DNA of 64,000 bases from the NCBI RefSeq assembly GCF_007828865.1, contig NZ_VIVK01000001.1, forward strand, positions 5,642,001-5,706,000, written 5' to 3'. The position numbers and the translations under genes were made by a program. The stretch is from Kribbella amoyensis. GTDB lineage: Bacteria; Actinomycetota; Actinomycetes; Propionibacteriales; Kribbellaceae. Under the pieces are notes generated by a model. It made no database searches. It was not told the origin of the DNA and saw only the letters and a program-made list of their open reading frames with translations. Position 1 is the first letter of the stretch. The number at the start of each line of letters is the position of its first letter. This document shows positions 1 to 64,000 of this stretch, piece by piece.

Positions 1-326
1 CCGAGCTGTACGAGGCGGCCGAGCTGGACGGGGCCGGGATCTGGCGCCGGGTCTGGCACGTCACGCTGCCGCAGATCCGCGGCATCATCCTGATCATGAT
101 GCTGCTGCAGCTGATCGGCACGTTCCAGGTGTTCACCGAGCCGTTCCTGTTCACCGGCGGCGGTCCGGACAACGCGACCACGACGATCCTGCTGCTGATC
201 TACCGGTACGCCTTCATCAACGGCGACTTCGGCGCCGCGACCGCGTTGAGCGTGCTGCTCGCCGGAGTGCTCTGCGTGCTGTCGGTCGTGTACCACTTCC
301 TCACCCGGCGATGGAGCACGACATGA
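1..326 (+). CDS. Sugar ABC transporter permease, MalF type (3' fragment)
   Basis: C-terminal part of a binding-protein-dependent carbohydrate permease; the 5' end lies before the window and the reading frame enters at base 3. The conserved cytoplasmic EAA loop (ELYEAAELDGAG, then TLPQIRG) is visible at once, followed by two hydrophobic membrane spans. The loop docks on the ATPase subunit. The stop overlaps the next permease start as ATGA (323-326), so the two permeases are translationally coupled and probably form the usual MalFG-like heterodimer. The substrate cannot be read from the sequence; the neighbouring sugar-acid enzymes suggest a saccharide or uronate. Confidence 0.9.
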   Translation, partial: ELYEAAELDGAGIWRRVWHVTLPQIRGIILIMMLLQLIGTFQVFTEPFLFTGGGPDNATTTILLLIYRYAFINGDFGAATALSVLLAGVLCVLSVVYHFLTRRWSTT

Positions 327-1285
327 CCAGTTACCCCGTCACCGAACAAGCCGTGAGTACCGCCACGGAGACCCCGCGAACCCGCCGACGGCGCCGCGCC
401 CTCGAGGCTGAGGAGCGGGGCATCGTCTCGATCGCGGACCGCCGGCGGCCGTTGATCCGGTACGGACTGCCGGCGATCCAGGTGCTGCTCTTCATCGGCG
501 TCGTGATCGCCGGGATCGGGCCGTTGTTGTGGTTGCTCAAGTCCGGGTTGTCGACGAGCCAGGACATCCTGCGCGGACCGATGCAGCTGTGGCCGAGCGG
601 GATCCAGTGGTCCAACCTGCCGACCGCGTGGACCCGGGTGCAGATCGGCTCGTACCTCGGCAACACCGCGATCATCGCGCTCGGGTCGCTGATCTCCACC
701 TTGTTCGTCTGTACGACGGGCGCGTTCGTGCTCAGCGTGCTGCGGCCGAAGTGGGGCCCGATCGTCACCGGCGCGGTGCTGGCGACGCTGTTCCTGCCCG
801 GGGTGATCTCGCTCGTCCCGCTATACCTGACCATCCTGAAGATGCCGGTGCTCGGGGTGAACCTGCAGAACACCTTCTGGGCCGTCTGGCTGCCACAGGC
901 GGCGGGCGCGTTCAACATCCTGGTGATGAAGCGCTACTTCGACTCGATCCCGCGCGAGCTGATCGAGGCGGCCCGGATCGACGGGGCGAGCAACCTGCGG
1001 CTGTTCACCGCGCTGGTGGTGCCGTTGTCCAAGCCGATTCTCGGAGTCGTGGCGTTGCTCACCGTGATCGGATCCTGGAAGGACTACCTCTGGCCGCTGC
1101 TGGTACTGCCGGATCCGCGGATGCAGCCGATCTCGGTCGCGCTGCCGCGGGTCCAGGAAACCACCGAGATCTCGCTGCAGATGAGCGCGTTGTTCCTCGC
1201 CGTGCTGGTACCTGTGGTGTTGTTCTTGGTGTTCCAGAAGCAGTTCCTCAAGGGAGTCGGGATGTCGGGAGGGATCAAGGAGTGA
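323..1285 (+). CDS. Carbohydrate ABC transporter permease, MalG type
   Basis: Inner-membrane permease of a CUT1-type sugar importer, 320 residues. An arginine-rich N-terminal tail of about 50 residues precedes six predicted membrane spans. The EAA loop reads ELIEAARIDGASNLRLF. I chose ATG 323 because it overlaps the upstream permease stop (ATGA); an in-frame ATG at 311 would add four residues. It overlaps the next gene by GTGA at 1282-1285. The solute-binding protein is presumably upstream of the window, and no ATPase gene is seen here, so a shared MsiK-like ATPase is possible (inference). Confidence 0.93.
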   Translation: MTSYPVTEQAVSTATETPRTRRRRRALEAEERGIVSIADRRRPLIRYGLPAIQVLLFIGVVIAGIGPLLWLLKSGLSTSQDILRGPMQLWPSGIQWSNLPTAWTRVQIGSYLGNTAIIALGSLISTLFVCTTGAFVLSVLRPKWGPIVTGAVLATLFLPGVISLVPLYLTILKMPVLGVNLQNTFWAVWLPQAAGAFNILVMKRYFDSIPRELIEAARIDGASNLRLFTALVVPLSKPILGVVALLTVIGSWKDYLWPLLVLPDPRMQPISVALPRVQETTEISLQMSALFLAVLVPVVLFLVFQKQFLKGVGMSGGIKE

Positions 1286-2160
1286 GTTCATCGCTGAGCG
1301 GCCGCCGGGTGCTGGTCACGGGCGCGGCCGGGCGGATCGGGTCGGCCACCAGCCGGCACCTGGCCGACCTCGGCGCGCTGGTCACGGCGCTCACCAATGT
1401 CGAGGACGAGTCGCTCAAGGCGGACCGGGTGGTGGTCGGCGACACCCGGTCCGAGGCGGACGTCGCGCGGGCGCTCGAGGACGTCGACCTGGTCGTCCAC
1501 CTGGCCGCGCGGCCGCATCCGACCGCGGGCACGCCGTACGAGGTGTTCTCGACGAACGTCGTGTCCACCTTCAACGTGCTCGCCCAGGCGGGGGCCCTCG
1601 GGATCGGCCGGGCGGTCGTTGCCAGTAGCATCAACGCGTACGGAGTGCCGTTCAACCCGCACGACATCCTGCCGGCGTACTTCCCGCTGGACGAGAAGAT
1701 CCCGACGGACGTCGCCGACTGGTACTCGCTGTCCAAGCAGAACGACGAGCACACCGCCCGGATGGCGTGGCGGCGTTGGGGGATCGACGTGGTCGCCTTC
1801 CGGTTCCCGCACGTGAACTCGCCCGACGTCCTCACCAAGCTCTCGGACGGGTTCCGCGAGGACCCGGTCGGCGGGGTCCGGGAAGGCTGGAGCTACCTGG
1901 ACACCCGGGACGCGGCGCGCGCGATCGAGCTCGGGCTGACCGCGGAGTTCAGCGGCGCCCAGGCGTTCTTCGTCGCCGCGAACACCACCAACGCGCCGTA
2001 CGCGACCGAGGACCTGCTGGACGCGTTCGCCCCGAACGTCCCCCGGTTGCGGCGGTTCACCGGGCGCGAGGTACCGATGGACCTGACCGCCGCCCGTACC
2101 GTGCTGGGCTTCCAGGCGCAGCACGAGCTGGACCTTCCCACCCTTCGACTGGAGAGCTGA
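1282..2160 (+). CDS. NAD-dependent epimerase/dehydratase (extended SDR)
   Basis: Extended short-chain dehydrogenase/reductase of 292 residues. The N terminus carries the dinucleotide-binding glycine motif VTGAAGRIG, and the catalytic pair is visible as YSLSK preceded by a serine-rich strand (VVASSINAYG). The GTG start overlaps the permease stop (GTGA), fitting an operon. SDRs of this size in sugar operons act as nucleotide-sugar epimerases, sugar dehydrogenases or uronate dehydrogenases. Given the mannonate-dehydratase-like gene directly after it, a uronate dehydrogenase-like role is plausible but not proven. The stop is directly followed by the next ATG. Confidence 0.82.
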   Translation: MSSSLSGRRVLVTGAAGRIGSATSRHLADLGALVTALTNVEDESLKADRVVVGDTRSEADVARALEDVDLVVHLAARPHPTAGTPYEVFSTNVVSTFNVLAQAGALGIGRAVVASSINAYGVPFNPHDILPAYFPLDEKIPTDVADWYSLSKQNDEHTARMAWRRWGIDVVAFRFPHVNSPDVLTKLSDGFREDPVGGVREGWSYLDTRDAARAIELGLTAEFSGAQAFFVAANTTNAPYATEDLLDAFAPNVPRLRRFTGREVPMDLTAARTVLGFQAQHELDLPTLRLES

Positions 2161-3426
2161 ATGCCGCAAGAGACGCCCGCCACCTTCGCCCAGCCCTGGC
2201 CGGCCCGCGACGATGTCCGGATCCGGGCGGTCAAGGCGATCGTGACCGCTCCGCAGGGCATCCCGCTGGTAGTGGTCAGGATCGACACGACCGAGCCCGG
2301 GTTGTACGGCCTGGGCTGTGCCACGTTCACGCAGCGGTGGAAGGCGGTGCAGACCTTCGTCGACGAACACCTCGCCCGGCTGCTGATCGGCCGGTACCCC
2401 GGGGACATCGGCGACCTGACCAGGCTGGCCGGCTTCTCCGGGTACTGGCGGGGTGGGCCGGTGACCAACAACGCGATCTCCGGGATCGACCAGGCGCTGT
2501 GGGACATCGCCGGCAAGCGCGCCGGGATGCCGGTGTACGAGCTGCTCGGCGGCAAGGTGCGCGCCGCCGCGGACACCTACATCCACGCCAGCGGGGTCGG
2601 GATCGAGGAGTGTCTGGACCAGGCGAAGGACTTCGTCGCCCAGGGCTGGCGGCACATCCGGCTGCAGATCTCCACGCCGGGCGGCGGCGGGTACGGCGCG
2701 CCGCGGCTGGCCACGTTGTACCCGGACATGCCGTACCACAACGGCTGGTCGGCGCGGGACTACCTGCGGACCACGCCGGACCTGTTCGCCGCGGCGCGGG
2801 ACGTGCTGCCGGACAACCTCGAGCTGCTGCACGACGTCCACTCCCGGCTCACCCCGAAGGAGGCCGTCCTGCTGGCCCGCGAGCTGGAGCCGTTCCGGTT
2901 GTTCTTCCTGGAGGACGTGCTGGCCCCGGAGCACTGGGACCGGCTGCCCGAGGTCCGCGCCGCCTCGCCCGTACCGCTGGCCGTCGGCGAGCTGACCACG
3001 TCGATGGGGGACGCGGTCCGGCTGGTCCGCGATCACGGCGTCGACTTCATCCGTTCGCACGTGTCCGACATCGGCGGGCTCACCCCGGCCCGCAAGCTGG
3101 CCGACCTGGCCGAGCTGTGCGGAGTACGTACCGCCTGGCACGGTCCGGGGGACACCTCGCCTATCGGCGCGGCCGCGAACGTGGCGCTCGACGTCAGCTC
3201 CGTCGCCTTCGGGATCCAGGAGGGCCACATCTACAACGACGCGACGCACGAGGTCTTCCCGGGCACGCTGCGGATCGAGAACGGCTGGCTCACGCCGAAC
3301 GAGGCGCCGGGCTGGGGGATCGAGATCGACGAGGAGGCCGCGGCCCGGTACCCGGCCCAGCTGTCCGGCCACGACGAGTGGGCGGCCGGGGTCCGGCGGA
3401 TCGACGGAGCACTCGAGGCACCGTGA
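2161..3426 (+). CDS. Enolase-superfamily sugar-acid dehydratase (mannonate dehydratase/RspA-like)
   Basis: Mandelate-racemase/muconate-lactonizing-like enzyme of 421 residues, closest by eye to the D-mannonate dehydratase (ManD/RspA) group. Candidate magnesium ligands are D225, E251 and E277; the HDVH motif supplies H227 and HGPGDTSPIG supplies H327. The ending NEAPGWGIEIDE is also typical. Such enzymes dehydrate aldonic acids to 2-keto-3-deoxy sugar acids in the cytoplasm. The gene starts immediately after the epimerase stop, completing a transporter-epimerase-dehydratase operon. Many ManD homologues have low or other activity, so substrate assignment is only inference. Confidence 0.85.
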   Translation: MPQETPATFAQPWPARDDVRIRAVKAIVTAPQGIPLVVVRIDTTEPGLYGLGCATFTQRWKAVQTFVDEHLARLLIGRYPGDIGDLTRLAGFSGYWRGGPVTNNAISGIDQALWDIAGKRAGMPVYELLGGKVRAAADTYIHASGVGIEECLDQAKDFVAQGWRHIRLQISTPGGGGYGAPRLATLYPDMPYHNGWSARDYLRTTPDLFAAARDVLPDNLELLHDVHSRLTPKEAVLLARELEPFRLFFLEDVLAPEHWDRLPEVRAASPVPLAVGELTTSMGDAVRLVRDHGVDFIRSHVSDIGGLTPARKLADLAELCGVRTAWHGPGDTSPIGAAANVALDVSSVAFGIQEGHIYNDATHEVFPGTLRIENGWLTPNEAPGWGIEIDEEAAARYPAQLSGHDEWAAGVRRIDGALEAP

Positions 3427-3430
3427 GTCG

Positions 3431-3467
3431 TCGTACCCGCCGGATCCACGTGATCCGGCGGGTACGA
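3431..3467 (+). terminator. 16-bp perfect hairpin after the sugar operon
   Basis: A perfect 16-bp inverted repeat (3431-3446 with 3452-3467) surrounds a 5-base CACGT loop, starting 4 bases after the dehydratase stop. There is no following T run. It may be a terminator, an mRNA-stabilising hairpin, or an operator for the ROK repressor encoded just downstream. Confidence 0.6.
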
Positions 3468-3532
3468 TCGCGGCTGGCCGGGGCGGCCGGATTCTGAAGC
3501 AGGGAAAGAAAAGCGGACAAGGGAGGTGGGCG

Positions 3533-4807
3533 ATGGCCACGTCGGACCGTGACTCGGCGGTGCTCGACGAACCGGCGCGTTCCGGTGCGAACCAGTACGA
3601 CCTCGGCTCCTTCAACGAGGCCGTGATCATCGAGACGATCCGGCTGGCGGGCATCATCAGCCGGACCGAGATCTCCCGCCGGACCGGGCTCACCCAGCAG
3701 TCGGTGTCCCGGATCCTGCGCATCCTGCTGCAGCAGGGCCTGCTGGTCGAGGAGGCGCAGGAACGCGCCGAGCGGCTCGGCAAGCCCCGGACGCCGGTCC
3801 GGCTCCGGTCGAACGCGGCGCACGCCGTCGGCATCCACGTCGATCCCGAGCTGCTCACGGTGGCGGTGGTCGACCTGGACGGCACGATCGTGCGCCGCGA
3901 AACGGTCGATCTGGCCGCCGATCTCGACGCCCAGCGCCTGGTCGACCTGGCCGCGGCGACGGTGACCGCTGCCGTCAGCATCAGCCAGGTGGACCAGGCC
4001 TCGGTCCTGGGCGTCGGGGTCGCTGTCCCTGGCCCGATCAACGCGGACGGCACCCTGCTGGACCTGCCGTTGCAGCCGGCCTGGCGCGGGCTGAAGATCC
4101 GCCACCTCCTGCAGGAGAAGCTGAACCACCCGGTCCTGGTGGAGAAGGACGGAACGGCCGCGGCGATCGGTGAACGGTGGATCGGCCGCTCCGCCCGGGC
4201 CCGCGACTTCGCCTATCTCTACCTCGGCACCGGGGTCGGGACCGGGCTGATCCTGAACGGCTCGATCTACCGCGGCGGCACGGCGAACGCAGGCGAGTTC
4301 GGGCAGCTCGCCGCGCTGCGGATGGGGGAGTGGGACGCCACCAAAGGACCGCGGATGATGGCCGAGTGCAATCCGACGGCGTCGTTGCCGGTGATCGCGG
4401 AGAGTTTTGGCTACGTTCAGACCGATCCGACGGCGACCGACGAGGCCAAGCGGTACAAGGCCGCGTGCCGGGCGGCAGCGGACGGCGACAAGGGCGCGCA
4501 GCAGGCGGTGAGCCAGGTCGCCCGGGTGATCGCCCAGGGCGCGGTGGGTCTCGTCGACCTGCTGGACATCGACCTGATCGTGCTGGGCGGACCGGCGTTC
4601 GAGCCGGAGATCGCCGGCACACTGCTCACCGAGATCGACCAGGCGGTGAACTCGTTCCCGATCGCGCGCGGTCCGCGGACGGTCGTCGTCGAGGAGTCGA
4701 TGCTCAAGGCCGACGCGGCGGCGGTCGGGGCTGCGTCGACGATCTTCCACGACGCGTTCACCCCACGGGTCGGTGGCTCCAGCCAGGCCCGTAGGCTGCC
4801 GAAGTGA
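3533..4807 (+). CDS. ROK-family transcriptional repressor
   Basis: 424-residue NagC/Mlc/XylR-type regulator. A winged helix-turn-helix occupies about residues 40-75 (SRTEISRRTGLTQQSVSR), followed by a ROK sugar-kinase-like domain with the phosphate loop LGTGVGTGLILNG and an Asp at 206. The usual zinc site is not intact: the expected His in GEFGH is Gln258 and the Cys-rich CGCGxxGC loop is absent, leaving a single Cys in MAECNP. It likely represses the preceding sugar operon and perhaps the secreted lyase at 6.4-10.3 kb. The start is supported by a GGGAGG ribosome site. Confidence 0.9.
   Translation: MATSDRDSAVLDEPARSGANQYDLGSFNEAVIIETIRLAGIISRTEISRRTGLTQQSVSRILRILLQQGLLVEEAQERAERLGKPRTPVRLRSNAAHAVGIHVDPELLTVAVVDLDGTIVRRETVDLAADLDAQRLVDLAAATVTAAVSISQVDQASVLGVGVAVPGPINADGTLLDLPLQPAWRGLKIRHLLQEKLNHPVLVEKDGTAAAIGERWIGRSARARDFAYLYLGTGVGTGLILNGSIYRGGTANAGEFGQLAALRMGEWDATKGPRMMAECNPTASLPVIAESFGYVQTDPTATDEAKRYKAACRAAADGDKGAQQAVSQVARVIAQGAVGLVDLLDIDLIVLGGPAFEPEIAGTLLTEIDQAVNSFPIARGPRTVVVEESMLKADAAAVGAASTIFHDAFTPRVGGSSQARRLPK
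4792..4797 (+). promoter_or_regulatory. -10 box for leaderless acetyltransferase transcript
   Basis: TAGGCT lies 6 bases before GTG 4804, inside the end of the ROK gene. This is the typical actinobacterial leaderless arrangement and would let the acetyltransferase be transcribed on its own. Confidence 0.5.
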
Positions 4808-5370
4808 ATCTGACCCGCCCGCTGATCGATGACGTAGAGCTCCGCCTGATCCGGCCCGAGGACGCTGCTTCCTTCTGCGCGGCCCAGGCCCGCAGCCGCG
4901 AGCAGCTGGGGCCGTGGGAACCACGCCGCGCCGACGAGTGGTACGACCCCGCGTTCCAGGCCGACCGGATCAAGGGTCTCCTCGAGCGCGACAACGTCAT
5001 CCCCTGGGTCCTGGCGGCCGGGGATCGCGTCATCGGGACCGCGACGTTGTCGAACATCGTCGCCGGTGCCTGGCGCAGCGGTGACATCGGGTACTGGGTG
5101 GACGTGACCGAGGTCGGCAAGGGCCTGGCGTCGGCGGCGGTGGCCGCGGTGTGCGACCTGGCCGACACCGAGTTGCTGTTGCACCGGATCGCGGCCAGCA
5201 CCGGGACCGACAACGAGCGGTCGCAGCGGGTGCTGACCAAGGTCGGGTTCGAGCAGTACGGCTTTGCCCGCGACTACCTGCACATCGACGGTGCCTGGCG
5301 CGACAGCAAGCTCTACCAGCGCATCCTCAACACACGAGAGCCCGGCCAGGCACCGTCGACCGCCGGCTAG
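4804..5370 (+). CDS. GNAT N-acetyltransferase (RimJ/RimL type)
   Basis: 188-residue acetyl-CoA-dependent acetyltransferase. The N-terminal LIRPEDAASF strand, the IGYWVDVTEVGKGLASAAV acetyl-CoA loop and the C-terminal NERSQRVLTKVGFEQYG segment match the ribosomal-protein serine/alanine acetyltransferase group. The GTG start overlaps the ROK stop and also sits 6 bases after a TAGGCT -10 box, so it may be expressed both from the operon and from its own leaderless promoter. The substrate is not predictable. Its stop forms a shared CTAG with the convergent oxidoreductase. Confidence 0.85.
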   Translation: MNLTRPLIDDVELRLIRPEDAASFCAAQARSREQLGPWEPRRADEWYDPAFQADRIKGLLERDNVIPWVLAAGDRVIGTATLSNIVAGAWRSGDIGYWVDVTEVGKGLASAAVAAVCDLADTELLLHRIAASTGTDNERSQRVLTKVGFEQYGFARDYLHIDGAWRDSKLYQRILNTREPGQAPSTAG

Positions 5371-6455
5371 AGCGGCGGCAGCTGGATGCCGTGGGTGACG
5401 TCCACGTCGTCGTAGCGCCCCTCCAGCACGTCCAGGTACTTCACCGGCCGCTGCAGCCGGGACGCGACGTACACGGCCCGGATCGTGGCGAGCGCCTCGA
5501 TCGCGTCGTGCACCGTCACGGCCGGCTGCTTGTCGTTGCTGATGACATCGAAGATGTCGGCGTACTGCGCGTCGTGGCCGCCCGTCGTCGAGGGCTCGAC
5601 GGGCAGGTCGTCGGCGTTGCCGTCGGCGTTGAACCGGCGGAGCTGCTGGTTCTCCAGCTCCGCACCGCCCTGCGTCCCGTGCACCGAGATCCGGGTCCGG
5701 CCGCCCGGGTACGCCGCGGTCGTCGCGTGCAGGGTGGCGACCGCGCCGCTCTCGAACGCGAGCGTGGCGACCACGGTGTCCTCGACCTCGATCTCGTGGT
5801 GCGCCGCCCGCAACGCCTGGGCCTGGATCGTGGCCGGGCGCCCCAGGAACCACAGCAGCAGGTCCACGGTGTGCACGCCCTGGTTCATCAGGGCGCCGCC
5901 ACCGTCCTGGGCCCAGGTGCCACGCCAGCCCGCGGACGCGTAGTACTCGTCGCTGCGCCACCAGGCGAGCGTCGCGACGGCCGAGGTGATCTGCCCGAAC
6001 CGGCCGGCCCGGATCGCCTCCGCGACCCGCAGCGCGCTCGGGTCGAACCGGCGCTGGCTGATCACCGACGCGACGGCGCCGTACTTCCCGGCCCGGGTGA
6101 CCGCCGCGCCGAGACGGCGGGCCCGGGGCAGGTCGACGTCGAGCGGCTTCTCGATCACGACGTGCTTGCCCTCGTTCAGCGCCTGCTCCGCGAGGACGGC
6201 GTGGGTGCCGCTCGGGGTGCAGATCGCGACCAGCGACACGTCGGCCGCGCCGAGCGCCGAGGTGAGGTCGTCGAACACCTTCGGCTCCGGCTGCCCGGCC
6301 TCCTTCAGCCGGAGCGCCAGCGCCGCCCGGGCCGCGCGGTCGCCGTCGACCAGCGCGGTCACGGTCGCCCCGGGGCGGGCCGCGAGGGTGTCGGCGTGGG
6401 TGCGGCCGATGATGCCGCACCCGACGATCGCGACCTGATGGGTTGGGTCAGCCAT
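5367..6455 (-). CDS. Gfo/Idh/MocA-family oxidoreductase
   Basis: 362-residue NAD(P)-dependent sugar or inositol dehydrogenase-type enzyme. The Rossmann motif VGCGIIG is at residues 11-17 and the family EKP motif at 102-104 (VVIEKPLDVD). A C-terminal alpha/beta substrate domain follows. Its start overlaps by 8 bases the stop of the large secreted protein transcribed ahead of it, so both are probably one transcript. In the context of sugar uptake it likely oxidises or epimerises a released monosaccharide. The 3' end shares CTAG with the convergent acetyltransferase. Confidence 0.9.
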   Translation of the reverse strand: MADPTHQVAIVGCGIIGRTHADTLAARPGATVTALVDGDRAARAALALRLKEAGQPEPKVFDDLTSALGAADVSLVAICTPSGTHAVLAEQALNEGKHVVIEKPLDVDLPRARRLGAAVTRAGKYGAVASVISQRRFDPSALRVAEAIRAGRFGQITSAVATLAWWRSDEYYASAGWRGTWAQDGGGALMNQGVHTVDLLLWFLGRPATIQAQALRAAHHEIEVEDTVVATLAFESGAVATLHATTAAYPGGRTRISVHGTQGGAELENQQLRRFNADGNADDLPVEPSTTGGHDAQYADIFDVISNDKQPAVTVHDAIEALATIRAVYVASRLQRPVKYLDVLEGRYDDVDVTHGIQLPPL

Positions 6456-9400
6456 TGCGCTCCTCTCGGGCAGTGAAATGCGCCGTGAGCACCTGATCCG
6501 TGGTCACTGTGAACGTGTACCCCGGATCGGCCGACACGACCTGCCCGTCGATGGTCCAGTTCCGGAAAACGCTATCCGATCCTGGCGTCGCCGTCGCGGT
6601 GACCTGCGTGCCGACCTCGTAGGTCCCCGGTTCGGACTCGTTGCCGTCCAGCCGCACGGTCCCGTCGCCGTCCGCCTCGGCCGCGATCCGGCGCTGGACC
6701 ACGTTGATCACCATCACGTTGCGCAGTGTCACCGGACCGGTACTGGTCGCGCCGTTGTACCGGGCCAGGTTGGTGGCCTCGACGTCGCCCGTGGTCACCC
6801 GCACCGTGTACCCGTCGGTGCCGAGGTTGTCGGTGCCCAGGTTGAACGCGTCGACCTCGCCGTCGTGCACGACCAGCCCGTCGTGGAAGCCGTACGCGAA
6901 CACGTTGAACAAGGTGAGCCCGGTCGCGCCGTAGACGGTGACGATCTTGGCGATCTTGCGCATGTACTTGTCGATGACGAGCTCGAAGATGCTGCCCTCG
7001 TTCATCCAGTACGGCTGCTGGTACCCGATCCGGGTCACCGCGTTGCCGTTGGACAGCACGCCCTCGATCCGGCCCCCGGTACCGCGGCCGACCGAGATCG
7101 CGTGGTCGAAGAAGGCGCCGGCCACCTTGCGGACGACGAAGCCGTCGTTGCGATACGTGGTGAGGTCGATGCCGTTCCAAGCGTTCGGGAAGCCGGCGTT
7201 GACTACGTACGTCCGGGCGCCGTTGCCGCGGATCGCGTACGGGTAGGGGACCACGCCTTCGGCCTTGCCCGGGTTCTGCTCGGGGTAGAAGACGCGCAGC
7301 CCGCGGATGCCGGAGTTGGCACCGTTGAGCGTGACGAGTGCGGTCGCCGTGTCGGGTGCGTTGGTGCCGCGGCCCTCGAAGGCGTGCAGCACGGTGCCTC
7401 CGCTGGCGCCGCCCTGGTCGCGGTTCGGAACGGCGGAGGCGCCGCGCAGTTCCACCTTGGCGGGGACGCTGAGGTGGCGGGCGATCCGGTACCAGCCGGC
7501 GGGGAGGTAGACGATGCCGCCGCCGTCACGGCCGGCCTTGTCCAGGGCCCGCTGGATCGCTGCGGTGGCGTCGGCGGTGGGCAGGTACCCGACGCCGTGT
7601 GGTGCGTCCACAAGGGTGAGGCTCTTGCGGGCCGGTGCCGGGAGTGAGCGCTGGGTGTACGTCGGCGCGGTGCCGGACATCCGGTGCACGATCCCGGTGA
7701 CTGCTCCCATCGTCTGCGTGCCAGTGATCTTGACGTACCCGCGAGCGTTGTTGCGCACGGCGTACTCGCTGCCCTGGACGTGACCACCGGCCAGCGTCAT
7801 GCCCCAGCGGTCGTCGATCACGTCGACCAGGACGCCGGTCCCGGTCCGCCGGATATCGGGTTCGAGGAAGCTGCCGGTGAACTGGGCCCGCTGACCCGCG
7901 ACGACGTGGATGCCCACCTTGTAGTCGGCCAGCGAGATCCGGTGGAACTGGTCCCACTCGAGGTCGCCGAGGACCAGGCCGGTCCCGTGGGCCCGGGTCC
8001 AGGTGTCCAGCGCGGACCGGGCCGGCGGCTGGTACTTCGCCGGCGCCTGCGCCCAGTACGAGTTGTTGAAGGCAACGTTCTCCCAGGTGCCGACGTCCGC
8101 GCCGTTGTACGCCCGGGCGCCCTCGGACAGGGCGGTGCCGCGGATGTTGCGGAGCGTACTGGACTCGTGCACCTGGCCCGAGCTGGGGGCGTTGCCGCGG
8201 TCGTTCGGCATCGTGCTGATCCCGATCCCGCGGTACGAGTTGAGCAGGGTGACGTCCTGGACGGTCGCCATCATGTAGTTCTCGTTCCCGATCCAGGCGC
8301 CACCGGGGATCTCGAACGTGTAGTTGTACGGGACCGGGCTGGTCGCACTCTGCCGCGGGTACCAGGTGGTCACGCCGATCACGCCGGCCGAACCGCCGAT
8401 CCGGAACAGGCTGGGCCCGTCGTCACCGGACGCCAGATCCGCGATCACGACCGTGCCGTAGTCACCCGGGCCGGCCGCGTCCGGGTCACGCCGATCACCA
8501 CGCAGCGTGCAGAATGCGTGCACCTCGACGGTGTCCTTCACCAGGTACCGCCCGGCCGGCAGCCAGACCGTACCGCCGCCCGCATCCTGGCAGGCGTAGA
8601 TCGCGTTCTGGATCGCCTTCGTCGAATCGGTGCGGCCAGTACGGTCGGCGCCGTACCGGGTGGCGTCGAAGTCGGCGACGACGCCGTCCTCAGTCGGGTT
8701 GACGGTCGGTACCAGCTTCGGCTGCGGGACGACGACGGGCGACTCGCGCAGCTGCAGCTCCTTGACGCTGTAGCCCTGGGCACCGGTCATCACCACGCGG
8801 ACGTACCGGGTCTTGGTGGTGGCGAAGCGGGTCTTGCTGAACTGGTTCGCGCCGGGTGACCCGGTCCGGCCGACGGTGGTGAAGTTGCGGCCGTCGTTCG
8901 AGAGCTGGACGGTGTAGTCCGGTGAGGAGGACTGCGCCCACTCGACGCGGACGTCGTTCACCGGCCGCTGCCGGCCGAGGTCGACCTGGAGCCAGGTGTT
9001 CGCGGACTCGCTGGACCAGGCTGTGGTGTGGTTGCTGTCGTTGACGTTGGTGGCCCCGCTGCCGTCCGCGGCGGTCGCGGTACCGGTCGGTGCGAAGTTG
9101 GTGTCGACGATCGAGGCGTTGAAGGCGTCGAGCTTCGCTTGGAGGTTGCCGAGCGCCGCCGTGACCTGGACGTCGGTGACACCCGGCGTGGTGGCGACCG
9201 CGCGGGCCTCGTCGATCGCGGTGAGCAGGACCGCGCGGCTGCCGGTCGGGTACTGCCCGTCGCGAGTTCCTTCCCGGGCGGACTTCTGGGCGCGGGTGGC
9301 CTCGTCGATCAGCTCGACCAGGCCCTCGGTGACGTCGAGGGTGCCGGCCACCTTGGCGACACGAACCGCCGCGACCTTCAGATCGACCGCACCGTTGCCG

Positions 9401-10332
9401 ATGTGGATGCGGAAGTCGGAGCCGTTCGACCGGTTCGTCATCACCGCGTCGGGCAACGCGAAGGTGTGCGTCTTCCAGGTCCGGCTGTCGCCGTAGCTGA
9501 CCAGCTCGGAGTTCTTGAACCGCTCCGGGATGGTCTCGCCGGGGGAGTCGTAGTGCAGGCCGAACTGCCCGTTGCCCGCGTCGAAGTAGTCGACGCTCAC
9601 CAGGACCAGGCCACGGTTGTCGTACAGGTAGGTGTCGGACACGTTCGCGTAGAAGAAGTTCGTCCCGGGCGCCGGCGCGGTCCGGTCCGTCTGCCAGTAC
9701 GGCCGCCCGTCCTGGACGCCGGTGACGAGGTTCTCCGGCCGGTCGCCCGCGCGGACGGTGATCCCGGCCTGGACCGGGTTCGCGCCGAACTGGACCGAGG
9801 CGCCGGCGGTACTGATCCGCAGCCCGGCGATCGTGATGTCCTCGGTGCCCGACAACCGCAGGTCCGCACCGCCGAGCCGGTCGGCGAACTCGATGCCGTC
9901 GAGCGAGAACGTCCCGGTACGCCACCGGCCGGACCCGGTGAGCGGGACGTCGTCGGCGGACGCCTGCGGATCCGCGGCCGCGTCGTACAGCAGTTGAAGG
10001 GTCCCGGTGCCGCTGTCGAGGTACGTGACGCTGACCAGGACGTCGTCGGTGCTGAGCTCGTCGACGTAGTCACGGTCGACGTCGAAGGAGATGTACTCGG
10101 TACCGGCCGCCTGGTTCGTGCGCCAGTACGTGCGGCCCTGCTCGGTGCCGGTGCGGAGGCCGGCGGGATCGGGGCCCGCGGCTGGTTGGACGCCGAGGGT
10201 CGTCGGAGTCGGGCCGAGATCGGCGCCGACGCCGCTCGGGTACATCGTGGCCGCGATCGCGGTGGGGGAGTTGAGGATTCCGGTCAGCAGCAGCGCGGCG
10301 AGGATCCCCGCGAGCAGACGTCGGGCGGGCAT
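6448..10332 (-). CDS. Secreted multidomain pectate-lyase-like protein
   Basis: 1294-residue exported protein. I chose ATG 10332 because a GGAGG site precedes it and a Sec signal peptide follows (MPARRLLAGILAALLLTG, cut near AIA). Domains in order, approximate residues: two related carbohydrate-binding-like modules (32-175, 180-330), a FIVAR helical module (about 338-405), an F5/8-type discoidin domain (about 412-535, NVNDSNHTTAWSSE), then two right-handed beta-helix pectate-lyase-3/GH55-like domains. Each helix domain begins with an AIQxA..GGGxVxLPAGxY motif. A divergent InlB-type repeat ends the chain. It probably binds and cleaves a plant or microbial polysaccharide outside the cell. Substrate is unknown. 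Confidence 0.85.
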   Translation of the reverse strand: MPARRLLAGILAALLLTGILNSPTAIAATMYPSGVGADLGPTPTTLGVQPAAGPDPAGLRTGTEQGRTYWRTNQAAGTEYISFDVDRDYVDELSTDDVLVSVTYLDSGTGTLQLLYDAAADPQASADDVPLTGSGRWRTGTFSLDGIEFADRLGGADLRLSGTEDITIAGLRISTAGASVQFGANPVQAGITVRAGDRPENLVTGVQDGRPYWQTDRTAPAPGTNFFYANVSDTYLYDNRGLVLVSVDYFDAGNGQFGLHYDSPGETIPERFKNSELVSYGDSRTWKTHTFALPDAVMTNRSNGSDFRIHIGNGAVDLKVAAVRVAKVAGTLDVTEGLVELIDEATRAQKSAREGTRDGQYPTGSRAVLLTAIDEARAVATTPGVTDVQVTAALGNLQAKLDAFNASIVDTNFAPTGTATAADGSGATNVNDSNHTTAWSSESANTWLQVDLGRQRPVNDVRVEWAQSSSPDYTVQLSNDGRNFTTVGRTGSPGANQFSKTRFATTKTRYVRVVMTGAQGYSVKELQLRESPVVVPQPKLVPTVNPTEDGVVADFDATRYGADRTGRTDSTKAIQNAIYACQDAGGGTVWLPAGRYLVKDTVEVHAFCTLRGDRRDPDAAGPGDYGTVVIADLASGDDGPSLFRIGGSAGVIGVTTWYPRQSATSPVPYNYTFEIPGGAWIGNENYMMATVQDVTLLNSYRGIGISTMPNDRGNAPSSGQVHESSTLRNIRGTALSEGARAYNGADVGTWENVAFNNSYWAQAPAKYQPPARSALDTWTRAHGTGLVLGDLEWDQFHRISLADYKVGIHVVAGQRAQFTGSFLEPDIRRTGTGVLVDVIDDRWGMTLAGGHVQGSEYAVRNNARGYVKITGTQTMGAVTGIVHRMSGTAPTYTQRSLPAPARKSLTLVDAPHGVGYLPTADATAAIQRALDKAGRDGGGIVYLPAGWYRIARHLSVPAKVELRGASAVPNRDQGGASGGTVLHAFEGRGTNAPDTATALVTLNGANSGIRGLRVFYPEQNPGKAEGVVPYPYAIRGNGARTYVVNAGFPNAWNGIDLTTYRNDGFVVRKVAGAFFDHAISVGRGTGGRIEGVLSNGNAVTRIGYQQPYWMNEGSIFELVIDKYMRKIAKIVTVYGATGLTLFNVFAYGFHDGLVVHDGEVDAFNLGTDNLGTDGYTVRVTTGDVEATNLARYNGATSTGPVTLRNVMVINVVQRRIAAEADGDGTVRLDGNESEPGTYEVGTQVTATATPGSDSVFRNWTIDGQVVSADPGYTFTVTTDQVLTAHFTAREERNG

Positions 10333-10429
10333 GGCTGAACCTCCAGGTGGCGGGCCGGGAGCAAGCGAAGAGGGACCGCTCGGGGTGCGGCCGGCCCTGA
10401 GCGGCCACGCCTCCAACGGGTCTGCGGTT

Positions 10430-10458
10430 AAGTTAAACCAAGCGTGTTACTAATACAA
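10430..10458 (-). promoter_or_regulatory. Candidate promoter of the secreted lyase gene
   Basis: On the minus strand TTGTAT (10458-10453) and TAACTT (10435-10430) are separated by 17 bases within a conspicuously AT-rich island in otherwise GC-rich DNA. It would give a 5' leader of about 90 bases. The same island could hold an operator for the ROK protein. Confidence 0.35.
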
Positions 10459-10504
10459 GAGCGGGTATGGGCAGGCTTGATTCGGGCGTGAACGCGCGCT
10501 CGCC

Positions 10505-10510
10505 TAGGCT
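10505..10510 (+). promoter_or_regulatory. -10 box for leaderless esterase transcript
   Basis: TAGGCT ends 6 bases before GTG 10517, which supports that start for the erythromycin-esterase homologue. Confidence 0.5.
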
Positions 10511-10516
10511 GCGGGC

Positions 10517-11764
10517 GTGGCGAGCGTCGGTGCGGCAGAGGTCCGGGAGTGGCTGGCGCGGACGGCGTGGCCGCTGAAGAGTCTGGCCGCGGGAGCGGCG
10601 GCCGACGACCTGCAGGTGTGGAAGCCGGCGCTGGCCGGGGTCCGGGTACTGGGGCTGGGTGAGTCCACGCATGGGACCAGTGAGTTCTTCCAGTTGAAGC
10701 ACCGGCTGATCGAGTTCCTCGTCACCGAGCTCGGGTACACCGTGGTGGCGATGGAGGCGAGCGAATCGGCGGCGCCGGCGGTCGACGCGTACGTCCGGCA
10801 CGGGATCGGCGATGCGGCCACGGTGGTGAGCGAGCTCGGGTTCTGGACCTGGCGGACCGAGGAGGTCGTCGCTCTGGTCGAGTGGATGCGTTCCTACAAC
10901 GCTGGGCGGCCGGTGGCGGAGCAGGTCGGGTTCGCGGGGATCGATCCGCAGCAGTGCTCCGCGTCAGTGGTTGCTGTGAGCACCTATCTTCGGGACTCGG
11001 CGCCGGATCGGCTGGAACTGTTCGAGTCGGGTCTGGCTGCGCAGGTGGATGCCGGGCCTGGCGCTGCTCCCGATGCGCAGGCGCTGCTCGTCCGGGAGGC
11101 TGAGGCGTTGGTGGGCTTCCTCAAGCGTGACGGTGCGCCGGCGGACGTCGTACGGCATGGGCTTGTGTTGGCTCGGTGTGCGGCGGTGGTTTGCGCGCCG
11201 AAGCAGGACAAGGATGTGGCGCGGACGACGTTCGCGGTGCGGGACCGGCTGATGGCGGATGCGGTGAGTGAGTTGCTGGCGGACCCGTCGGCGAAGGTGG
11301 CGGTGTGGGCGCACAACGGGCATTTGGCGGCGAGCCGTTCGACGCCGGAGTTGCGGCCGCTTGGTCAGCATTTGCGGGAGCGGCACGGGGATGAGTACTA
11401 CGCGCTGGCGTTGCTGTGCGGGTCGGGTGCGTTCAGGGCTCGGCGGATGTTTCCGGGGCCGTGGCCTGGTTCGATGGGCGGTCCGGTGGTGAGCAACAAG
11501 CTCGACCGGGGTGGGTACAACGCCCTGGAGGGTCAGCTGGCGGCCGCGAACCCGGGGGATCACTTGCTGGATCTGCGGGTCCCGCCCGAGGTGCCCGAGG
11601 CGGTGCGGCAGTGGTTGGAGGAGCCGCAGATGTTCCGGAGCTTCGGGGCGTACGTGCAGCGGTGGGCGTACAAGCTGCAGTTCGCGCCGACGCGGTTGCG
11701 GAAGGAGTACGACGGCGTCGCGTATGTGGCGACCTCGACGCCGTCGCGTCCGTTGCCTTCTTGA
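10517..11764 (+). CDS. Erythromycin esterase-family protein
   Basis: 415-residue member of the EreA/EreB-like esterase superfamily. The hallmark GLGESTHGTSEFFQLKHR places the family Glu at 49 and His at 52; AHNGHLAAS further on supplies another conserved His. Characterised members open macrolide lactones, but most environmental homologues have no proven macrolide substrate, so resistance should not be assumed. The GTG start is supported by a leaderless -10 box. It is probably cytoplasmic, as no signal peptide is seen, and it is transcribed alone. Confidence 0.88.
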   Translation: MASVGAAEVREWLARTAWPLKSLAAGAAADDLQVWKPALAGVRVLGLGESTHGTSEFFQLKHRLIEFLVTELGYTVVAMEASESAAPAVDAYVRHGIGDAATVVSELGFWTWRTEEVVALVEWMRSYNAGRPVAEQVGFAGIDPQQCSASVVAVSTYLRDSAPDRLELFESGLAAQVDAGPGAAPDAQALLVREAEALVGFLKRDGAPADVVRHGLVLARCAAVVCAPKQDKDVARTTFAVRDRLMADAVSELLADPSAKVAVWAHNGHLAASRSTPELRPLGQHLRERHGDEYYALALLCGSGAFRARRMFPGPWPGSMGGPVVSNKLDRGGYNALEGQLAAANPGDHLLDLRVPPEVPEAVRQWLEEPQMFRSFGAYVQRWAYKLQFAPTRLRKEYDGVAYVATSTPSRPLPS

Positions 11765-11788
11765 GTTCGCGTCGCTTGGGGTGGTGGC

Positions 11789-12220
11789 TCAGGCGACGCC
11801 GACGAGGGTGCGGTCGGGGTGCTGCGTGGCGGGGGCTTCGGTGGTTGCGCTCAGCAGGGTGAAGAAGTGCGGCGCGGCGTCGACCAGGGGGAGCAGGCCG
11901 GCTTCGTGGCCGGTCCAGCCGAAGAGGAGTTCGCCGTCGATGACGTCTTCGGTGAGTGGGCTGGCGTACGCGCTCAGGGTGACGCGGTTCGGGCCGAGGT
12001 GCGGGTGGTGGTCGCCGCAGCCGCACTCGGGGGCGATCACGATCGACGTGAGCGCGGTCGCGGCGTACCGGCGCAGGCGCAGCGTGGTGCCGCGGGCGGT
12101 GAAGCGGGCGATCGTTGCGTCAGGCAACTGTACGAGCAGCTCGACCGGTACGGCGTGCGAGCCGGGCAGCAGCCGCAGGCCGCGGGAAGCGAGCAGGTCG
12201 CCGAAGACAGACAGGTTCAT
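11789..12220 (-). CDS. Hypothetical protein with CGCGDHH motif
   Basis: 143-residue protein I do not recognise. It starts MNLSVFGDLLASRGLRLL and contains a compact Cys/His cluster (ECGCGDHHPH) that could bind metal, followed by a hydrophobic ELLFGWTGHEAGLLPL segment. An in-frame start 19 codons upstream is possible; I prefer ATG 12220 because homologous-looking sequence begins there. The gene lies 84 bases downstream of a possible polycysteine leader peptide on the same strand, so its expression may respond to cysteine supply (inference). Confidence 0.6.
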   Translation of the reverse strand: MNLSVFGDLLASRGLRLLPGSHAVPVELLVQLPDATIARFTARGTTLRLRRYAATALTSIVIAPECGCGDHHPHLGPNRVTLSAYASPLTEDVIDGELLFGWTGHEAGLLPLVDAAPHFFTLLSATTEAPATQHPDRTLVGVA

Positions 12221-12304
12221 TGCGGAGAATCCGGAATTCTGTGGGTGCTGGTGTCGGCAGGCGGGCCGGATGGGCAAGGCCTCGTACGCCGGTGACGGCG
12301 CGCG

Positions 12305-12355
12305 TCAGCGACAACAACAGCAACAACACAGCATGAACCGCATGCGGAAGATCAT
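12305..12355 (-). CDS. Possible polycysteine leader peptide (16 aa)
   Basis: A short reading frame encodes MIFRMRFMLCCCCCCR followed by TGA. Six consecutive Cys codons (five TGT and one TGC) are striking in such GC-rich DNA, where TGT is rare. Starts at 12355 or 12343 are both possible; a G-rich stretch precedes the first. Polycysteine short frames act as cysteine-responsive attenuators in mycobacteria, and this one precedes a same-strand gene starting at 12220. The opposite strand of the tract would read as polyglutamine, which I consider a shadow. Confidence 0.5.
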   Translation of the reverse strand: MIFRMRFMLCCCCCCR

Positions 12356-12545
12356 GGCAGACCCGCCCCACCCCACCAAACAGATCCCACCATCCGAGAC
12401 GCCATTCCATGATGTGTCAGCTAGACGGCGGTGATAGCCGCGGACCTGGGTGCGCGACCGTGGCGCCGGGGTGGCGCATCCAGCACCCACTGACGCGTTG
12501 TTTCACCACTGCCGTGTTGCAGCACGACAGTCAGCCCAACAAGCC

Positions 12546-12571
12546 GCCAGCGACCCAGCTCGGCCGCTGGC
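12546..12571 (-). terminator. Weak hairpin downstream of sepH
   Basis: GCCAGCG (12546-12552) pairs with CGCTGGC (12565-12571) around a 12-base loop, 21 bases past the sepH stop. There is no real T tract, so termination is only a suggestion. Confidence 0.3.
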
Positions 12572-12592
12572 TGGCTGTCCCTTGGTCGGGGG

Positions 12593-14827
12593 TCAGTCGG
12601 CCTTCTTGCCGAACATGATCTCGTCCCAGCTGGGGACGCTGGCTCGCTTGGAGTTGCGGCGGGCCGGCTTCTTCTTGGGGGGTTCGGCCTGCGGCTGGTC
12701 GGCTTCGGCTGCGGGTGCTGCGGCCGCAGACTGCGCGGGAGCCTCGGTGGCTTGGCGGGCGCCGACTGGTTGGGGCTGGTCGCTGTTGCGTGCTGCGGGA
12801 GCCGCGGGGCGGGGCGTCGGGTCGGCGGATTGGCCCGGTGTACCCGTGGTGGGCTGGGGCCGCTTGTCTGCGCGGGGATCGCGGGGGACCGGGCGCGAGG
12901 GGTCGCGGCGTGGGTCGGACGGGCGTGCGGTTACCGGGTCGCCTGGGCTCGCGAAGTCCGTACCCGTAGCTGCGGTGGTCGACCCGGCCGACCGTGTCCC
13001 GGCGTCCGCGGTGTCCGACTGTGCAGTGTCGGCGCGTGCGGTGCCAGTCCGTGCGGCGTCGGTGCGTGCAGTGTCGGCGCGTGCGGCGTCGGTGCGTGCG
13101 GTGCCGGTGGCGTCGGTGTCGCTGGCGGCTGTGGTTGCTCGTGCGGTCTGGCCGTTGATGGGGGTGGGCGCCGAGGCCTCTTCGTCGCCGTTGAGCTCGG
13201 GGTGGCGAGGGTCGGCTGGGCGGGGGCCGGTGGTGTGGAGTTCGGGGTGGCGCGGGTCGACGGGCTTGCCGTTGCTCTGAGCAGTCGGGCGCGCTTGGCC
13301 CTGTGCCGAAGTCGCCTCGGCCGGCTGCGTGTCCCGGTCAGCTTCGAACAGTTGCGGCGCTGGCTGCTCCGCTTGCGCTTCTTCGGCTGCGCGGGCTTGG
13401 GCGGCGCGCTGCATCTCGGTGAGGCGCGTGGGGGTGTTGTCCCTGGATGGGCGTGCGCTGACGCGGTCCGACGTGCCGGTCGCGCGCGCTGCAGCGTGAT
13501 CCAGAGCGTCGGTGGCCGGAACGGTCGCCTGGTCCGGCGAGTCAGTTCCGCGCGCGCTGATCTCATCCGGAGCGTCGTCGGAGGTGGCCGCTTCGGTGTC
13601 GTCGGGGCGGTCGGCGAACGGGTTGGCGGCGGACTCTTCCGGCGGGCGCTGGGCTGGGCGCTCTACTGCGCGAACTGCTGGGCGCAGGGCGGGCGGGGGT
13701 TCGATCGGGACGTCGATGAGGGTCGGTTCGTCGTCGGGGCTCGGGACCGGGTGGACTCGGCGGGGACCGCGGTCGTCGCGGCGACCGAAGCCTTCGCGGG
13801 CGGACTCGCGGCCGAAGTCACGACCACCCTGCTCGCGGCCGAACTCCCGGCCGCCGACCTCACGTCCGGCGATGTCCCGGCCGGGGAACTCGCGGGCGCC
13901 GCTCTCACGACCAGCGTCACGACCAGCGTCACGGCCGGCATCCCGGCTGGCATCCCGGCCGCTCGGCCCGGAACCCTCACGTCCGAAGGCTTCCCGGCCA
14001 TACCCGTCACGAGCACCGGACTCACGACCGGCTCCGTCACGTCCGGACCCGTCACGGCCGAAGGACTCGCGGGAGGCGTCGCGGGCGGCTTGGCGGACCC
14101 GGGTGAGGTTGACCGTGTCCTCGAAGCCGGCCTCGTAGCTGTCGGCGCCGTGGTCGGGGGCGAGGCTGTGGTCGAAGTCGGCGACGGCGGTGAGGCGGCG
14201 TTCGGTCTGCTGCGGGGCGGCGATGACCTGGGGCTGTTCGCCGACCAGCCAGCGGGCTTCGTCGTCGTCGGGGACCGCGTACCGCCCGGGGGCGTCGTAC
14301 GCGAACATGGCGACCTTCTCTTCCTTGTTCTCCTCGTCCTCGCCGGGGACGGGGTAGGAGACGCGGACGGCCCAGCGGCCGTCCTCGCGACGCCAGGCGT
14401 CCCACTCGGCGGCGGCCGGGTCGACGCCGCGGATCCGCAGCCGCTCGGTGACCCAGGCACCGAGGTTGCGGGTCGGGGCGTCGGCGCCACCGCGGCGCCG
14501 GACGGAGGCGCGCTGGGCGAGGCTGGCGACGTGGTCGCGCTCGGCGAGGACGGGGCCGGCGAACGCCATCACGCGTTCCATCGGCATCTGGGCGACCGCG
14601 GCCACCGCTTCGACACTTTCGCCCGCGCGGATGCGAGCTTGGATGTCTCGTGGGCGCAGCGCGCTCTCCATTTGAATCTCCAGCTGGCCGAGTCGGGCAC
14701 GGTCGCCGCGCAGGGCCGCACGCAACCGGTCGTCGACCGGGACGGCGAACTCCTCACCCGTCTCCGCCATCGCCAGGATGAGCTGGGTGCCATCCTGGCT
14801 CAGACCGACGAGTTTCGCCTCGCGCAT
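12593..14827 (-). CDS. sepH: Septation protein SepH
   Basis: 744-residue SepH homologue (DUF3071), which in Streptomyces and Mycobacterium stimulates FtsZ assembly at division sites. The N-terminal DUF3071 domain spans about residues 1-165, with a helix-turn-helix-like part near 58-95. Then comes a long, low-complexity, charged linker including a Gly-Arg-Asp/Glu repeat (249-353) and a Thr-Ala-Arg-Asp repeat (575-608). The conserved C-terminal tail RASVPSWDEIMFGKK is intact. The linker is much longer than in typical SepH proteins of roughly 350-400 residues. An AGGAGA site precedes ATG 14827. Confidence 0.93.
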   Translation of the reverse strand: MREAKLVGLSQDGTQLILAMAETGEEFAVPVDDRLRAALRGDRARLGQLEIQMESALRPRDIQARIRAGESVEAVAAVAQMPMERVMAFAGPVLAERDHVASLAQRASVRRRGGADAPTRNLGAWVTERLRIRGVDPAAAEWDAWRREDGRWAVRVSYPVPGEDEENKEEKVAMFAYDAPGRYAVPDDDEARWLVGEQPQVIAAPQQTERRLTAVADFDHSLAPDHGADSYEAGFEDTVNLTRVRQAARDASRESFGRDGSGRDGAGRESGARDGYGREAFGREGSGPSGRDASRDAGRDAGRDAGRESGAREFPGRDIAGREVGGREFGREQGGRDFGRESAREGFGRRDDRGPRRVHPVPSPDDEPTLIDVPIEPPPALRPAVRAVERPAQRPPEESAANPFADRPDDTEAATSDDAPDEISARGTDSPDQATVPATDALDHAAARATGTSDRVSARPSRDNTPTRLTEMQRAAQARAAEEAQAEQPAPQLFEADRDTQPAEATSAQGQARPTAQSNGKPVDPRHPELHTTGPRPADPRHPELNGDEEASAPTPINGQTARATTAASDTDATGTARTDAARADTARTDAARTGTARADTAQSDTADAGTRSAGSTTAATGTDFASPGDPVTARPSDPRRDPSRPVPRDPRADKRPQPTTGTPGQSADPTPRPAAPAARNSDQPQPVGARQATEAPAQSAAAAPAAEADQPQAEPPKKKPARRNSKRASVPSWDEIMFGKKAD
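13004..13105 (-). repeat. sepH linker repeat, TAR(T/A)D type
   Basis: Short degenerate tandem units encoding TARTDAARADTARTDAAR-like sequence (SepH residues 575-608). It is a coding repeat in a disordered linker, likely variable in length between strains. Confidence 0.6.
13769..14083 (-). repeat. sepH linker repeat, G-R-D/E type
   Basis: About 105 residues (SepH 249-353) built from GRDG, GRESG, DAGR and FGRE units, highly charged and Gly/Arg-rich. Probably intrinsically disordered. Confidence 0.65.
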
Positions 14828-14966
14828 TGCCTTTGTTCTCCTGTGCGGTTCTCGACAGTCTCTCCCGTGACCTGCTGCCTGACCAAGACCGGCGCGCCGT
14901 GCCGGGCGGTCATTGTGGAGGTTACGTCACGAAATCACATCTTGCCTGCTCAGCAGGGTCCTTCTG

Positions 14967-14989
14967 GTCACACCAGTCACAGTAGTCAC
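14967..14989 (-). promoter_or_regulatory. Three GTGAC direct repeats upstream of sepH
   Basis: GTCAC on the plus strand (GTGAC on the minus) occurs at 14967, 14976 and 14985, exactly 9 bases apart, about 140-160 bases upstream of the sepH start. Direct pentamer repeats with a 4-base gap resemble MtrA response-regulator sites. This is a candidate only. Confidence 0.35.
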
Positions 14990-14997
14990 AACCGAAA

Positions 14998-15041
14998 GTG
15001 ACCGTCCCGGCGACACTCGTAAGGGCCCCCGGAACGGTCAC
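14998..15041 (-). terminator. Terminator-like hairpin after pepN
   Basis: GTGACCGTcCCGG (14998-15010) pairs with CCGGaACGGTCAC (15029-15041) with one mismatch and an 18-base loop, followed on the minus strand by TTTCGGTT. It starts 10 bases after the pepN stop. Confidence 0.55.
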
Positions 15042-15050
15042 CCGAAAGGC

Positions 15051-17510
15051 TCAGCGAACCGGGTACGCGGCCCGGATGGCAAGGGCCCGGCGCAGGTCGT
15101 CGGCCGCGTCGCCGACCGACCTGCGGATGCCGGCCGAGACCGACTCGTCCGCGACCAGCTGCGCGGCCAGGCCGGCGACCCGCTCGTCGATCGCGTACAC
15201 CGGGAAGGACTGCAACGCGGCGCGCGCCACCACCCACCCGGTACGGAACTTCTCGGTGCCGGCGATCTCGGCGAAGAAGCGGTCCACGTACGGCGCGGTC
15301 AGGTCGGTCTGGGCCGGCCACCAGAAGCCCTCGCACGCGGCGTACAGCTCGTAGTTCGACAGCTCGGCGTCGGTCATGATCAGGGACCAGGCGCGTTCCT
15401 TGGCCTCGACGGTCGGGACGGCGGCGCGGCACCGGGTCGCGTGGACGACGCCCTCGGACGAGGTGTCGCGGGCCAGTTCCGCGTCGATCTCGGCGTCGCC
15501 GATCGCGCCGAGCTCGGCCAGGTGCAGCGTGATCTGCCAGCGCAGGTCGGCGTCGACGGTGAGACCCGCCGGTACGCCGGTGCCGTCGAGCCAGCCGCGC
15601 AGCAGGTCCGCGTCGGCGGTGGTCTGGATCACCGAGCGAGCCACCATCAACTGCAGGCTGCTGCCCGCCTCGGTCGTGCCGAGCTTCGCCGTGAGCACCT
15701 CGGCCAGCCGGGTCCGGTACGGCTCGTAGGTCAGGTAGATGCCGAGCAGCCGGGTGTGCACCCAGCCGACCATGGCCGAGACCGCGATGTCGCTGGTCTC
15801 GGTCGGCAGGGCGGCCAGCACGACCTCGAACGCGAGCTTCGGGTCGAGCTCGGCGTCGGCGGCGGCGTCGCGCAGGCTGTTCAGGACGACGGCGCGGGTG
15901 ACCCCGTCCTCGATCTTCGGCAGCACCTCGGGCAGCCGGGCCAGCGAGTCGGCGTCGAGCCGGATCTTGGCCCAGGTGTCGTCACCGGCGTCCGGGATGA
16001 TCACCGCGAGCGCCGGGTCCAGGTCGACGCTGACCTCGTCGGCGTCGAGCAGCACCGGCACCGTGACGCCGCGGCCCGACTCGTCGTACCCGCCGACGGT
16101 GAGCTGGTGCGGCCGGATCGCGGGGTACTGGGTGGGCGCGGTCCGCCGCAGGACGATGCCGATACCGGTCCGTACGACGCTGATCGTGTCGACGCCCGGG
16201 GTGCGGAGCCAGTTCTGCGCCCAGTCGTCCAGTCCGACGGCGCCGGCCTCGGTCCACTTGGCGACCAGGTCGGCGAAGGTGGCGTTGCCGAACTCGTTCG
16301 AGGTGATGTGCGCGCGGACGCCGGCCAGGAACACGTCGTCCCCGAGGTACGCGGCCAGTTGCTTGAGCACCGCGGCGCCCTTGGCGTACGAGATGCCGTC
16401 GAAGTCGTCGAGCGAGGCGAGCGCGTCCTTCACCGCGTCGGCCGCGATCGGGTGGGTCGAGGACCGCTGGTCGGCCTGCAGCCCCCACCACTTGCGCAGG
16501 AAGGCGAAGTCGATCCAGTTGTCGGCGTACTTGGTGGCCGCGGTCGCGACCCGGTGGGCCATGTACTCCGCGAACGACTCGTTCAGCCACAGGTCGTTCC
16601 ACCACTGCATCGTGACCGTGTCGCCGAACCACTGGTGCGCCATCTCGTGCACGATCGTGCGGGCCCGGTTGGACCGTTCGCCGTCGGTGGCCGCGGACCG
16701 GAACACCATCGAGTCGCGGAACGTCACGCAGCCCGGGTTCTCCATCGCGCCCGCGTTGAACTCCGGGACGAAGGCCTGGTGGTACTCGCCGAACGGGTAC
16801 CGGTAGCCGAACAGCCGGTGGAACTCGTCGAACGCCTGGCCGGTCACCTCGAAGATGTCGGCGGCCTCGCGGTCCAGCGCCTCCTTCAGCGACTGCCGCG
16901 CGACCAGGCCGAGCGGGATCCCGTCGTGCTCGCCGAGGATCTGGTGGTACGGACCGGCGACCAGCGTGACGAAATACGTGGACAGCGGCTTGGTCTCGGC
17001 CAGCTCCCAGCGGCCGGGCGCGACCTGGGTGGCGGCCCCGTTGCCGAGCACGACCCACTCCGGCGGCGCGGTCACCGTCATCCGGTACGGCGCCTTGAGG
17101 TCGGGCTGGTCGAAGCAGGCGAAGATCCGCGGCGCGGCGTCCAGGAACGACATCGCGTACAGGTAGGTGAGACCGTCGGCGGCGTCGACGCTGCGGTGCA
17201 GTCCCTCGCCGTCGTGGGAGTACAGCATCGACGCTTCCACCACGAGCTCGTTCGTGGCCGCGAGGCCGGTCAGCTCGAGCCGGCCGTCGCTCAGCCCGGC
17301 CACGTCGACGGGTGCGCCGTTGAGGGTCACCGAGACCAGCTCGTCGGGTTTCACGTCCAGCCAGGTACTGCCGGTGGAGGCGGTGAACGCGATCCGCGTG
17401 GTGGATCCGAACGTGCGCTCGCCCCGGGTGAGATCGAGGTCGACGTCGTAGGACTGGACGGAGAGGGCGGCGGCCCGGGTACGGGCGCCGTCGACGGTGA
17501 GACTCGGCAT
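15051..17510 (-). CDS. pepN: Aminopeptidase N (M1 family)
   Basis: 819-residue zinc metallo-aminopeptidase removing N-terminal residues from peptides in the cytoplasm. The exopeptidase motif GAMENPG is at residues 254-260. The zinc site HEMAHQW gives H288, E289 and H292, with E311 in NESFAEY. An ERAP1-like helical C-terminal domain follows. The start at 17510 is fixed by a TAGAGT -10 box 7 bases upstream, so the mRNA is probably leaderless, although the frame stays open much further upstream. It is divergent from the aldo/keto reductase with only 49 bases between starts. Confidence 0.93.
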   Translation of the reverse strand: MPSLTVDGARTRAAALSVQSYDVDLDLTRGERTFGSTTRIAFTASTGSTWLDVKPDELVSVTLNGAPVDVAGLSDGRLELTGLAATNELVVEASMLYSHDGEGLHRSVDAADGLTYLYAMSFLDAAPRIFACFDQPDLKAPYRMTVTAPPEWVVLGNGAATQVAPGRWELAETKPLSTYFVTLVAGPYHQILGEHDGIPLGLVARQSLKEALDREAADIFEVTGQAFDEFHRLFGYRYPFGEYHQAFVPEFNAGAMENPGCVTFRDSMVFRSAATDGERSNRARTIVHEMAHQWFGDTVTMQWWNDLWLNESFAEYMAHRVATAATKYADNWIDFAFLRKWWGLQADQRSSTHPIAADAVKDALASLDDFDGISYAKGAAVLKQLAAYLGDDVFLAGVRAHITSNEFGNATFADLVAKWTEAGAVGLDDWAQNWLRTPGVDTISVVRTGIGIVLRRTAPTQYPAIRPHQLTVGGYDESGRGVTVPVLLDADEVSVDLDPALAVIIPDAGDDTWAKIRLDADSLARLPEVLPKIEDGVTRAVVLNSLRDAAADAELDPKLAFEVVLAALPTETSDIAVSAMVGWVHTRLLGIYLTYEPYRTRLAEVLTAKLGTTEAGSSLQLMVARSVIQTTADADLLRGWLDGTGVPAGLTVDADLRWQITLHLAELGAIGDAEIDAELARDTSSEGVVHATRCRAAVPTVEAKERAWSLIMTDAELSNYELYAACEGFWWPAQTDLTAPYVDRFFAEIAGTEKFRTGWVVARAALQSFPVYAIDERVAGLAAQLVADESVSAGIRRSVGDAADDLRRALAIRAAYPVR

Positions 17511-17517
17511 GGGGCGC

Positions 17518-17523
17518 ACTCTA
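17518..17523 (-). promoter_or_regulatory. -10 box for leaderless pepN transcript
   Basis: TAGAGT on the minus strand, 7 bases before ATG 17510. Confidence 0.5.
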
Positions 17524-17547
17524 TGCCGACCACCCCAGCGGCATCGA

Positions 17548-17553
17548 TAGGGT
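17548..17553 (+). promoter_or_regulatory. -10 box for leaderless aldo/keto reductase transcript
   Basis: TAGGGT ends 6 bases before ATG 17560, which supports that start. Confidence 0.5.
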
Positions 17554-17559
17554 TTGGCC

Positions 17560-18501
17560 ATGACCGAGATGGAGTACCGCCAACTGGGCGACTCCGGCCT
17601 CACGGTGAGTGTGGTCGGGCTGGGCTGCAACAACTTCGGCGGCCGGATCGGCGCCGAGCAGGCGGACGCGGTCGTGGCCGCGGCGGTGGACGCCGGGATC
17701 ACCCTGTTCGACACCGCCGACGTGTACGGCGAGCGCGGCGGCAGCGAGCGGATCCTCGGCAAGGCACTGGGCAAGCGGCGCGACGAGGTGGTGATCGCGA
17801 CCAAGTTCGGCGGCGACATGAAAGGCGTGAACGGTCCGGACTGGGGCGTGCGCGGCTCCCGGCGGTACATCCGCAAGGCGGTGGAGTCGAGCCTGGCCCG
17901 GCTCGGGACCGACTGGATCGACCTCTACCAGTTGCACATGCCGGACCTGATGACGCCGATCGAGGAGACCCTGGCCGCGCTGTCCGAACTGGTTGCCGAG
18001 GGCAAGGTCAGGTACCTCGGCAGCTCGCAGTTCGCCGGCTGGCAGGTGGTGGACGCGGACTGGGCCGCGCGGACCGCCGGGCTGGAGCACTTCGTCAGCG
18101 CGCAGAACAAGTACTCCCTGCTGGACCGGGCGATCGAGGACGAGCTGGTGCCGGCCTGTGAGCACCTGGGGATCGGGATCCTGCCGTACTTCCCGCTGGA
18201 GTCCGGCCTGCTCACCGGCAAGTACCGCCGCGGCGAGGACGCGCCGGACGGCAGCCGGCTGGCCAAGCAGCCGGAGCGGCTGGCCCGGGCGGACTTCGAC
18301 AAGCTCGAGGCGCTGGAGACGTTCGCGGCCGAGCGGGACCTGACCCTGCTGGACGTCGCGATCGGTGGTCTGGCCGCGCAGCCCGCGGTCGGCTCGGTGA
18401 TCGCCGGGGCGACCACGCCGGAGCAGATCGCGCAGAACGTCGCGGCCGGGTCGTGGGATCCGACGGCGGAGGACCTCGCCACCCTGGACGACCTGACGTG
18501 A
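17560..18501 (+). CDS. Aldo/keto reductase
   Basis: 313-residue NADPH-dependent TIM-barrel oxidoreductase. The full catalytic tetrad is visible: D51 and Y56 in LFDTADVYG, K82 in IATKFGG and H126 in YQLHMPD. The C-terminal SVIAGATTPEQIAQN segment is the usual NADPH-binding stretch. Substrate is undefined; such enzymes reduce aldehydes and ketones. It overlaps yaaA by GTGA, so the two are co-transcribed and might share a detoxification or stress role. Confidence 0.92.
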   Translation: MTEMEYRQLGDSGLTVSVVGLGCNNFGGRIGAEQADAVVAAAVDAGITLFDTADVYGERGGSERILGKALGKRRDEVVIATKFGGDMKGVNGPDWGVRGSRRYIRKAVESSLARLGTDWIDLYQLHMPDLMTPIEETLAALSELVAEGKVRYLGSSQFAGWQVVDADWAARTAGLEHFVSAQNKYSLLDRAIEDELVPACEHLGIGILPYFPLESGLLTGKYRRGEDAPDGSRLAKQPERLARADFDKLEALETFAAERDLTLLDVAIGGLAAQPAVGSVIAGATTPEQIAQNVAAGSWDPTAEDLATLDDLT

Positions 18502-19265
18502 CGGTGATCCTGCTGCCGCCGTCGGAGGGCAAGACGGGACGCTCCCGCGGCAAGGTGGTCGATCACGGCGCGCTGTCGTTCCCCGAGCTCGCGATCGCGC
18601 GGGAGACGGTCCTCGACGCGCTCGCCAAGGTGTCCGCCTCGACCGATGCGTACGACGTTCTCGGTGTCGGCCCGTCGTTGCGGGACGAGGTGGAGCGCAA
18701 CACGAGGTGGCGGACGGAGCCGGCGGTCCCGGTGTCCGAGCTGTACTCCGGCGTGCTGTACGACGCGCTCGGGTACGCCTCGTTGTCGCCGGGAACGAAG
18801 CGCCGGGCGAACTCGCGGCTCCTCGTCGTCTCGGCGGCGTGGGGCGCACTGCGGATGGCGGACCGCGTTCCGCCGTACCGGTTGTCGATGGGGACGACGT
18901 TGCCCGGACTCGGCCCGCTGGCGTCGTACTGGCGGGACCCGTTGCAGGCCACGCTGGACGAGGTGGCCGGGCAGGGCGTGATCGTCGACTGCCGTTCGTC
19001 CACGTACGCCGCCGCGTGGCGGCCGACCGGGGACCAGGCAGCGAAGTGGGTGGCCGTATCGGTCGTGCGGGAGCGTGGTGGAGTGCGCTCGGTGGTCTCG
19101 CACAACGCCAAGCACACCCGCGGCCTGGTCGCCCGGCACCTGCTCGAGTCGGGCAAGGACCCGGGCACCGCGAGGGCGCTGCACAAACTGGTCGCCGAGC
19201 GGTGGAACGCGGAGCTGGACCGGACCGGCGCCGGCTGGACCCTCACGGTGGTCGAGCACGACTGA
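18498..19265 (+). CDS. yaaA: YaaA-family peroxide-stress protein (UPF0246)
   Basis: 255-residue DUF328/UPF0246 protein. The family N terminus ILLPPSEGKT is present. In E. coli YaaA lowers free iron and protects DNA during hydrogen peroxide stress, and related proteins adopt a DNA-binding fold. I place the start at GTG 18498, overlapping the aldo/keto reductase stop, rather than at an earlier in-frame ATG, because the conserved sequence begins right there. Co-transcription with a reductase fits an oxidative-stress unit. Confidence 0.88.
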   Translation: MTVILLPPSEGKTGRSRGKVVDHGALSFPELAIARETVLDALAKVSASTDAYDVLGVGPSLRDEVERNTRWRTEPAVPVSELYSGVLYDALGYASLSPGTKRRANSRLLVVSAAWGALRMADRVPPYRLSMGTTLPGLGPLASYWRDPLQATLDEVAGQGVIVDCRSSTYAAAWRPTGDQAAKWVAVSVVRERGGVRSVVSHNAKHTRGLVARHLLESGKDPGTARALHKLVAERWNAELDRTGAGWTLTVVEHD

Positions 19266-19373
19266 GGCCGCGACCAGTCTTGACACCCTCCTCCTGGCGG
19301 CGGACCGTGCGAACCAAGGGGTGCCGATCGAGTGCGCCGTGGGTGACGGCGGGCTCACAGGGGGGATTTCGTC

Positions 19374-20210
19374 ATGCAAACGATCCGTGTCGACGCTGAC
19401 ATCAGCGTGCTGAGCGACCAGCTGGAAGTTCCGGGGATCGGGTTCCTGCCCGTGAACGCCTTCGTCCTGCGGGCGGCCGAGCCGGTGGTCGTCGACACCG
19501 GCCTGAGCCTGCCCGGCCGCGGCTTCATGGACGCGCTCGGTTCGGTCGTCGATCCGCAGGACGTGCGGTGGATCTGGCTGACCCACCCGGACCGCGACCA
19601 CACCGGCTCGCTGGTCGAATTGCTCGAGGCGGCGCCGCGGGCCCGGGTGATCACCACGTTCATCGGCGTCGGCATCATGTCGACCGAGCAGCCGTTGCCG
19701 ATGGACCGGGTCTACCTGCTCAACCCCGGTCAGTCGCTCTCGGTCGGGGACCGGACGCTGACCGCCTTCCGGCCACCGCTGTTCGACAGCCCGGCGACGG
19801 TGGGCTTCTACGACGACCGCTCCAGGGTGTGCTTCAGCTCCGACTGTTTCGGCGCGCCGATGCCGAGCGCCGAGCTCGCGGTCGGCGGCGACGTCGGCGA
19901 CGCACCGGCCGACGCCCGCCGGGCCGGCCAGCTGCTCTGGGCCACCATCGACAGTCCGTGGGTCCACACCGCCGACCCGGCCGCCTTCCGGCGCACCGTC
20001 CAGCCACTGCGGGAGATGGACCCGGCCGTCATCCTCAGCAGCCACCTGCCGCCCGCCGCCGGCCACAACGCCGAGTTCCTCGACCTGTTGGAGACCGCAC
20101 CTGGGGCGGATCCTTTCGTCGGGCCGGATCAGCGTGCGCTCGAGGAGTTGCTGGCCGGCTTCGAGCCGGACGGGCAGGCGCCGAGCGGGACGAGGACGGC
20201 GACGACCTGA
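19374..20210 (+). CDS. Metallo-beta-lactamase-fold hydrolase
   Basis: 278-residue MBL-fold protein. The metal motif reads THPDRDH (H71, D73, D75, H76), a variant of HxHxDH similar to the oxygen-reductase/flavodiiron group. Further ligands may be the Asp in FSSDCFG and the His in ILSSHLPPA. It has no flavodoxin domain, so a bare MBL hydrolase or oxygen-sensor-like function is possible. No signal peptide is seen. It lies alone between yaaA and the secreted nuclease, with 108 bases before it that show no convincing -10 box. Confidence 0.8.
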   Translation: MQTIRVDADISVLSDQLEVPGIGFLPVNAFVLRAAEPVVVDTGLSLPGRGFMDALGSVVDPQDVRWIWLTHPDRDHTGSLVELLEAAPRARVITTFIGVGIMSTEQPLPMDRVYLLNPGQSLSVGDRTLTAFRPPLFDSPATVGFYDDRSRVCFSSDCFGAPMPSAELAVGGDVGDAPADARRAGQLLWATIDSPWVHTADPAAFRRTVQPLREMDPAVILSSHLPPAAGHNAEFLDLLETAPGADPFVGPDQRALEELLAGFEPDGQAPSGTRTATT

Positions 20211-20335
20211 CGGTCGTCGTGGCAGGGATTGTCACAGAGCCTTCATCAACAGGTGGTTTTCTTGCCACCGCTGGTGGGGGAGGGTTAGGAGTGCTCGTTC
20301 AGGGGGGATCCGCCCTACCCTCGGAGGCCTGACCG

Positions 20336-20956
20336 ATGCGACGTTCCGTGAAGTTCACCGTGGCCGTGGCGACCGCCTGGCTGGTCGGTACCGGTACCGC
20401 GCTCGCGTACCCGCCGGACCCGCCGCCCGCCGGTACGGCCGAGAGGCAGCTGGCCGGCCTGACCGTGAAGGCCGAAGGCTCCACGTCCGGCTACAGCCGC
20501 GACCTGTTCCCGCACTGGATCACCCAGTCCGGTTCCTGTGATACCCGCGACGAGGTCCTCAAGCGGGACGGCACCGGCGTGACCGTCGACGGCGACTGCG
20601 AGCCGACGGCCGGCCGCTGGTACAGCGTGTACGACGCCACCTACGTCGACGACGACTCCTCGATCGACATCGACCACATCGTCCCGCTCGCCGAGGCGTG
20701 GAAGTCGGGCGCGAACAGCTGGTCGACGGCGAAGCGGCAGCAGTTCGCCAACGACCTGAGCATCGCCCAGCTGATCGCGGTGTCGGCGTCGAGCAACCGG
20801 TCGAAGAGCGACAAGGACCCGGCGTCGTGGAAGCCGACCAACACCTCGGTGCACTGCATCTACGCGCGCGAGTGGATCTGGGTGAAGCACACCTACGGCC
20901 TGTCCCTGCAGTCGGCGGAGAAGACCGCGTTGCAGCAGATGCTCGGCACCTGCTGA
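20336..20956 (+). CDS. Secreted HNH-family nuclease (DUF1524)
   Basis: 206-residue exported protein. The first 25 residues form a signal peptide (MRRSVKFTVAVATAWLVG, cleavage after ALA). The DUF1524/HNH motif is visible as DIDHIVPLAEAW and, further on, a SSNRSKSDKDPASW segment. Proteins of this family are extracellular DNases or related nucleases, probably for nutrient salvage or competition. A TACCCT -10 box and GGAGG lie immediately ahead of the start. It converges with the LuxR-type regulator with 6 bases between stops. Confidence 0.85.
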   Translation: MRRSVKFTVAVATAWLVGTGTALAYPPDPPPAGTAERQLAGLTVKAEGSTSGYSRDLFPHWITQSGSCDTRDEVLKRDGTGVTVDGDCEPTAGRWYSVYDATYVDDDSSIDIDHIVPLAEAWKSGANSWSTAKRQQFANDLSIAQLIAVSASSNRSKSDKDPASWKPTNTSVHCIYAREWIWVKHTYGLSLQSAEKTALQQMLGTC

Positions 20957-20962
20957 ATCCGC

Positions 20963-21910
20963 TCAGCCGTCCTCGAGCAGCCGCCGGCGTTGTGCGTGGA
21001 TGCCGGCCTGGAACCTGGTCCGGGCGCCGAGTGTCTCCATCAGCTCGGCGACCCGGCGGCCGACCGTGCGGCTGCTGAGGGCGAGCTGACGGGCGATCGC
21101 GTCGTCCTTGAACCCGGCCGCGAGCAGTGTCATCAGCCGGGAGTCGAGCGGGTCCAGTCCCGACGGCACCATCGGTACCGCCTGGTCCCACAGCAGCGTG
21201 AACATCTCGATCAGCGCGTCCAGCAGCGCGCACGGATGGACCACGAGCGCGCTGTCGACCAGCTGGTCCACCGACAACGGCAGCAGCGCAGCGGTCCGGT
21301 CGAACACGGCCAGCTTCATCGGGACCTGCGGGTGGACCCGTGAGGTCTCGCCCGCGTCGGCCGCGGAGTACGCCTCGTCGACGCCGCCTGGGACGTCCAG
21401 GGAGTCGGGGGAGTAGATGCCCCGGACCGCGACGCCTTCGCGGAGCAGCCCGCGGACCGTACTGTCGGACTGCTCCACCTCGGCGGCGTACGGTGGCCGG
21501 TCGAGGACGAGGAGCTGGCTGGTGGTCCCGTTCAGCAGCTGGGCGAACCGGGCCGCGATCGCCTCCTGGCCGACGATCACCTCGACCAGGTTCTCCGGGC
21601 GGTGCTGCTCCTGGGCCCGCAGTTCGGTCAACAGGACCCGCGCCTCGGCCCGGACCCGGTCCAGCTCGGCCCGGCGGACCGCGACCAGCGCGTCCACGGC
21701 CACGTCGGGCCGGGTCGGCAGCAACCGCGGCGGGGCGTCCGACGTACTGGTCAGCAGGCCGAGGTCCTCGAGCCGCTGGACCGTCTCGCGCAACTCGGCG
21801 GGATCGCGGTCGAGGCGGTGGGCCAGGTCGGTCAGGCAGGCGCCCGGCATCGCGAGCAGGGCGCGGTAGGCAGCCTCGTCGGCAGGTGTCACTCCGACGG
21901 ATTCGAGCAC
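20963..21910 (-). CDS. LuxR-type HTH regulator with N-terminal winged helix
   Basis: 315-residue regulator. The N-terminal part (about 1-70) looks like a TrmB/MarR-type winged helix (YRALLAMPGACLTDLAHRL). A middle ligand or phospholipase-D-like domain follows (LLVLDRPPYAAEVEQSD), and the C terminus is a GerE/LuxR helix-turn-helix (LLAAGFKDDAIARQLALS). I chose GTG 21910 because AGGAGG lies 4 bases ahead; an upstream ATG would give 27 more residues with no ribosome site. Regulators of this architecture often sit divergent to secreted subtilases in actinobacteria, and it probably controls the neighbour. Confidence 0.85.
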   Translation of the reverse strand: MLESVGVTPADEAAYRALLAMPGACLTDLAHRLDRDPAELRETVQRLEDLGLLTSTSDAPPRLLPTRPDVAVDALVAVRRAELDRVRAEARVLLTELRAQEQHRPENLVEVIVGQEAIAARFAQLLNGTTSQLLVLDRPPYAAEVEQSDSTVRGLLREGVAVRGIYSPDSLDVPGGVDEAYSAADAGETSRVHPQVPMKLAVFDRTAALLPLSVDQLVDSALVVHPCALLDALIEMFTLLWDQAVPMVPSGLDPLDSRLMTLLAAGFKDDAIARQLALSSRTVGRRVAELMETLGARTRFQAGIHAQRRRLLEDG

Positions 21911-21997
21911 GACCCCTCCTGGCCAATTCTGGACAAGTCCGGCATACGACACGCTATCTCGTGGCGTGGACCCCGCTGGATTCGATACCACAGGACG

Positions 21998-24900
21998 GTG
22001 TCCCCGCGCCTGTTCCGCCCTGCCGCCCTGTTGTCGTCCGTCGCGCTGCTGATTCCGCTCGGCGGCGCCTCCGCCACGGCCTCCGTACCGAGCCCTGGCT
22101 CACCTGCCGGATCAGCGGTTGTCGCCGAGAGCACGGTCACCCTGCTGACCGGTGACCGCGTCGTCCTCGGTGGACCGGACAGCAGCGGCGAACCGGCCGT
22201 CACCATCGACCCGCGGACCCCGGGGACGTCGTTCTCGGTCCGCCGCGACGAGGGCCGGGTCACGGTGATCCCGTCGACGGTGGCGAACCTGGTCCCGGAC
22301 GTGCTCGACCCGGCGCTGTTCGACGTGACCGGGCTGGTCGAGATGGAGTACGACGACGCGCACCGCTCGGACCTGCCCGTCATCACGCAGGGCGTCCCGG
22401 CCGGCTTGCGGGCGGCCAAGGTGCTGCGGAGCGTCGGAGCGAGCGCCGGCACGATCGGCAAGGACGCGAGCCTCACGAACCAGCTGACCTCGCGTCGGAC
22501 GACCACCGGGAAAGTCTGGCTCGACAAGCGGCTCGGCGCGACTGGTTTGCGCAGCGTGACCGCGGCGGCACCCGACCCGTACCTGAACCAGGTCAAGGCG
22601 CCGGCCGCCTGGGCGCAGGGCCTGGACGGTCGCGGCGTGAAGGTGGCCGTGCTCGACACCGGCGCGGACTCGGGTCACCCGGCGCTCGCCGGCAAGGTCG
22701 CCGAGGCGGTCGACTTCACCGGTACCGGGAGCGCCGAGGACGACAACGGCCACGGTACGCACGTGTCGTCGCTGATCGTCGGCAACGGCGCCGGGTCGGA
22801 CGGCGCGCGGCAGGGGATCGCCCCGGCCGCCGAACTGCTGTCCGGCAAGGTGCTCGCGGCCGACGGGTTCGGCCAGGAGTCGTGGGTGATCGCGGGGATG
22901 GAGTGGGCCGCCGAGCAGGGCGCCGACCTGGTCAACCTGAGCCTGAGCTCCGCACCCGCCGACGGCGACGACCTGGTGTCGAACGCGCTCGAGCGGCTGA
23001 CCGCGCAGTACGGCACGTTGTTCGTCGCGGCCGCGGGGAACCGGGGCAACCTCGGCTCGAACCCGTACACGATCGGCAGTCCGGGGGTCGCCGCGTCGGC
23101 GCTCACGGTCGGCGCCGTCGACGGGGCCGACAAGCAGGCCTTGTTCTCCAGCGAGGGCCCGACCCGCGGGACGTACCGGTTGAAGCCCGACCTGTCCGCG
23201 CCCGGCGTGAACATCCCGGGCGCCAAGGCCGGTGCGCGCGACGGCTCGAACCTGTACGTCACGATGTCGGGTACTTCGCAGGCGACGCCGCTGGTGACCG
23301 GCGCGGCCGCGTTGATGCTGCAGCGGAACCCGGCGCACACCTGGCAACAGCTGAAGTCGGACGTCGTCAACGGCGCCGACATCTCCACGATCTACGACGG
23401 CTGGACCTCCGGCGGTGGGCGGCTCGACCTCGCCCGGGCATCGGCCGCGACGGTGACCTCGGACATCTCCTCGTTCGACCTGGAGTACCTGCGTTACCCG
23501 GAGAAGGGGAAGCGCAGCCGCGTGGTCACCTTGACCAACACCGGTAGTACGCCCGTGACGCTGCCCGTGACGGATGCCGAACAGAACTCGGCGAAGGTCG
23601 AAGCGCCTGCCGACGCGGTGGTCGCGTCACCGGCCGAGCTGACCGTGCCCGCGGGCGGTACGGCGTCCACCACGATCACCGTCGATCCCGCGTTGCTGCC
23701 GGACGGGTTCTGGCAGGGCGGGATCTCGTTCGGCGACCAGGTCCGGCTGGCCTTCGGCGCGTACGACGAACCGGAGCGCTACGACCTGACCGTCAAGGTG
23801 CTCGACCGCAGCGGGGCGCCGTACGCCGGGGGCAAGGCGACCGTGTTCAACTACGTGACCGGGGGATCGTCGAACCTCACCCTGGACGCGAACGGGACCG
23901 CGAAGGTGCGGCTGGATCCCGGACGGCTGTCCGTCCTCTCGGCGGTGACCGACCCGGCGGCCGGGACGTTCGCGCTCGCCGGGACCGCGGAGATCCCGTT
24001 CGGCCAGGACACGACGTTCGTGGCGGACGCGCGCAAGGCCCAGCAGGTGCGGGCGCCGTCGGTCGCGGGTCAGCCGACGCGGCTCGTGCACTCGGCGATC
24101 GGTATCTCGCGGCACAGTACGAGCCGTGGTTTGATCGACTTCTACTTCTTCACGCCGGAGGAGATCGCCGCCGGCAAGGTGTTCGTACAACCCACGACCG
24201 CGCTGACCGGGGCCGGCTCGTTCGAGGCGTCGAACCGCTGGCGGCTCGAACCGGTCGGCACGGTGAAGTCCGGCGATGCCGCGGCGTACGAGTTGCTGTT
24301 TGCGAGGGACCGGTTTTCCTCTCCGCTGGCGCCCGCGGTGAGCCGGCGCGACCTGACCCGGATGGCCCGGGTGGACAGTACCTTCGGCAGTGTCAGCGGT
24401 ACTGGTCCGCAGACCGTCGAGCGCGCCTGGTCGACGGTCAAGGGCAACATCGGCTGGGTCAACCGGCGGACGGTGACCACGCCGACCCGTGAGGTCGAGC
24501 TGCTGACCGCCGAACCGGGTTCGCGGTGGAACCAGTGCATGACAGCGACGACGGCCACCGGGACGAAGCTGTGCGACCGGGAGAACCTGCCGTTCGCGGC
24601 CGGGGCCCGGATCGAGCGGGACTTCGGGCTCACCCTGCGGCCGACGGTGGCCGCCGCCTCGCACACGAAGAGCTACCTGTTCGTCGACGCCGGACTCGGT
24701 GACACCTTGCACAGCAGCAAGCCACCCGCGACGGCGTACTCCGAACGCCGGCTGGCCCTGTACCGCGACGGCGCGCTGGTGAGCGAGGTGAACGGCGGGT
24801 CGAGCTACTTCCAGATCCCCAACGGCCCAGGCCGCTTCCGGCTCGAACAGAGCTGGACCCTCGACCCGGCGCTGTTCCCGCGATCGGGCCGGGCGCAGAC

Positions 24901-25282
24901 CACCTGGGACTTCACGTCGACGCCGCCGGACCCGACCAAGGCGACCGGGGTCCCGCCGGCGCTGCTCGACATCGGGTACGACGCCGACGTGGACGGACTC
25001 GGTCGCGCGGCCGCGTGGCGCCCGATGACGCTCGACCTGGTGGTCGGTCACCTGAAGGGGTCGACGGCTTCCCGGGTCACCGGTGCGTCGCTTTGGTACT
25101 CGACCGACGGCGGGAAGCAGTGGACCCGTGCGTTGACGGTGCCGATCGGGTCGCGGTACCGGACGATCATCCCGCCGTGGGCGTTGGTCCCGGGCAAGTC
25201 GTTGTCACTGCGCGCGGTCGCCACCGACGCGGCCGGCGGCCGGGTGGAGCAGACCGTCCTGGACGCGGTGCCGACCCACTGA
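21998..25282 (+). CDS. Secreted S8 subtilisin-like serine protease
   Basis: 1094-residue exported protease. The GTG start leads into a signal peptide (RLFRPAALLSSVALLIPLG). A prodomain of about 170 residues precedes the peptidase S8 domain with D220 (AVLDTGAD), H252 (GHGTH), oxyanion Asn348 and S427 (GTSQATP). The C-terminal 600 residues contain beta-sandwich domains, including a PKD/Fn3-like part and a YDLTVKVLD strand. No cell-wall anchor is seen. It likely degrades extracellular protein. It is divergently transcribed from its probable LuxR regulator and followed by a strong hairpin. Confidence 0.92.
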   Translation: MSPRLFRPAALLSSVALLIPLGGASATASVPSPGSPAGSAVVAESTVTLLTGDRVVLGGPDSSGEPAVTIDPRTPGTSFSVRRDEGRVTVIPSTVANLVPDVLDPALFDVTGLVEMEYDDAHRSDLPVITQGVPAGLRAAKVLRSVGASAGTIGKDASLTNQLTSRRTTTGKVWLDKRLGATGLRSVTAAAPDPYLNQVKAPAAWAQGLDGRGVKVAVLDTGADSGHPALAGKVAEAVDFTGTGSAEDDNGHGTHVSSLIVGNGAGSDGARQGIAPAAELLSGKVLAADGFGQESWVIAGMEWAAEQGADLVNLSLSSAPADGDDLVSNALERLTAQYGTLFVAAAGNRGNLGSNPYTIGSPGVAASALTVGAVDGADKQALFSSEGPTRGTYRLKPDLSAPGVNIPGAKAGARDGSNLYVTMSGTSQATPLVTGAAALMLQRNPAHTWQQLKSDVVNGADISTIYDGWTSGGGRLDLARASAATVTSDISSFDLEYLRYPEKGKRSRVVTLTNTGSTPVTLPVTDAEQNSAKVEAPADAVVASPAELTVPAGGTASTTITVDPALLPDGFWQGGISFGDQVRLAFGAYDEPERYDLTVKVLDRSGAPYAGGKATVFNYVTGGSSNLTLDANGTAKVRLDPGRLSVLSAVTDPAAGTFALAGTAEIPFGQDTTFVADARKAQQVRAPSVAGQPTRLVHSAIGISRHSTSRGLIDFYFFTPEEIAAGKVFVQPTTALTGAGSFEASNRWRLEPVGTVKSGDAAAYELLFARDRFSSPLAPAVSRRDLTRMARVDSTFGSVSGTGPQTVERAWSTVKGNIGWVNRRTVTTPTREVELLTAEPGSRWNQCMTATTATGTKLCDRENLPFAAGARIERDFGLTLRPTVAAASHTKSYLFVDAGLGDTLHSSKPPATAYSERRLALYRDGALVSEVNGGSSYFQIPNGPGRFRLEQSWTLDPALFPRSGRAQTTWDFTSTPPDPTKATGVPPALLDIGYDADVDGLGRAAAWRPMTLDLVVGHLKGSTASRVTGASLWYSTDGGKQWTRALTVPIGSRYRTIIPPWALVPGKSLSLRAVATDAAGGRVEQTVLDAVPTH

Positions 25283-25284
25283 CG

Positions 25285-25342
25285 GCCGGGCGCGGGGGAC
25301 CGGACAGGGGACGCCCGGTCAAGCCTCAACCCCGCGCCCGGC
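25285..25342 (+). terminator. Strong hairpin after the subtilase gene
   Basis: A perfect 13-bp outer stem (25285-25297 with 25330-25342) encloses a second GACCGG/CCGGTC stem. It starts 3 bases after the stop. No T run is present, as is common in this GC-rich group. Confidence 0.7.
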
Positions 25343-25509
25343 TCCCGCTCTCCCTGCCTGCACAGGGTTCCTGTCGAAGCTTGGTTTCCTGACAAAGTCA
25401 CGGATCGTCGTCGTGCGTGTCCGGGGCGCGAGCGATCCGCTCGGATGGAAGGATGTTGGGCCAAGGTGCGTCACCCGGGATTCCGTCCCGATTCGCGGCA
25501 GGAGGCACG

Positions 25510-26928
25510 ATGAGCGAGAGCACGAACGCGGCCACGGCTTCGACCGATCACAGCCGTCCCGAGCTGAAACGCGTGATGGGACCAGGGCTGCTGTTGCTGT
25601 TCGTGGTCGGCGACATCCTCGGTACCGGCGTGTACGCGCTGACCGGCAAGGTCGCGGGCGAGGTGGGCGGCGCGGTCTGGTTGCCCTTCCTGTGCGCGTT
25701 CATCGTCGCGATGCTGACGGCGACCAGCTACCTCGAGCTGGTGACGAAGTACCCGCGGGCCGGTGGCGCCGCCGTGTACACGCACAAGGCGTTCGGCATC
25801 CATTTCCTCACCTTCCTGCTCACCTTCGCGGTGATGTGTTCGGGTCTGACCTCGGCGTCGAGTGCGTCCAAGGCGTTCGCCGCGAACTTCTTCTCGGCGG
25901 TCGACATCGATCCCGAGCGTGGCTCGCTGTTGATGATCACCGCGCTGGCGTTCATGACGTTGATTGCCCTGGTCAACCTCCGGGGCGTCGGCGAGAGCGT
26001 CAAGGCCAACGTCGTGCTGACCTGTGTCGAGCTGTCCGGGTTGCTGATCGTGATCGGGATCGGGGCCTGGGCGCTGGCCGGTGGGGACGGCGACACCTCG
26101 CGGCTGACCGACTTCAACGTGCCCGAGGGGGAGAGCCCGTTCGGCGCGGTGACCGCGGCGACCGCGCTGGCGTTTTTCGCGATGGTCGGCTTCGAGGACT
26201 CGGTGAACATGGCCGAGGAGACGAAGGACCCGGTCAAGATCTTCCCGAAGATCATGCTGATCGGCCTGTCGGTCACCGGTGTCATCTACATCCTGGTGGC
26301 GATCTCGGCGGTCACCCTGGTCTCGCCCGAAGAGCTGAACCAGGGCTCCACGCCACTGCTCAAGGTGGTCTCGGCCGGCGCGCCCGGCTTCCCGCTGGAG
26401 ATCTTCGCCTGGATCACGATGTTCGCGGTGGCCAACTCGGCGCTGATCAACATGCTGATGGCCAGCCGCCTGCTGTACGGCATGTCGCACGAGCGGGTTC
26501 TGCCCGGACCGCTCGGCCGGGTGCTGCCGAGCCGGCGGACGCCGTGGGTCGCGATCCTGTTCACCACGGTGCTCGCGTTCTTCCTGATCGGATACGCCGA
26601 CCTCACCGCGCTCGGTGGGACGACGGCGCTGCTGTTGCTCTGCGTGTTCGCGATCGTCAACGTGGCCGTGCTCGTGCTGCGCCGGGACAAGGTCGAGCAC
26701 AAGCACTTCCACGCTCCGACCGTGCTGCCGATCCTCGGCGTCGTGCTGTGTGTCTACCTGGCCAGCCCGTTGTCGGGCCGGGCCGGCGCGGACTACAAGA
26801 TCGCCGGCTGGCTGATGCTGGTCGGGATCGGGCTGTGGGCGCTGACCTGGCTGCTGAACAAGTACGTGTTCAAGCGCCGCTCCGACTTCGACCCGACGCA
26901 CATCGACTCGGGCGGCCCGGTCAACTAG
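25510..26928 (+). CDS. APC-family amino acid permease
   Basis: 472-residue membrane transporter with about 12 hydrophobic spans. The first span carries GDILGTGVYALTGKVAG, the APC glycine-rich substrate-binding motif. The AFFAMVGFEDSVNMAEETK segment matches the CAT/YfnA/YcaM-type cationic or ethanolamine-like permeases. ATG 25510 is chosen because AGGAGG lies 4 bases ahead. It imports or exchanges amino acids or amines; exact substrate unknown. It shares CTAG with the convergent MFS gene. Confidence 0.9.
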   Translation: MSESTNAATASTDHSRPELKRVMGPGLLLLFVVGDILGTGVYALTGKVAGEVGGAVWLPFLCAFIVAMLTATSYLELVTKYPRAGGAAVYTHKAFGIHFLTFLLTFAVMCSGLTSASSASKAFAANFFSAVDIDPERGSLLMITALAFMTLIALVNLRGVGESVKANVVLTCVELSGLLIVIGIGAWALAGGDGDTSRLTDFNVPEGESPFGAVTAATALAFFAMVGFEDSVNMAEETKDPVKIFPKIMLIGLSVTGVIYILVAISAVTLVSPEELNQGSTPLLKVVSAGAPGFPLEIFAWITMFAVANSALINMLMASRLLYGMSHERVLPGPLGRVLPSRRTPWVAILFTTVLAFFLIGYADLTALGGTTALLLLCVFAIVNVAVLVLRRDKVEHKHFHAPTVLPILGVVLCVYLASPLSGRAGADYKIAGWLMLVGIGLWALTWLLNKYVFKRRSDFDPTHIDSGGPVN

Positions 26929-28121
26929 TCGACGGACAGGCCCCGGGGTCCTCGGAAGGATCCCGGGGCCTGGTCCCGCCGGACCCGCCGGGCGGTCATC
27001 AGAACGGTGCCCAGGGCAAGTACTCCGAGGGTGGCCGCGAGCCAGCCGAGGGCGGGGTAGCCGACACCGGCGTCGATCGCGACGCCGCCGAGCCACGGTC
27101 CGACGGTGATGCCGACGTTGAACGCGGAGAAGTTCACCGCGGTCGCCAGGGTCGGCGCCCGCCCGGCCAGGCTGAACACGCTGGCGTTGAGGGCCGGGTT
27201 CGTCGCGAACCCGAAGCCACCGAGCAGGAACACCGCGACGATCGCCACCACCGGCAGTCCGGCGGCCATGGCCAGTACCACTGACAGGACGGTGATCCCG
27301 GTGATCCCGGTCGCGAGCGTGGGGAACGGCTGCGCGTCGGCGGTCCGGCCGCCGAGTGTGATCCCGATCAGCGAACCCACGCCGTACAGGGCCAGGACGG
27401 CGGGGACCGCTCCGGCCGGGAGGCCGGTCACGCCGGTGAGCAGGGGAGCGAGGTAGCTGAAGATCACCAGGATCGCCGCGGTCACGAGCGCGGTCGTGGT
27501 GTAGGCGAGCCAGAGTCGCGGGTTGTTCATCGCGCGCAGCTCGGCGGCGAGCTGCGGCGTCGTCGCCGGATCGGGGCGGCCCGGCGGGACCGTACTGATG
27601 ACGCCGGCCATCGCCACGACCGACAGCACCGCGACGGTCCAGAACGCGGCCCGCCAACCGAGGTGCTGACCGATCACGGTGCCGGCCGGCAGGCCGACGA
27701 TGGTGGCGACCGTGAGGCCACCGGCGACGACGCTCATCGCCTTCGCGCGGCTCGTCGGTGGGACCAGACCGACCGCGGTGACGGCGGCGACGGCCCAGAA
27801 TCCGGCGTACACGAAGGCGCCGACGATCCTGGTGGCGAGCAGGATCGTGTAGTTCGGGGTGAGGGCGGCGGCGACGTGGGTGAGCGCGAAGACGGTCAGG
27901 AACACCAGCAGCGCGGTCCGTCGAGGGCGGCGCAGGGTGACCACGGCCAGCACCGGCGCGCCGACGAGCATGCCGACCGCGAACGCCGAGATCAGCAGCC
28001 CCGCATCCGGAATCGAGACGCCCAGGTCCGCCGCGAGCTCGGGGAGCAGCCCGGCGAGCATCAGCTCGGAGGTGCCCTGGGCGAAGATCGCCAGCCCGAG
28101 AACGTAGACGGCGACGGGCAT
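26925..28121 (-). CDS. MFS drug/sugar exporter (DHA1, Cmx/CmrA-like)
   Basis: 398-residue major facilitator with 12 predicted membrane spans. The first span begins AVYVLGLAIFAQGTSELMLAG and a loop reads RRPRRTALLV, as in arabinose-efflux/chloramphenicol-exporter relatives. A GGAGG site supports ATG 28121; the frame is open further upstream but the protein starts normally here. The upstream region holds a GATCGC-ACACA-GCGATC palindrome (28226-28242). Substrate is unknown; efflux of small toxic molecules is the family norm. Confidence 0.88.
   Translation of the reverse strand: MPVAVYVLGLAIFAQGTSELMLAGLLPELAADLGVSIPDAGLLISAFAVGMLVGAPVLAVVTLRRPRRTALLVFLTVFALTHVAAALTPNYTILLATRIVGAFVYAGFWAVAAVTAVGLVPPTSRAKAMSVVAGGLTVATIVGLPAGTVIGQHLGWRAAFWTVAVLSVVAMAGVISTVPPGRPDPATTPQLAAELRAMNNPRLWLAYTTTALVTAAILVIFSYLAPLLTGVTGLPAGAVPAVLALYGVGSLIGITLGGRTADAQPFPTLATGITGITVLSVVLAMAAGLPVVAIVAVFLLGGFGFATNPALNASVFSLAGRAPTLATAVNFSAFNVGITVGPWLGGVAIDAGVGYPALGWLAATLGVLALGTVLMTARRVRRDQAPGSFRGPRGLSVD
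26938..26971 (+). terminator. Terminator hairpin inside the convergent MFS gene
   Basis: A 14-bp stem with one G-T pair (26938-26951 with 26958-26971, loop TCGGAA) lies 10 bases after the permease stop. It is encoded within the last codons of the opposing gene, so it must serve both coding and termination. Confidence 0.65.
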
Positions 28122-28225
28122 CGCGAGTTCCTCCAGCTGTCGGGGCGGACGGGCACCGGCGAACGACCAGGAACAGCGCACTCCACCCGTCCGGATCTCC
28201 CCAGCCCGGCCGACGGCCCACCCCC

Positions 28226-28242
28226 GATCGCACACAGCGATC
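28226..28242. promoter_or_regulatory. Palindrome between MFS and rhomboid genes
   Basis: GATCGC and GCGATC are separated by 5 bases in the 269-base divergent intergenic region. The surrounding DNA also repeats TGTGCGA. A candidate operator for the efflux gene; no regulator gene is adjacent. Nothing else recognisable is seen between 28122 and 28390. Confidence 0.3.
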
Positions 28243-28390
28243 TGCAAGTCGCACATGGTGACACATCCAGGCCCTGTCGCGCTCGTCGGGGTCCACGATC
28301 CGAAAAGCGGGCCGTCCACATCCTGCTCACCCGGCGGTCGCGGCGCGGCGTACCCGGGCGGGTTTTGGGGTAATCGGGCATGGTGGAGGC

Positions 28391-29005
28391 ATGAGCTACC
28401 CGACGCCGGCGCGCCGTACCAGCGACGCGGTCGAGGCTGCCCGGATCAGCGGTGGGATCAAGCTGCTGATCGCGATGGTGGGCCTGATGTGGGTGAGCGA
28501 GGTCGTCGACACCCTGCTGCACGGCGAGCTCGACCGGTACGGCATCGTCGCGCGCGAGCCGGACGGCCTGATCGGCATCGTGACCTCGCCGTTCCTGCAC
28601 CTCGGCTTCGGCCATCTGCTCTCGAACACGCTGCCGTTGGTCACCCTCGGCGCGCTGATCGCGATCGGCGGCGCGGCCCGGCTGCTCGCGGTCACCGCAC
28701 TGGTCGCCGTGCTCGGTGGATTCGGGACCTGGCTGATCTCGCCGCCGAACACGGTGACGATCGGCGCCAGCGGTCTCGTCTTCGGGTACGCCGCGTACCT
28801 GATCGCGCGCGGCATCTTCAACCGCCGGATCGGTCAGGTCCTGATCGGCCTGGTCGTCGTGCTGGTCTGGGGCAGCGCCCTGCTCGGCGGACTGCTGCCG
28901 CAGGACGGCATCTCCTGGCAGGGCCACCTGTTCGGCGCGGTAGGCGGCGTCATCGCCGCCTGGATCCTGGCCGAGCACCGCCGTCCCCGGCCGTCGGTCG
29001 GCTGA
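28391..29005 (+). CDS. Rhomboid intramembrane serine protease
   Basis: 204-residue polytopic membrane protease. The catalytic serine is S127 in GASGLVFGY and the catalytic histidine H179 in WQGHLFGAVGG. The upstream HLGFGHLLSNT motif (H70, H75, N79) matches the oxyanion-forming segment. It cleaves transmembrane helices of unknown substrates. ATG 28391 follows GGTGGAGGC. The stop is 8 bases from the convergent gene's stop. Confidence 0.92.
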   Translation: MSYPTPARRTSDAVEAARISGGIKLLIAMVGLMWVSEVVDTLLHGELDRYGIVAREPDGLIGIVTSPFLHLGFGHLLSNTLPLVTLGALIAIGGAARLLAVTALVAVLGGFGTWLISPPNTVTIGASGLVFGYAAYLIARGIFNRRIGQVLIGLVVVLVWGSALLGGLLPQDGISWQGHLFGAVGGVIAAWILAEHRRPRPSVG

Positions 29006-29013
29006 CCTCAGCT

Positions 29014-29592
29014 TCAGGAGCCGGCGTCCTGCGAGGGCTCGGTGCTCTTCGGGCGCAGCTGCCGGCGGCGGAGCATCGCCAGCATCATCAGGACCGCGAT
29101 CACGCCGGGCACACCGGCCGCGATCGGCAGCACTCCGCCGGCCCCGAGGGTGCGTTCCGGTGCGATGTCCAGCCGCAAGGCCTTGCTCGACACGACCGGC
29201 GCGGCGGCCTGTCCGGTACCGAGCGCGACGTAGACGACGAAGTGGCCGGAATTGACCGCCTGCATCTCCCACTCGAGCTTGTCGGTGTCGCCACCGCCGA
29301 GCGGGTCCAGGTACTGCGTACGCTCGCTGGACCAGTCCTCCGGGTCGACGTAGACACCTGGGTCGACGGCGAAGATGTTCAGGTGCGCGATCGCGCCGGT
29401 GAGCTCCTGCTCGCCGGTGTTGCGCACGGCCGAGGTGAAGGTGATCGTCTGGCCGAGTCCGATCGCGGCCTCGGTCCGGTCGAGTTCGACGATCACCTGC
29501 TGAGCCGCGCCCGGCGGCGCCTCCACGGCAGCTGAGGGGGTAGGCGCCGCGATGGCGGCGAGAGCGACCAGTGGGAGCAGGTACTTCCTCAT
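29014..29592 (-). CDS. Secreted membrane-anchored protein in ABC-2 operon
   Basis: 192-residue protein with a signal peptide (MRKYLLPLVALAAIAAP), an immunoglobulin-like extracytoplasmic part (ITFTSAVRNTGEQELTGAI resembles CARDB/DUF11 strands) and a C-terminal transmembrane helix (GVPGVIAVLMMLAML) ending in basic residues. It is a type I topology partner of the preceding ABC-2 permease, with which its start overlaps by ATGA. It may help recruit the exported substrate. I do not recognise a named family. Confidence 0.75.
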   Translation of the reverse strand: MRKYLLPLVALAAIAAPTPSAAVEAPPGAAQQVIVELDRTEAAIGLGQTITFTSAVRNTGEQELTGAIAHLNIFAVDPGVYVDPEDWSSERTQYLDPLGGGDTDKLEWEMQAVNSGHFVVYVALGTGQAAAPVVSSKALRLDIAPERTLGAGGVLPIAAGVPGVIAVLMMLAMLRRRQLRPKSTEPSQDAGS

Positions 29593-30452
29593 CCGCGGCC
29601 TCCCGCTCCGAGCCGGAGTCGGCTGGACAGGGCCACCGCGAACCCGACTGCCAGGCCCGCGGCGACGGCCGGTCCGATCAGCCAATGGCCTTCCTGGGCG
29701 AAGCTCCTGGCGTTCACGATGGTCCGCCCGAGGTAGCGCAGCCCCGCCGTGAACGGATCGGCCCGCAGCAGCAGGTCACCGAACCAACCACGCTGGGCGG
29801 AACTTGGCATCTGGGTCGGCGCGAACAAGGCGAGCAGGATGAACACACTCACCGACAGGCTGACCCGGTTCGTGCTCGAGAAGATGCTGATCAGCAGGCC
29901 GAGGCCGACCATCGCGAGGGCGAGCAAGGCCCCGACCAGCAGGCCGCTGCGCAACGAGGTGTCGACCACCTTGACGCCTTTGCCGAGATACCACACGTAC
30001 GGGATCGCGACCACGTACGCGGCGAACCACAGCGTCAGCGCGGCCAGTCCCTTGCCGACGGTGAGGGCCCAGCGCGGGATGGGTGCCAGTAGCAACGATT
30101 CCAGGGTGCCGCGATCGCGTTCGCCGCTGAACGCGTCGGAGGCCGCGAGCAGGGTGAGCAGGGTCCCGAGGGCCACGGCGACCTGGAGGGTGAGGCTGAC
30201 GGCCTCGCGCTGTTCGAGGAAGTTCAGCGCCTGGTTGGACGCGGTCAGGTAGGTGGTCACGCTGAGCGTGATCGCGTAGGCGAACAACAGCACCAGGCCG
30301 CGGCCGCCGAGCCAGAGATCGCGGATCTCCCGCCAGGCGACCACCAGCCACGAGCCGCGCCCGGCCCGTCGCGGCACATCGGAGGCACGCTCCACGCCGG
30401 TACCGGCCGGGGTCGTCCCGCCCGGATCGGTGCCGGTCGGCTGGATCGTCAT
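29589..30452 (-). CDS. ABC-2 type transporter permease
   Basis: 287-residue membrane component. A polar N terminus is followed by about six membrane spans, including FAYAITLSVTTYLTA and VLVGAL-type helices. SDAFSGERDRGTLESLLLAPI is the characteristic ABC-2 coupling segment, as in NosY and gliding/antibiotic exporters. It starts 1 base into the ATPase stop (TGATG) and overlaps the anchored protein gene. The three genes are one operon. Cargo is unknown. Confidence 0.9.
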   Translation of the reverse strand: MTIQPTGTDPGGTTPAGTGVERASDVPRRAGRGSWLVVAWREIRDLWLGGRGLVLLFAYAITLSVTTYLTASNQALNFLEQREAVSLTLQVAVALGTLLTLLAASDAFSGERDRGTLESLLLAPIPRWALTVGKGLAALTLWFAAYVVAIPYVWYLGKGVKVVDTSLRSGLLVGALLALAMVGLGLLISIFSSTNRVSLSVSVFILLALFAPTQMPSSAQRGWFGDLLLRADPFTAGLRYLGRTIVNARSFAQEGHWLIGPAVAAGLAVGFAVALSSRLRLGAGGRG

Positions 30453-31405
30453 CAGGCCTCCTCGGTGAAGGCGAGGAAGGCGTCGCTGAGCCGGCCGCCC
30501 TCCAGGGTGAATCCGAGCACGGGCACGCCGGCCGCCAGCAGGCCGGTCAGGGCTTGGGTGGCGGCGGCCTCCGGCCCGAGCCCAGGCGGCATGCTGAGTT
30601 CGAGCTCGCCCAACCGGCCGCCGCCGGTGGACACCGCGCGCACCTGCGTGCCGGCCAGCGCCGTCAGCGCCCGGCCGGTCAGCTCCGGGGGGACCTGGAG
30701 CCGGCCTTGCCGCGGCGCGGCCGCCTGCCGGACCACCTCCGCAACGGTGCCTTCGGCAACCACTCTGCCGCGGTTCAGGATCACCACCCGGTCGCAGATC
30801 TGCTCGACGTCGGCCAGGACGTGGGTACTCAGCACCACGGTCGCGCCGCGCTCGCGGGCGATCCGGCCGATCAGGTCGAGCACCTGTGCCTGGCCCATCG
30901 GATCCAGGCCCAGGGTGGGCTCGTCCAGGAACACCACGTCGGGGTCGTTCACCAGCGCCCGGGCGATACCGAGCCGTTGCTTCATCCCGCGGCTGTACCC
31001 GGACACGAGCGTCCGGGCCCGGTCGGCCAAACCGACCTCGGCGAGCAGCCCGGCCACCAGGGCTTGCGCGTCGGCGCGACTCCGGCCGAACAGCTCCGCG
31101 TGGTACCGCAGCCATTCCGCGCCGGTCTGCCCGGCCGGGTACCCGGCGCTCTCCGGCAGGACGCCGACCCGGCGGCGGATCTCGTCCGGCCTGGTGTGCG
31201 GGATCCCGGTCACCGCGAAGGAGCCGCCGTCGGCGGGCAGGATCGTGGTCAGCATCCGGATCGCCGTGGTCTTGCCGGCGCCGTTCGGGCCCAGGAAGCC
31301 CAGCACGGTCCCGGCGGCGACCTCGAGCGCGAGCGCGTCCACGGCGATGACCCGGCCGTACGACTTGCGCAGGTCCGTCGCCACGAGCGCCGGTCCGCCG
31401 GACAC
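30452..31405 (-). CDS. ABC transporter ATPase (ABC-2 exporter)
   Basis: 317-residue cytoplasmic ATPase. Walker A is GPNGAGKTT, the signature motif is SGYSRGMKQRLGIARAL and Walker B is VVFLDEPTLGLDP, all intact. The C-terminal 90 residues match the regulatory tail of multidrug/NatA-type ATPases. A GTG start is used. It energises the ABC-2 permease encoded next. The region upstream carries a CCTCCA-C-TGGAGG palindrome that could be a regulator site. Confidence 0.92.
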   Translation of the reverse strand: MSGGPALVATDLRKSYGRVIAVDALALEVAAGTVLGFLGPNGAGKTTAIRMLTTILPADGGSFAVTGIPHTRPDEIRRRVGVLPESAGYPAGQTGAEWLRYHAELFGRSRADAQALVAGLLAEVGLADRARTLVSGYSRGMKQRLGIARALVNDPDVVFLDEPTLGLDPMGQAQVLDLIGRIARERGATVVLSTHVLADVEQICDRVVILNRGRVVAEGTVAEVVRQAAAPRQGRLQVPPELTGRALTALAGTQVRAVSTGGGRLGELELSMPPGLGPEAAATQALTGLLAAGVPVLGFTLEGGRLSDAFLAFTEEA

Positions 31406-31460
31406 GGTCAGCCGCCTCGTCGCCGTCCAAACGGGAGCATCTCATCGGCCACTGCCGGCA

Positions 31461-31473
31461 CCTCCACTGGAGG
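31461..31473 (-). promoter_or_regulatory. CCTCCA-C-TGGAGG palindrome upstream of ABC operon
   Basis: A perfect 6-bp inverted repeat with one spacer base lies 55 bases before the ATPase start, preceded on the minus strand by TGACAC. The layout resembles MerR-family operators placed between -35 and -10 boxes. No MerR gene is in the window. Confidence 0.35.
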
Positions 31474-31568
31474 GTGTCATCGGAACCTCGGCTCTGGGGA
31501 GCAGGTGCAGTCAGTACGGATGATGCTCTGCCCGAGCTGAGAGACTCCTGAGGGCTCGGTCGGGCCGC

Positions 31569-32489
31569 TCAGCCCAGTGTGGACGGGTCCGTGTTGGCGC
31601 CGCACACCACCATGACGACGCGCTCGCCCGGTTCGGGGCGGTAGGCGCCCGAGGACAGGGCGGCCTGGGTGACCGCGGCGCCGTGCTCGACCGCCAGCCG
31701 GTACTCGGTCCACAGCTCGTTGCGGGCGGCAACGATGGCCTCCTCGGTGACGAGGACGGACCGGACGCCGTGGGCGCGGACGGCGTCGAACGCGATCGAG
31801 CCGAGCCGCCGGGCGCCGAGCGAGTCGGCCGCGCAGCCGCCGACCTGGACGTCCACCGGTTCGCCGGCTTCGAGAGCGCGGGCCATCGTCGGCGCGACCT
31901 CGGGCTCGACGCCGACCACGCGGGCCCGGCCGCCCAGCGCCGTCGCGATCCCGGCGATCAGGCCGCCGCCGCCGACCGCGACCAGGACCGTGTCGAACGG
32001 ATCCGCCTGCTCCAGCAACTCCAGTCCCAGCGTGCCCTGACCCGCGACGATCTCGGGCTGGTCGTAGGCGTGCACGAACAACGCCCCCGAGGCCTCGCTC
32101 GCGGTCACCGCCGCCGCGTACGCCTCGGCGTACTCGGTGCCGATCTGGACCACGTCCGCGTCGAGGGTCCGGAGCCGCGCGACCTTCGTGGACGGGGCGC
32201 TCTCCGGGACGAAGATCCGGGCCGGTACGCCGAGTTCGCGGGCCGCGTAGGCGACCGCGAGGCCTGCGTTCCCGCCGGACGCGGTGACGACGCCGAGGCC
32301 GGACAGTGCGCCCTGCTCCTTGGCGGAGAGCATCCGGTTGAAGGCGCCGCGCGGTTTGAACGAGCCGACGTGCTGAAGCAGCTCCAGCTTGAGGGTCAGC
32401 GTCGGCGAGACCCGCAGGACCGGGGTCCGCCGGACCCGCCCGGAGATCCGCTCGGCCGCATGCTGGACGTCCGCGGCAGTCACTGTCAT
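31569..32489 (-). CDS. PLP-dependent serine/threonine dehydratase
   Basis: 306-residue fold-type II PLP enzyme. The Schiff-base lysine is K45 in VGSFKPRGAFN, the cofactor phosphate loop is ASGGNAGLA, and VAVGGGGLIAGIA is the glycine-rich loop. No ACT regulatory domain is present, so it is a catabolic-type or racemase-like threonine/serine dehydratase releasing ammonia and a 2-oxo acid. It stands alone; the next gene upstream is the divergent prpE. Threonine deamination yields 2-oxobutyrate and ultimately propionyl-CoA, giving a weak link to prpE (inference). Confidence 0.88.
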   Translation of the reverse strand: MTVTAADVQHAAERISGRVRRTPVLRVSPTLTLKLELLQHVGSFKPRGAFNRMLSAKEQGALSGLGVVTASGGNAGLAVAYAARELGVPARIFVPESAPSTKVARLRTLDADVVQIGTEYAEAYAAAVTASEASGALFVHAYDQPEIVAGQGTLGLELLEQADPFDTVLVAVGGGGLIAGIATALGGRARVVGVEPEVAPTMARALEAGEPVDVQVGGCAADSLGARRLGSIAFDAVRAHGVRSVLVTEEAIVAARNELWTEYRLAVEHGAAVTQAALSSGAYRPEPGERVVMVVCGANTDPSTLG

Positions 32490-32644
32490 GTCCCAACCTT
32501 GCCACGCGCCTTACCGGTAGCGGGACCCGGCCCGTCGCGAACGCCCGGACGCAACGTCGGTGCAACTGCGAGCCGGGTAGACCAACACGGGGGCACCGGC
32601 AAGACTGCAGAGAACCTCACCGGACGGGTGACAGGAGGCCACCG

Positions 32645-34525
32645 ATGGGTGCGTACGAGGAGAGCTACCGCCGCAGCCTGGCGGATCCGGCGGGATTCTG
32701 GCTGGAGGCGGCGACCGCGATCAGCTGGACCACACCACCGACCCGGGCGCTCGACGACTCGGCCGCGCCGCTGTACCGCTGGTTCCCCGACGGCGAGCTG
32801 AACACGGCGTACAACGCGCTCGACCGGCACGTCGAAGCGGGTCACGGTGACCGGAACGCGCTGATCCACGACTCGCCCGTCACCGGGACGCAGCGCACGT
32901 ACACCTATCGCGAACTGCGCGACGAGGTAGCCGTCTTCGCGGGGGCGCTCGCCTCGCTCGGGGTCGGCAAGGGTGATCGCGTCATCGTCTACATGCCGAT
33001 GGTGCCGGAGGCCGCGATCGCGATGCTCGCCTGCGCGCGGCTCGGCGCGATCCACTCGGTGGTGTTCGGCGGGTTCGCGCCGAAGGAGCTGGCGGCCAGG
33101 ATCGACGACGCCCGGCCGAAGGTGATCGTGGCCGCGTCCTGCGGGATCGAGCCGGCCCGCGTGGTCGAGTACCTGCCGATCATCGAGAGCGCGCTCACCC
33201 TGTCCACGCATCAGCCGGACACCACCGTCGTACTGCAACGAGACGCCGGTCCCGCGACTCTCGGCGAGCGCGACCTCGACTGGCAGAAGCTGGTCTCGAC
33301 GGCGCATCCGGCGGACCCGGTCCCGGTGGCCGCGACCGACCCGCTGTACGTGCTGTACACGTCCGGGACGACCGGCAAGCCGAAGGGCGTGGTCCGCGAC
33401 AACGGTGGTCACGCGGTCGCGCTGGCCTGGTCGATGCGGGCCGTGTACGACATCGGTCCGGGGGATGTGTGGTGGACGGCGTCCGACGTCGGCTGGGTCG
33501 TCGGCCACTCCTACATCGTGTACGCCCCGCTGCTGATCGGCGCGACCACGGTCCTGTACGAGGGCAAGCCCATCGGGACGCCGGACGCGGGTGCGTTCTG
33601 GCGGGTGATCTCCGACCACCGGGCGAAGGCGCTGTTCACGGCACCGACGGCGTTGAGGGCGATCAAGAAGGTCGATCCGGAGGCGGCCGAGCTCGCCAAG
33701 TACGACCTGTCGGCGTTCGGCACGTTGTTCCTGGCCGGCGAGCGGCTCGATCCGGAGACGTACCACTGGGCGCACGACCACCTCGGCGTCCCGGTCGTCG
33801 ACCACTGGTGGCAGACCGAGACGGGCTGGCCGATCGCCGCGAATCCGCGTGGCCTCGAACCGTTGCCCACCAAGCCCGGCTCGGCGACGGTCCCGCTGCC
33901 CGGCTGGGATGTGCGCATCCTGGACGCCGAAGGAGCTCGGCAGCCCGCGGGGGAGGAGGGGGCGATCGCGATCAAGCTGCCGTTGCCGCCCGGGGCGCTG
34001 CCGACGCTGTGGGGCGACGACCAGCGCTACATCGACAACTACCTCAGCCGGTACGACGGGTACTACCTGACCGGAGACTCCGGGTACGTCGACGAGGACG
34101 GGTACCTGTTCGTGATGGGGCGCACCGACGACGTGATCAACGTGGCCGGGCATCGCCTGTCCACCGGGAGTATGGAGGCCGTCCTGGCCGCGCATCCAGC
34201 GGTCGCGGAGTGCGCGGTGATCGGGGTGAAGGACGCCTTGAAGGGTCAGCTTCCGCGCGGCCTGGTCGTGCTGAAGTCGGGTGTCGAGGTGGACGAGGCG
34301 GTACTCCGCGACGAGCTGGTCGCCGCGGTTCGCCGAGACATCGGCCCGGTGGCGGCGTTCCGCGAGGTGTCCGTGGTGGAGGCGCTGCCGAAGACGCGGT
34401 CGGGCAAGATCCTCCGCAAGACGATGCGTGGGATCGCCGACGGCCGGGACGAGCCGGTCCCGTCGACGATCGAGGATCCGGCCGTGCTCGACACGCTGCG
34501 CCCGATCCTCCGCCAGGACTCCTAG
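32645..34525 (+). CDS. prpE: Propionyl-CoA synthetase
   Basis: 626-residue acyl-CoA synthetase of the acetyl/propionyl type. The AMP-binding P loop is YTSGTTGKPKG, followed by VRDNGGHAVAL, characteristic of PrpE rather than Acs. DHWWQTETGW and the C-terminal RSGKILRK (acyl-adenylate lysine K588) are intact. That lysine is the usual target of reversible acetylation control. It activates propionate with ATP and CoA. An AGGAGG site precedes ATG 32645. No methylcitrate cycle genes are in the window. Confidence 0.9.
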   Translation: MGAYEESYRRSLADPAGFWLEAATAISWTTPPTRALDDSAAPLYRWFPDGELNTAYNALDRHVEAGHGDRNALIHDSPVTGTQRTYTYRELRDEVAVFAGALASLGVGKGDRVIVYMPMVPEAAIAMLACARLGAIHSVVFGGFAPKELAARIDDARPKVIVAASCGIEPARVVEYLPIIESALTLSTHQPDTTVVLQRDAGPATLGERDLDWQKLVSTAHPADPVPVAATDPLYVLYTSGTTGKPKGVVRDNGGHAVALAWSMRAVYDIGPGDVWWTASDVGWVVGHSYIVYAPLLIGATTVLYEGKPIGTPDAGAFWRVISDHRAKALFTAPTALRAIKKVDPEAAELAKYDLSAFGTLFLAGERLDPETYHWAHDHLGVPVVDHWWQTETGWPIAANPRGLEPLPTKPGSATVPLPGWDVRILDAEGARQPAGEEGAIAIKLPLPPGALPTLWGDDQRYIDNYLSRYDGYYLTGDSGYVDEDGYLFVMGRTDDVINVAGHRLSTGSMEAVLAAHPAVAECAVIGVKDALKGQLPRGLVVLKSGVEVDEAVLRDELVAAVRRDIGPVAAFREVSVVEALPKTRSGKILRKTMRGIADGRDEPVPSTIEDPAVLDTLRPILRQDS

Positions 34526-35310
34526 GACTTCAGGAAGGACAGCACCAGCGGACTGGCCTCGGCACGGAACTCGTGGAAGTAGGCGTGCCGCGCGCCCTGG
34601 ACGAGCTTCGCCCGCGCGTCCGGGATCCGGGCGGCCAGCAGGTCGGCGTTCGCGGCCGGGCTGAAGACATCGTCGGTACCGTGCAGGATCAACGTCGGCG
34701 CCTGGATCGCGGGCAACTCGTCCCACGCCTCGTGGTTGTTGCTGGCGACCAGGTGCCGGCCCTTCGCGTACGCGGGCATCGTGGTGTCGCCGAGCACCGG
34801 GTACGGGCCGGGGTTCGCGGCGAGCCAGGCCGGGGTGTACATGAGTTCGCGCAGCACGGTCGCGCTCGCCTCCTGGTCCCGCTGCGAGAGCGCTCGCCGG
34901 ATCTCCTGGCTCCGCTCGTACCCGTGCGCCTTGCCGGGCGAGGTACACCCGAGGACGAGCCGCCGTACTCGCTCGGGATGACGGATCGCGAGCCATTGCG
35001 CGGTCCGCCCACCCATCGACGTGCCGTAGACGTCCACCTGGTCGAGGCCGAGCTCGTCGAGGACCGCGACGGCGTCCTCGGCGAAGGTTTGCGTGCTGTA
35101 CGGGACGTCGGGTTTGTCGCTGTCCCCGGTCCCGCGGTAGTCGAGCGTGATCGTCCGGCGGCCGGCCTCGAAGTCGGCGCGCACCGGGTCCCACCAGTGG
35201 TGGTTGTTCGACTGACCGGCCAGGAGGAGCAACGCCGGCCGGGTTCCTGGATCGGGGCCGGCGAGCTGGTAGGCGATCCGGGTCCCGTCGGCGGCAACTG
35301 CGGAGGACAT
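34522..35310 (-). CDS. Alpha/beta hydrolase
   Basis: 262-residue alpha/beta-hydrolase-fold enzyme. The nucleophile elbow is YGTSMGGRT, the acid is in LHGTDDVFSP and the histidine in GARHAYFHEF. The LDYRGTGDSDKP motif is typical of 3-oxoadipate enol-lactonase and haloperoxidase-like relatives. No signal peptide is seen. The substrate is not predictable. The gene shares a CTAG stop overlap with convergent prpE, and I start it at ATG 35310 despite a much longer open frame upstream. Confidence 0.85.
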   Translation of the reverse strand: MSSAVAADGTRIAYQLAGPDPGTRPALLLLAGQSNNHHWWDPVRADFEAGRRTITLDYRGTGDSDKPDVPYSTQTFAEDAVAVLDELGLDQVDVYGTSMGGRTAQWLAIRHPERVRRLVLGCTSPGKAHGYERSQEIRRALSQRDQEASATVLRELMYTPAWLAANPGPYPVLGDTTMPAYAKGRHLVASNNHEAWDELPAIQAPTLILHGTDDVFSPAANADLLAARIPDARAKLVQGARHAYFHEFRAEASPLVLSFLKS

Positions 35311-35358
35311 GCCTGCCAGTCTGCCGGAACCGTCCCGGGCCCTGTCGGGGTGGAGTAC

Positions 35359-35364
35359 TAGTCT
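35359..35364 (+). promoter_or_regulatory. -10 box for leaderless SDR transcript
   Basis: TAGTCT ends 6 bases before ATG 35371. Confidence 0.5.
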
Positions 35365-35370
35365 CGGGGT

Positions 35371-36021
35371 ATGCGAGTCGTCATAGCGGGTGGACACGGG
35401 CAGATCGCGTTGCGGCTGACGAAGCTGCTGGCCGCCGACGGGCACGAGGTGGTCGGGCTGGTGCGGAATCCCGCGCACGAGGCCGACGTCGCCGCGGCCG
35501 GTGGGCGGATCGCGCTGCTGGACCTGGAGCAGGCCGACGTCGACGCGGTCGCCGAGGTGTTGTCGGGGGCCGAGGTCGCGGTGTTCGCCGCGGGCGCGGG
35601 ACCGGGCAGCGGGAAGGCGCGCAAGGACACCGTGGACCGAGGCGCGGCGGCGTTGTTCGCGGAGGCGGCCGAGGGGGCCGGGGTACGGCGTCATCTCCAG
35701 GTCGGGTCGATGGGCGTCGACCGGATCGACAGCCTGGACCCCGACGACACGTTCACCGTCTACCTGCGGGCGAAGAAGGCCGCCGAGGACGACCTGCGCG
35801 GCCGGGACCTGGACTGGACCATCCTGCGGCCGGGCGGGCTGACCGACGAGCCCGCGACCGGCAAGGTACTGCTCGCCGACCACACCGGCCAGGGCCGGGT
35901 GACCCGCGACGACGTGGCGCTGGTCCTCGCCGGTCTCTGTGACACCCCGGCCTCGATCGGCCGGACCCTGGAACTGATCTCCGGCGACACCCCTGTCGCC
36001 GACGCGCTGCGATCGCTCTGA
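35371..36021 (+). CDS. NAD(P)-binding atypical SDR
   Basis: 216-residue single-domain Rossmann protein of the NmrA/YtfG-like (atypical SDR) group. The N terminus reads VVIAGGHGQIALRLTKLL and a later stretch LDWTILRPGGLTD is a family hallmark. The YxxxK catalytic motif is weak (VYLRAKKAAED), suggesting a redox sensor, flavin reductase or epimerase-like role rather than a classical dehydrogenase. It is expressed from a leaderless promoter and is followed 67 bases later by the OsmC gene. Confidence 0.85.
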   Translation: MRVVIAGGHGQIALRLTKLLAADGHEVVGLVRNPAHEADVAAAGGRIALLDLEQADVDAVAEVLSGAEVAVFAAGAGPGSGKARKDTVDRGAAALFAEAAEGAGVRRHLQVGSMGVDRIDSLDPDDTFTVYLRAKKAAEDDLRGRDLDWTILRPGGLTDEPATGKVLLADHTGQGRVTRDDVALVLAGLCDTPASIGRTLELISGDTPVADALRSL

Positions 36022-36088
36022 CCGCGGCACGGCCACCCGCCCGGCGCGCGCACCACCCCAGCGTCGTACCGGGCCCTCCCAGGTTGCC

Positions 36089-36547
36089 ATGAGCAACAGA
36101 TTGCGACGGACGATGGGCGACACTCTCCGGCAGGTGCGGTTCGAACGCACCGCCAACAGCAAGTACCTGGTCCACAACGTCCGCGGCGGCACCATGACGG
36201 TCGGCTCCGGCGGTCCCGACGACACCGACTTCACCCCGGTCGAGCTGCTGCTGGCCGCGATCGGGGCGTGCTCGGCGATCGACGTGGACGTCGTGGTCAG
36301 CCGGCGCGCCGAACCGGCCGAGTTCGGCGCGGTGGTGACCGGCGACAAGATCCGCGACCCCGAGGAGGGCAACCGGATGGAGAACCTGAAGGTCGAGTTC
36401 ACCATCCGCTTCCCCGAGGGCGAGGACGGCGACAAGGCCCGCGAGGCGCTGCCGCGGGCGGTCAAGATGTCCCACGACCGGCTCTGCACGGTCAGCCGGA
36501 CCGTCGAGCTCGGCACGCCGGTGACCACAATCGCGAACGACGACTGA
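36089..36547 (+). CDS. OsmC/Ohr-family peroxide-linked protein
   Basis: 152-residue OsmC-type protein. Both redox cysteines of the family are present: C61 in AIGACSAID and C133 in SHDRLCTVSRT. Members reduce organic hydroperoxides as homodimers using dithiol chemistry. An alternative start at 36113 (MGDTLRQV) would remove eight residues. Its stop overlaps the next gene by one base (TGATG), coupling it to a YCII-domain protein. Confidence 0.87.
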   Translation: MSNRLRRTMGDTLRQVRFERTANSKYLVHNVRGGTMTVGSGGPDDTDFTPVELLLAAIGACSAIDVDVVVSRRAEPAEFGAVVTGDKIRDPEEGNRMENLKVEFTIRFPEGEDGDKAREALPRAVKMSHDRLCTVSRTVELGTPVTTIANDD

Positions 36548-36918
36548 TGCAGTACCTCCTGCTGATCTGCCCCGATCCCGAACTGGCGCCCGACGACTCG
36601 TTCGAGAAGGGCTGCGAGGGCTGGACCGAGGAGATGACGCGTCGCGGTGTCCTCCGCGACGCGACGGGCCTCCGCTCCCCGGCGGAGGCCCGCACGGTCC
36701 GCGTCCGTGCCGGTGCGGACCAGGATGACGACGACGAGGTCTCCATCACCGACGGCCCCTTCACCGACGCCAAGGAACTGATCGGCGGCCTCTGCGTCAT
36801 CGACTGCGAAGACCTCGACGAAGCCACCGGCATAGCAGCAGCCCACCCCTCAGCCCGCTACGGCGCCATAGAAGTCCGCCCCATCTGGGACCCCACCACC
36901 GGCGACCGCCCGTACTGA
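36547..36918 (+). CDS. YCII/DGPF-domain protein
   Basis: 123-residue YCII-related protein. The start is MQYLLLICPDPEL and the DGPF-type motif reads ITDGPFTDAKELIGG. This family forms ferredoxin-like dimers of unknown function and often accompanies ECF42 sigma factors. Here it is instead coupled to OsmC; an ECF42/YCII pair is encoded separately at 50.5-52.1 kb. It ends at a bidirectional hairpin shared with the MazG-like gene. Confidence 0.85.
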   Translation: MQYLLLICPDPELAPDDSFEKGCEGWTEEMTRRGVLRDATGLRSPAEARTVRVRAGADQDDDDEVSITDGPFTDAKELIGGLCVIDCEDLDEATGIAAAHPSARYGAIEVRPIWDPTTGDRPY

Positions 36919-36928
36919 CCTGGGCGCG

Positions 36929-36952
36929 ACCTCGCCGGTCAGCCGGCGAGGT
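36929..36952. terminator. Bidirectional terminator between YCII and MazG-like genes
   Basis: A perfect 10-bp stem (36929-36938 with 36943-36952) and a TCAG loop that contains the last codon of the minus-strand gene. It serves both converging genes. Confidence 0.65.
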
Positions 36953-37253
36953 GCTGGTCGAGCTCGTCCATCGTCCGGGTGAAGGCACCCTCGAGATCGA
37001 CCTGGTAGGCATCGGCCAGGACCAGCACCGACCACAAGCAGTCCGCCAGCTCATGCGCCAACGCCTCGTCGAGGTCGTCTCTGGGCCGCACGCCTTCCTT
37101 CCCCTGGACGAGCTTCGCCAGGTCGCCGACGTCGCCCAGGAACCCGAGCATCAGCTCCTCGCGGTTCCAAGCCCGGCCGTACCGCTCGGCCTCGACCGCC
37201 GCATACGAAGCCCGGACACTCCGGGCCCGCTCAACCATCTCCGAGAACTCCAT
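36939..37253 (-). CDS. MazG-like nucleotide pyrophosphohydrolase
   Basis: 104-residue all-alpha protein. The family metal motifs appear as GFLGDVGDLAKLVQ and ELADCLWSVLVLADAYQV. Members hydrolyse non-canonical or excess NTPs/dNTPs as tetramers or dimers. Some acidic ligands of the classical EExxE pair are replaced (GDVGD), so activity should be tested. The start at 37253 is supported by a leaderless TAGCGT box 7 bases ahead. Confidence 0.78.
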   Translation of the reverse strand: MEFSEMVERARSVRASYAAVEAERYGRAWNREELMLGFLGDVGDLAKLVQGKEGVRPRDDLDEALAHELADCLWSVLVLADAYQVDLEGAFTRTMDELDQHLAG

Positions 37254-37260
37254 CCACCGG

Positions 37261-37266
37261 ACGCTA
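37261..37266 (-). promoter_or_regulatory. -10 box for leaderless MazG-like transcript
   Basis: TAGCGT on the minus strand, 7 bases before ATG 37253. Confidence 0.5.
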
Positions 37267-37297
37267 CCCGTCAGGTGCTGCCTACCTGACGGACTGT

Positions 37298-37702
37298 CTA
37301 GGCGGAGAGGGCGGGTTGGCGGAGGTCGACGAAGAGGCCTTCGGGTGGGTCTACGAGGGGGAGGTCTGGGACCGGGAATTCCGAGTGGCCGCTGCGGCAG
37401 GTGCCGAAGGGGCCGTCCGGGTCGAGCAGGTAGGTCATGTGGTGGTCCGCGTGGTCGCGCCACCACAGGGACATCCCGAGTTGGCCGTCGTGGCGGAGGG
37501 ACTCCCAGGCGCGCCACAGAGCGTCGAGGCGGCTCATGGCCTCGGAGTGCTGGTACCACTCCGGGCACCAGACGAACGCGTTGCCGAGCCGGCGCGCGTA
37601 TCTTCGCGCGATCCACTCGGATACGAAGGCGCCCAGGTGGGGATAGAACAGGTCGATCGGCTCGTCGTCCACGAGCTGTCTCCTCGAGTTCTGGAGCACC
37701 AC
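37298..37702 (-). CDS. DUF4913-domain protein
   Basis: 134-residue protein of the DUF4913 family, recognised by FVWCPEWYQHSEAMSRLDAL and the following DALWRAWESLRHD region. Function is unknown; many homologues occur on actinobacterial plasmids and integrative elements. A GTG start is used. It lies 39 bases downstream of a 54-residue coiled-coil gene on the same strand, suggesting a two-gene operon. No integrase, attachment site or other mobile genes accompany it here. Confidence 0.75.
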   Translation of the reverse strand: MVLQNSRRQLVDDEPIDLFYPHLGAFVSEWIARRYARRLGNAFVWCPEWYQHSEAMSRLDALWRAWESLRHDGQLGMSLWWRDHADHHMTYLLDPDGPFGTCRSGHSEFPVPDLPLVDPPEGLFVDLRQPALSA

Positions 37703-37741
37703 CGCCGCGGGCGGGCGGCGGCAGCGCGGGAAGTCAGCGGC

Positions 37742-37906
37742 CTACCGCTCGAGCTTGTCGATCTGCTTGGAGAGCTTGCCGAGCTGGTTCGCGGTCTGCT
37801 TCATCTGCGGCGAGCTCGCCGACGCACCCATCTTGCGCAGTTCGGCCTGGCTCTCGGCGAGACCCTGGTACTCGGCCTTCAGTTCCTCCAACGTCTTCTT
37901 TGCCAT
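37742..37906 (-). CDS. Small coiled-coil protein (54 aa)
   Basis: A 54-residue protein beginning MAKKTLEELKAEYQGLAE and ending KLSKQIDKLER. It is strongly helical with heptad-like Leu/Ile spacing, so a coiled coil is likely. A reasonable ribosome site (AAAGGATC) precedes ATG 37906. It directly precedes the DUF4913 gene. I do not recognise a family; it could be a dimerisation or nucleoid-associated adapter, but that is only inference. Confidence 0.72.
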   Translation of the reverse strand: MAKKTLEELKAEYQGLAESQAELRKMGASASSPQMKQTANQLGKLSKQIDKLER

Positions 37907-38003
37907 GCTCAGATCCTTTGGTCACGGGATATTCGGGTTTGTTGAGGAGCCGAGTGTTCCGGTGACGCCTGTCGTGGACCTGCTGCCCATCTGTTGCCGG
38001 TTG

Positions 38004-38462
38004 TCACAGCTCGGCCGGGGGCGCCTGCGGGCCGCGGTACGGCTGGGTCTGGCTGTAGACCAGGTTCGTCGTCGTACTGCCGAACTCGGTCAGCTCGTTG
38101 ACCAGCTGCTCCAGGTGCGCCATCGACCCGGCGGCCACCTTGAGCGTGTAGCAGTCGTCACCGGTGGTCCGCAGGCACTCGAGGATCTCGAATCGCTCCC
38201 GCAACAGCTTGTGCAACGGAGCGTGCTTGTTCCCGGGGTACTTCAGCCGGACGACCGCGAGCACCGGGTACCCGACCTTCGTCAGGTCGACCTCGGCCTT
38301 GTACCCGCTGATCACGCCGAGGGACTCCAGCCGCTTCACCCGCTCGGTGGTCGCGGAGGCGCTCAGGTTGACCCGCCGGCCGAGCTCGGTCAGTGGAATC
38401 CGCCCGTCGGTCTGGACCTCGACCAGGATGGCCCAGTCGGTCTGATCAAGAGTCTCGGTCAT
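38004..38462 (-). CDS. Lrp/AsnC-family transcriptional regulator
   Basis: 152-residue feast/famine regulator. The N-terminal helix-turn-helix (TELGRRVNLSASATTERVKRL) is followed by a RAM/ligand-binding domain with the strand pattern GYPVLAVVRLKYPG and TGDDCYTLKV. It likely binds an amino acid and controls nearby or distant metabolic genes. The start is supported by a leaderless TAGGTT box. It is divergent from the LLM oxidoreductase gene with 94 bases between starts. Confidence 0.92.
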   Translation of the reverse strand: MTETLDQTDWAILVEVQTDGRIPLTELGRRVNLSASATTERVKRLESLGVISGYKAEVDLTKVGYPVLAVVRLKYPGNKHAPLHKLLRERFEILECLRTTGDDCYTLKVAAGSMAHLEQLVNELTEFGSTTTNLVYSQTQPYRGPQAPPAEL

Positions 38463-38468
38463 CCGGCC

Positions 38469-38474
38469 AACCTA
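38469..38474 (-). promoter_or_regulatory. -10 box for leaderless lrp-like transcript
   Basis: TAGGTT on the minus strand ends 6 bases before ATG 38462. Confidence 0.5.
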
Positions 38475-38543
38475 CCGGGAGATCCACGGCCACGACCCCG
38501 GTTTACCGCGAGGATTCTCTTCAACGCGGCCGGTCCGCCTGGA

Positions 38544-38549
38544 TAGCCT
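38544..38549 (+). promoter_or_regulatory. -10 box for leaderless LLM oxidoreductase transcript
   Basis: TAGCCT ends 7 bases before ATG 38557. Confidence 0.5.
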
Positions 38550-38556
38550 GGTCGGC

Positions 38557-39405
38557 ATGTTGCTCGGTGTGAACGTCCCCAACTTCGGCCCCGGAACCAC
38601 CCCCGACCGGTTGCTCGCCTGGGCCCGGACCGTCGAGGGACTCGGGTACGACCTGCTGATGGTGTCCGACCACGTCGCGATCACGCCCGACGTCGCCGAG
38701 CAGTACCCGGCCCCGTTCTACGAACCGTTCACCACGCTCAGCTGGCTCGCCGGTCAGACCAGCACGATCCGTCTCGGGACCACCGTGCTGATCGCGCCGT
38801 ACCGGCATCCGCTGCTCACCGCGCGGATGGCGGCGAACCTCGACCAGTTGAGCGGCCACCGCCTGATCCTCGGCGTCGGCATCGGCTGGGCCCAGCAGGA
38901 GTTCGAGGCCCTCGGCGCCGACTTCGCCCGCCGCGGCCGTACCACCGACGAGACGCTCGCCGCCCTGCGGACCGCCTGGCAGGACACGGCCGACTACCGC
39001 AGCGGCCACATCCCGTTGTGGGTCGGCGGCCGCAGTACCGCGGGACTGCGCCGCGCCGTCCGGTACGCCGACGCGTGGCACCCGTTGCGCGAACGGGTCA
39101 CCTGGATGCGCGACGCCCTGGACCGGATGAAGGCGATCGCCGACGACGAGCAGCGCCCGGTACCGGGGTTCGCGCCGCGGATCCTGCTCCGGCTGACCGA
39201 CCGCCCGCTTCCGGACGGCGAGCGCGTCGCCGGGGAAGGCACGATCGACCAGGTGATCGGCGATCTCGACGAACTGCGGCTGCTCGGCGCCGAATCCGTC
39301 GTCCTGGACCCGTTCGTCGGCGATCCTGCCGAGACCGAACACCCCGAGACCGCGTGGCAGGCACTGGCCACGGTCCGGGCCAACCTCGAATGGAGCAGCA
39401 GGTGA
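38557..39405 (+). CDS. F420-dependent LLM-class oxidoreductase
   Basis: 282-residue luciferase-like TIM-barrel enzyme. VSDHVAITPDV, IRLGTTVLIAPYRHPLLTA and the GVGIGWAQQEFEALG motif are typical of the actinobacterial F420-dependent subgroup. It is likely to transfer hydride between coenzyme F420 and an unknown substrate. It overlaps the deaminase start (GTGA), so the two genes are co-expressed. Upstream is the divergent Lrp regulator. Confidence 0.88.
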   Translation: MLLGVNVPNFGPGTTPDRLLAWARTVEGLGYDLLMVSDHVAITPDVAEQYPAPFYEPFTTLSWLAGQTSTIRLGTTVLIAPYRHPLLTARMAANLDQLSGHRLILGVGIGWAQQEFEALGADFARRGRTTDETLAALRTAWQDTADYRSGHIPLWVGGRSTAGLRRAVRYADAWHPLRERVTWMRDALDRMKAIADDEQRPVPGFAPRILLRLTDRPLPDGERVAGEGTIDQVIGDLDELRLLGAESVVLDPFVGDPAETEHPETAWQALATVRANLEWSSR

Positions 39406-39827
39406 CCCCCGCAGCAGAAACCCTTCTCCGTCGCGCGATCGAGCTCGCCGTCGCCGCCCGGGCCGCTGGCAACCCGCCGTTCGGGTCGTTGCTCGCGGCA
39501 CCGGACGGCACCGTGCTCGCCGAGGACGGGAACACCAGCCTCACCGACAACGACATCACCGCCCACCCGGAGCTCAAGCTGGCCCGGTGGGCGGCGGCGA
39601 ACCTCGATCCGGAGACCGCGAAACAGACCACGATGTACACCAGCACCCAGCCCTGCGGGATGTGCGCGGGCGCGCTGGAACGCTCCGGTCTCGGCCGGGT
39701 CGTCTACGCGTTGTCGGGCGAGCAGCTGAACGCGCTCAAGCCCGGTGGTGGATTCCAGCCCGTCGCCCAGGAAGGGCCCGCGCTGTACGACGAGGCGAAG
39801 GCCGCGGTCGACGGGTACTACACCTGA
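39402..39827 (+). CDS. Nucleoside/nucleobase deaminase (CDA superfamily)
   Basis: 141-residue zinc deaminase of the cytidine/guanine deaminase-like superfamily. PCGMC (residues 84-88) provides two zinc cysteines. The HAE motif is HPE (H55-P56-E57), as in several guanine or other deaminases. I prefer GTG 39402, overlapping the LLM stop with GGAG nearby, over in-frame ATG 39390. The substrate could be a nucleobase, nucleoside or related amine. It ends at a strong bidirectional hairpin. Confidence 0.85.
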   Translation: MTPAAETLLRRAIELAVAARAAGNPPFGSLLAAPDGTVLAEDGNTSLTDNDITAHPELKLARWAAANLDPETAKQTTMYTSTQPCGMCAGALERSGLGRVVYALSGEQLNALKPGGGFQPVAQEGPALYDEAKAAVDGYYT

Positions 39828-39871
39828 CCAGCTCGGGGGCGGAGCGGATCCGCCCCCGAGCGTCTGGTCAG
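39824..39871. terminator. Bidirectional terminator after the deaminase gene
   Basis: An 11-bp stem (39832-39842 with 39850-39860) is extended by a second 8-bp stem CTGACCAG/CTGGTCAG that contains both convergent stop codons. Confidence 0.75.
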
Positions 39872-40845
39872 TTCGGGCCGAGGCAGAGCGTGTACGCCGA
39901 CGAGCTGCGCTCCTCGGTGTACGCGACGGTGTAGCCCTCGTACTGCTCGCACTGGGACTCGTCCGACGTGCTGACCTTGCCGAGCACCTTGTAGTCGGCG
40001 TCCGAGGACGTGCAGTCGACCACCTTCACGTCGGGCTTGGAGACCGAGCCCGCGTTGTGGATGCAGTCACCGACCGACGCCGACGACGGGCTGCTCAGGT
40101 TGCTGATGTTGCCGATCACGATCAGCAGGATGACCGCGAGCGGCACGACCAGGCCGATCACCTGCGGCCGTTTGAACAGCGGTTTGCCCGGGTCCATCGG
40201 CCGGCCCGGTGCGCCGGGGGCGGGCTCGGGCAGGTTCTTGAACTTGTTCGCCGGGCCGAGGTTCATCAGCATCGTGATCGGGTTGACGATCAGCGAGCCG
40301 ATACCCCACCAGCCGGCGACCATGCTCTTCGAGGTCATGTCGCGGACCGCCGCGGTCCCACAGGTCTTGCAGTAGGGCCCCTCGAGCTTCAGGAACCGCA
40401 TCACGATGATCAGGCCCTGGTGGCCGCGGACGGTCGCCGGGACGGCCGGCACCGCACCGCAGAACCGGCACTGCATCGTCCCGCCCGGCATCGGCGCCAT
40501 CCCCGGCTGCGGCTGCTGCCCGAACTGCGCCGGCCCTGGCTGCCCGAACTGCTGCCCGTGCTCCTGCCCGTACTGCGGGCCGCCACCCGGCTGACCGTAC
40601 TGCGGCTGTCCTTGCTGCTCGTACGGCTGCCCGTGCTGCGGTTGTCCGTGCTGCGGTTGTCCGTGCGGGGGCTGGTCGTACGGGCCCGGCTGGAAGTTCT
40701 CCGGCTGCTGCTGCGTGTACTGCGGGAACTGGCCCTGCGGACCGTGGTGCTGCGGCCCCTGGTCCTGCGGGGGCGGACCGTACCCGCCGGGCGCCGGCTG
40801 GCCGGGGTACTGGTTGTGGGGCGGCTGAGGGGGAGACGTGGTCAC
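39868..40845 (-). CDS. Pro/Gln-rich LppU-like membrane protein
   Basis: 325-residue protein. The first 120 residues are a disordered Pro/Gln/Gly-rich tail with HGQPQHGQPQHGQPYEQQGQ-like repeats. A four-Cys zinc-ribbon-like part follows (CRFCG...CKTCG), then hydrophobic segments (GLVVPLAVILLIVIG) and a C-terminal extracytoplasmic LppU/SCO3897-type domain with conserved cysteines (SVGDCIHNAG, VVDCTSSDADY, LCLGPN). I chose GTG 40845 because AGGAAG lies 5 bases ahead. Function unknown. Confidence 0.75.
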   Translation of the reverse strand: MTTSPPQPPHNQYPGQPAPGGYGPPPQDQGPQHHGPQGQFPQYTQQQPENFQPGPYDQPPHGQPQHGQPQHGQPYEQQGQPQYGQPGGGPQYGQEHGQQFGQPGPAQFGQQPQPGMAPMPGGTMQCRFCGAVPAVPATVRGHQGLIIVMRFLKLEGPYCKTCGTAAVRDMTSKSMVAGWWGIGSLIVNPITMLMNLGPANKFKNLPEPAPGAPGRPMDPGKPLFKRPQVIGLVVPLAVILLIVIGNISNLSSPSSASVGDCIHNAGSVSKPDVKVVDCTSSDADYKVLGKVSTSDESQCEQYEGYTVAYTEERSSSAYTLCLGPN

Positions 40846-40986
40846 GGACACTTCCTGTTGCTAGCGCGTGGAACAGCTTTGGGACATCGGGGACCCTACT
40901 CGCCGTCCCGGTCATCCGGAGTCGCGAATCCCCCCGGTTGGCGCACGTCTTACCTGCTGCGACGAATTGTCACCGGCCGTCTGCGG

Positions 40987-41931
40987 TCAGTGGCCGTACC
41001 GCTGGACGAGTTCGCCGCCGAGCCGGGCCAGTTCGGCCTGTACCGACGGCGGGTCGAGCACCTCGATCAGGCCGCCCCACCCGGCCAGGTGCTGCGCGAT
41101 CATCAGCGGGGTCGGGGCTGTCACCAGGATCCGGACCCAGCCTTCGTCACCCGGTCCGAGGACCTCGCAGTGCCGCCCGAGCCGGTCCTGCATGACCCAG
41201 AGATGCCGCTCCCGGACGAGGACGGTCGCGGCGAGCCCGGACCGGTTCTGCTCCATCTCGTCGACCACCCGGGCCCACTCGGTCGCGAGGTCGAAGTCGT
41301 CCGGGCGCTCCGCGGGCAGCTCCGTGACCTCGGCCGCGACGATCCGGTCGACCCGGAACGTGCGCTGTCCCTTCTCGGTCCCCGCGATCAGGTACCAGAC
41401 GTCGTCCTTGTCGACGAGTCCGAGTGGATCGACGACCCGCTCGGACTGCTCACGACGGCGACCGGCGTAGGTCAGGCGTACCTTCCGCCGCTTCACCACC
41501 GCGGTCTGCAGCTCGTTCACCCGGGACGGGCGCTGCTTGCCGTGTTCGCCCCAGCCCGCCGGGTCGATCACGACCGCCTCCGCTGCCGCCTCGGCCTCCG
41601 TCCGGAAGGTCTCCGGCAGGGCGCGGACGAGCTTGCGCAGCGCGGCCTTCGCGTCGGGCGCGATCGAGGCGGCCGGCCCGACCAGGAGGAACAGGGCCTG
41701 CGCCTCGGTCGCGCTCAACCCGCTCAGATCCGTCCGGGCGCCGCCGAGCAAGGACCAACCACCGTTGCGTCCGGGCTGTGGATAGACCGGGATCCCGGCG
41801 GTCGACAAGGCCTCGAGATCGCGGCGCGCGGTGGCCACGGAGATCTCCAGCTCCTCGGCCAGCTCGGCCGCCGTGACCCGGCCGCGGGCCTGCATCAGGA
41901 GCAGGGTGGCGACCAGCCGATCAGCGCGCAT
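40987..41931 (-). CDS. WYL-domain transcriptional regulator (YafY type)
   Basis: 314-residue regulator. The N-terminal DeoR-like winged helix (TAAELAEELEISVATARRDL) is followed by a WYL domain (DDVWYLIAGTEKGQRTFRVD) and a WCX extension. WYL domains bind small ligands or nucleic acids and often regulate DNA-damage or defence functions. It lies 17 bases downstream of an MFS gene on the same strand and may be co-transcribed with it. No CRISPR or defence system is nearby. Confidence 0.9.
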   Translation of the reverse strand: MRADRLVATLLLMQARGRVTAAELAEELEISVATARRDLEALSTAGIPVYPQPGRNGGWSLLGGARTDLSGLSATEAQALFLLVGPAASIAPDAKAALRKLVRALPETFRTEAEAAAEAVVIDPAGWGEHGKQRPSRVNELQTAVVKRRKVRLTYAGRRREQSERVVDPLGLVDKDDVWYLIAGTEKGQRTFRVDRIVAAEVTELPAERPDDFDLATEWARVVDEMEQNRSGLAATVLVRERHLWVMQDRLGRHCEVLGPGDEGWVRILVTAPTPLMIAQHLAGWGGLIEVLDPPSVQAELARLGGELVQRYGH

Positions 41932-41948
41932 ACGGGGATTCTCGCAAA

Positions 41949-43121
41949 CTAAGTGCTCACCAGCTGAGCGCTTTTCGAGCCGGTCCGCAGTCCGCGGGCC
42001 AACGCGCAGGTGACGACGAGCGAGGCGGCCGCCATGACCGACATCGACAGCGCGGGTGAGGTCAGCTGGGCGATCCCGCCGGCCAAGGCCGCGGCGACGC
42101 CCTGCATCACGAGCATCCCGGACGAGTGCAGGCCGAGTGCCTGGCCGCTCAGCTTGTCCGGGGTGAGTGCCATCAGGCGTTCCTGCATGAGCAGGCTGGC
42201 CGAGTACCCGACAGCCGAAACGGCGACCGCGGCGACGGCGAGGGTGAGTGGTGGCCGCAGGAAGAAGACCAAGTACGGGGCCGCCAGCAGCAGGTACAAC
42301 CCGACGGCCAGCCGTTGTGGCCGGAAACGCCCGGCCAGGGTGTCACCGACCAGCATCCCGCAGGCCGCGGCCGCGAACAGGAGCCCCGAGTACGTCGGTG
42401 AGTACGCGACGAACAGGGACTCGCAGCCGACGATCAGCCCGTTCGGAAGCCAGAGTGCGAGGAAGACCCGGCGTCGCTGGACCGGTGAGAGCAACTCGCG
42501 GTTGTTGCGCCACGTCACGGCGACCGAGACTCGTTGGGTCGACCTCGGCGCCCGTCGGGTGAGGAAGCACCCCGCGACCACGGCGCTCCCGCAGTACAGG
42601 GCGGCACCGGTGAGCAAGGCGCCGCGGGGAGACAGGACGGCGACGAGTACGCCGCCGGTCGCGAACCCGCAGATCTGCATCACCCCGACCGACATGTTCA
42701 GCACCGACCGGCCGAGCAGGTAGCCGTCCTTGCTGAGCAGCTGGTTCAGCAGGCCCCAGCGGACCCCGCCGCCGACCGACGACACCACGCCGACCACGAA
42801 CAGGATGCTGAAGGCAACGAAGACGGGCTGGCCGGGCATCGCCTGGGCAGCGGTGCCGGCGGCGAAGATCCAGCCGAGTCCGGCCAGCGCGGCCCGGGGC
42901 GGCAGCCGGTCGGCCGCCGCGAGCAGGGTCGTCATCCCGACCACCTGCGCGAGCGACGGCCCGAAGATCGCCAGCGCGGAGAGCAGGGGAGACCCGGTGG
43001 CGTCGTAGATCAGGGTGCCGAGGGCGAGGCCGCTCACGGTCTGCGCGGCGACGTTCAGCGCGGTACTGGCGAAGAAGGGCTTGAACTCCGGAGTCCGGAA
43101 CAGCTCCCGGTAGGTACGCAT
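41949..43121 (-). CDS. MFS transporter
   Basis: 390-residue major facilitator with about 12 spans, beginning RTYRELFRTPEFKPFFASTA. The pattern resembles the DHA3-like efflux group. It is divergent from an ArsR-type regulator with 59 bases between starts, and is followed by a WYL regulator. One or both regulators probably control it. Substrate unknown. No ribosome site is obvious before ATG 43121, nor a clean TANNNT box. Confidence 0.85.
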   Translation of the reverse strand: MRTYRELFRTPEFKPFFASTALNVAAQTVSGLALGTLIYDATGSPLLSALAIFGPSLAQVVGMTTLLAAADRLPPRAALAGLGWIFAAGTAAQAMPGQPVFVAFSILFVVGVVSSVGGGVRWGLLNQLLSKDGYLLGRSVLNMSVGVMQICGFATGGVLVAVLSPRGALLTGAALYCGSAVVAGCFLTRRAPRSTQRVSVAVTWRNNRELLSPVQRRRVFLALWLPNGLIVGCESLFVAYSPTYSGLLFAAAACGMLVGDTLAGRFRPQRLAVGLYLLLAAPYLVFFLRPPLTLAVAAVAVSAVGYSASLLMQERLMALTPDKLSGQALGLHSSGMLVMQGVAAALAGGIAQLTSPALSMSVMAAASLVVTCALARGLRTGSKSAQLVST

Positions 43122-43156
43122 GCGTCGGAGTGTCGGTACCGCGGCCCGTCAGAGGT

Positions 43157-43162
43157 TAATGT
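43157..43162 (+). promoter_or_regulatory. -10 box of ArsR-type regulator gene
   Basis: TAATGT lies 18 bases before ATG 43181, giving a short leader with GAGG as ribosome site. It sits within the divergent region shared with the MFS gene. Confidence 0.4.
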
Positions 43163-43180
43163 TTCGCGGGGAGGCGAAAG

Positions 43181-44143
43181 ATGGGCTGGTGGGTGGTCAG
43201 TACCGACACGTTGGCGGGCAGCCGTTTCGTGGTGTCCGCGCTCGCGGAGACCACCTCGTCGCTGAAGACCCTGCACCGGGCCACCGCGGCGCATCCGGCC
43301 GACCGGGCCTGGCTCGACGCCCACCTCCCCGCGTACCGGGCCCGGCTGGCCGATGATCCCGTCGCGGCGGCTCTCGTCGACGTCGGACTCGGCGGCAGCT
43401 GGAACGCGGACTTCCTCACCCCGACACCGATGGGGGAGGCGCCGTTCGCCGACGAGTTGGTCGCGGTCCGGACCGCAGAGCCCGACGCGGCTCGTGCTGA
43501 TCTGCGGGTATCGCTCGGTGGTGCGGCGTTGCCGTCGATTCTCGATCGCGCGGACCTGCCGGAGCGGGCGGCCGACTTGCTGGCGTGGGTCTGGTCCGAG
43601 ACCGTGCTGCCGACCTGGCCGCGGCGCCGCCGGATCCTCGAGGCCGACATCGTCGCGCGGACCCGTCAACTCAGTCAGGGCGGGTGGGTGTCGGTGCTGA
43701 ACGACCTCCGCCCGAGGATGCGCTGGCTCGGCGACAGCGCGCTGCAGATCAACGCGAACGACTACCCGCCGCGGTCGCTCGAGGGCGCGCAACTCTTCTT
43801 CGTCCCGGTCACCCCGGGCGCTGCCTGGGTGACGTGGTCCCGCACCGACCGGTACGCCATCGTGTACCCGTGTTCGGGCGTGCTCGCCGAGTCCGTGCGG
43901 GTGGTTCCGGACGCGCTGAGCAGGTTGCTCGGGGCCGGCCGGGCGACCGTGCTGGTCCTGCTCGGCAGCCCTAAGACGACCACCCAGCTGGTCGCACTGA
44001 CCGGTCAGCCGCTCGGCTCGATCGGCCGGCACCTGAAGATCCTGCTCGACGCTCAGCTGATCCGGCGCCGCCGCGCCGGACGGACCGTGCTGTACTACCG
44101 CAGTACCGCGGGCGACTCCCTGGTTGATGCTCAGGGCAACTAA
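43181..44143 (+). CDS. ArsR-type winged-helix regulator with long N-terminal domain
   Basis: 320-residue protein of the DUF5937/ArsR type. The C-terminal 80 residues form an ArsR winged helix (TTQLVALTGQPLGSIGRHLKIL and RAGRTVLYYRS). The N-terminal 240 residues are an unassigned domain common in actinobacterial regulators of this size. It is divergent from an MFS exporter and likely regulates it. GAGG and a TAATGT -10 box support ATG 43181. Confidence 0.85.
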   Translation: MGWWVVSTDTLAGSRFVVSALAETTSSLKTLHRATAAHPADRAWLDAHLPAYRARLADDPVAAALVDVGLGGSWNADFLTPTPMGEAPFADELVAVRTAEPDAARADLRVSLGGAALPSILDRADLPERAADLLAWVWSETVLPTWPRRRRILEADIVARTRQLSQGGWVSVLNDLRPRMRWLGDSALQINANDYPPRSLEGAQLFFVPVTPGAAWVTWSRTDRYAIVYPCSGVLAESVRVVPDALSRLLGAGRATVLVLLGSPKTTTQLVALTGQPLGSIGRHLKILLDAQLIRRRRAGRTVLYYRSTAGDSLVDAQGN

Positions 44144-44187
44144 AACTTCCCCGGGAAAACAGGGGGAGACAACCGCGGATCTGCCGT

Positions 44188-44193
44188 TATCCT
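44188..44193 (+). promoter_or_regulatory. -10 box for leaderless membrane-protein transcript
   Basis: TATCCT ends 6 bases before ATG 44200. Confidence 0.5.
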
Positions 44194-44199
44194 CGATCA

Positions 44200-44901
44200 A
44201 TGGAGTGGCTGGTCTTCGCACTCACCGGGGGTGGTACCGCGCTCGCCGGGCGCTACCTCTGGGACTTGCGCGCGGCCCGGCGCCGGGCGGCCCGCGAACT
44301 GGAACAGACCCGTCTGCTCGCCGACGACGACGTGACTCACCTCGGCGAGGAGCTCGGCCGCCTGGACGCCGCGCTCTCCGGCCGCCCGCTCGACACCGAG
44401 GCGCACGCCGACTACCAGGCCGCGCTCGACTCGTACGAATCAGCTCGTCGCGCCGTCACCCGGCTGGAGTCGGCCGACGCGATCGCGAGCGTGGCGGACA
44501 CGCTGACCGATGGACGGTTCGCCCTGGCGTGTGTGCGAGCGCGGGTCGCGGGGGAGCCACTGCCCGAGCGCCGGGTGCCGTGCTTCTTCAATCCGCAGCA
44601 CGGGCCGTCCGCCGTGGACGTCGTGTGGACCCCACCGACCGGCGGTACGAGGAGGGTCGCCGCTTGTGCGCAGGACGCGGCACGGCTGCGGGCGGGGGAG
44701 GATCCCGTGGTTCGTCCGGTGCAGTACGTCCGGACGGTACCTACGTGGGAGGCGGGCGCGCTGATCGAGCCGTACAGCGCGAGCTACTTCGCCAGCAGCA
44801 GCGCCCGAGCGGCCGTGATGGGGTTGTCGATGGACCTGCGCGGCGAGGGCGGCGGGCGCTGGGGCAGCCCGTGGCGCCGGCGCGGGCACCCGAGCGATTA
44901 G
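44200..44901 (+). CDS. Hypothetical protein with N-terminal membrane helix
   Basis: 233-residue protein. A single N-terminal hydrophobic helix (WLVFALTGGGTALAGRYLW) is followed by a long basic coiled-coil-like helix and a C-terminal domain with RRVPCFFNPQHGPS and RRVAACAQDAARLR. The paired Cys/His residues look like a small metal- or disulfide-bearing fold. I recognise similar unnamed proteins in Streptomyces but no function. It is expressed from a leaderless promoter and followed by the SRPBCC operon. Confidence 0.75.
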   Translation: MEWLVFALTGGGTALAGRYLWDLRAARRRAARELEQTRLLADDDVTHLGEELGRLDAALSGRPLDTEAHADYQAALDSYESARRAVTRLESADAIASVADTLTDGRFALACVRARVAGEPLPERRVPCFFNPQHGPSAVDVVWTPPTGGTRRVAACAQDAARLRAGEDPVVRPVQYVRTVPTWEAGALIEPYSASYFASSSARAAVMGLSMDLRGEGGGRWGSPWRRRGHPSD

Positions 44902-44902
44902 A

Positions 44903-44917
44903 GCAACCGATGGTTGC
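44903..44917. promoter_or_regulatory. ArsR operator 1 (GCAACC-GAT-GGTTGC)
   Basis: A perfect 6-bp inverted repeat with a 3-base spacer overlaps the -35 box (TTGCGT, 44914-44919) of the SRPBCC-ArsR operon. It is very like operators of SRPBCC-linked ArsR repressors. Confidence 0.6.
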
Positions 44918-44943
44918 GTGAAGCCGGTCTCGTGGTCTACCGT
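44914..44943 (+). promoter_or_regulatory. Promoter of the SRPBCC-ArsR operon
   Basis: TTGCGT (44914-44919), an 18-base spacer and TACCGT (44938-44943). It lies between the two ArsR palindromes. Confidence 0.5.
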
Positions 44944-44948
44944 GATGT

Positions 44949-44963
44949 GCAACCAAACGTTGC
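44949..44963. promoter_or_regulatory. ArsR operator 2 (GCAACcaaacGTTGC)
   Basis: A second copy of the same palindrome, with one imperfect position, just after the -10 box and centred 46 bases from the first. Occupation of both sites would bracket the promoter. Confidence 0.55.
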
Positions 44964-44976
44964 GAAAGGGTAGGCC

Positions 44977-45444
44977 ATGGAGTACGGCAGCATCGAGCGC
45001 GAGATCCACGTCGACGCGTCCCCCGAGGTGGTCTTCGAGGTCATCAGCAGTCCCGTCCATCTCAAGGAGTGGTGGCCCGACGAAGCCGAGCTGGACCGGG
45101 CGACGCCGGGCGGGGTGGGGCAGCTGGTGTTCGGCGAGCCGGGCTCGCCCGACGCGCTGGCCGAGCAGTTCACCGTCGTGGACGCGGATCCGCCCCGGCT
45201 GTTCTCGATCCGCTGGCTCTATCCCGAGGGCGCGGCGCCGGGACCGGGCAACTCGCTGCTGATCACGTTCGAGCTGGTGCCCACCAGTGGCGGGACGACG
45301 GTGCGGCTGACCGAGACCGGATTCCGTGAGCGGGGCTGGGAAGCCGCGGTCCTCGAGGAGGCGTACCGCGATCACGTCACCGGCTGGGACACCTTCGTTC
45401 CGCGGCTCGGTGAGTACGTCAAGCGGCTGGCGGCGAACCGATGA
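44977..45444 (+). CDS. SRPBCC (AHSA1-type) protein
   Basis: 155-residue START/Bet v 1-like domain protein, beginning EREIHVDASPEVVFEVIS with the EWWPDEAEL strand typical of AHSA1 relatives. These hydrophobic-cavity proteins bind lipophilic ligands. It is the first gene of a three-gene operon, overlapping arsR by ATGA, and is preceded by a promoter with two ArsR palindromes. It may help sense or neutralise the ligand that releases the repressor. Confidence 0.87.
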   Translation: MEYGSIEREIHVDASPEVVFEVISSPVHLKEWWPDEAELDRATPGGVGQLVFGEPGSPDALAEQFTVVDADPPRLFSIRWLYPEGAAPGPGNSLLITFELVPTSGGTTVRLTETGFRERGWEAAVLEEAYRDHVTGWDTFVPRLGEYVKRLAANR

Positions 45445-45803
45445 GCGTCACCGTCGACGACGACCTGTGGTCCGCGATCGGCGATCCCACCCGGCGCCGG
45501 ATGCTCGACCTGCTGCTCACCGGCGGCGCGGGCACGGCCACCACCCTCAGCGAGAACCTGCCGGTGACCAGGCAGGCCGTCGCCAAACACCTGGGCGTGC
45601 TGGACCGCGTCGGCCTGGTCCACGCCACTCCGGCCGGCCGGGAGAAGCGGTACCAGGTGGACGAGGCACAACTCGCCCGCGCGGTCGCGCAACTGACCAC
45701 GGTCGGCGCGACCTGGGACGCCAGGCTCCGCCGCATCAAGCGCATCGCCGAGGCGATCCAGCGCAGCAAGGAACAGAGCAAGGAACAGTCGGAAGACCTT
45801 TAG
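45441..45803 (+). CDS. ArsR-family repressor
   Basis: 120-residue winged-helix repressor. Residues 8-85 form the ArsR/SmtB fold (SAIGDPTRRRMLDLL, then VTRQAVAKHLGVLDRVG). No metal-binding Cys pair is present, so it belongs to the non-metal group commonly paired with SRPBCC proteins. A Lys/Glu-rich tail follows. It likely binds the two GCAACC-type palindromes upstream of its own operon. Confidence 0.92.
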   Translation: MSVTVDDDLWSAIGDPTRRRMLDLLLTGGAGTATTLSENLPVTRQAVAKHLGVLDRVGLVHATPAGREKRYQVDEAQLARAVAQLTTVGATWDARLRRIKRIAEAIQRSKEQSKEQSEDL

Positions 45804-45818
45804 GAAAGCGAGAACATC

Positions 45819-46262
45819 ATGGTGGACATCCTGCACAGAGTCGGTATCAAGTCGTCCCCGGACGCGGTCTATCAGGCGCTCACGACGCCCGACGGACTCG
45901 CGGGCTGGTGGACCAGGGACACCGAGGGCGACGGCGACGCGGGAGGCGTACTGCGGTTCCGGTTCGGCGACAAGGGCGGCTTCGACATGAAGGTCCTGGA
46001 GAGCGTGCCGGACAAGCGCGTCCGCTGGGAGGTGATCGGCGGGCCTGAGGAATGGATCGGCACGACCGTGAACTGGGACCTCCGGCAGGACGACGACTAC
46101 ACGACGACCCTGTTCAAGCACGAGGGCTGGCGCGAGCCGGTCGAGTTCATGCACCACTGCAGTACCAAATGGGCGACGTATCTGATCAGCCTGAAGTCCC
46201 TGGTCGAGACCGGCGAGGGCGCCCCTGACCCGGACGACACCAAGATCGACAACTTCAACTGA
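45819..46262 (+). CDS. SRPBCC-domain protein
   Basis: 147-residue Bet v 1-like protein (ILHRVGIKSSPDAVYQALTT, and GLAGWWTRDTEGD). It is 15 bases after arsR and completes the operon. Two different SRPBCC proteins sandwiching one ArsR suggest either heterodimer formation or two ligands. Its last 8 bases overlap the convergent glycosyltransferase gene. Confidence 0.87.
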   Translation: MVDILHRVGIKSSPDAVYQALTTPDGLAGWWTRDTEGDGDAGGVLRFRFGDKGGFDMKVLESVPDKRVRWEVIGGPEEWIGTTVNWDLRQDDDYTTTLFKHEGWREPVEFMHHCSTKWATYLISLKSLVETGEGAPDPDDTKIDNFN

Positions 46263-47382
46263 TCACCCCTTCGATCAGGGGGAGGATCTGGTCGACGTCA
46301 GGCAGCTCGTCGTACTCGGCCTGGAGCTGCCTGGCCGCCTCCCGGTAGGTGCGGTCCGCGAGGACGGCTGTGACTGCGGCGGTGACCTCGGCCGGGGTGA
46401 CGGTGACGGCGTCGAGGACTCGGCCGAGCCCGAGGTCGAGTACTCGCCGGGCGTTGTGAGGCTGGTCCGCGCCGAGGGGAAGCAGGACCGACGGGAGACC
46501 GTGCGCGATGGCTCCGGTGAGACTGCCGGAGCCGCCGTGCGAGACCACGAGATCGCAGTGCGGGAGGAGCTCGTCCTGCGGGATGTACCGCTCGACGCGC
46601 ACGTGGTCGGGCTGCGGACCGAGTAGGGCGGGATCGTTGCGCTCGCCAACGGTCACGACCACGTTCGCCGGTACCTCGCGCAGGCCGGCGAGGACCCGGG
46701 AGAACAGGTCGTCGGTGTCCGGCTGGAAGAGCGTCCCCAGGGTGAAGTAGACGGTCTTGGTGGATCCCTCCGCTGACCGTTTCGGGGCCGTCGGCCGGAA
46801 GGACACCGCCGTCGCGGGGAGCGGGAACGCCGGATCACGGAAGCTCGGCGGGAACGGGGACAGCACCAGGTCCCGGTCGAGCATGATGAGTTCGGGGTCC
46901 GGCGGCAACTCGTGCTCGGCGCGGATCTCGTGCAGCGGCTCGACCAGAAGTTCCTTGCGGAGAAGCGACCCGGCCGCGAGGACGAGGACGTTCACACACG
47001 GGATCCCTAGCCGTTCCGCGGCGATGGCGGCCCCGAAGTCGGCCTCGTCCCGCACGATCAAGTCCGGCTTCCACTCACCCGCGATCCCGAGCAACGCTCC
47101 CGCATGCCGCCGAGCGCCCCGCCGCCCGAAAGCCTCGCTGAAATGCCGCTCCTCGGCAGCCGTATCAACAGCCTCCAACGGCTCCGGCACAGGAGCGGGC
47201 GCATCAGCAGGCCGCGGCCCACTGGTCGGAAAGACAACAAACCCCTCCGCCGCAATCCCCGGCGTCACCTTCCCCGACCCAGCGACAGCCACCGTATGCC
47301 CAGCCGCCTCCAAAGCCCGAGCCACCGGCACCAAGGGCCGAAAATGCCCCAGCCCCCCGATAAAAGAAACCAAGATGCGCAT
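46255..47382 (-). CDS. UGT/macrolide-type glycosyltransferase (GT1)
   Basis: 375-residue GT-B glycosyltransferase. The N-terminal RILVSFIGGLGHFRPLVPVA is the acceptor-domain signature, and HGGSGSLTGAIAHGLPSVLLPLGADQPHNA is the nucleotide-sugar-binding motif. Such enzymes glycosylate natural products or lipids. The start at 47382 is supported by a leaderless TAAGGT box 7 bases ahead. It follows the AICAR-transformylase-like gene by 20 bases on the same strand, yet has its own promoter. Confidence 0.88.
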   Translation of the reverse strand: MRILVSFIGGLGHFRPLVPVARALEAAGHTVAVAGSGKVTPGIAAEGFVVFPTSGPRPADAPAPVPEPLEAVDTAAEERHFSEAFGRRGARRHAGALLGIAGEWKPDLIVRDEADFGAAIAAERLGIPCVNVLVLAAGSLLRKELLVEPLHEIRAEHELPPDPELIMLDRDLVLSPFPPSFRDPAFPLPATAVSFRPTAPKRSAEGSTKTVYFTLGTLFQPDTDDLFSRVLAGLREVPANVVVTVGERNDPALLGPQPDHVRVERYIPQDELLPHCDLVVSHGGSGSLTGAIAHGLPSVLLPLGADQPHNARRVLDLGLGRVLDAVTVTPAEVTAAVTAVLADRTYREAARQLQAEYDELPDVDQILPLIEGVIS

Positions 47383-47389
47383 CCGCCGA

Positions 47390-47395
47390 ACCTTA
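47390..47395 (-). promoter_or_regulatory. -10 box for leaderless glycosyltransferase transcript
   Basis: TAAGGT on the minus strand, 7 bases before ATG 47382. Confidence 0.5.
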
Positions 47396-47402
47396 CCGGT
47401 GG

Positions 47403-48536
47403 TCAGTGGTGAAACAGGCGGAGGCCGGTCTGTACGTGCTCGATCCCGTGGGTCGCGGCGCACGCGACGATTTCGTTGGTCCGCAGCGATCCGCCGGGTT
47501 CCACGATCGTGGAGACCCCCGCGGCCGCGGCGTACTCGACATTGTCAGAGAACGGCAGGTAGCCGTCGGACGTCATGGTGACGCCGGCGAAAGACGCGAT
47601 CCACTGGTCCCGCCAGCCCACTTCGTCGTACTGCCTCCGCGCCTCGTCGCCGAACAGCGTGGCGAACTCCGAGAGCTGGACTGTCGTCATCTCCTGGCCC
47701 GCGAAACGGAGCTGCCAGTTGAGGCGATCCTGACGCCCCATCTCGTCGACCTCAGTCAGATGGTCGACGAAGGGATGCCGCCGGAGCCACCAGGTGCGCG
47801 CCTTCGCGGCGGCCAGCCGTACGCAGTCGACCCGGTTCTGCTGACCGGCACCGATGCCGATCGCCGCTCCGTCGCGGACGAAAGCCACGGAGTTGGACTG
47901 GGTGTAGCGCAAGGTCACCAGACCGAGCAGCGCATCGGCCCGGGTGGATGCGCGGAGCGCGCCGCCGTCGGGGAGTACGGAGGCGATGGGCACGGCGTCA
48001 CGTTCCTGTTCGATCGTGAGCCCCAGGACGTCTCGGCGTTCGACGGCCGGTGGGATGCACGTCGTATCAGCCTCGAGTACCAGGAACCGCCCGCCACGCT
48101 TGGAGGCGAGTGCAGCGGCAGTACCTGGCTCGAATCCGGGCGCGATCACGGCGTCGCAGATCACCGTGCGAAGGAACTCCGCAGTGGTCGGATCGACCGG
48201 ACGCGACAGTGCGACGACGTCGCCGAACGACGACTTGGGATCTGCGTCGCGGGCCCGGACATACGCCGACAAGAGGCTGTCCGGCTCGACGCCGGTCACC
48301 CGCCAGAGGTTCGCGGCGGCCGGGTCGACGGTACCGGCGACGGCTGCACCCGCGGGCGACACATGCTTGAAGGAGGCCGCCGCAGGCTTTCCTGTCGCGA
48401 GGTCGGCCTCACGGACCAGTTCGAAGGCGTTCAGCGCGTCGAGGTAGTTGATCATCGACGGCTCGCCGTTCAGTACGCGAGGCCCTTGGCCGGCGACGAT
48501 CGAGGCGGACTGGTGCGGATTCATCCCGTAGCGCAT
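47403..48536 (-). CDS. Stand-alone AICAR transformylase-like protein
   Basis: 377-residue homologue of the AICAR transformylase half of PurH, without the IMP cyclohydrolase half. MRYGMNPHQS at the N terminus and FKHVSPAGAAV (K57-H58, matching the catalytic Lys-His) are present, as are GIGAGQQNRVDCVRLA and DGYLPFSDNVEYA. It should bind AICAR or a related amino-imidazole and 10-formyl-tetrahydrofolate. It may be an extra formyltransferase with another amine substrate. A GGAGGG site supports ATG 48536. The true purH is expected elsewhere. Confidence 0.87.
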   Translation of the reverse strand: MRYGMNPHQSASIVAGQGPRVLNGEPSMINYLDALNAFELVREADLATGKPAAASFKHVSPAGAAVAGTVDPAAANLWRVTGVEPDSLLSAYVRARDADPKSSFGDVVALSRPVDPTTAEFLRTVICDAVIAPGFEPGTAAALASKRGGRFLVLEADTTCIPPAVERRDVLGLTIEQERDAVPIASVLPDGGALRASTRADALLGLVTLRYTQSNSVAFVRDGAAIGIGAGQQNRVDCVRLAAAKARTWWLRRHPFVDHLTEVDEMGRQDRLNWQLRFAGQEMTTVQLSEFATLFGDEARRQYDEVGWRDQWIASFAGVTMTSDGYLPFSDNVEYAAAAGVSTIVEPGGSLRTNEIVACAATHGIEHVQTGLRLFHH

Positions 48537-48681
48537 GTGACGTGTCCCTCCGGCTGTTCTCGAAGGGGCACCCAGGCGGTCGATGCCACTCGTTCGCTCC
48601 ACGCCGGTCAGCTCCGGCCACGCCAGTCGCGGCGCTCACGATACTCCCGCTCCACAGCCCTGGAGACGCCCGGCGTTCAAA

Positions 48682-48687
48682 TAGGGT
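48682..48687 (+). promoter_or_regulatory. -10 box for leaderless VOC transcript
   Basis: TAGGGT ends 6 bases before ATG 48694. Confidence 0.5.
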
Positions 48688-48693
48688 GGCTGG

Positions 48694-49062
48694 ATGAGTG
48701 GTGGAGATGTGGCGGTGCCGGTGGTCGACTCGGTGGCTTTCGACTGTTTGGATCCGGAGCGGGTGGTGGGGTTCTGGCAGGGGTTGCTCGGGGGTGAGGT
48801 GCGGGCGCAGCACGGGGTGCTGGAGTTGCGGGGTGGGCGGGTTCGGTTGGACTTTGCCGGCGTTCCGGAGGGGAAGGACGTCCGGAAGAACCGGGTGCAC
48901 CTCGACCTCTACGTGCCGCCGGAGACCAAGGAGGAGGCGATCGAGAAGGCGCTGCGACTTGGTGCCACCCGGGCCGACGACATCTACGACGGTGAGCTGT
49001 GGCAGGTCATGCGGGACCCCGAGGGCAACGAGTTCTGCTTCGTCTGGGGCGCCGCGAGCTAG
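48694..49062 (+). CDS. VOC-superfamily protein (glyoxalase-like)
   Basis: 122-residue single vicinal-oxygen-chelate domain. VDSVAFDCLDPERVVGFWQ is the first module strand and RDPEGNEFCFVWG the characteristic C-terminal metal-site strand. VOC proteins include dioxygenases, lyases and resistance proteins; the exact role is unknown. The same frame stays open after the stop down to base 49230, probably by chance. Confidence 0.85.
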   Translation: MSGGDVAVPVVDSVAFDCLDPERVVGFWQGLLGGEVRAQHGVLELRGGRVRLDFAGVPEGKDVRKNRVHLDLYVPPETKEEAIEKALRLGATRADDIYDGELWQVMRDPEGNEFCFVWGAAS

Positions 49063-49220
49063 GTCAGCCCCAGATCGGGGATACTCGACCGCCCTGGAAG
49101 GAACTCGGGATGGTCGATTGGCTGGAGCGGGAGATCGGTGAAGGTCAACGGTAAGAAGGAAGCTAGGACGGTGTTCAGGGTCAGGTTTGGCGACCGGAAG
49201 TTCGACTTTCGGCACGGTCC

Positions 49221-49562
49221 ATGGCGCTGACACGAGCACGGTTCATCGAGGAACTGAACCGTCTCGCAAGTACGCATCCGAGCCTGCTCTGGAGTGAGAG
49301 AATCATCGAGTACGCGCCGGAAGTATCGGATTTCGTGCTGACGACCGATGGGCCGGTCACGATCGTTGTTTCGGTTCGAGACGACCTTGATGTCGCACGC
49401 GTCATGGTGGACGAGCATGTCTTCGACTTCGTGCCAACAGTTGAGCTACACGATTTTCTGGCGGCAGTGTTCTCCGGACGCTGGGAGGTCTTACCGAAGC
49501 GTGGGATCCTAACCCCTGGCCGAATGGTGGTTCGCTCGGGAGAGCGACTCTGGGAGTCGTGA
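49221..49562 (+). CDS. Hypothetical small protein of lower GC
   Basis: 113-residue acidic protein beginning MALTRARFIEELNRLASTHP. I do not recognise a family. Its codon and base use is less GC-rich than its neighbours (for example TTT, AAG, TTC stretches around 49190-49460), suggesting horizontal acquisition. Compact size and a mixed alpha/beta pattern resemble SMI1/immunity-type proteins, but that is only speculation. A small upstream frame (49138-49230) overlaps its start. Confidence 0.55.
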   Translation: MALTRARFIEELNRLASTHPSLLWSERIIEYAPEVSDFVLTTDGPVTIVVSVRDDLDVARVMVDEHVFDFVPTVELHDFLAAVFSGRWEVLPKRGILTPGRMVVRSGERLWES

Positions 49563-49591
49563 GTGCCCGCGCTACCGGCTCGGCTCCGGGT

Positions 49592-49610
49592 GGGGAGTTC
49601 CTCGCTCCCC
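49592..49610 (+). terminator. Small GGGGAG/CTCCCC hairpin
   Basis: 6-bp stem with a TTCCTCG loop, followed by TTAC, 30 bases after the lower-GC gene's stop. Plausible weak terminator. Confidence 0.35.
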
Positions 49611-49714
49611 TTACGGATCAGGTGTCGGCCGGAGGGCCAACAGTCTGACCTATGAGCAATCTCCAAGAGTGCTCAGCCTGGTAACTGAGGGCCGCGAGAC
49701 GTGATCCCAGGTCC

Positions 49715-50431
49715 CTAGCGGGGTGAGAGGACGGTGAACTCGTTGCCGTCCGGGTCTGCCATCCAGATCGCGGCGTCGCCGGTGTCGAGGCCGAGGCGGG
49801 TCGCGCCCAGGCCGACGAGGCGTTCGGCCTCGGCCTGCTGGTCGCTGCCGGCCGGGGGTGCGAGATCGAGGTGGAGGCGGTTCTGGCCGTACTTCGGGGC
49901 CACCGGCGGACCGCCCCAGGTGATCTTCGGGGTACCGGGCCTTGCCTGGATCGCGGTCTCCTCGTCCTGGTCCCAGACCAGCGGCCAGTCCAGCGCCTTG
50001 CTCCAGAAGTACCCGACCGCCTGCGTTCCGTCCGACGCGATCGCGCCGAGGAATCCGCAGTCGGCGAGGAAGTTGTTCCCCGGCGGAATCACGCACAGCT
50101 CGTTGCCCTCGGGATCGGCGAGTACCACGTGGCCTTCCTCGGGAAGCTGGCCGATGTCGATGTGCCGGCCACCGAAGTCGAGCGCCCGCGCCACCGTCGC
50201 CTGCTGGTCCTCCAGCGACGTGCTGGTGAGGTCGAAGTGCATCTGGTTCGGCGTGCTCTTCCGCTCTTCGGTCGGCACGATCCGCAGCCGGAACCCGCTG
50301 TCGTCCTTCGCCGGGACGAGGATCCCCTCGGCGTCCTCGACCGGTTCCGTGCCGAAGACGCCGCCCCAGAACCGCGCCACCACCCGCGGGTCGTTGGCTC
50401 CGAAACACACTGCGAACAGGTTGGAACTCAT
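49715..50431 (-). CDS. Two-domain VOC-superfamily protein
   Basis: 238-residue protein with two tandem glyoxalase-like modules: FAVCFGANDPRVVARFWGGV and, further on, GYFWSKALDWPLVW. Each ends in a DPEGNE or DPDGNE strand. Tandem VOC proteins form one intrachain active site or bind drugs. GGAG 6 bases before ATG 50431 supports the start. It follows the ECF42 sigma gene on the same strand after 99 bases. Confidence 0.87.
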   Translation of the reverse strand: MSSNLFAVCFGANDPRVVARFWGGVFGTEPVEDAEGILVPAKDDSGFRLRIVPTEERKSTPNQMHFDLTSTSLEDQQATVARALDFGGRHIDIGQLPEEGHVVLADPEGNELCVIPPGNNFLADCGFLGAIASDGTQAVGYFWSKALDWPLVWDQDEETAIQARPGTPKITWGGPPVAPKYGQNRLHLDLAPPAGSDQQAEAERLVGLGATRLGLDTGDAAIWMADPDGNEFTVLSPR

Positions 50432-50530
50432 GCCACTCCGATCACCGATGGGCCGATTCCCGCACGCTAAACACCGGAAACCTTTCCCCGCAAAGGGTTT
50501 AGGCCAGGCTCGAAGTGACGCCATGACGGG

Positions 50531-51760
50531 CTAAACGCTCAGCTGGTCACGACGGCGGGTCAGGTACGCGGTTTCGGCGGTATTGCCGGCCAGCTCGATC
50601 GCCTGGTCGTACGCGTCCCGCGATTCCTTGCTGCGACCCAGCCGGCGCAAGAGGTCGGCCCGGGTCGCGTGGTACGCGTGGTACCCGGCCAGCTTGTCGC
50701 CGATCGCGTCGACCGCGGCGAGGGCGACCTCCGGTCCGTCGAGCTCGGCGACCGCGATGGCCCGGTTGAGGATCACGATCGGGGACGGGTCGAGCCGCGC
50801 GAGCTGGTTGTACAGGGCCACGATCTGGGTCCAGTCGGTGTCCCGCACGTCGCGCGCGGAGGTGTGGACGGCGCCGATCGCGGCGAGGATCTGGTACCGA
50901 CCGGGCGGCATCCCGGTCGCCAGGCGTTCGCGGACCAGCTGGTGCCCTTCGGCGATCAACCCCGTGTCCCACGAGCCGCGATCCTGCTCGTCGAGGGAGA
51001 CCAGCTCGCCGCTCGCCGAGATCCGCGCGGTACGCCGGGCGTCGGTGATGAGCATCAACGCGAGCAGCCCGGCGACCTCGCCGTCCTCGGGCAGCAGTCC
51101 ACGAATCAGGCGAGTGAGCCGGATCGCCTCGTTGGTCAGGTCCTGCCGGACCGGATCGGTGTCGGACCCGGTCGCCAGGTACCCCTCGTTGAAGACCAGG
51201 AAGAGCACACCGAGGACGCCGGCGACGCGGGTCGGCAAGTCCTCCGCGGACGGCACCCGGTACGGGATCCGCGCGGCCTTGATCTTGGCCTTCGCGCGGG
51301 TGATCCGCTGGCCCACGGCGGACTCCTGCGCGAGGAAGGCGCGGGCGATCTCGGGCACGGTCAGCCCCCCGACCATGCGCAGCGTCAGCGCGACCCGGGT
51401 CTCCATCGACAGGGCCGGGTGGCAGCAGGTGAAGATGAGCCGGAGTCGCTCGTCGTCGATGACACCGAGAGGCTCGGGCGGGTCGTCGTCGGACAACAGC
51501 TGAGCCTCCTTGTGCTTGTCGTCGCGCTTGCTCTCCCGCCGGATCCGGTCGATCGCCTTACGGTTCGCGGTCGTCGTCAGCCAGGCGCCCGGGTTCGGCG
51601 GGACGCCGTCCTGCGGCCATCGCGTCACGGCGACCGCGAACGCCTCGGCCGCGGACTCCTCGGCGATGTCGAGATCGCCGAACCGCCGGGCCAGGGCGGC
51701 GACCACGCGCGCCCATTCGTCACGATGCGCGGCCGTGATCGCGTCGTCGATGTCGGTCAC
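50531..51760 (-). CDS. ECF42-group RNA polymerase sigma factor
   Basis: 409-residue sigma factor. Regions sigma2 (residues about 15-80, FGDLDIAEESAAEAFAVAV) and sigma4 (about 110-170) are followed by the long C-terminal DUF6596/TPR-like extension that defines ECF42. These sigma factors are typically paired with YCII/DGPF proteins and lack anti-sigma factors. The adjacent gene at 51.8 kb is such a partner. GTG 51760 is supported by a leaderless TACTGT box. Confidence 0.92.
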   Translation of the reverse strand: MTDIDDAITAAHRDEWARVVAALARRFGDLDIAEESAAEAFAVAVTRWPQDGVPPNPGAWLTTTANRKAIDRIRRESKRDDKHKEAQLLSDDDPPEPLGVIDDERLRLIFTCCHPALSMETRVALTLRMVGGLTVPEIARAFLAQESAVGQRITRAKAKIKAARIPYRVPSAEDLPTRVAGVLGVLFLVFNEGYLATGSDTDPVRQDLTNEAIRLTRLIRGLLPEDGEVAGLLALMLITDARRTARISASGELVSLDEQDRGSWDTGLIAEGHQLVRERLATGMPPGRYQILAAIGAVHTSARDVRDTDWTQIVALYNQLARLDPSPIVILNRAIAVAELDGPEVALAAVDAIGDKLAGYHAYHATRADLLRRLGRSKESRDAYDQAIELAGNTAETAYLTRRRDQLSV

Positions 51761-51767
51761 GCAGCCG

Positions 51768-51773
51768 ACAGTA
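51768..51773 (-). promoter_or_regulatory. -10 box for leaderless ECF42 transcript
   Basis: TACTGT on the minus strand, 7 bases before GTG 51760. Confidence 0.45.
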
Positions 51774-51818
51774 GCCGGTCCGTCGACGCACCCACCTCAC
51801 CAGCGGTTACCCACAGCG

Positions 51819-52148
51819 CTACCCCACGAGGAACGGCCGTACCTCGAGCTTCGCCCGGCACACCTTCGAGCCCTCGGCGGCCAGCTTGAGCGCGACATCG
51901 AGATCCGGTGCCTCGATGATCCAGAACCCGGCCAGGTACTCCTTGGACTCGACGAACGGCCCGTCGGTGAGCATCGGCTCCCCGTGCCGGTTGTCGATCA
52001 CGGTCGCCGAACCGGGAGCGTCGAGGCCGCCGGCGAAGACGAGATGGCCGAGCTCCGCGAGCCGGTCGTTGAACGCGGTGATCTCGGCCATCACGTCCGG
52101 GCCGTTGGCGTTGGTCTTGTCGTCGATGACGGAGAACATGTACTGCAT
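51819..52148 (-). CDS. YCII/DGPF-domain partner of ECF42
   Basis: 109-residue YCII-related protein (MQYMFSVIDDKTNANG, with the signature LTDGPFVESKEYLAG). Proteins of this family are the usual neighbours and likely targets of ECF42 sigma factors. AGGAG lies ahead of ATG 52148. It precedes the sigma gene on the same strand by 58 bases. Confidence 0.88.
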   Translation of the reverse strand: MQYMFSVIDDKTNANGPDVMAEITAFNDRLAELGHLVFAGGLDAPGSATVIDNRHGEPMLTDGPFVESKEYLAGFWIIEAPDLDVALKLAAEGSKVCRAKLEVRPFLVG

Positions 52149-52251
52149 CTGGTCACTCCTGAGCTCTCGCGGCGCCCCGGCCGGCCGGCCGTTCATCTCT
52201 TCCACGAAGACGGTCCCGCCGATCCGACACCTCCGTCGAGAATTCTCCTCG

Positions 52252-52536
52252 TTACAAGAGCTGCCCGCCGTCGGTCGTGGTGTAGTGGCGCACGACTGAG
52301 TGCCGGGGTCTTGCCGTCCGGCCAGCCCTGGCTCGCTTGCGCCACTGGGCCAAGGTCTCGGCGTCCTGCCAGATCTCGAGCGAGTTGACCTGTCCGGGAT
52401 CGACCGAGTCCGCGGTGATGGCGAAGTGGACGCAGCCGTCGGACTCGCGGGCCCGCGCGACCATCTTGCTGAAGGCGGTGACGTACTGGTCCCTCGCGTC
52501 CGCGTCCACGAGGTGGTATCCGGCGATGACGATCAT
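52252..52536 (-). CDS. Antibiotic biosynthesis monooxygenase-like (ABM) protein
   Basis: 94-residue dimeric ferredoxin-like fold protein (MIVIAGYHLVDADARDQY, and REYW-type WQDAETLAQW). Members act as quinol or quinone monooxygenases, or as small-molecule-binding proteins. AGAGGAG supports ATG 52536; an upstream ATG at 52554 would overlap the SnoaL gene. It is co-directional with SnoaL and under the putative TetR operators. Confidence 0.82.
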   Translation of the reverse strand: MIVIAGYHLVDADARDQYVTAFSKMVARARESDGCVHFAITADSVDPGQVNSLEIWQDAETLAQWRKRARAGRTARPRHSVVRHYTTTDGGQLL

Positions 52537-52550
52537 GGTTGCTCCTCTGG

Positions 52551-52943
52551 TCATTCCGGCAGGGGGAGGGCTTCGCCGGGCGTCTTGGTGTAGCCGAGTT
52601 GCTCGATCACCCGGCCGTCGCTGACCCGGGTGACGTTCACGCCGAGGACCGAGTCCGCGTCGGTCGGGCCGAAGCGGTACCGCCAGCGCACCGTTGCCCA
52701 GTCGCCGTCGGAGAACACGTGCTCGACCTCGAACGTGGTGGAGGTGTCATTCATCAGCTCGGCCCAGAACTCCACGCACGCTTCCTTCCCCACGTACGGC
52801 GTGCCGTCGGGCGCCGGCTGAGCGGACACCATCAGGCAGTCGTCGTGGACAACCTCGGCCAGCGCGGCGGTGTCGCGGAGCCGGAACGCCTCGTTGAAGC
52901 GGGCGATGGTCCGGGCGGTGTCGGTACTGAGCTGTGTGGTCAC
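52551..52943 (-). CDS. SnoaL-like (NTF2-fold) protein
   Basis: 130-residue NTF2-fold protein (TIARFNEAFRLRDTAALAEV; FEVEHVFSDGDWATVRWRY). Such proteins include polyketide cyclases, ketosteroid isomerases and ligand binders. GTG 52943 is chosen because AAAGGG lies 8 bases ahead; another GTG is 9 bases upstream. It is divergent from the TetR gene, with two TAGA-N8-TCTA operators between them, and is the first gene of the regulated pair. Confidence 0.8.
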   Translation of the reverse strand: MTTQLSTDTARTIARFNEAFRLRDTAALAEVVHDDCLMVSAQPAPDGTPYVGKEACVEFWAELMNDTSTTFEVEHVFSDGDWATVRWRYRFGPTDADSVLGVNVTRVSDGRVIEQLGYTKTPGEALPLPE

Positions 52944-52965
52944 GAGGTACACCCTTTCTCAGAAG

Positions 52966-52981
52966 TAGAACAATCGGTCTA
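52966..52981. promoter_or_regulatory. TetR operator 1
   Basis: TAGAACAATCGGTCTA, a TAGA-N8-TCTA palindrome of the kind bound by many TetR repressors. A wider GAAGTAGA/TCTACTTC repeat overlaps it. Confidence 0.55.
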
Positions 52982-52994
52982 CTTCGGGACGATA

Positions 52995-53010
52995 TAGAAT
53001 GGTCGATCTA
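52995..53010. promoter_or_regulatory. TetR operator 2 overlapping the tetR -10 box
   Basis: TAGAATGGTCGATCTA, 29 bases centre-to-centre from operator 1. It overlaps the TAGAAT -10 box (52995-53000) of the tetR gene, consistent with autoregulation. Confidence 0.55.
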
Positions 53011-53031
53011 CTCGTCAACCGGAGGACGCGG

Positions 53032-53589
53032 ATGACCACGAAGCCCACCCCGGGCCCCCGGGAGCGCCTGCTCACGGCCGGCCAGGACCTCTTCTACTCG
53101 CGCGGCGCCGCGGTCGGCGTGGACGCGCTGCTGAAGGAGGCGAACGTCGCCCGCCGGTCGCTGTACGAGCACTTCGGCGGCAAGGACGGCCTGGTGGCGG
53201 CCGTGCTCCAGCGCGCGGCGGAAGAGGACCTCGCGTGGTACGAGTCAGCCCTGGCCGCAACCGACGAGCCGCGGGACAGATTGCTCGGACTGTTCGACCA
53301 GCTCGACGAGCTCACCTCGAACGAACAGTTCCGAGGCTGCCGCTACTTCGCGACCGATCTCGCCTTCGCAGACCCAGACCACCCGGCACACGCGGAAACA
53401 GAAGCCTTCCGGCGACGCCTGCGCGAGCTCCTGGTCCGAGAGGTCGAAGCGCTCGACCACCCCGACCCCGAGGCCGCGGCCGAACAGCTCCACCTCCTGA
53501 TCGAAGGCACCCTCGTCATGGGCGCGACCCAGAACGCCCAGCACCCCGCCAAAGTCGCCCGCAAGCTGGCGGCCGCGATCCTCGAGTAG
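53032..53589 (+). CDS. TetR-family transcriptional regulator
   Basis: 185-residue repressor. The N-terminal helix-turn-helix (VDALLKEANVARRSLYEHFGGKDGL) and a C-terminal ligand-binding helical domain (EAAAEQLHLLIEGTLVMGATQ) are present. GGAGG 6 bases ahead supports ATG 53032. The two TAGA-N8-TCTA sites between it and the SnoaL/ABM genes suggest it represses both itself and that operon in response to a small hydrophobic ligand. Confidence 0.92.
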   Translation: MTTKPTPGPRERLLTAGQDLFYSRGAAVGVDALLKEANVARRSLYEHFGGKDGLVAAVLQRAAEEDLAWYESALAATDEPRDRLLGLFDQLDELTSNEQFRGCRYFATDLAFADPDHPAHAETEAFRRRLRELLVREVEALDHPDPEAAAEQLHLLIEGTLVMGATQNAQHPAKVARKLAAAILE

Positions 53590-53598
53590 CCCGCCCGG

Positions 53599-54405
53599 TC
53601 AGCGAGCGAGGACCTCTTCGACGGTCGCCACGAAGGCATCGCGCGCGGGGTGTTCGTACCCCTTCAGCCAGGCGAGCGCGGTCGACGAGGGTGGGAGATC
53701 CCGCACCGGCACGATCGCGATCCCCGGATGCCGGAAGTGCTCGGCGAACGGAGCCACGGTCGGGTGGACCAGCCGGCCCTGGGCGATGAGCAGCAGCAGC
53801 TCGGAGATGTCGTTGACCTCCAGGTCGGAGGGCACGATCGTGCGGCCGCTTGGCGTATGGCTCGGACAGCTGGCCTCGGCGAGCTCGGGGACGTCGGCCG
53901 GCTTCCGCACCGGGTAGTCCGCGAAGTCCTCGACCGAGACGTTGGGCCGGCCCGCGAGTGGATGGTCGACGGCCACCATGACCACGCGAGCGTCGTCCTG
54001 GGAGAGCAGCGGGCCGAGCACGAGGTCGGGTTGGTCCAGCGGCAGCCGTGTCACGGACAGGTCCACCTCGCGTCGGCGGAGCGGTCCGAGCCGGTCGTTC
54101 AGGGGAGTCGCGACCAGGCGTACGGCGGCACCTTCGTGGGCCGCTTCGAAGCGCGTGATCGCGTCGTTCAGTACGAGGGTCCCTGATGCGGCGTTGAGGA
54201 CGCCCAGGCGGACCACCCCGAGGCCGGCCGCTCGTGCCCGCGCCCGGGTGAACGTGTTGTCCAAGCCGGTGACGAGAGGTGCGAGCTCGTCGTGGAGGGC
54301 GCGCCCGGCCGCGGTCAGGGTGACCACGCGGCTGGTGCGGTCGAAGTGCAACTCCTCGGCCAGCACGAGGAACAGGCGGAGTTCGCGCAGCTCGATCTCG
54401 GCCAT
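53599..54405 (-). CDS. LysR-type regulator lacking its DNA-binding helix-turn-helix
   Basis: 268-residue LysR homologue, about 30 residues shorter than normal. The first helix (LRLFLVLAEELHF) is joined directly to DRTSRVVTLTAAGRAL, so the recognition helix-turn-helix normally between them is missing without a frameshift. The ligand-binding domain is intact (VRLGVLNAASGTLVL onward). It cannot bind DNA as a normal LysR; it may be a decayed gene or act as a dominant-negative partner. It is divergent from the dihydrofolate-reductase-like gene. Confidence 0.82.
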   Translation of the reverse strand: MAEIELRELRLFLVLAEELHFDRTSRVVTLTAAGRALHDELAPLVTGLDNTFTRARARAAGLGVVRLGVLNAASGTLVLNDAITRFEAAHEGAAVRLVATPLNDRLGPLRRREVDLSVTRLPLDQPDLVLGPLLSQDDARVVMVAVDHPLAGRPNVSVEDFADYPVRKPADVPELAEASCPSHTPSGRTIVPSDLEVNDISELLLLIAQGRLVHPTVAPFAEHFRHPGIAIVPVRDLPPSSTALAWLKGYEHPARDAFVATVEEVLAR

Positions 54406-54511
54406 CGCGAAGTGACGCTACACGATGCGGGCCCGAAACCGACCTTGATGCCTGCTGGGCCGCCTGCGACCGTCGAGGCAGGAAGAGCGGGACGACCAAG
54501 GAGAGACAGTC

Positions 54512-55063
54512 ATGCGAGACGTTGTTCTGTACATGTCGATGTCGCTGGACGGATTCGTCGGCAGCGACCGCGAGCACCCGGGCATGGCCATCCCCGAAGG
54601 CCCTGAGCTGCGGCAGTGGAAGCTGGACCGGATCGGCAAGGCCGGAGCCCACCTGATGGGTCGCGTCACGTACCAGGAGATGGCGTCGTTCTGGCCGACG
54701 TCTGACGACCCGTACGCGCGACCGATGAACGACATCCCGAAGATCGTGTTCTCGAAATCGCTCAGCGACGCCGACGCCAGTTGGCCTGACACCCGGGTCG
54801 CACGGGGCGACCTCGCAACCGAGATCGCCGCGATCAAGGCCGAGCCGGGCCCGGACGTGATCGTCTGGGGCGGTCGTCGATTGGCCGGTGCGCTGGCCGC
54901 CGCGGACCTGATCGACGAGTACCGCCTCCTGGTCCAGCCGCTGATCCTGGGCCAGGGTGAGTCGCTGTTCGATCAGCTTCCGGAGTCTCGGCACGTCAGT
55001 CTCGTCGAGACCACGCCGTTCCCCAGCGGCGTCGTCGTGCAGGTCTACCGACCTCAACCATGA
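54512..55063 (+). CDS. Dihydrofolate reductase-like protein (RibD C-terminal domain)
   Basis: 183-residue NADPH-binding reductase of the RibD/DHFR-like group (VVLYMSMSLDGFVG, GRVTYQEMASFWP, VWGGRRLAGALAAADL). Bona fide DHFR residues are only partly present, so it is probably a reductase of another substrate. An AAGGAGAG site precedes ATG 54512. It overlaps the next gene by ATGA and is divergent from the HTH-less LysR gene, which would normally have regulated it. Confidence 0.87.
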   Translation: MRDVVLYMSMSLDGFVGSDREHPGMAIPEGPELRQWKLDRIGKAGAHLMGRVTYQEMASFWPTSDDPYARPMNDIPKIVFSKSLSDADASWPDTRVARGDLATEIAAIKAEPGPDVIVWGGRRLAGALAAADLIDEYRLLVQPLILGQGESLFDQLPESRHVSLVETTPFPSGVVVQVYRPQP

Positions 55064-55545
55064 GGGTTGGTGTCCTGACGCCGCATGCCGCGGCGGGTCC
55101 CGAGGTCGAGCTTCCCGCCATCGCACCCGTCGACGTGGCCGTCGCGCGGGTGTCGCAGCGGGCCGACACCACGGCGGCCAAGGACCTTCGCGCGCTGGCA
55201 ACGCCCTCGGCTCTGCGACCCGCCGTCGCTGCACTCCGTGAGGCGGCGATCGACGCCGTCACCTTGACCGCGACGTCGCTCCCCAAGCAGCCGGACCAGG
55301 TACGGCCCGAGCAGGTGATCGACTTCGTCAGCGACCAGGTGGACGCCTCGACCGAGGCGGTGTTCATCGCCGGGACCGGCTTCCGTGCGGCACCCGCGAT
55401 CGAGGAGCTCGAACATCGCACCGGGCAGCTGGTGCTCGAGGCCAACCAGGTGTTGGTCTGGTCGATCCTGGCCGCGACCGGGACCGAGCTCCCCGTTGAG
55501 GGCTATGGGCAACTGTTCGGGTCCGGCGGCTGCGTCAGGCGTTGA
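55060..55545 (+). CDS. Maleate isomerase/Asp-Glu racemase-like protein, internally deleted
   Basis: 161-residue protein resembling the N-terminal part (VGVLTPHAAAGPEVELPAIA) and C-terminal part (VFIAGTGFRAAPAIEELEHR) of maleate isomerase/arylmalonate-decarboxylase-like enzymes, which are about 240 residues. The central region with its active-site part seems missing in frame, after TLTATSLPKQ. It overlaps the reductase gene by ATGA. Loss of catalysis is expected. Its 3' end overlaps the convergent peptidase gene by 11 bases. Confidence 0.6.
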   Translation: MRVGVLTPHAAAGPEVELPAIAPVDVAVARVSQRADTTAAKDLRALATPSALRPAVAALREAAIDAVTLTATSLPKQPDQVRPEQVIDFVSDQVDASTEAVFIAGTGFRAAPAIEELEHRTGQLVLEANQVLVWSILAATGTELPVEGYGQLFGSGGCVRR

Positions 55546-56221
55546 AGAGTCGCCAGTTTCCTTCGGAGACGACCTCGACGGTGCCGTCGGCGACCTTGAT
55601 CGCCGTGTCGTCGTCGATGGCGTACGTCGGGGCCGGGATGCCGGCCGCCCAGTTCTCGATGTTCGCCAGGGACGTGTCCGGCATGTCCGGGTGATCGAGA
55701 TGCGGGTACAGCGTGAAGTCCACCAGCCCCAGCCCCTGGTCGGCTTCCTGCGCCATCTCGCTACCTTCGGGGACGAAGCCGAGGTCGAACTCCGCGTCGC
55801 AGTTGTGCGGGGTCAGGACGATGCTCCCGGCGCTCACCCCGACGTAGACCGTGTCGGTCAATGACGGCAGGAGATCGGCGAGCCCCGACTTGCGCATCCA
55901 GTGGTACAGGTAGAGCACGTCGCCGCCCCACACGAGGAGCGCGTCCGTCTCCCGGACCATCGGGACCCAGCTCTTCTCCTGGATACTCGGCAGCGCGGTG
56001 AGTTCGAGGACGCCCAGGGACTTCCAGCCCAGTCCGCACAACCGGCTGCGAGACTCGCCGGCCATCGCCTCCCATGCCATGCCGGCACCACCGGGGAAGG
56101 GGTAGATCCCCGTCGGAACGAAGAGCGCGCTGGACTCGGCAATCGGCTTGCCCAGCAGCTCGACGAGCGCGTCCGCGATGCTCTGGTTCCTGATCCCCGA
56201 GGACGTGAGCAGAAGTTTCAT
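55535..56221 (-). CDS. Peptidase E-like serine hydrolase (S51)
   Basis: 228-residue S51-family protein. The nucleophile is S130 in YVGVSAGSIVL and candidate histidines are H174/H177 in LYPHLDHPD; LLVWGGDVLYLYHW matches the family. Peptidase E cleaves Asp-Xaa dipeptides and S51 members also include cyanophycinases. The start is at ATG 56221 after a GGGAGGGGAAG stretch; an earlier ATG 7 codons upstream is less likely. It lies downstream of the ABC exporter pair on the same strand. Confidence 0.87.
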   Translation of the reverse strand: MKLLLTSSGIRNQSIADALVELLGKPIAESSALFVPTGIYPFPGGAGMAWEAMAGESRSRLCGLGWKSLGVLELTALPSIQEKSWVPMVRETDALLVWGGDVLYLYHWMRKSGLADLLPSLTDTVYVGVSAGSIVLTPHNCDAEFDLGFVPEGSEMAQEADQGLGLVDFTLYPHLDHPDMPDTSLANIENWAAGIPAPTYAIDDDTAIKVADGTVEVVSEGNWRLFNA

Positions 56222-56261
56222 CAGGTCGCCTTCCCCTCCCAAGGTCCTCGCGATCGTAGCG

Positions 56262-58025
56262 CTACCGCTCGTCGTCCTCCGGTTCCGCGTGCCAGGTCCG
56301 CCAGAGCCGGCCGTAGACGTGTCCGGCGCTGACCAGTTCGTCGTGGGTGCCGAGCTCGACGAGTTCGCCGGCTTCCATGACCGCGATCCGGTCGGCGTCG
56401 TGCGCGGTCTGCAGGCGGTGAGCGATCGCGATCACCGTGCGGCCCCGGAGTACGGCGGCCAGCGACTGCTCGGTCTGACGGGCCGTCTTGGGATCGAGCA
56501 GCGCGGTCGCCTCGTCCAGGATCAGCGTGTGCGGATCGGCGAGCACGACCCGCGCCAACGAGAGTTGCTGCGCGCTGGCATCGTCGAGCTTCGTCTCGTT
56601 GCCGATCTCGGTGTCCAGGCCGTGGGGGAGATCGGCCCACCATCCGGCCCCGACTGCGTCCAGGGCGGCGGTCAGCTCGTCGTCGGTGGCGTCCGGCTTG
56701 GCGATGAGCAGGTTGTCGCGCACGGTGTCGTGGAAGACGTGATGGTCCTGGGTGATCAGGACGACGTGCTCGCGCAGCTGATCGGGCGGCAGCTCGGCGA
56801 CCGGCGTACCACCGATGGTCACCGACCCGATGTGCGGGCGGTCGAGGCCGGCGAGGAGACGGGCGAGGGTGGACTTCCCGGCACCGGAGGTACCGACGAC
56901 GGCGAGGCGTTCGCCGGGTTGAACGACGAGGTCGATGCCGTGCAGGACGTCCTTCGCACCCGTGTAGCTGAAGTGGGCGTTGTCCACTCGGATCCGGTCG
57001 CCGCCTTCCTTGGCCGGCGGGGTGAGGCCGGCCTCCGTCTTGGGGATGTCGGCGACTCCTTCGACCCGGGCGTACGACGCTCCGGCGCCTTGGAGGAGCT
57101 CGATCCAGAGCATCAGGGTGTCGAGAGGACCGACGAGTTGGCGGAGGTACACCGTCGCCGTCACCACGACGCCGAGGCTGACCAGGTCGTTGGCGTACAG
57201 GGCGCCGCCGACAAGCAGGACGGCCACCACCGGGAGCGCCAGCGCGACCTCGGACCAGGGGAACAGCACCGTCCGCAACCACAGTGCCCGGAGTCGAGCG
57301 AAGCGGGCCCGCGTAATCGCGGAATCGGTGATCTGCGACCGCCGGTGTTCCAACGCGAGCAGCTCGACCGTACGGGCGCCCTTGGCCGTGCTCGCGACGA
57401 CGTCGGCCAGGTCGGCACCGGATGCCGCGACCGCCAGGTACACGGTCCGCGCGCGGCGCACGTACCAGCGGACTGCTGCTCCGACACCGAGGAGGCAGAC
57501 CAGCCCGCAGAGTCCGAGTCGCAGATCCAGGACGAGCACAGCGACGATGAGGAACAGCGCGTGGACGACCGCCACGAGGATCTCGGGCACCGCGGATCGC
57601 AAGGTGAGCGCCACCAGCGAGGCGTCGGTACTCCCGCGCGCGATCAGGTCACCGGCCGGCAGATGGTCCGCCACTCGCGGAGGCAGCGCCAGGGTCCGCC
57701 GCAGGAACCGTTCCCGTACCCGGGCCGCGGTCCGTTCGCCGAACCGGAAGCCGATCTTGAGCGCCCACCACCCCAGGACCGTCTGCACGACGGTGAAGAT
57801 CAGCGCACCGAACGCGAGCCGGTCGACCGTGCTGAGGACGTTCCCGGAGCCGGCCTGGATCGTGTCGATGATCCGGCCGAGCAACCACGGACCGATCAGG
57901 CCGGCCGCCGCGGCGAGCCCGCTGACCAGGACGATTCCGGCCACGGCACGCGGGTCCGCCTTCAAGTCCCGGATCGCCGCGGCGCGGACTTCGGCGGGCC
58001 CGGCCACCGGCAACTGGGTACTCAT
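56262..58025 (-). CDS. ABC exporter half-transporter B (active Walker motifs, degenerate signature)
   Basis: 587-residue type-I ABC exporter: six-span membrane domain (residues about 25-310), then ATPase domain. Walker A GTSGAGKS (378-385), Walker B ILDEATALLD with Glu505, and H536 are intact. The LSGGQ signature is replaced by DASAQQL (about 482-488). It starts by ATGA overlap with partner A. With A, it should form a heterodimer with one consensus and one degenerate ATP site. Cargo is unknown. Confidence 0.92.
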   Translation of the reverse strand: MSTQLPVAGPAEVRAAAIRDLKADPRAVAGIVLVSGLAAAAGLIGPWLLGRIIDTIQAGSGNVLSTVDRLAFGALIFTVVQTVLGWWALKIGFRFGERTAARVRERFLRRTLALPPRVADHLPAGDLIARGSTDASLVALTLRSAVPEILVAVVHALFLIVAVLVLDLRLGLCGLVCLLGVGAAVRWYVRRARTVYLAVAASGADLADVVASTAKGARTVELLALEHRRSQITDSAITRARFARLRALWLRTVLFPWSEVALALPVVAVLLVGGALYANDLVSLGVVVTATVYLRQLVGPLDTLMLWIELLQGAGASYARVEGVADIPKTEAGLTPPAKEGGDRIRVDNAHFSYTGAKDVLHGIDLVVQPGERLAVVGTSGAGKSTLARLLAGLDRPHIGSVTIGGTPVAELPPDQLREHVVLITQDHHVFHDTVRDNLLIAKPDATDDELTAALDAVGAGWWADLPHGLDTEIGNETKLDDASAQQLSLARVVLADPHTLILDEATALLDPKTARQTEQSLAAVLRGRTVIAIAHRLQTAHDADRIAVMEAGELVELGTHDELVSAGHVYGRLWRTWHAEPEDDER

Positions 58026-59794
58026 CGGCCGTCCTGGACGCGGGAGACGAGGTCGCGATAGTAGGGGTCTTTGTGGAGAAGATCCGCGTGCGTCCCGACC
58101 GACGAGGCCTGGCCGTCGACCAGGACGATGACCTCGTCGGCGCGGTCCAGCACAAGCGGGGACGTCGTCGTGATCACCGTGGTCGTGTCCCGTCTGGCCG
58201 CGCGAATCCGGTCGACCATGGCCGCCTCGGTATTCGCGTCGACCGCCGAGGTGGGATCGACCGCCAGCAGGATGTCCGGTCTGGCGTAGACGGCGCGGGC
58301 GAGTCGGATCCGCTGCCGTTGGCCGCCGGAGAGGTCGTTCCCGCCGGCGGCGATCGACGCGTCCAGCCCGTCGGGTAGTGCCTCCACCACGTCCTCAGCG
58401 ACGGCTACGTGAAGAGCTTCCCGAATCCGGTCGTCGTCAGGATCCAGGCGGCCGGCGACGATGTCACGGACCGTGCCCGCGAACACCTCGGCATCGTTGT
58501 CGGCGACCACCAACCGGCGTCTGAGTTCCTCGCGGGCCGCATCGTCGAGGAGTACTCCGTCCCAGGTCACGCTGGTGTCGGTGGTCAGTTGCCCTAGGCG
58601 CTCAATCACGGTGATCGCCTCCGTCGGCCGAGCAGAAACTACGGCCGTCAGGAGGCCGGGACGGACGACCACGTCCGAGCCGGGGTCGATCAGCGGGCCG
58701 CAGCCGTGGGGGAGCGGTGCGGGATCGCGGTCGTCGGGCTGGGCCGGTGGCAGAGTGAGCAGGTCGATGATCCGTTGCCCGGCCACCTTGGCCCGGGCGA
58801 GATCGCCACCGCCTTCGATGAAGGCCGACACCGGAATGACCAGGACAGCGACATAGCCGTAAACGGCGACGAGATCGCCGATCGAGATTTGGTTCGTGGC
58901 CGCCATTCTGGCTGACAACCACACCACGGCCGCCAGGAAAAGCGCCGGCAAACCGGTCGACAACGCGCCCACCCAGCTCGCGGGCCCGGCCACTCGATAG
59001 CCGCGTTCCACCAGTTCCTGTGACTTCTCCTCGTACCGGTCGGCGACGAACTCTTTTCCGCCGAGGCCGTTGAGTACGCGGAGTCCCGCAAGGGCGTCGA
59101 CCAGGCGGGTCGTCAGCTGGCCCTGGTGCACGCGGTAGTCGCCGCCCGTGCGTTCGATCCGCTGCAAGAACGGGCCGATCGCGAGAGCGAGCAGCGGAAC
59201 TCCGGCGAGAATCACCGCGGCCAGCAAGGGCGAAATGGTGAACAGCACGACCGCGACGACGGCGTACGCGATGACCGCGCCGATGCCGGGACCGGTGACG
59301 GTCAGCGCCTGCGCGACGGTGTACACGTCGGTGATGCCGACGGTCACGACCTCTCCGGCATTCACGCGCCGCGACAAGGAAGCACCGAGTCGGGACGTGT
59401 GCAAGACCGTCGCACGGACGGAGCGGAACGACGCGTCCATCCGGATCTTGGTCATGGTGCGGTGCCGGCCGATGGACAGCAGCGCGTTCAGCACGAAGAC
59501 GGCGAGCAGGACCAAGGCCCAGCCGATGAGGGCCGAGGTGTCGCCTCCGACAAGCCCGTCATCAACCGCGCGGGACAACACCCACGGCGGCACCGCCAGA
59601 CCGACCGTCCAGACGGTCCCCAACAACGCACCGACAACGACGCGTCGAGCCTGCGAACGAGTCAGCCAGAAGAGGTAACGGAAAGAGCCGGCCAGATCGT
59701 TCTCGCTCGGCGGGGTCCAAGAGTCCCCGGTCCGGTCCAGCCACTCGCGAAGAGCCGCCACACGCCACACCCGCTGCCGCGCACCGTTGGCCAT
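58022..59794 (-). CDS. ABC exporter half-transporter A (degenerate Walker motifs, intact signature)
   Basis: 590-residue type-I ABC exporter half. The six-span domain is followed by an ATPase domain with a perfect LSGGQRQR signature (488-495), but Walker A is replaced (VVSARPTEA, about 386-394), Walker B reads ILLAVDPTSAVD without the Asp-Glu pair, and the switch His is lost (TTTSPL). I chose ATG 59794 (GGAAGA ahead) over an upstream GTG. It pairs with B, whose defects are complementary. Confidence 0.92.
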   Translation of the reverse strand: MANGARQRVWRVAALREWLDRTGDSWTPPSENDLAGSFRYLFWLTRSQARRVVVGALLGTVWTVGLAVPPWVLSRAVDDGLVGGDTSALIGWALVLLAVFVLNALLSIGRHRTMTKIRMDASFRSVRATVLHTSRLGASLSRRVNAGEVVTVGITDVYTVAQALTVTGPGIGAVIAYAVVAVVLFTISPLLAAVILAGVPLLALAIGPFLQRIERTGGDYRVHQGQLTTRLVDALAGLRVLNGLGGKEFVADRYEEKSQELVERGYRVAGPASWVGALSTGLPALFLAAVVWLSARMAATNQISIGDLVAVYGYVAVLVIPVSAFIEGGGDLARAKVAGQRIIDLLTLPPAQPDDRDPAPLPHGCGPLIDPGSDVVVRPGLLTAVVSARPTEAITVIERLGQLTTDTSVTWDGVLLDDAAREELRRRLVVADNDAEVFAGTVRDIVAGRLDPDDDRIREALHVAVAEDVVEALPDGLDASIAAGGNDLSGGQRQRIRLARAVYARPDILLAVDPTSAVDANTEAAMVDRIRAARRDTTTVITTTSPLVLDRADEVIVLVDGQASSVGTHADLLHKDPYYRDLVSRVQDGR

Positions 59795-59898
59795 GCTGCA
59801 GATCTTCCCAGCAAGTCGGTGCGGAACGTCCACTTGTGAGTGGATTCACAAGGACGGATCGCGCCAGCCGGGGACGTCGGTTTGTCGGTGGTCGGACC

Positions 59899-59904
59899 TA
59901 CGCT
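59899..59904 (+). promoter_or_regulatory. -10 box for leaderless DinB-like transcript
   Basis: TACGCT ends 7 bases before ATG 59912. Confidence 0.5.
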
Positions 59905-59911
59905 GCGGAGC

Positions 59912-60631
59912 ATGACAAAGTACGTGGACGAAGATCTGCACGGTGTGGAATTTCGCGAGTGCGATCTGACCGGGGCACGCCTGATCGGCGTCGTCCTGCA
60001 GGATGCCGTGATCGACGGGCTCGTCACCAACCTCGTGGTGAACGGTGTAGAGGTCACCGAGTACGTCGAGGCAGAGCTCGACCGGCGTCATCCGGTGCGG
60101 ATGCTGATCCGGTCGGAGGACCCTGCCGATCTCCGCGAGGCAGCGCGTCGGCTCCGGGCCGGCTGGGCCGCCACGATCGAGCGAATCCGCCGTACGCCCG
60201 GCATCGAGCGCCGCAGCGTGAACGATGAGTGGTCGGCGGTGCAGACGCTGCGCCACCTGGTCTTCGTCCACGACTCGTGGTTCCGCCGCTGCTGCCTGGG
60301 CTCGACGGAGCAGTTCACGCCGATGGGCATCGGGCCGACCGTCGAGCCCTACCGTGAAGCGCACGGTCTGGATCTCTCGCTCGATCCGGACCTCGACGAG
60401 ATCGTCAGCGTGCGTGACGCACAGGCCGCCGAGCTCGAGGCCTGGCTCGACGGGGTCACCGCCGCGCAGCTCGCGGCGCAAGCGCCGGTGCCCGACGACG
60501 ACGTCTGGCCGCCGTACGCCCGGGGTCGCTCGGTGCGGCAATGTCTCGGCACGGTGCTCAACGAGACCTTCGAACACCACGGCTTCTGCGTCCGCGACCT
60601 CGACCTGATCGAGGCACAGGGAGCTGAGTAG
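59912..60631 (+). CDS. DinB-like protein with short pentapeptide-type N terminus
   Basis: 239-residue protein. The N-terminal 50 residues (LHGVEFRECDLTGARLIGVV) look like pentapeptide-repeat coils; the remainder is a DinB-type four-helix bundle (RHLVFVHDSWFRR, NETFEHHGFCVRDL) with candidate His metal ligands. DinB-fold proteins include thiol-S-transferases using mycothiol or bacillithiol in actinobacteria, so a mycothiol-dependent role is plausible (inference). The start is supported by a leaderless -10 box. Confidence 0.82.
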   Translation: MTKYVDEDLHGVEFRECDLTGARLIGVVLQDAVIDGLVTNLVVNGVEVTEYVEAELDRRHPVRMLIRSEDPADLREAARRLRAGWAATIERIRRTPGIERRSVNDEWSAVQTLRHLVFVHDSWFRRCCLGSTEQFTPMGIGPTVEPYREAHGLDLSLDPDLDEIVSVRDAQAAELEAWLDGVTAAQLAAQAPVPDDDVWPPYARGRSVRQCLGTVLNETFEHHGFCVRDLDLIEAQGAE

Positions 60632-60640
60632 GTCGGCCGG

Positions 60641-60646
60641 TACCCT
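60641..60646 (+). promoter_or_regulatory. -10 box for leaderless FAD oxidoreductase transcript
   Basis: TACCCT ends 7 bases before ATG 60654. This favours 60654 over the ATG at 60648, which is too close to the -10 box. Confidence 0.5.
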
Positions 60647-60653
60647 CATGCGA

Positions 60654-61673
60654 ATGTCGAGCCAATCAGCTAGCAAGGATGTCGTGGTGGTCGGCGCCGG
60701 TATGGTCGGCGCTTCGGTGGCTTACCACGCAGCCAAGGCCGGTGCTGCCGTGACTCTGGTCGACGCTGGGAAGCCAGGCAGCGGCGTGAGCGTGGACTCC
60801 TTCGCCTGGATCGCCGCCAACATCACCAGCGGACCCGCCTCCGAGCTGCGCGCCGCGGCGGCAGACGAGTACCACCGGCTCGAAGCCGAATTGCCCGGCC
60901 TTCCCGTGACCTGGTCCGGCTCGCTGTCGTGGCGGACGGGGGAGAGCGCACCAGAAACCGTGCGCGGCCAGCAGATCGTCGACGCCGCCACCGCGGTCAA
61001 GCTCGAACCCACGCTGCGACAGCCGCCGGACTGGGCCGTCTGGGCACCCGACGAAGGCGGTGTCGACCCGGTGGGCGTGATCGAGCGGATGATCGCGGGG
61101 GCCCGAGAGTACGGCGCACAAGTACATCCGGAGGTCCCAGTCACCGCTGTCGGCCGCGACAGTGACGGGCGGATTGTCGAGGTCGATACGGCCTCAGGGC
61201 CCTTGTCTGCAACGACTGTGGTGCTCGCAGCCGGAGCGGCAACGGCCGCGCTCGCCGCGCCGCTGGGCGTACAGGTCCCGGTCGAACCGTCGCCGGCGAC
61301 GCTCTTCCGCTTCCGTGCCCCGGCCGGCCTGATCCGCACGGTGGTCAACACTCAGGACTTCGACATCCGGCAGGTCGCCCCGGACCGGATCATCGCCGCG
61401 GCGGACTCGCAGGAACGGACCCTCGACGCCATCAAGTCCACCTTCCGCGGCGGCGAACACGTCGAACTCCTCAGCGCCCGCATCGGCGCACGCCCGATGC
61501 CGGCCGACGGCGAACCCATCATCGGCCCAGTAGCCGAGGCCCCCGGCCTGTACCTCGCGGTGATGCACGCAGCAGTCACCCTCGCCCCAGCCGTGGGCCG
61601 CATGATCGCCGCCGAACTGGTGAACGGCACCACCGAGCCGGCGCTCGCAGGCAGCCGCCTCGACCGCTTCTAG
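60654..61673 (+). CDS. FAD-dependent amine/D-amino-acid oxidase-like protein
   Basis: 339-residue DAO-family flavoprotein. The GxGxxG motif is VVVGAGMVGAS near the N terminus, followed by a second Rossmann strand (AAVTLVDAGKPGSGVSVDS). The C-terminal GARPMPADGEPIIGPVAEA is the usual FAD-binding closing segment. It likely oxidises an amino acid, sarcosine-like amine or related compound. Substrate and electron acceptor are unknown. It converges with the secreted propeller-like gene. Confidence 0.88.
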   Translation: MSSQSASKDVVVVGAGMVGASVAYHAAKAGAAVTLVDAGKPGSGVSVDSFAWIAANITSGPASELRAAAADEYHRLEAELPGLPVTWSGSLSWRTGESAPETVRGQQIVDAATAVKLEPTLRQPPDWAVWAPDEGGVDPVGVIERMIAGAREYGAQVHPEVPVTAVGRDSDGRIVEVDTASGPLSATTVVLAAGAATAALAAPLGVQVPVEPSPATLFRFRAPAGLIRTVVNTQDFDIRQVAPDRIIAAADSQERTLDAIKSTFRGGEHVELLSARIGARPMPADGEPIIGPVAEAPGLYLAVMHAAVTLAPAVGRMIAAELVNGTTEPALAGSRLDRF

Positions 61674-61680
61674 AGATTAG

Positions 61681-64000
61681 TCAGCGGGGGTCGATCCGCA
61701 GGAGTCTGGTGGCGTTGTAGGGGACGTACAGGTTTCCGTGCGCATCCTGGGTGAGTCCGGCGCCGGCACCCTGGAACAGGGTCGTGAGGTCTCCCGCCGT
61801 GGTTCCGTTCGCCAGCACCCGGGCTGGGTCGAATCCGAAGACCCGTCCGGCGGCGTTGCCGTAGATCCTGCCGCCGGTCAACGCCATCGTCGCGTAGTTG
61901 CCCGGGATGCGGGCGCCCGGCTTCAGGTCCGGGAAGATGTGCTCCCGGTGGATCCACTGCTCGGTGTCCGGATCCATCGCGAGGAGCCAGCCCTCGGCAT
62001 AGAACCACACGGTTCCGTCCGGCGCGGTGACTGCGGCGTTCACAGACCTCGTGTTCGGTACCGGCCAGGTGATCGTCCGGGCCTGCTGGGTGGTCTCGTC
62101 GAAGATCAGCAGCTTGGCCTGCGTGTCGATCGGGAGACCGTCGTAGCCGTAGAAGATGTTGCCACCGCCGAAGACCTTGGTGCCGCTGGCGGCGATGGCG
62201 TTCACCGACTGATGCCCGATCGCCCCGGCGAGAGTCGTACACCGTCCCGTCGTCAGGTCCAGCCACCCGAAGGCGCCCTGGTCATGGCCGTACTCGGCCT
62301 GGGTGCCGTAGTAGATCCGGTCACCGTGCGCGGCCAGCCCGTAGGGTCTGTTCTGGGAGGCGCCGATCGAGCAGTCGACCCTGGGCGCCTTGCCGGACGC
62401 CACCTCGTCGGGGCTGAACGACTCGATCCGCGCGTAGGGGTAGGTGCCCTGATAGACGCGGCCGCGGTAACTGAGCATGGATTCGGCCTGGCCGCCGACC
62501 GGGTAGGTGGTGCGCTGGTCGTCTCGCATCGACACCGCCCGGCCGAGCCCGCCGGTCAGGTATCCCGCGCTCCAGATCCGACCGTCGGGGCCGGCGGTGA
62601 TGCTGTTGATCCGTGTCGACACCTGCGGGATGCCCTCGACCTTGGTGCGGACGAGGCGGCCGGTCTCGAGGTTGTACTTCACCAGGAAGGCGCCGGAGTT
62701 CCAGCCGACCAAGGTGGTGCCGGGCCAGGCGGGATCGTCGAGCGCGACGGCCTCCCAGCGACGGGAGAAGATGCCCGTCTGCGAGTTCGGCAGTTTGGTC
62801 TCCGTACCGGCTGCCACGTCGAACGCGTAGAGCGGCTGGCCCGGGTCGCCTGCCTTGGAGTAGTAGATCTTCCCGTCGATCACGGGGGAGGAGCCGTTGT
62901 AGATCACGCCCTTGATCTCGGCGACTTTGCCGGCCTGCAGCTCGCCTGCCGAGTCACGGGACACCTTCAGGACGACGAGCGAATCCCTGCCGAGGCTTTG
63001 ACTGTCGCCGGCCCACGCCATCACGTACCCGTTGCCGGCCGTGACGCCGTACACCCACACGGAGTTCTGCAGTTCGGGGCTGAAGAGTCCGATCAGATCC
63101 TTGCAGCGTGGATCACCGACCGTGGCACACCCGAAAAGATGCGGCTTGGTGCCAGTGCCGGTGAAGACGGTTCTGGTTTGCTCCTCGTACGCGACCGGGC
63201 GGCTGTAGTAGGCGTCGGTGGTCAGCGGGTTCGGCCCCAGGGTGCCCTGGAAGCCGACGCCCTCGGTGTACCGGTAGAGGGCGGCGCCCGCGAAACCACT
63301 CGTCGGTTCACCCCAACCGCCGCCGTACGCGACACCCTGGTCGTCGAAGTCGATGTCGTACATGAACCCCCACGACCTGATCGGTGGGGCACCGATCCGC
63401 CTGGCCTGAGCGGCGCCGGGGGAGTAGAGCCACAACGCGGGCGCACCGTAGGTGCCGATGTAGACAGTCTTCGTCACCGGGTTCTGCCGGACCCCCCAGG
63501 CGCCGGTTGCACCGGGGAGCTCGACGTTGCGGACGACCGTCCCGGTCAGGATGTCGGTGATCGTCAGCACCGCCGGGTCGTTCTCCGAGCCGGTGGCCAT
63601 CGCGTAGGTCACGTGGCGGCCGTTCTCGTCCACGCCGGCGGCCATGCTCAGGAACGAGGCCTGCTTCGTGATCTGCGGATTCAGCACCGTGTACCGAGAG
63701 GTGACGAGAACCTCGTCGAAGTCGGCCGGGCCACGCGCACCGACCTCCACAGCGGCCTGCGTCGCGCCGACCGGCGCCGCGGCGGACACCTCGATGACCC
63801 CGGTCGCACGTTCTCTGCTGCTCGAGGACCTCGAGACCACCGCGCCACGGGAATCCAGCCATCGCAGAGCAACCGAGGTCTGGTGCTCGGCGCGCACCTG
63901 GGCGAAGGCCGTGTAGGTCTCTCCGGCCTGCACGGCGACCGGCGTGCTCACCGCGCCCGCATTCACACAGGGCGGCTCGCCGGACAGCCGCAGCGACCGG
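61681..64000 (-). CDS. Secreted beta-propeller-like protein (5' end outside window)
   Basis: At least 772 residues; the frame stays open to the window edge, so start and any signal peptide are missing. The first visible part looks like a carbohydrate-binding or Ig-like module (AVQAGETYTAFAQVRAEHQT). The rest has many repeated strands such as GTYGAPALWLYSPG, GKIYYSKAGDPGQPLYAFD and GPDGRIWSAGYLTGGL, typical of a beta-propeller (PQQ/Kelch-like). Probably extracellular, perhaps polysaccharide-binding. I do not recognise a catalytic site. It is on the opposite strand to the FAD oxidoreductase. Confidence 0.72.
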   Translation of the reverse strand, partial: RSLRLSGEPPCVNAGAVSTPVAVQAGETYTAFAQVRAEHQTSVALRWLDSRGAVVSRSSSSRERATGVIEVSAAAPVGATQAAVEVGARGPADFDEVLVTSRYTVLNPQITKQASFLSMAAGVDENGRHVTYAMATGSENDPAVLTITDILTGTVVRNVELPGATGAWGVRQNPVTKTVYIGTYGAPALWLYSPGAAQARRIGAPPIRSWGFMYDIDFDDQGVAYGGGWGEPTSGFAGAALYRYTEGVGFQGTLGPNPLTTDAYYSRPVAYEEQTRTVFTGTGTKPHLFGCATVGDPRCKDLIGLFSPELQNSVWVYGVTAGNGYVMAWAGDSQSLGRDSLVVLKVSRDSAGELQAGKVAEIKGVIYNGSSPVIDGKIYYSKAGDPGQPLYAFDVAAGTETKLPNSQTGIFSRRWEAVALDDPAWPGTTLVGWNSGAFLVKYNLETGRLVRTKVEGIPQVSTRINSITAGPDGRIWSAGYLTGGLGRAVSMRDDQRTTYPVGGQAESMLSYRGRVYQGTYPYARIESFSPDEVASGKAPRVDCSIGASQNRPYGLAAHGDRIYYGTQAEYGHDQGAFGWLDLTTGRCTTLAGAIGHQSVNAIAASGTKVFGGGNIFYGYDGLPIDTQAKLLIFDETTQQARTITWPVPNTRSVNAAVTAPDGTVWFYAEGWLLAMDPDTEQWIHREHIFPDLKPGARIPGNYATMALTGGRIYGNAAGRVFGFDPARVLANGTTAGDLTTLFQGAGAGLTQDAHGNLYVPYNATRLLRIDPR

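Follow-up and report, generated by a model that had tools for sequence, protein, structure and literature searches.

A candidate cysteine-responsive attenuator with a polycysteine leader frame ahead of an uncharacterised gene in Kribbella and other Actinobacteria

Results and Discussion

Analysis of a 64,000-nucleotide stretch of the Kribbella amoyensis genome (contig NZ_VIVK01000001.1, in the following called the window) reveals a short minus-strand frame with six consecutive cysteine codons ahead of a gene for an uncharacterised protein, and at the loci examined the intact gene is always found behind a Cys-codon leader. This arrangement is likely to be a translational attenuator that responds to cysteine and belongs to the polycysteine leaderless short open reading frame (sORF) kind. 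Attenuators of this kind were reportedly described in Mycobacterium smegmatis by Canestrari et al. 2020 (10.1111/mmi.14498). The attenuation mechanism is already known; the target gene is apparently new as its client.

The leader frame and its upstream elements

The initial annotation described a 16-codon minus-strand frame with six Cys codons, five of them TGT, just before the stop and 84 nt ahead of a same-strand gene whose product contains ECGCGDHH. All of this is confirmed in the sequence: the frame from ATG 12355 to TGA 12307-12305 encodes MIFRMRFMLCCCCCCR, and its stop lies 84 nt from the ATG (12220) of the target gene (12220-11789). The start has to be revised. While the reading from ATG 12355 exists, the second ATG at 12343 is the more likely start, because five of the related leaders (L004, L006, L028, L029 and L046) carry ATC in place of the first ATG and have kept the second one together with the Cys run. 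The leader sORF would then be MRFMLCCCCCCR (12305-12343, minus strand), with 12 codons. Its Cys codons, the proposed cysteine sensor (12311-12328, minus strand), read TGT TGT TGC TGT TGT TGT, are followed by one Arg codon and the stop, and are kept in position among relatives.

A -10-like box, CATGAT (12351-12356, minus strand), lies 7 nt upstream of the start codon 12343, and 18 nt upstream of this box a weak -35-like TTTGGT (12375-12380, minus strand) can be recognised by eye. A scan for sigma-70 consensus promoters gave no site at the sORF leader. Judging from the spacing of the -10-like box, the transcript would begin at the start codon, and the sORF is probably leaderless. Directly 3' of the stop codon a hairpin is predicted (12283-12304, minus strand), with consensus pairs from 34 Kribbella leaders. 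The predicted pairing partner of the Cys codons, CGACACCAGCACCCACAG (12239-12256, minus strand), abuts the Shine-Dalgarno (SD) region with its 3' end. The window leader lacks AGGA and has CACAGAATT there instead. A pairing specific to the window is predicted between GGTTCAT in sORF codons 2-4 (12333-12339, minus strand) and AUGAACC at 12220-12214; as the latter contains the start codon of the target, the predicted block covers the start codon itself.

Background frequency of cysteine codon runs

To judge how often such runs arise, runs of TGY codons were counted in the whole genome (8.1 Mb). Five consecutive TGY codons gave 11 matches at 7 places (4 in the reversed control), and four consecutive TGY codons are not enriched, with 102 matches against 100 in the reversed control. 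In a set of 41 run loci, comprising all 11 five-codon runs and 30 of the 102 four-codon runs, only two are close to the 3' end of a frame that has a potential start codon: the window sORF and one run of four Cys codons. We further used a scan rule demanding a -10-like box, a spacer of 5-8 nt, a start codon and a frame of at most about 40 codons with at least three Cys per six codons. In the 64 kb window this rule gave two matches, the sORF and an Arg/Cys/Pro-rich frame at 6726 on the plus strand. On both strands of 92 target loci (628,590 strand-bases) it gave 85 matches, one per locus and all of them the leader of the target; as the loci are related these matches are not independent, and it is the lack of any other match that carries information. 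The rule missed seven loci, where the spacer is longer, the box does not match or the six-codon window holds fewer Cys. That four-codon TGY runs are common in the genome could point to a functionless chance frame, an explanation with a negligible probability in view of the zero background in the 92-locus scan and the conservation described below. The Cys run of the window is a real observation and not a product of chance.

Conservation of the leader across genomes

Every one of the 36 Kribbella genomes in a first sample has the target gene, and so do all eight genomes of the Actinopolymorpha family. A wider sample of the order added one Kribbella and three Nocardioidaceae-type genomes, and one further genome of the latter type is Nocardioides iriomotensis. 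From a sample of the class came another 33 genomes of a family taken as Frankiaceae, since the named matches are Frankia and relatives; in all, 35 of 394 genomes matched. A search of plasmids gave no match. Before counting, a degraded copy (L050, genome G019) and a weak match that contains stops and lacks a sORF (G741) were dropped. One locus (L019) ends at a contig end. Of the 33 Frankia-type genomes 28 were read and five with matches left out; the 39 Frankia-type loci come from these 28 genomes of one collection and 11 contigs of another, with some genomes repeated.

The initial annotation had suggested looking for the Cys run in relatives. The run is kept ahead of 50 out of 50 intact homologues from three families: a Cys-rich frame precedes the target at 38 of 38 Kribbella, eight of eight Actinopolymorpha-type and four of four Nocardioidaceae-type loci, the last with MHHLCCRCR, MSHLCCRCR, MLHLCCRCR and MTFLCCRCR. 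In the fourth family a different, probably leaderless Cys-containing frame lies ahead of the homologues at 39 of 39 loci. This leader conservation across families is apparently new.

In 45 leaders of the Kribbella and Actinopolymorpha types the longest consecutive Cys run comprises 3-7 codons, and the distance from the start to the first Cys is 4, 5, 6 or 8 codons, the Cys frame always being kept. The stop lies 58-100 nt from the gene, in all three phases. A -10-like box [TC]ANNNT is found 5-8 nt ahead of the (second) start in 42 of the 45; the exceptions are L005, cut short in the test with the box visible, L047 with AATGAT, and L029 with a 10-nt spacer. A conserved, Cys-dense peptide might also be a functional Cys-rich micropeptide that is expressed together with the target and binds, e.g., metals or thiols. 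We hold this to be very improbable, because the frame varies in these leaders between 10 and 13 codons with 4-7 Cys, the flanking residues are freely variable, the Frankia-type peptides are unrelated, and the peptide is encoded in RNA predicted to pair with the ribosome-binding region of the target.

Predicted pairing and modelled stalling

The reading as a polycysteine attenuator, already proposed in the initial annotation, gains support from this predicted pairing. For 34 distinct Kribbella leaders RNAalifold predicts pairing between the Cys codons and a ACACCAGC-type arm, as well as a hairpin past the stop. Formal covariation is weak: double changes occur in 3 of 22 pairs of the Kribbella alignment (covariation term -0.42) and in 5 of 24 pairs of the eight Actinopolymorpha-type leaders (+1.06). 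By eye, co-changing pairing partners can be seen in Actinopolymorpha- and Nocardioidaceae-type leaders, for example in L056 (GGCGUCCU/AGGACGCC), L052 (GACGUCCU/AGGACGUC) and L053 (GGGUCC/GGACCC).

In every one of the 45 leaders the sORF is predicted to form a stronger duplex with the ribosome-binding region than mononucleotide shuffles do on average (mean z -2.40). For the Nocardioidaceae-type leaders the z values are -1.97, 0.46, -2.61 and -3.39, and the duplex beats the shuffles in three of the four. Swapping partners within Kribbella gives duplexes no weaker than the native ones (-26.2 vs -25.95); among five Actinopolymorpha-type representatives the native partner is the best in four of five rows.

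When a ribosome is modelled on the Cys codons, 42 of 45 leaders (34 of 37 Kribbella and eight of eight Actinopolymorpha-type) need over 0.5 kcal/mol less energy to open the ribosome-binding region. On average this opening energy falls from 12.0 to 5.3 kcal/mol for the best Cys position and to 5.9 kcal/mol as the mean over the Cys positions, and for the window leader from 9.9 to 5.7 kcal/mol. A modelled ribosome at the stop codon lowers the energy as well, to 8.1 kcal/mol on average. Masking 30 nt of the linker has this effect in 11 of the 45, yet in seven of the eight Actinopolymorpha-type leaders, the stall mask and the linker mask being of unequal lengths. In the Nocardioidaceae-type leaders stalling lowers the opening energy, and the linker mask does so too (four of four), more strongly in L183. 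Stalling raises the probability that the SD hexamer is unpaired in no more than 26 of 45 leaders (19 of 37 Kribbella, seven of eight Actinopolymorpha-type), and in the window leader this probability falls from 0.61 to 0.40. In these models, judged by opening energy, the sORF RNA is predicted to mask the ribosome-binding site of the target and stalling to relieve the masking.

The switch would probably work as follows. Transcription would start at or beside AUG 12343, as suggested by the -10 spacing, and this leaderless AUG would be where a ribosome initiates. If Cys-tRNA is plentiful, the ribosome would read the Cys codons, terminate and depart, so that the freed Cys run and the codons preceding it could pair just before or over the ribosome-binding site or the start codon of the target, which in this paired state would be poorly translated. 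Under cysteine shortage the ribosome would stall on the Cys codons and block the pairing, and the target would be translated. Stalling, cysteine as the signal and the direction of control are what we infer from the leader.

Frankia-type leaders

The Frankia-type genomes carry another form of leader. Compared with the pairing 12-codon poly-Cys form of the Propionibacteriales it is long and Cys/Pro/Arg-rich, with a total length of 254-588 nt and a frame of about 31-39 codons. At 38 of 39 loci a rule-based search finds a GTG-started frame 6-7 nt past CATAAT, e.g. VTLRLQHGAAPHRGWRVVCRPGSCPCCPSPRAH, ending 161-489 nt upstream of the target; the frame of L070 contains two Cys only. At the remaining locus, L076, MSSRSAPTRGVAAWAAGPAMLRPGCCCCRDPRPAVAGAAGHEGARAV was recognised by eye. 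Across the set (L062-L089 and L107-L117) the GTG frames lie 250-590 nt upstream of the target and have PRAH- or PRVR-like, Cys/Pro/Arg-rich tails. A lack of sORFs ahead of Frankia-type homologues was considered and rejected: 400-450 nt of upstream sequence had not revealed the frames, and 800 nt did.

The leaders tested, from 21 of the 39 loci, show no preference of the sORF for the SD region as pairing partner (z -1.44 to 2.08), and direct SD pairing is unsupported in them. Six Frankia-type frames gave no match to the NCBIfam leader models. If the Frankia types are attenuators, their coupling must be other than direct SD masking, because the leaders are long and without SD pairing. This suggests that the Frankia form has retained the sensing of cysteine with a changed coupling mechanism.

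These leaders bear on two other explanations. Their length of several hundred nucleotides without SD pairing would fit a leader that acts on transcription, through a terminator or Rho, and not on translation initiation. For the leader as a whole we regard this as unlikely, since the sole terminator-like site in the vicinity of the window leader is a stem of five pairs within the sORF and the hairpin past the stop has no U-run. It could also be that an RNA structure is conserved, in which TGT and TGC persist because the ACACCAGC-type arm pairs with them, the cysteine being incidental. Two observations agree with this: the third Cys codon keeps its paired GC but not its first base, so that Cys, Arg or Ser can stand there, and the predominance of TGT over TGC (197 vs 44 in the 45 leaders) agrees with the pairing partner. 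Nevertheless a purely structural cause appears improbable, somewhat more so than an action on transcription, because Cys codons outside the consensus pairs (the first of the run) are also retained and the Frankia-type leaders, of unrelated sequence and without pairing, still contain Cys and keep the frame. That their Cys content is kept without shared sequence or pairing favours cysteine as the signal and disfavours a purely structural reason for TGT, in line with a cysteine-responsive attenuator.

Comparison with known attenuators

Leader-peptide attenuators of the trp and his type contain a run of codons for the sensed amino acid and classically end transcription. The codon run is alike in the Kribbella leader; the proposed mechanism differs in being a masking of initiation and not an end of transcription. 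In M. smegmatis, short leaderless frames in which Cys codons follow one another directly are reported to attenuate downstream genes in a cysteine-dependent manner (PMC9031893, PMC9094748, PMC13236596). The Kribbella leader resembles these attenuators in that a short frame with a run of Cys codons, probably leaderless, closely precedes the controlled gene, and in that a stalled ribosome is predicted to relieve the masking of the SD. It differs from them in its peptides and genera, and in having an uncharacterised target outside the recognised sulfur and cysteine genes.

The NCBIfam models for Cys leaders, NF042936 (Ms4527A), NF042933 (Ms5788A) and NF042934 (cis_reg_atten), likewise have Cys codons within a short leader peptide, and none matched the 61-aa frame holding the window sORF or eight of its relatives. 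An Rfam covariance search of 12000-12600 gave no match at E up to 1. With a covariance model built from the Kribbella leaders and stricter filters, only the K. amoyensis genome itself and N. iriomotensis were found among 394 genomes, and no other gene.

Elsewhere in the K. amoyensis genome (L151, about 4213-4308, plus strand) a leader MLAALTTHLVGRIHVDLGRMRSAICCPSTF lies upstream of sulfite reductase at 4451. It reaches 25.7 bits with NF042934, below the cutoff of 27, matches NF042936 weakly, and is a classical actinobacterial Cys (CC) leader ahead of a sulfite reductase operon. Near two PAPS-reductase/cysD regions of this genome no frame with three Cys per six codons and a -10 box was found.

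The target protein and its genomic neighbourhood

The target gene (11789-12220, minus strand) encodes 143 amino acids. Its initial annotation as hypothetical is borne out: neither Pfam nor NCBIfam gives a match at E up to 1, and with Pfam on 32 homologues the best E is 0.013, in two members. AlphaFold2 predicts, with good confidence, a small alpha/beta fold (mean pLDDT 88.9, pTM 0.78). A sequence profile search of the PDB gave one match at E 0.66, and Foldseek with the model none at E 0.001 or better. CapZ alpha, from the best VIA-align rows (Z 6.6, 86 aligned residues, rmsd 3.5), is too weak to be accepted as a structural relative. The ECGCGDHH cluster, mentioned in the initial annotation, does not belong to the regulatory link, because CxC occurs in none of the 39 Frankia-type proteins and the Cys leader is kept. 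A literature search, with subscription journals and supplements outside its coverage, yielded no paper on the target.

From the leader we infer that the protein may serve under cysteine shortage. It is about evenly balanced whether the family represents an unrecognised actinobacterial cysteine-shortage protein whose leader was rebuilt at least once, the control by cysteine being older or more strongly selected than the sequence and mechanism of the leader. The attenuator itself would extend a mycobacterial regulatory device to Kribbella and to Actinopolymorpha-, Nocardioidaceae- and Frankia-type genomes, and cysteine shortage would be a testable first clue to the role of a nameless conserved protein family.

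The target is probably transcribed alone, because its downstream neighbour in the window, an erythromycin-esterase gene (PF05139), is convergent. At the three Actinopolymorpha loci examined this convergent position is instead taken by a rhodanese-domain sulfurtransferase gene with two rhodanese stretches (minus strand; L104 3437-4372, L105 3420-4700, L106 3439-4539), a weak hint of a role in sulfur metabolism. The degraded copy L050 (G019:C1:4108382-4110239) is a second copy of the target about 9 kb from the intact one and has no sORF.

Upstream of the leader, and outside the switch, lies sepH (12593-14827, minus strand; NCBIfam NF040712 SepH, 243 bits, cutoff 40). Its C-terminal motif was found at none of the 39 Frankia-type loci, and upstream on the same strand at 44 of 62 Propionibacteriales loci (1-3 kb searched, some genomes repeated). 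The SepH protein of the window has a long linker with many GRD/GRE repeats.
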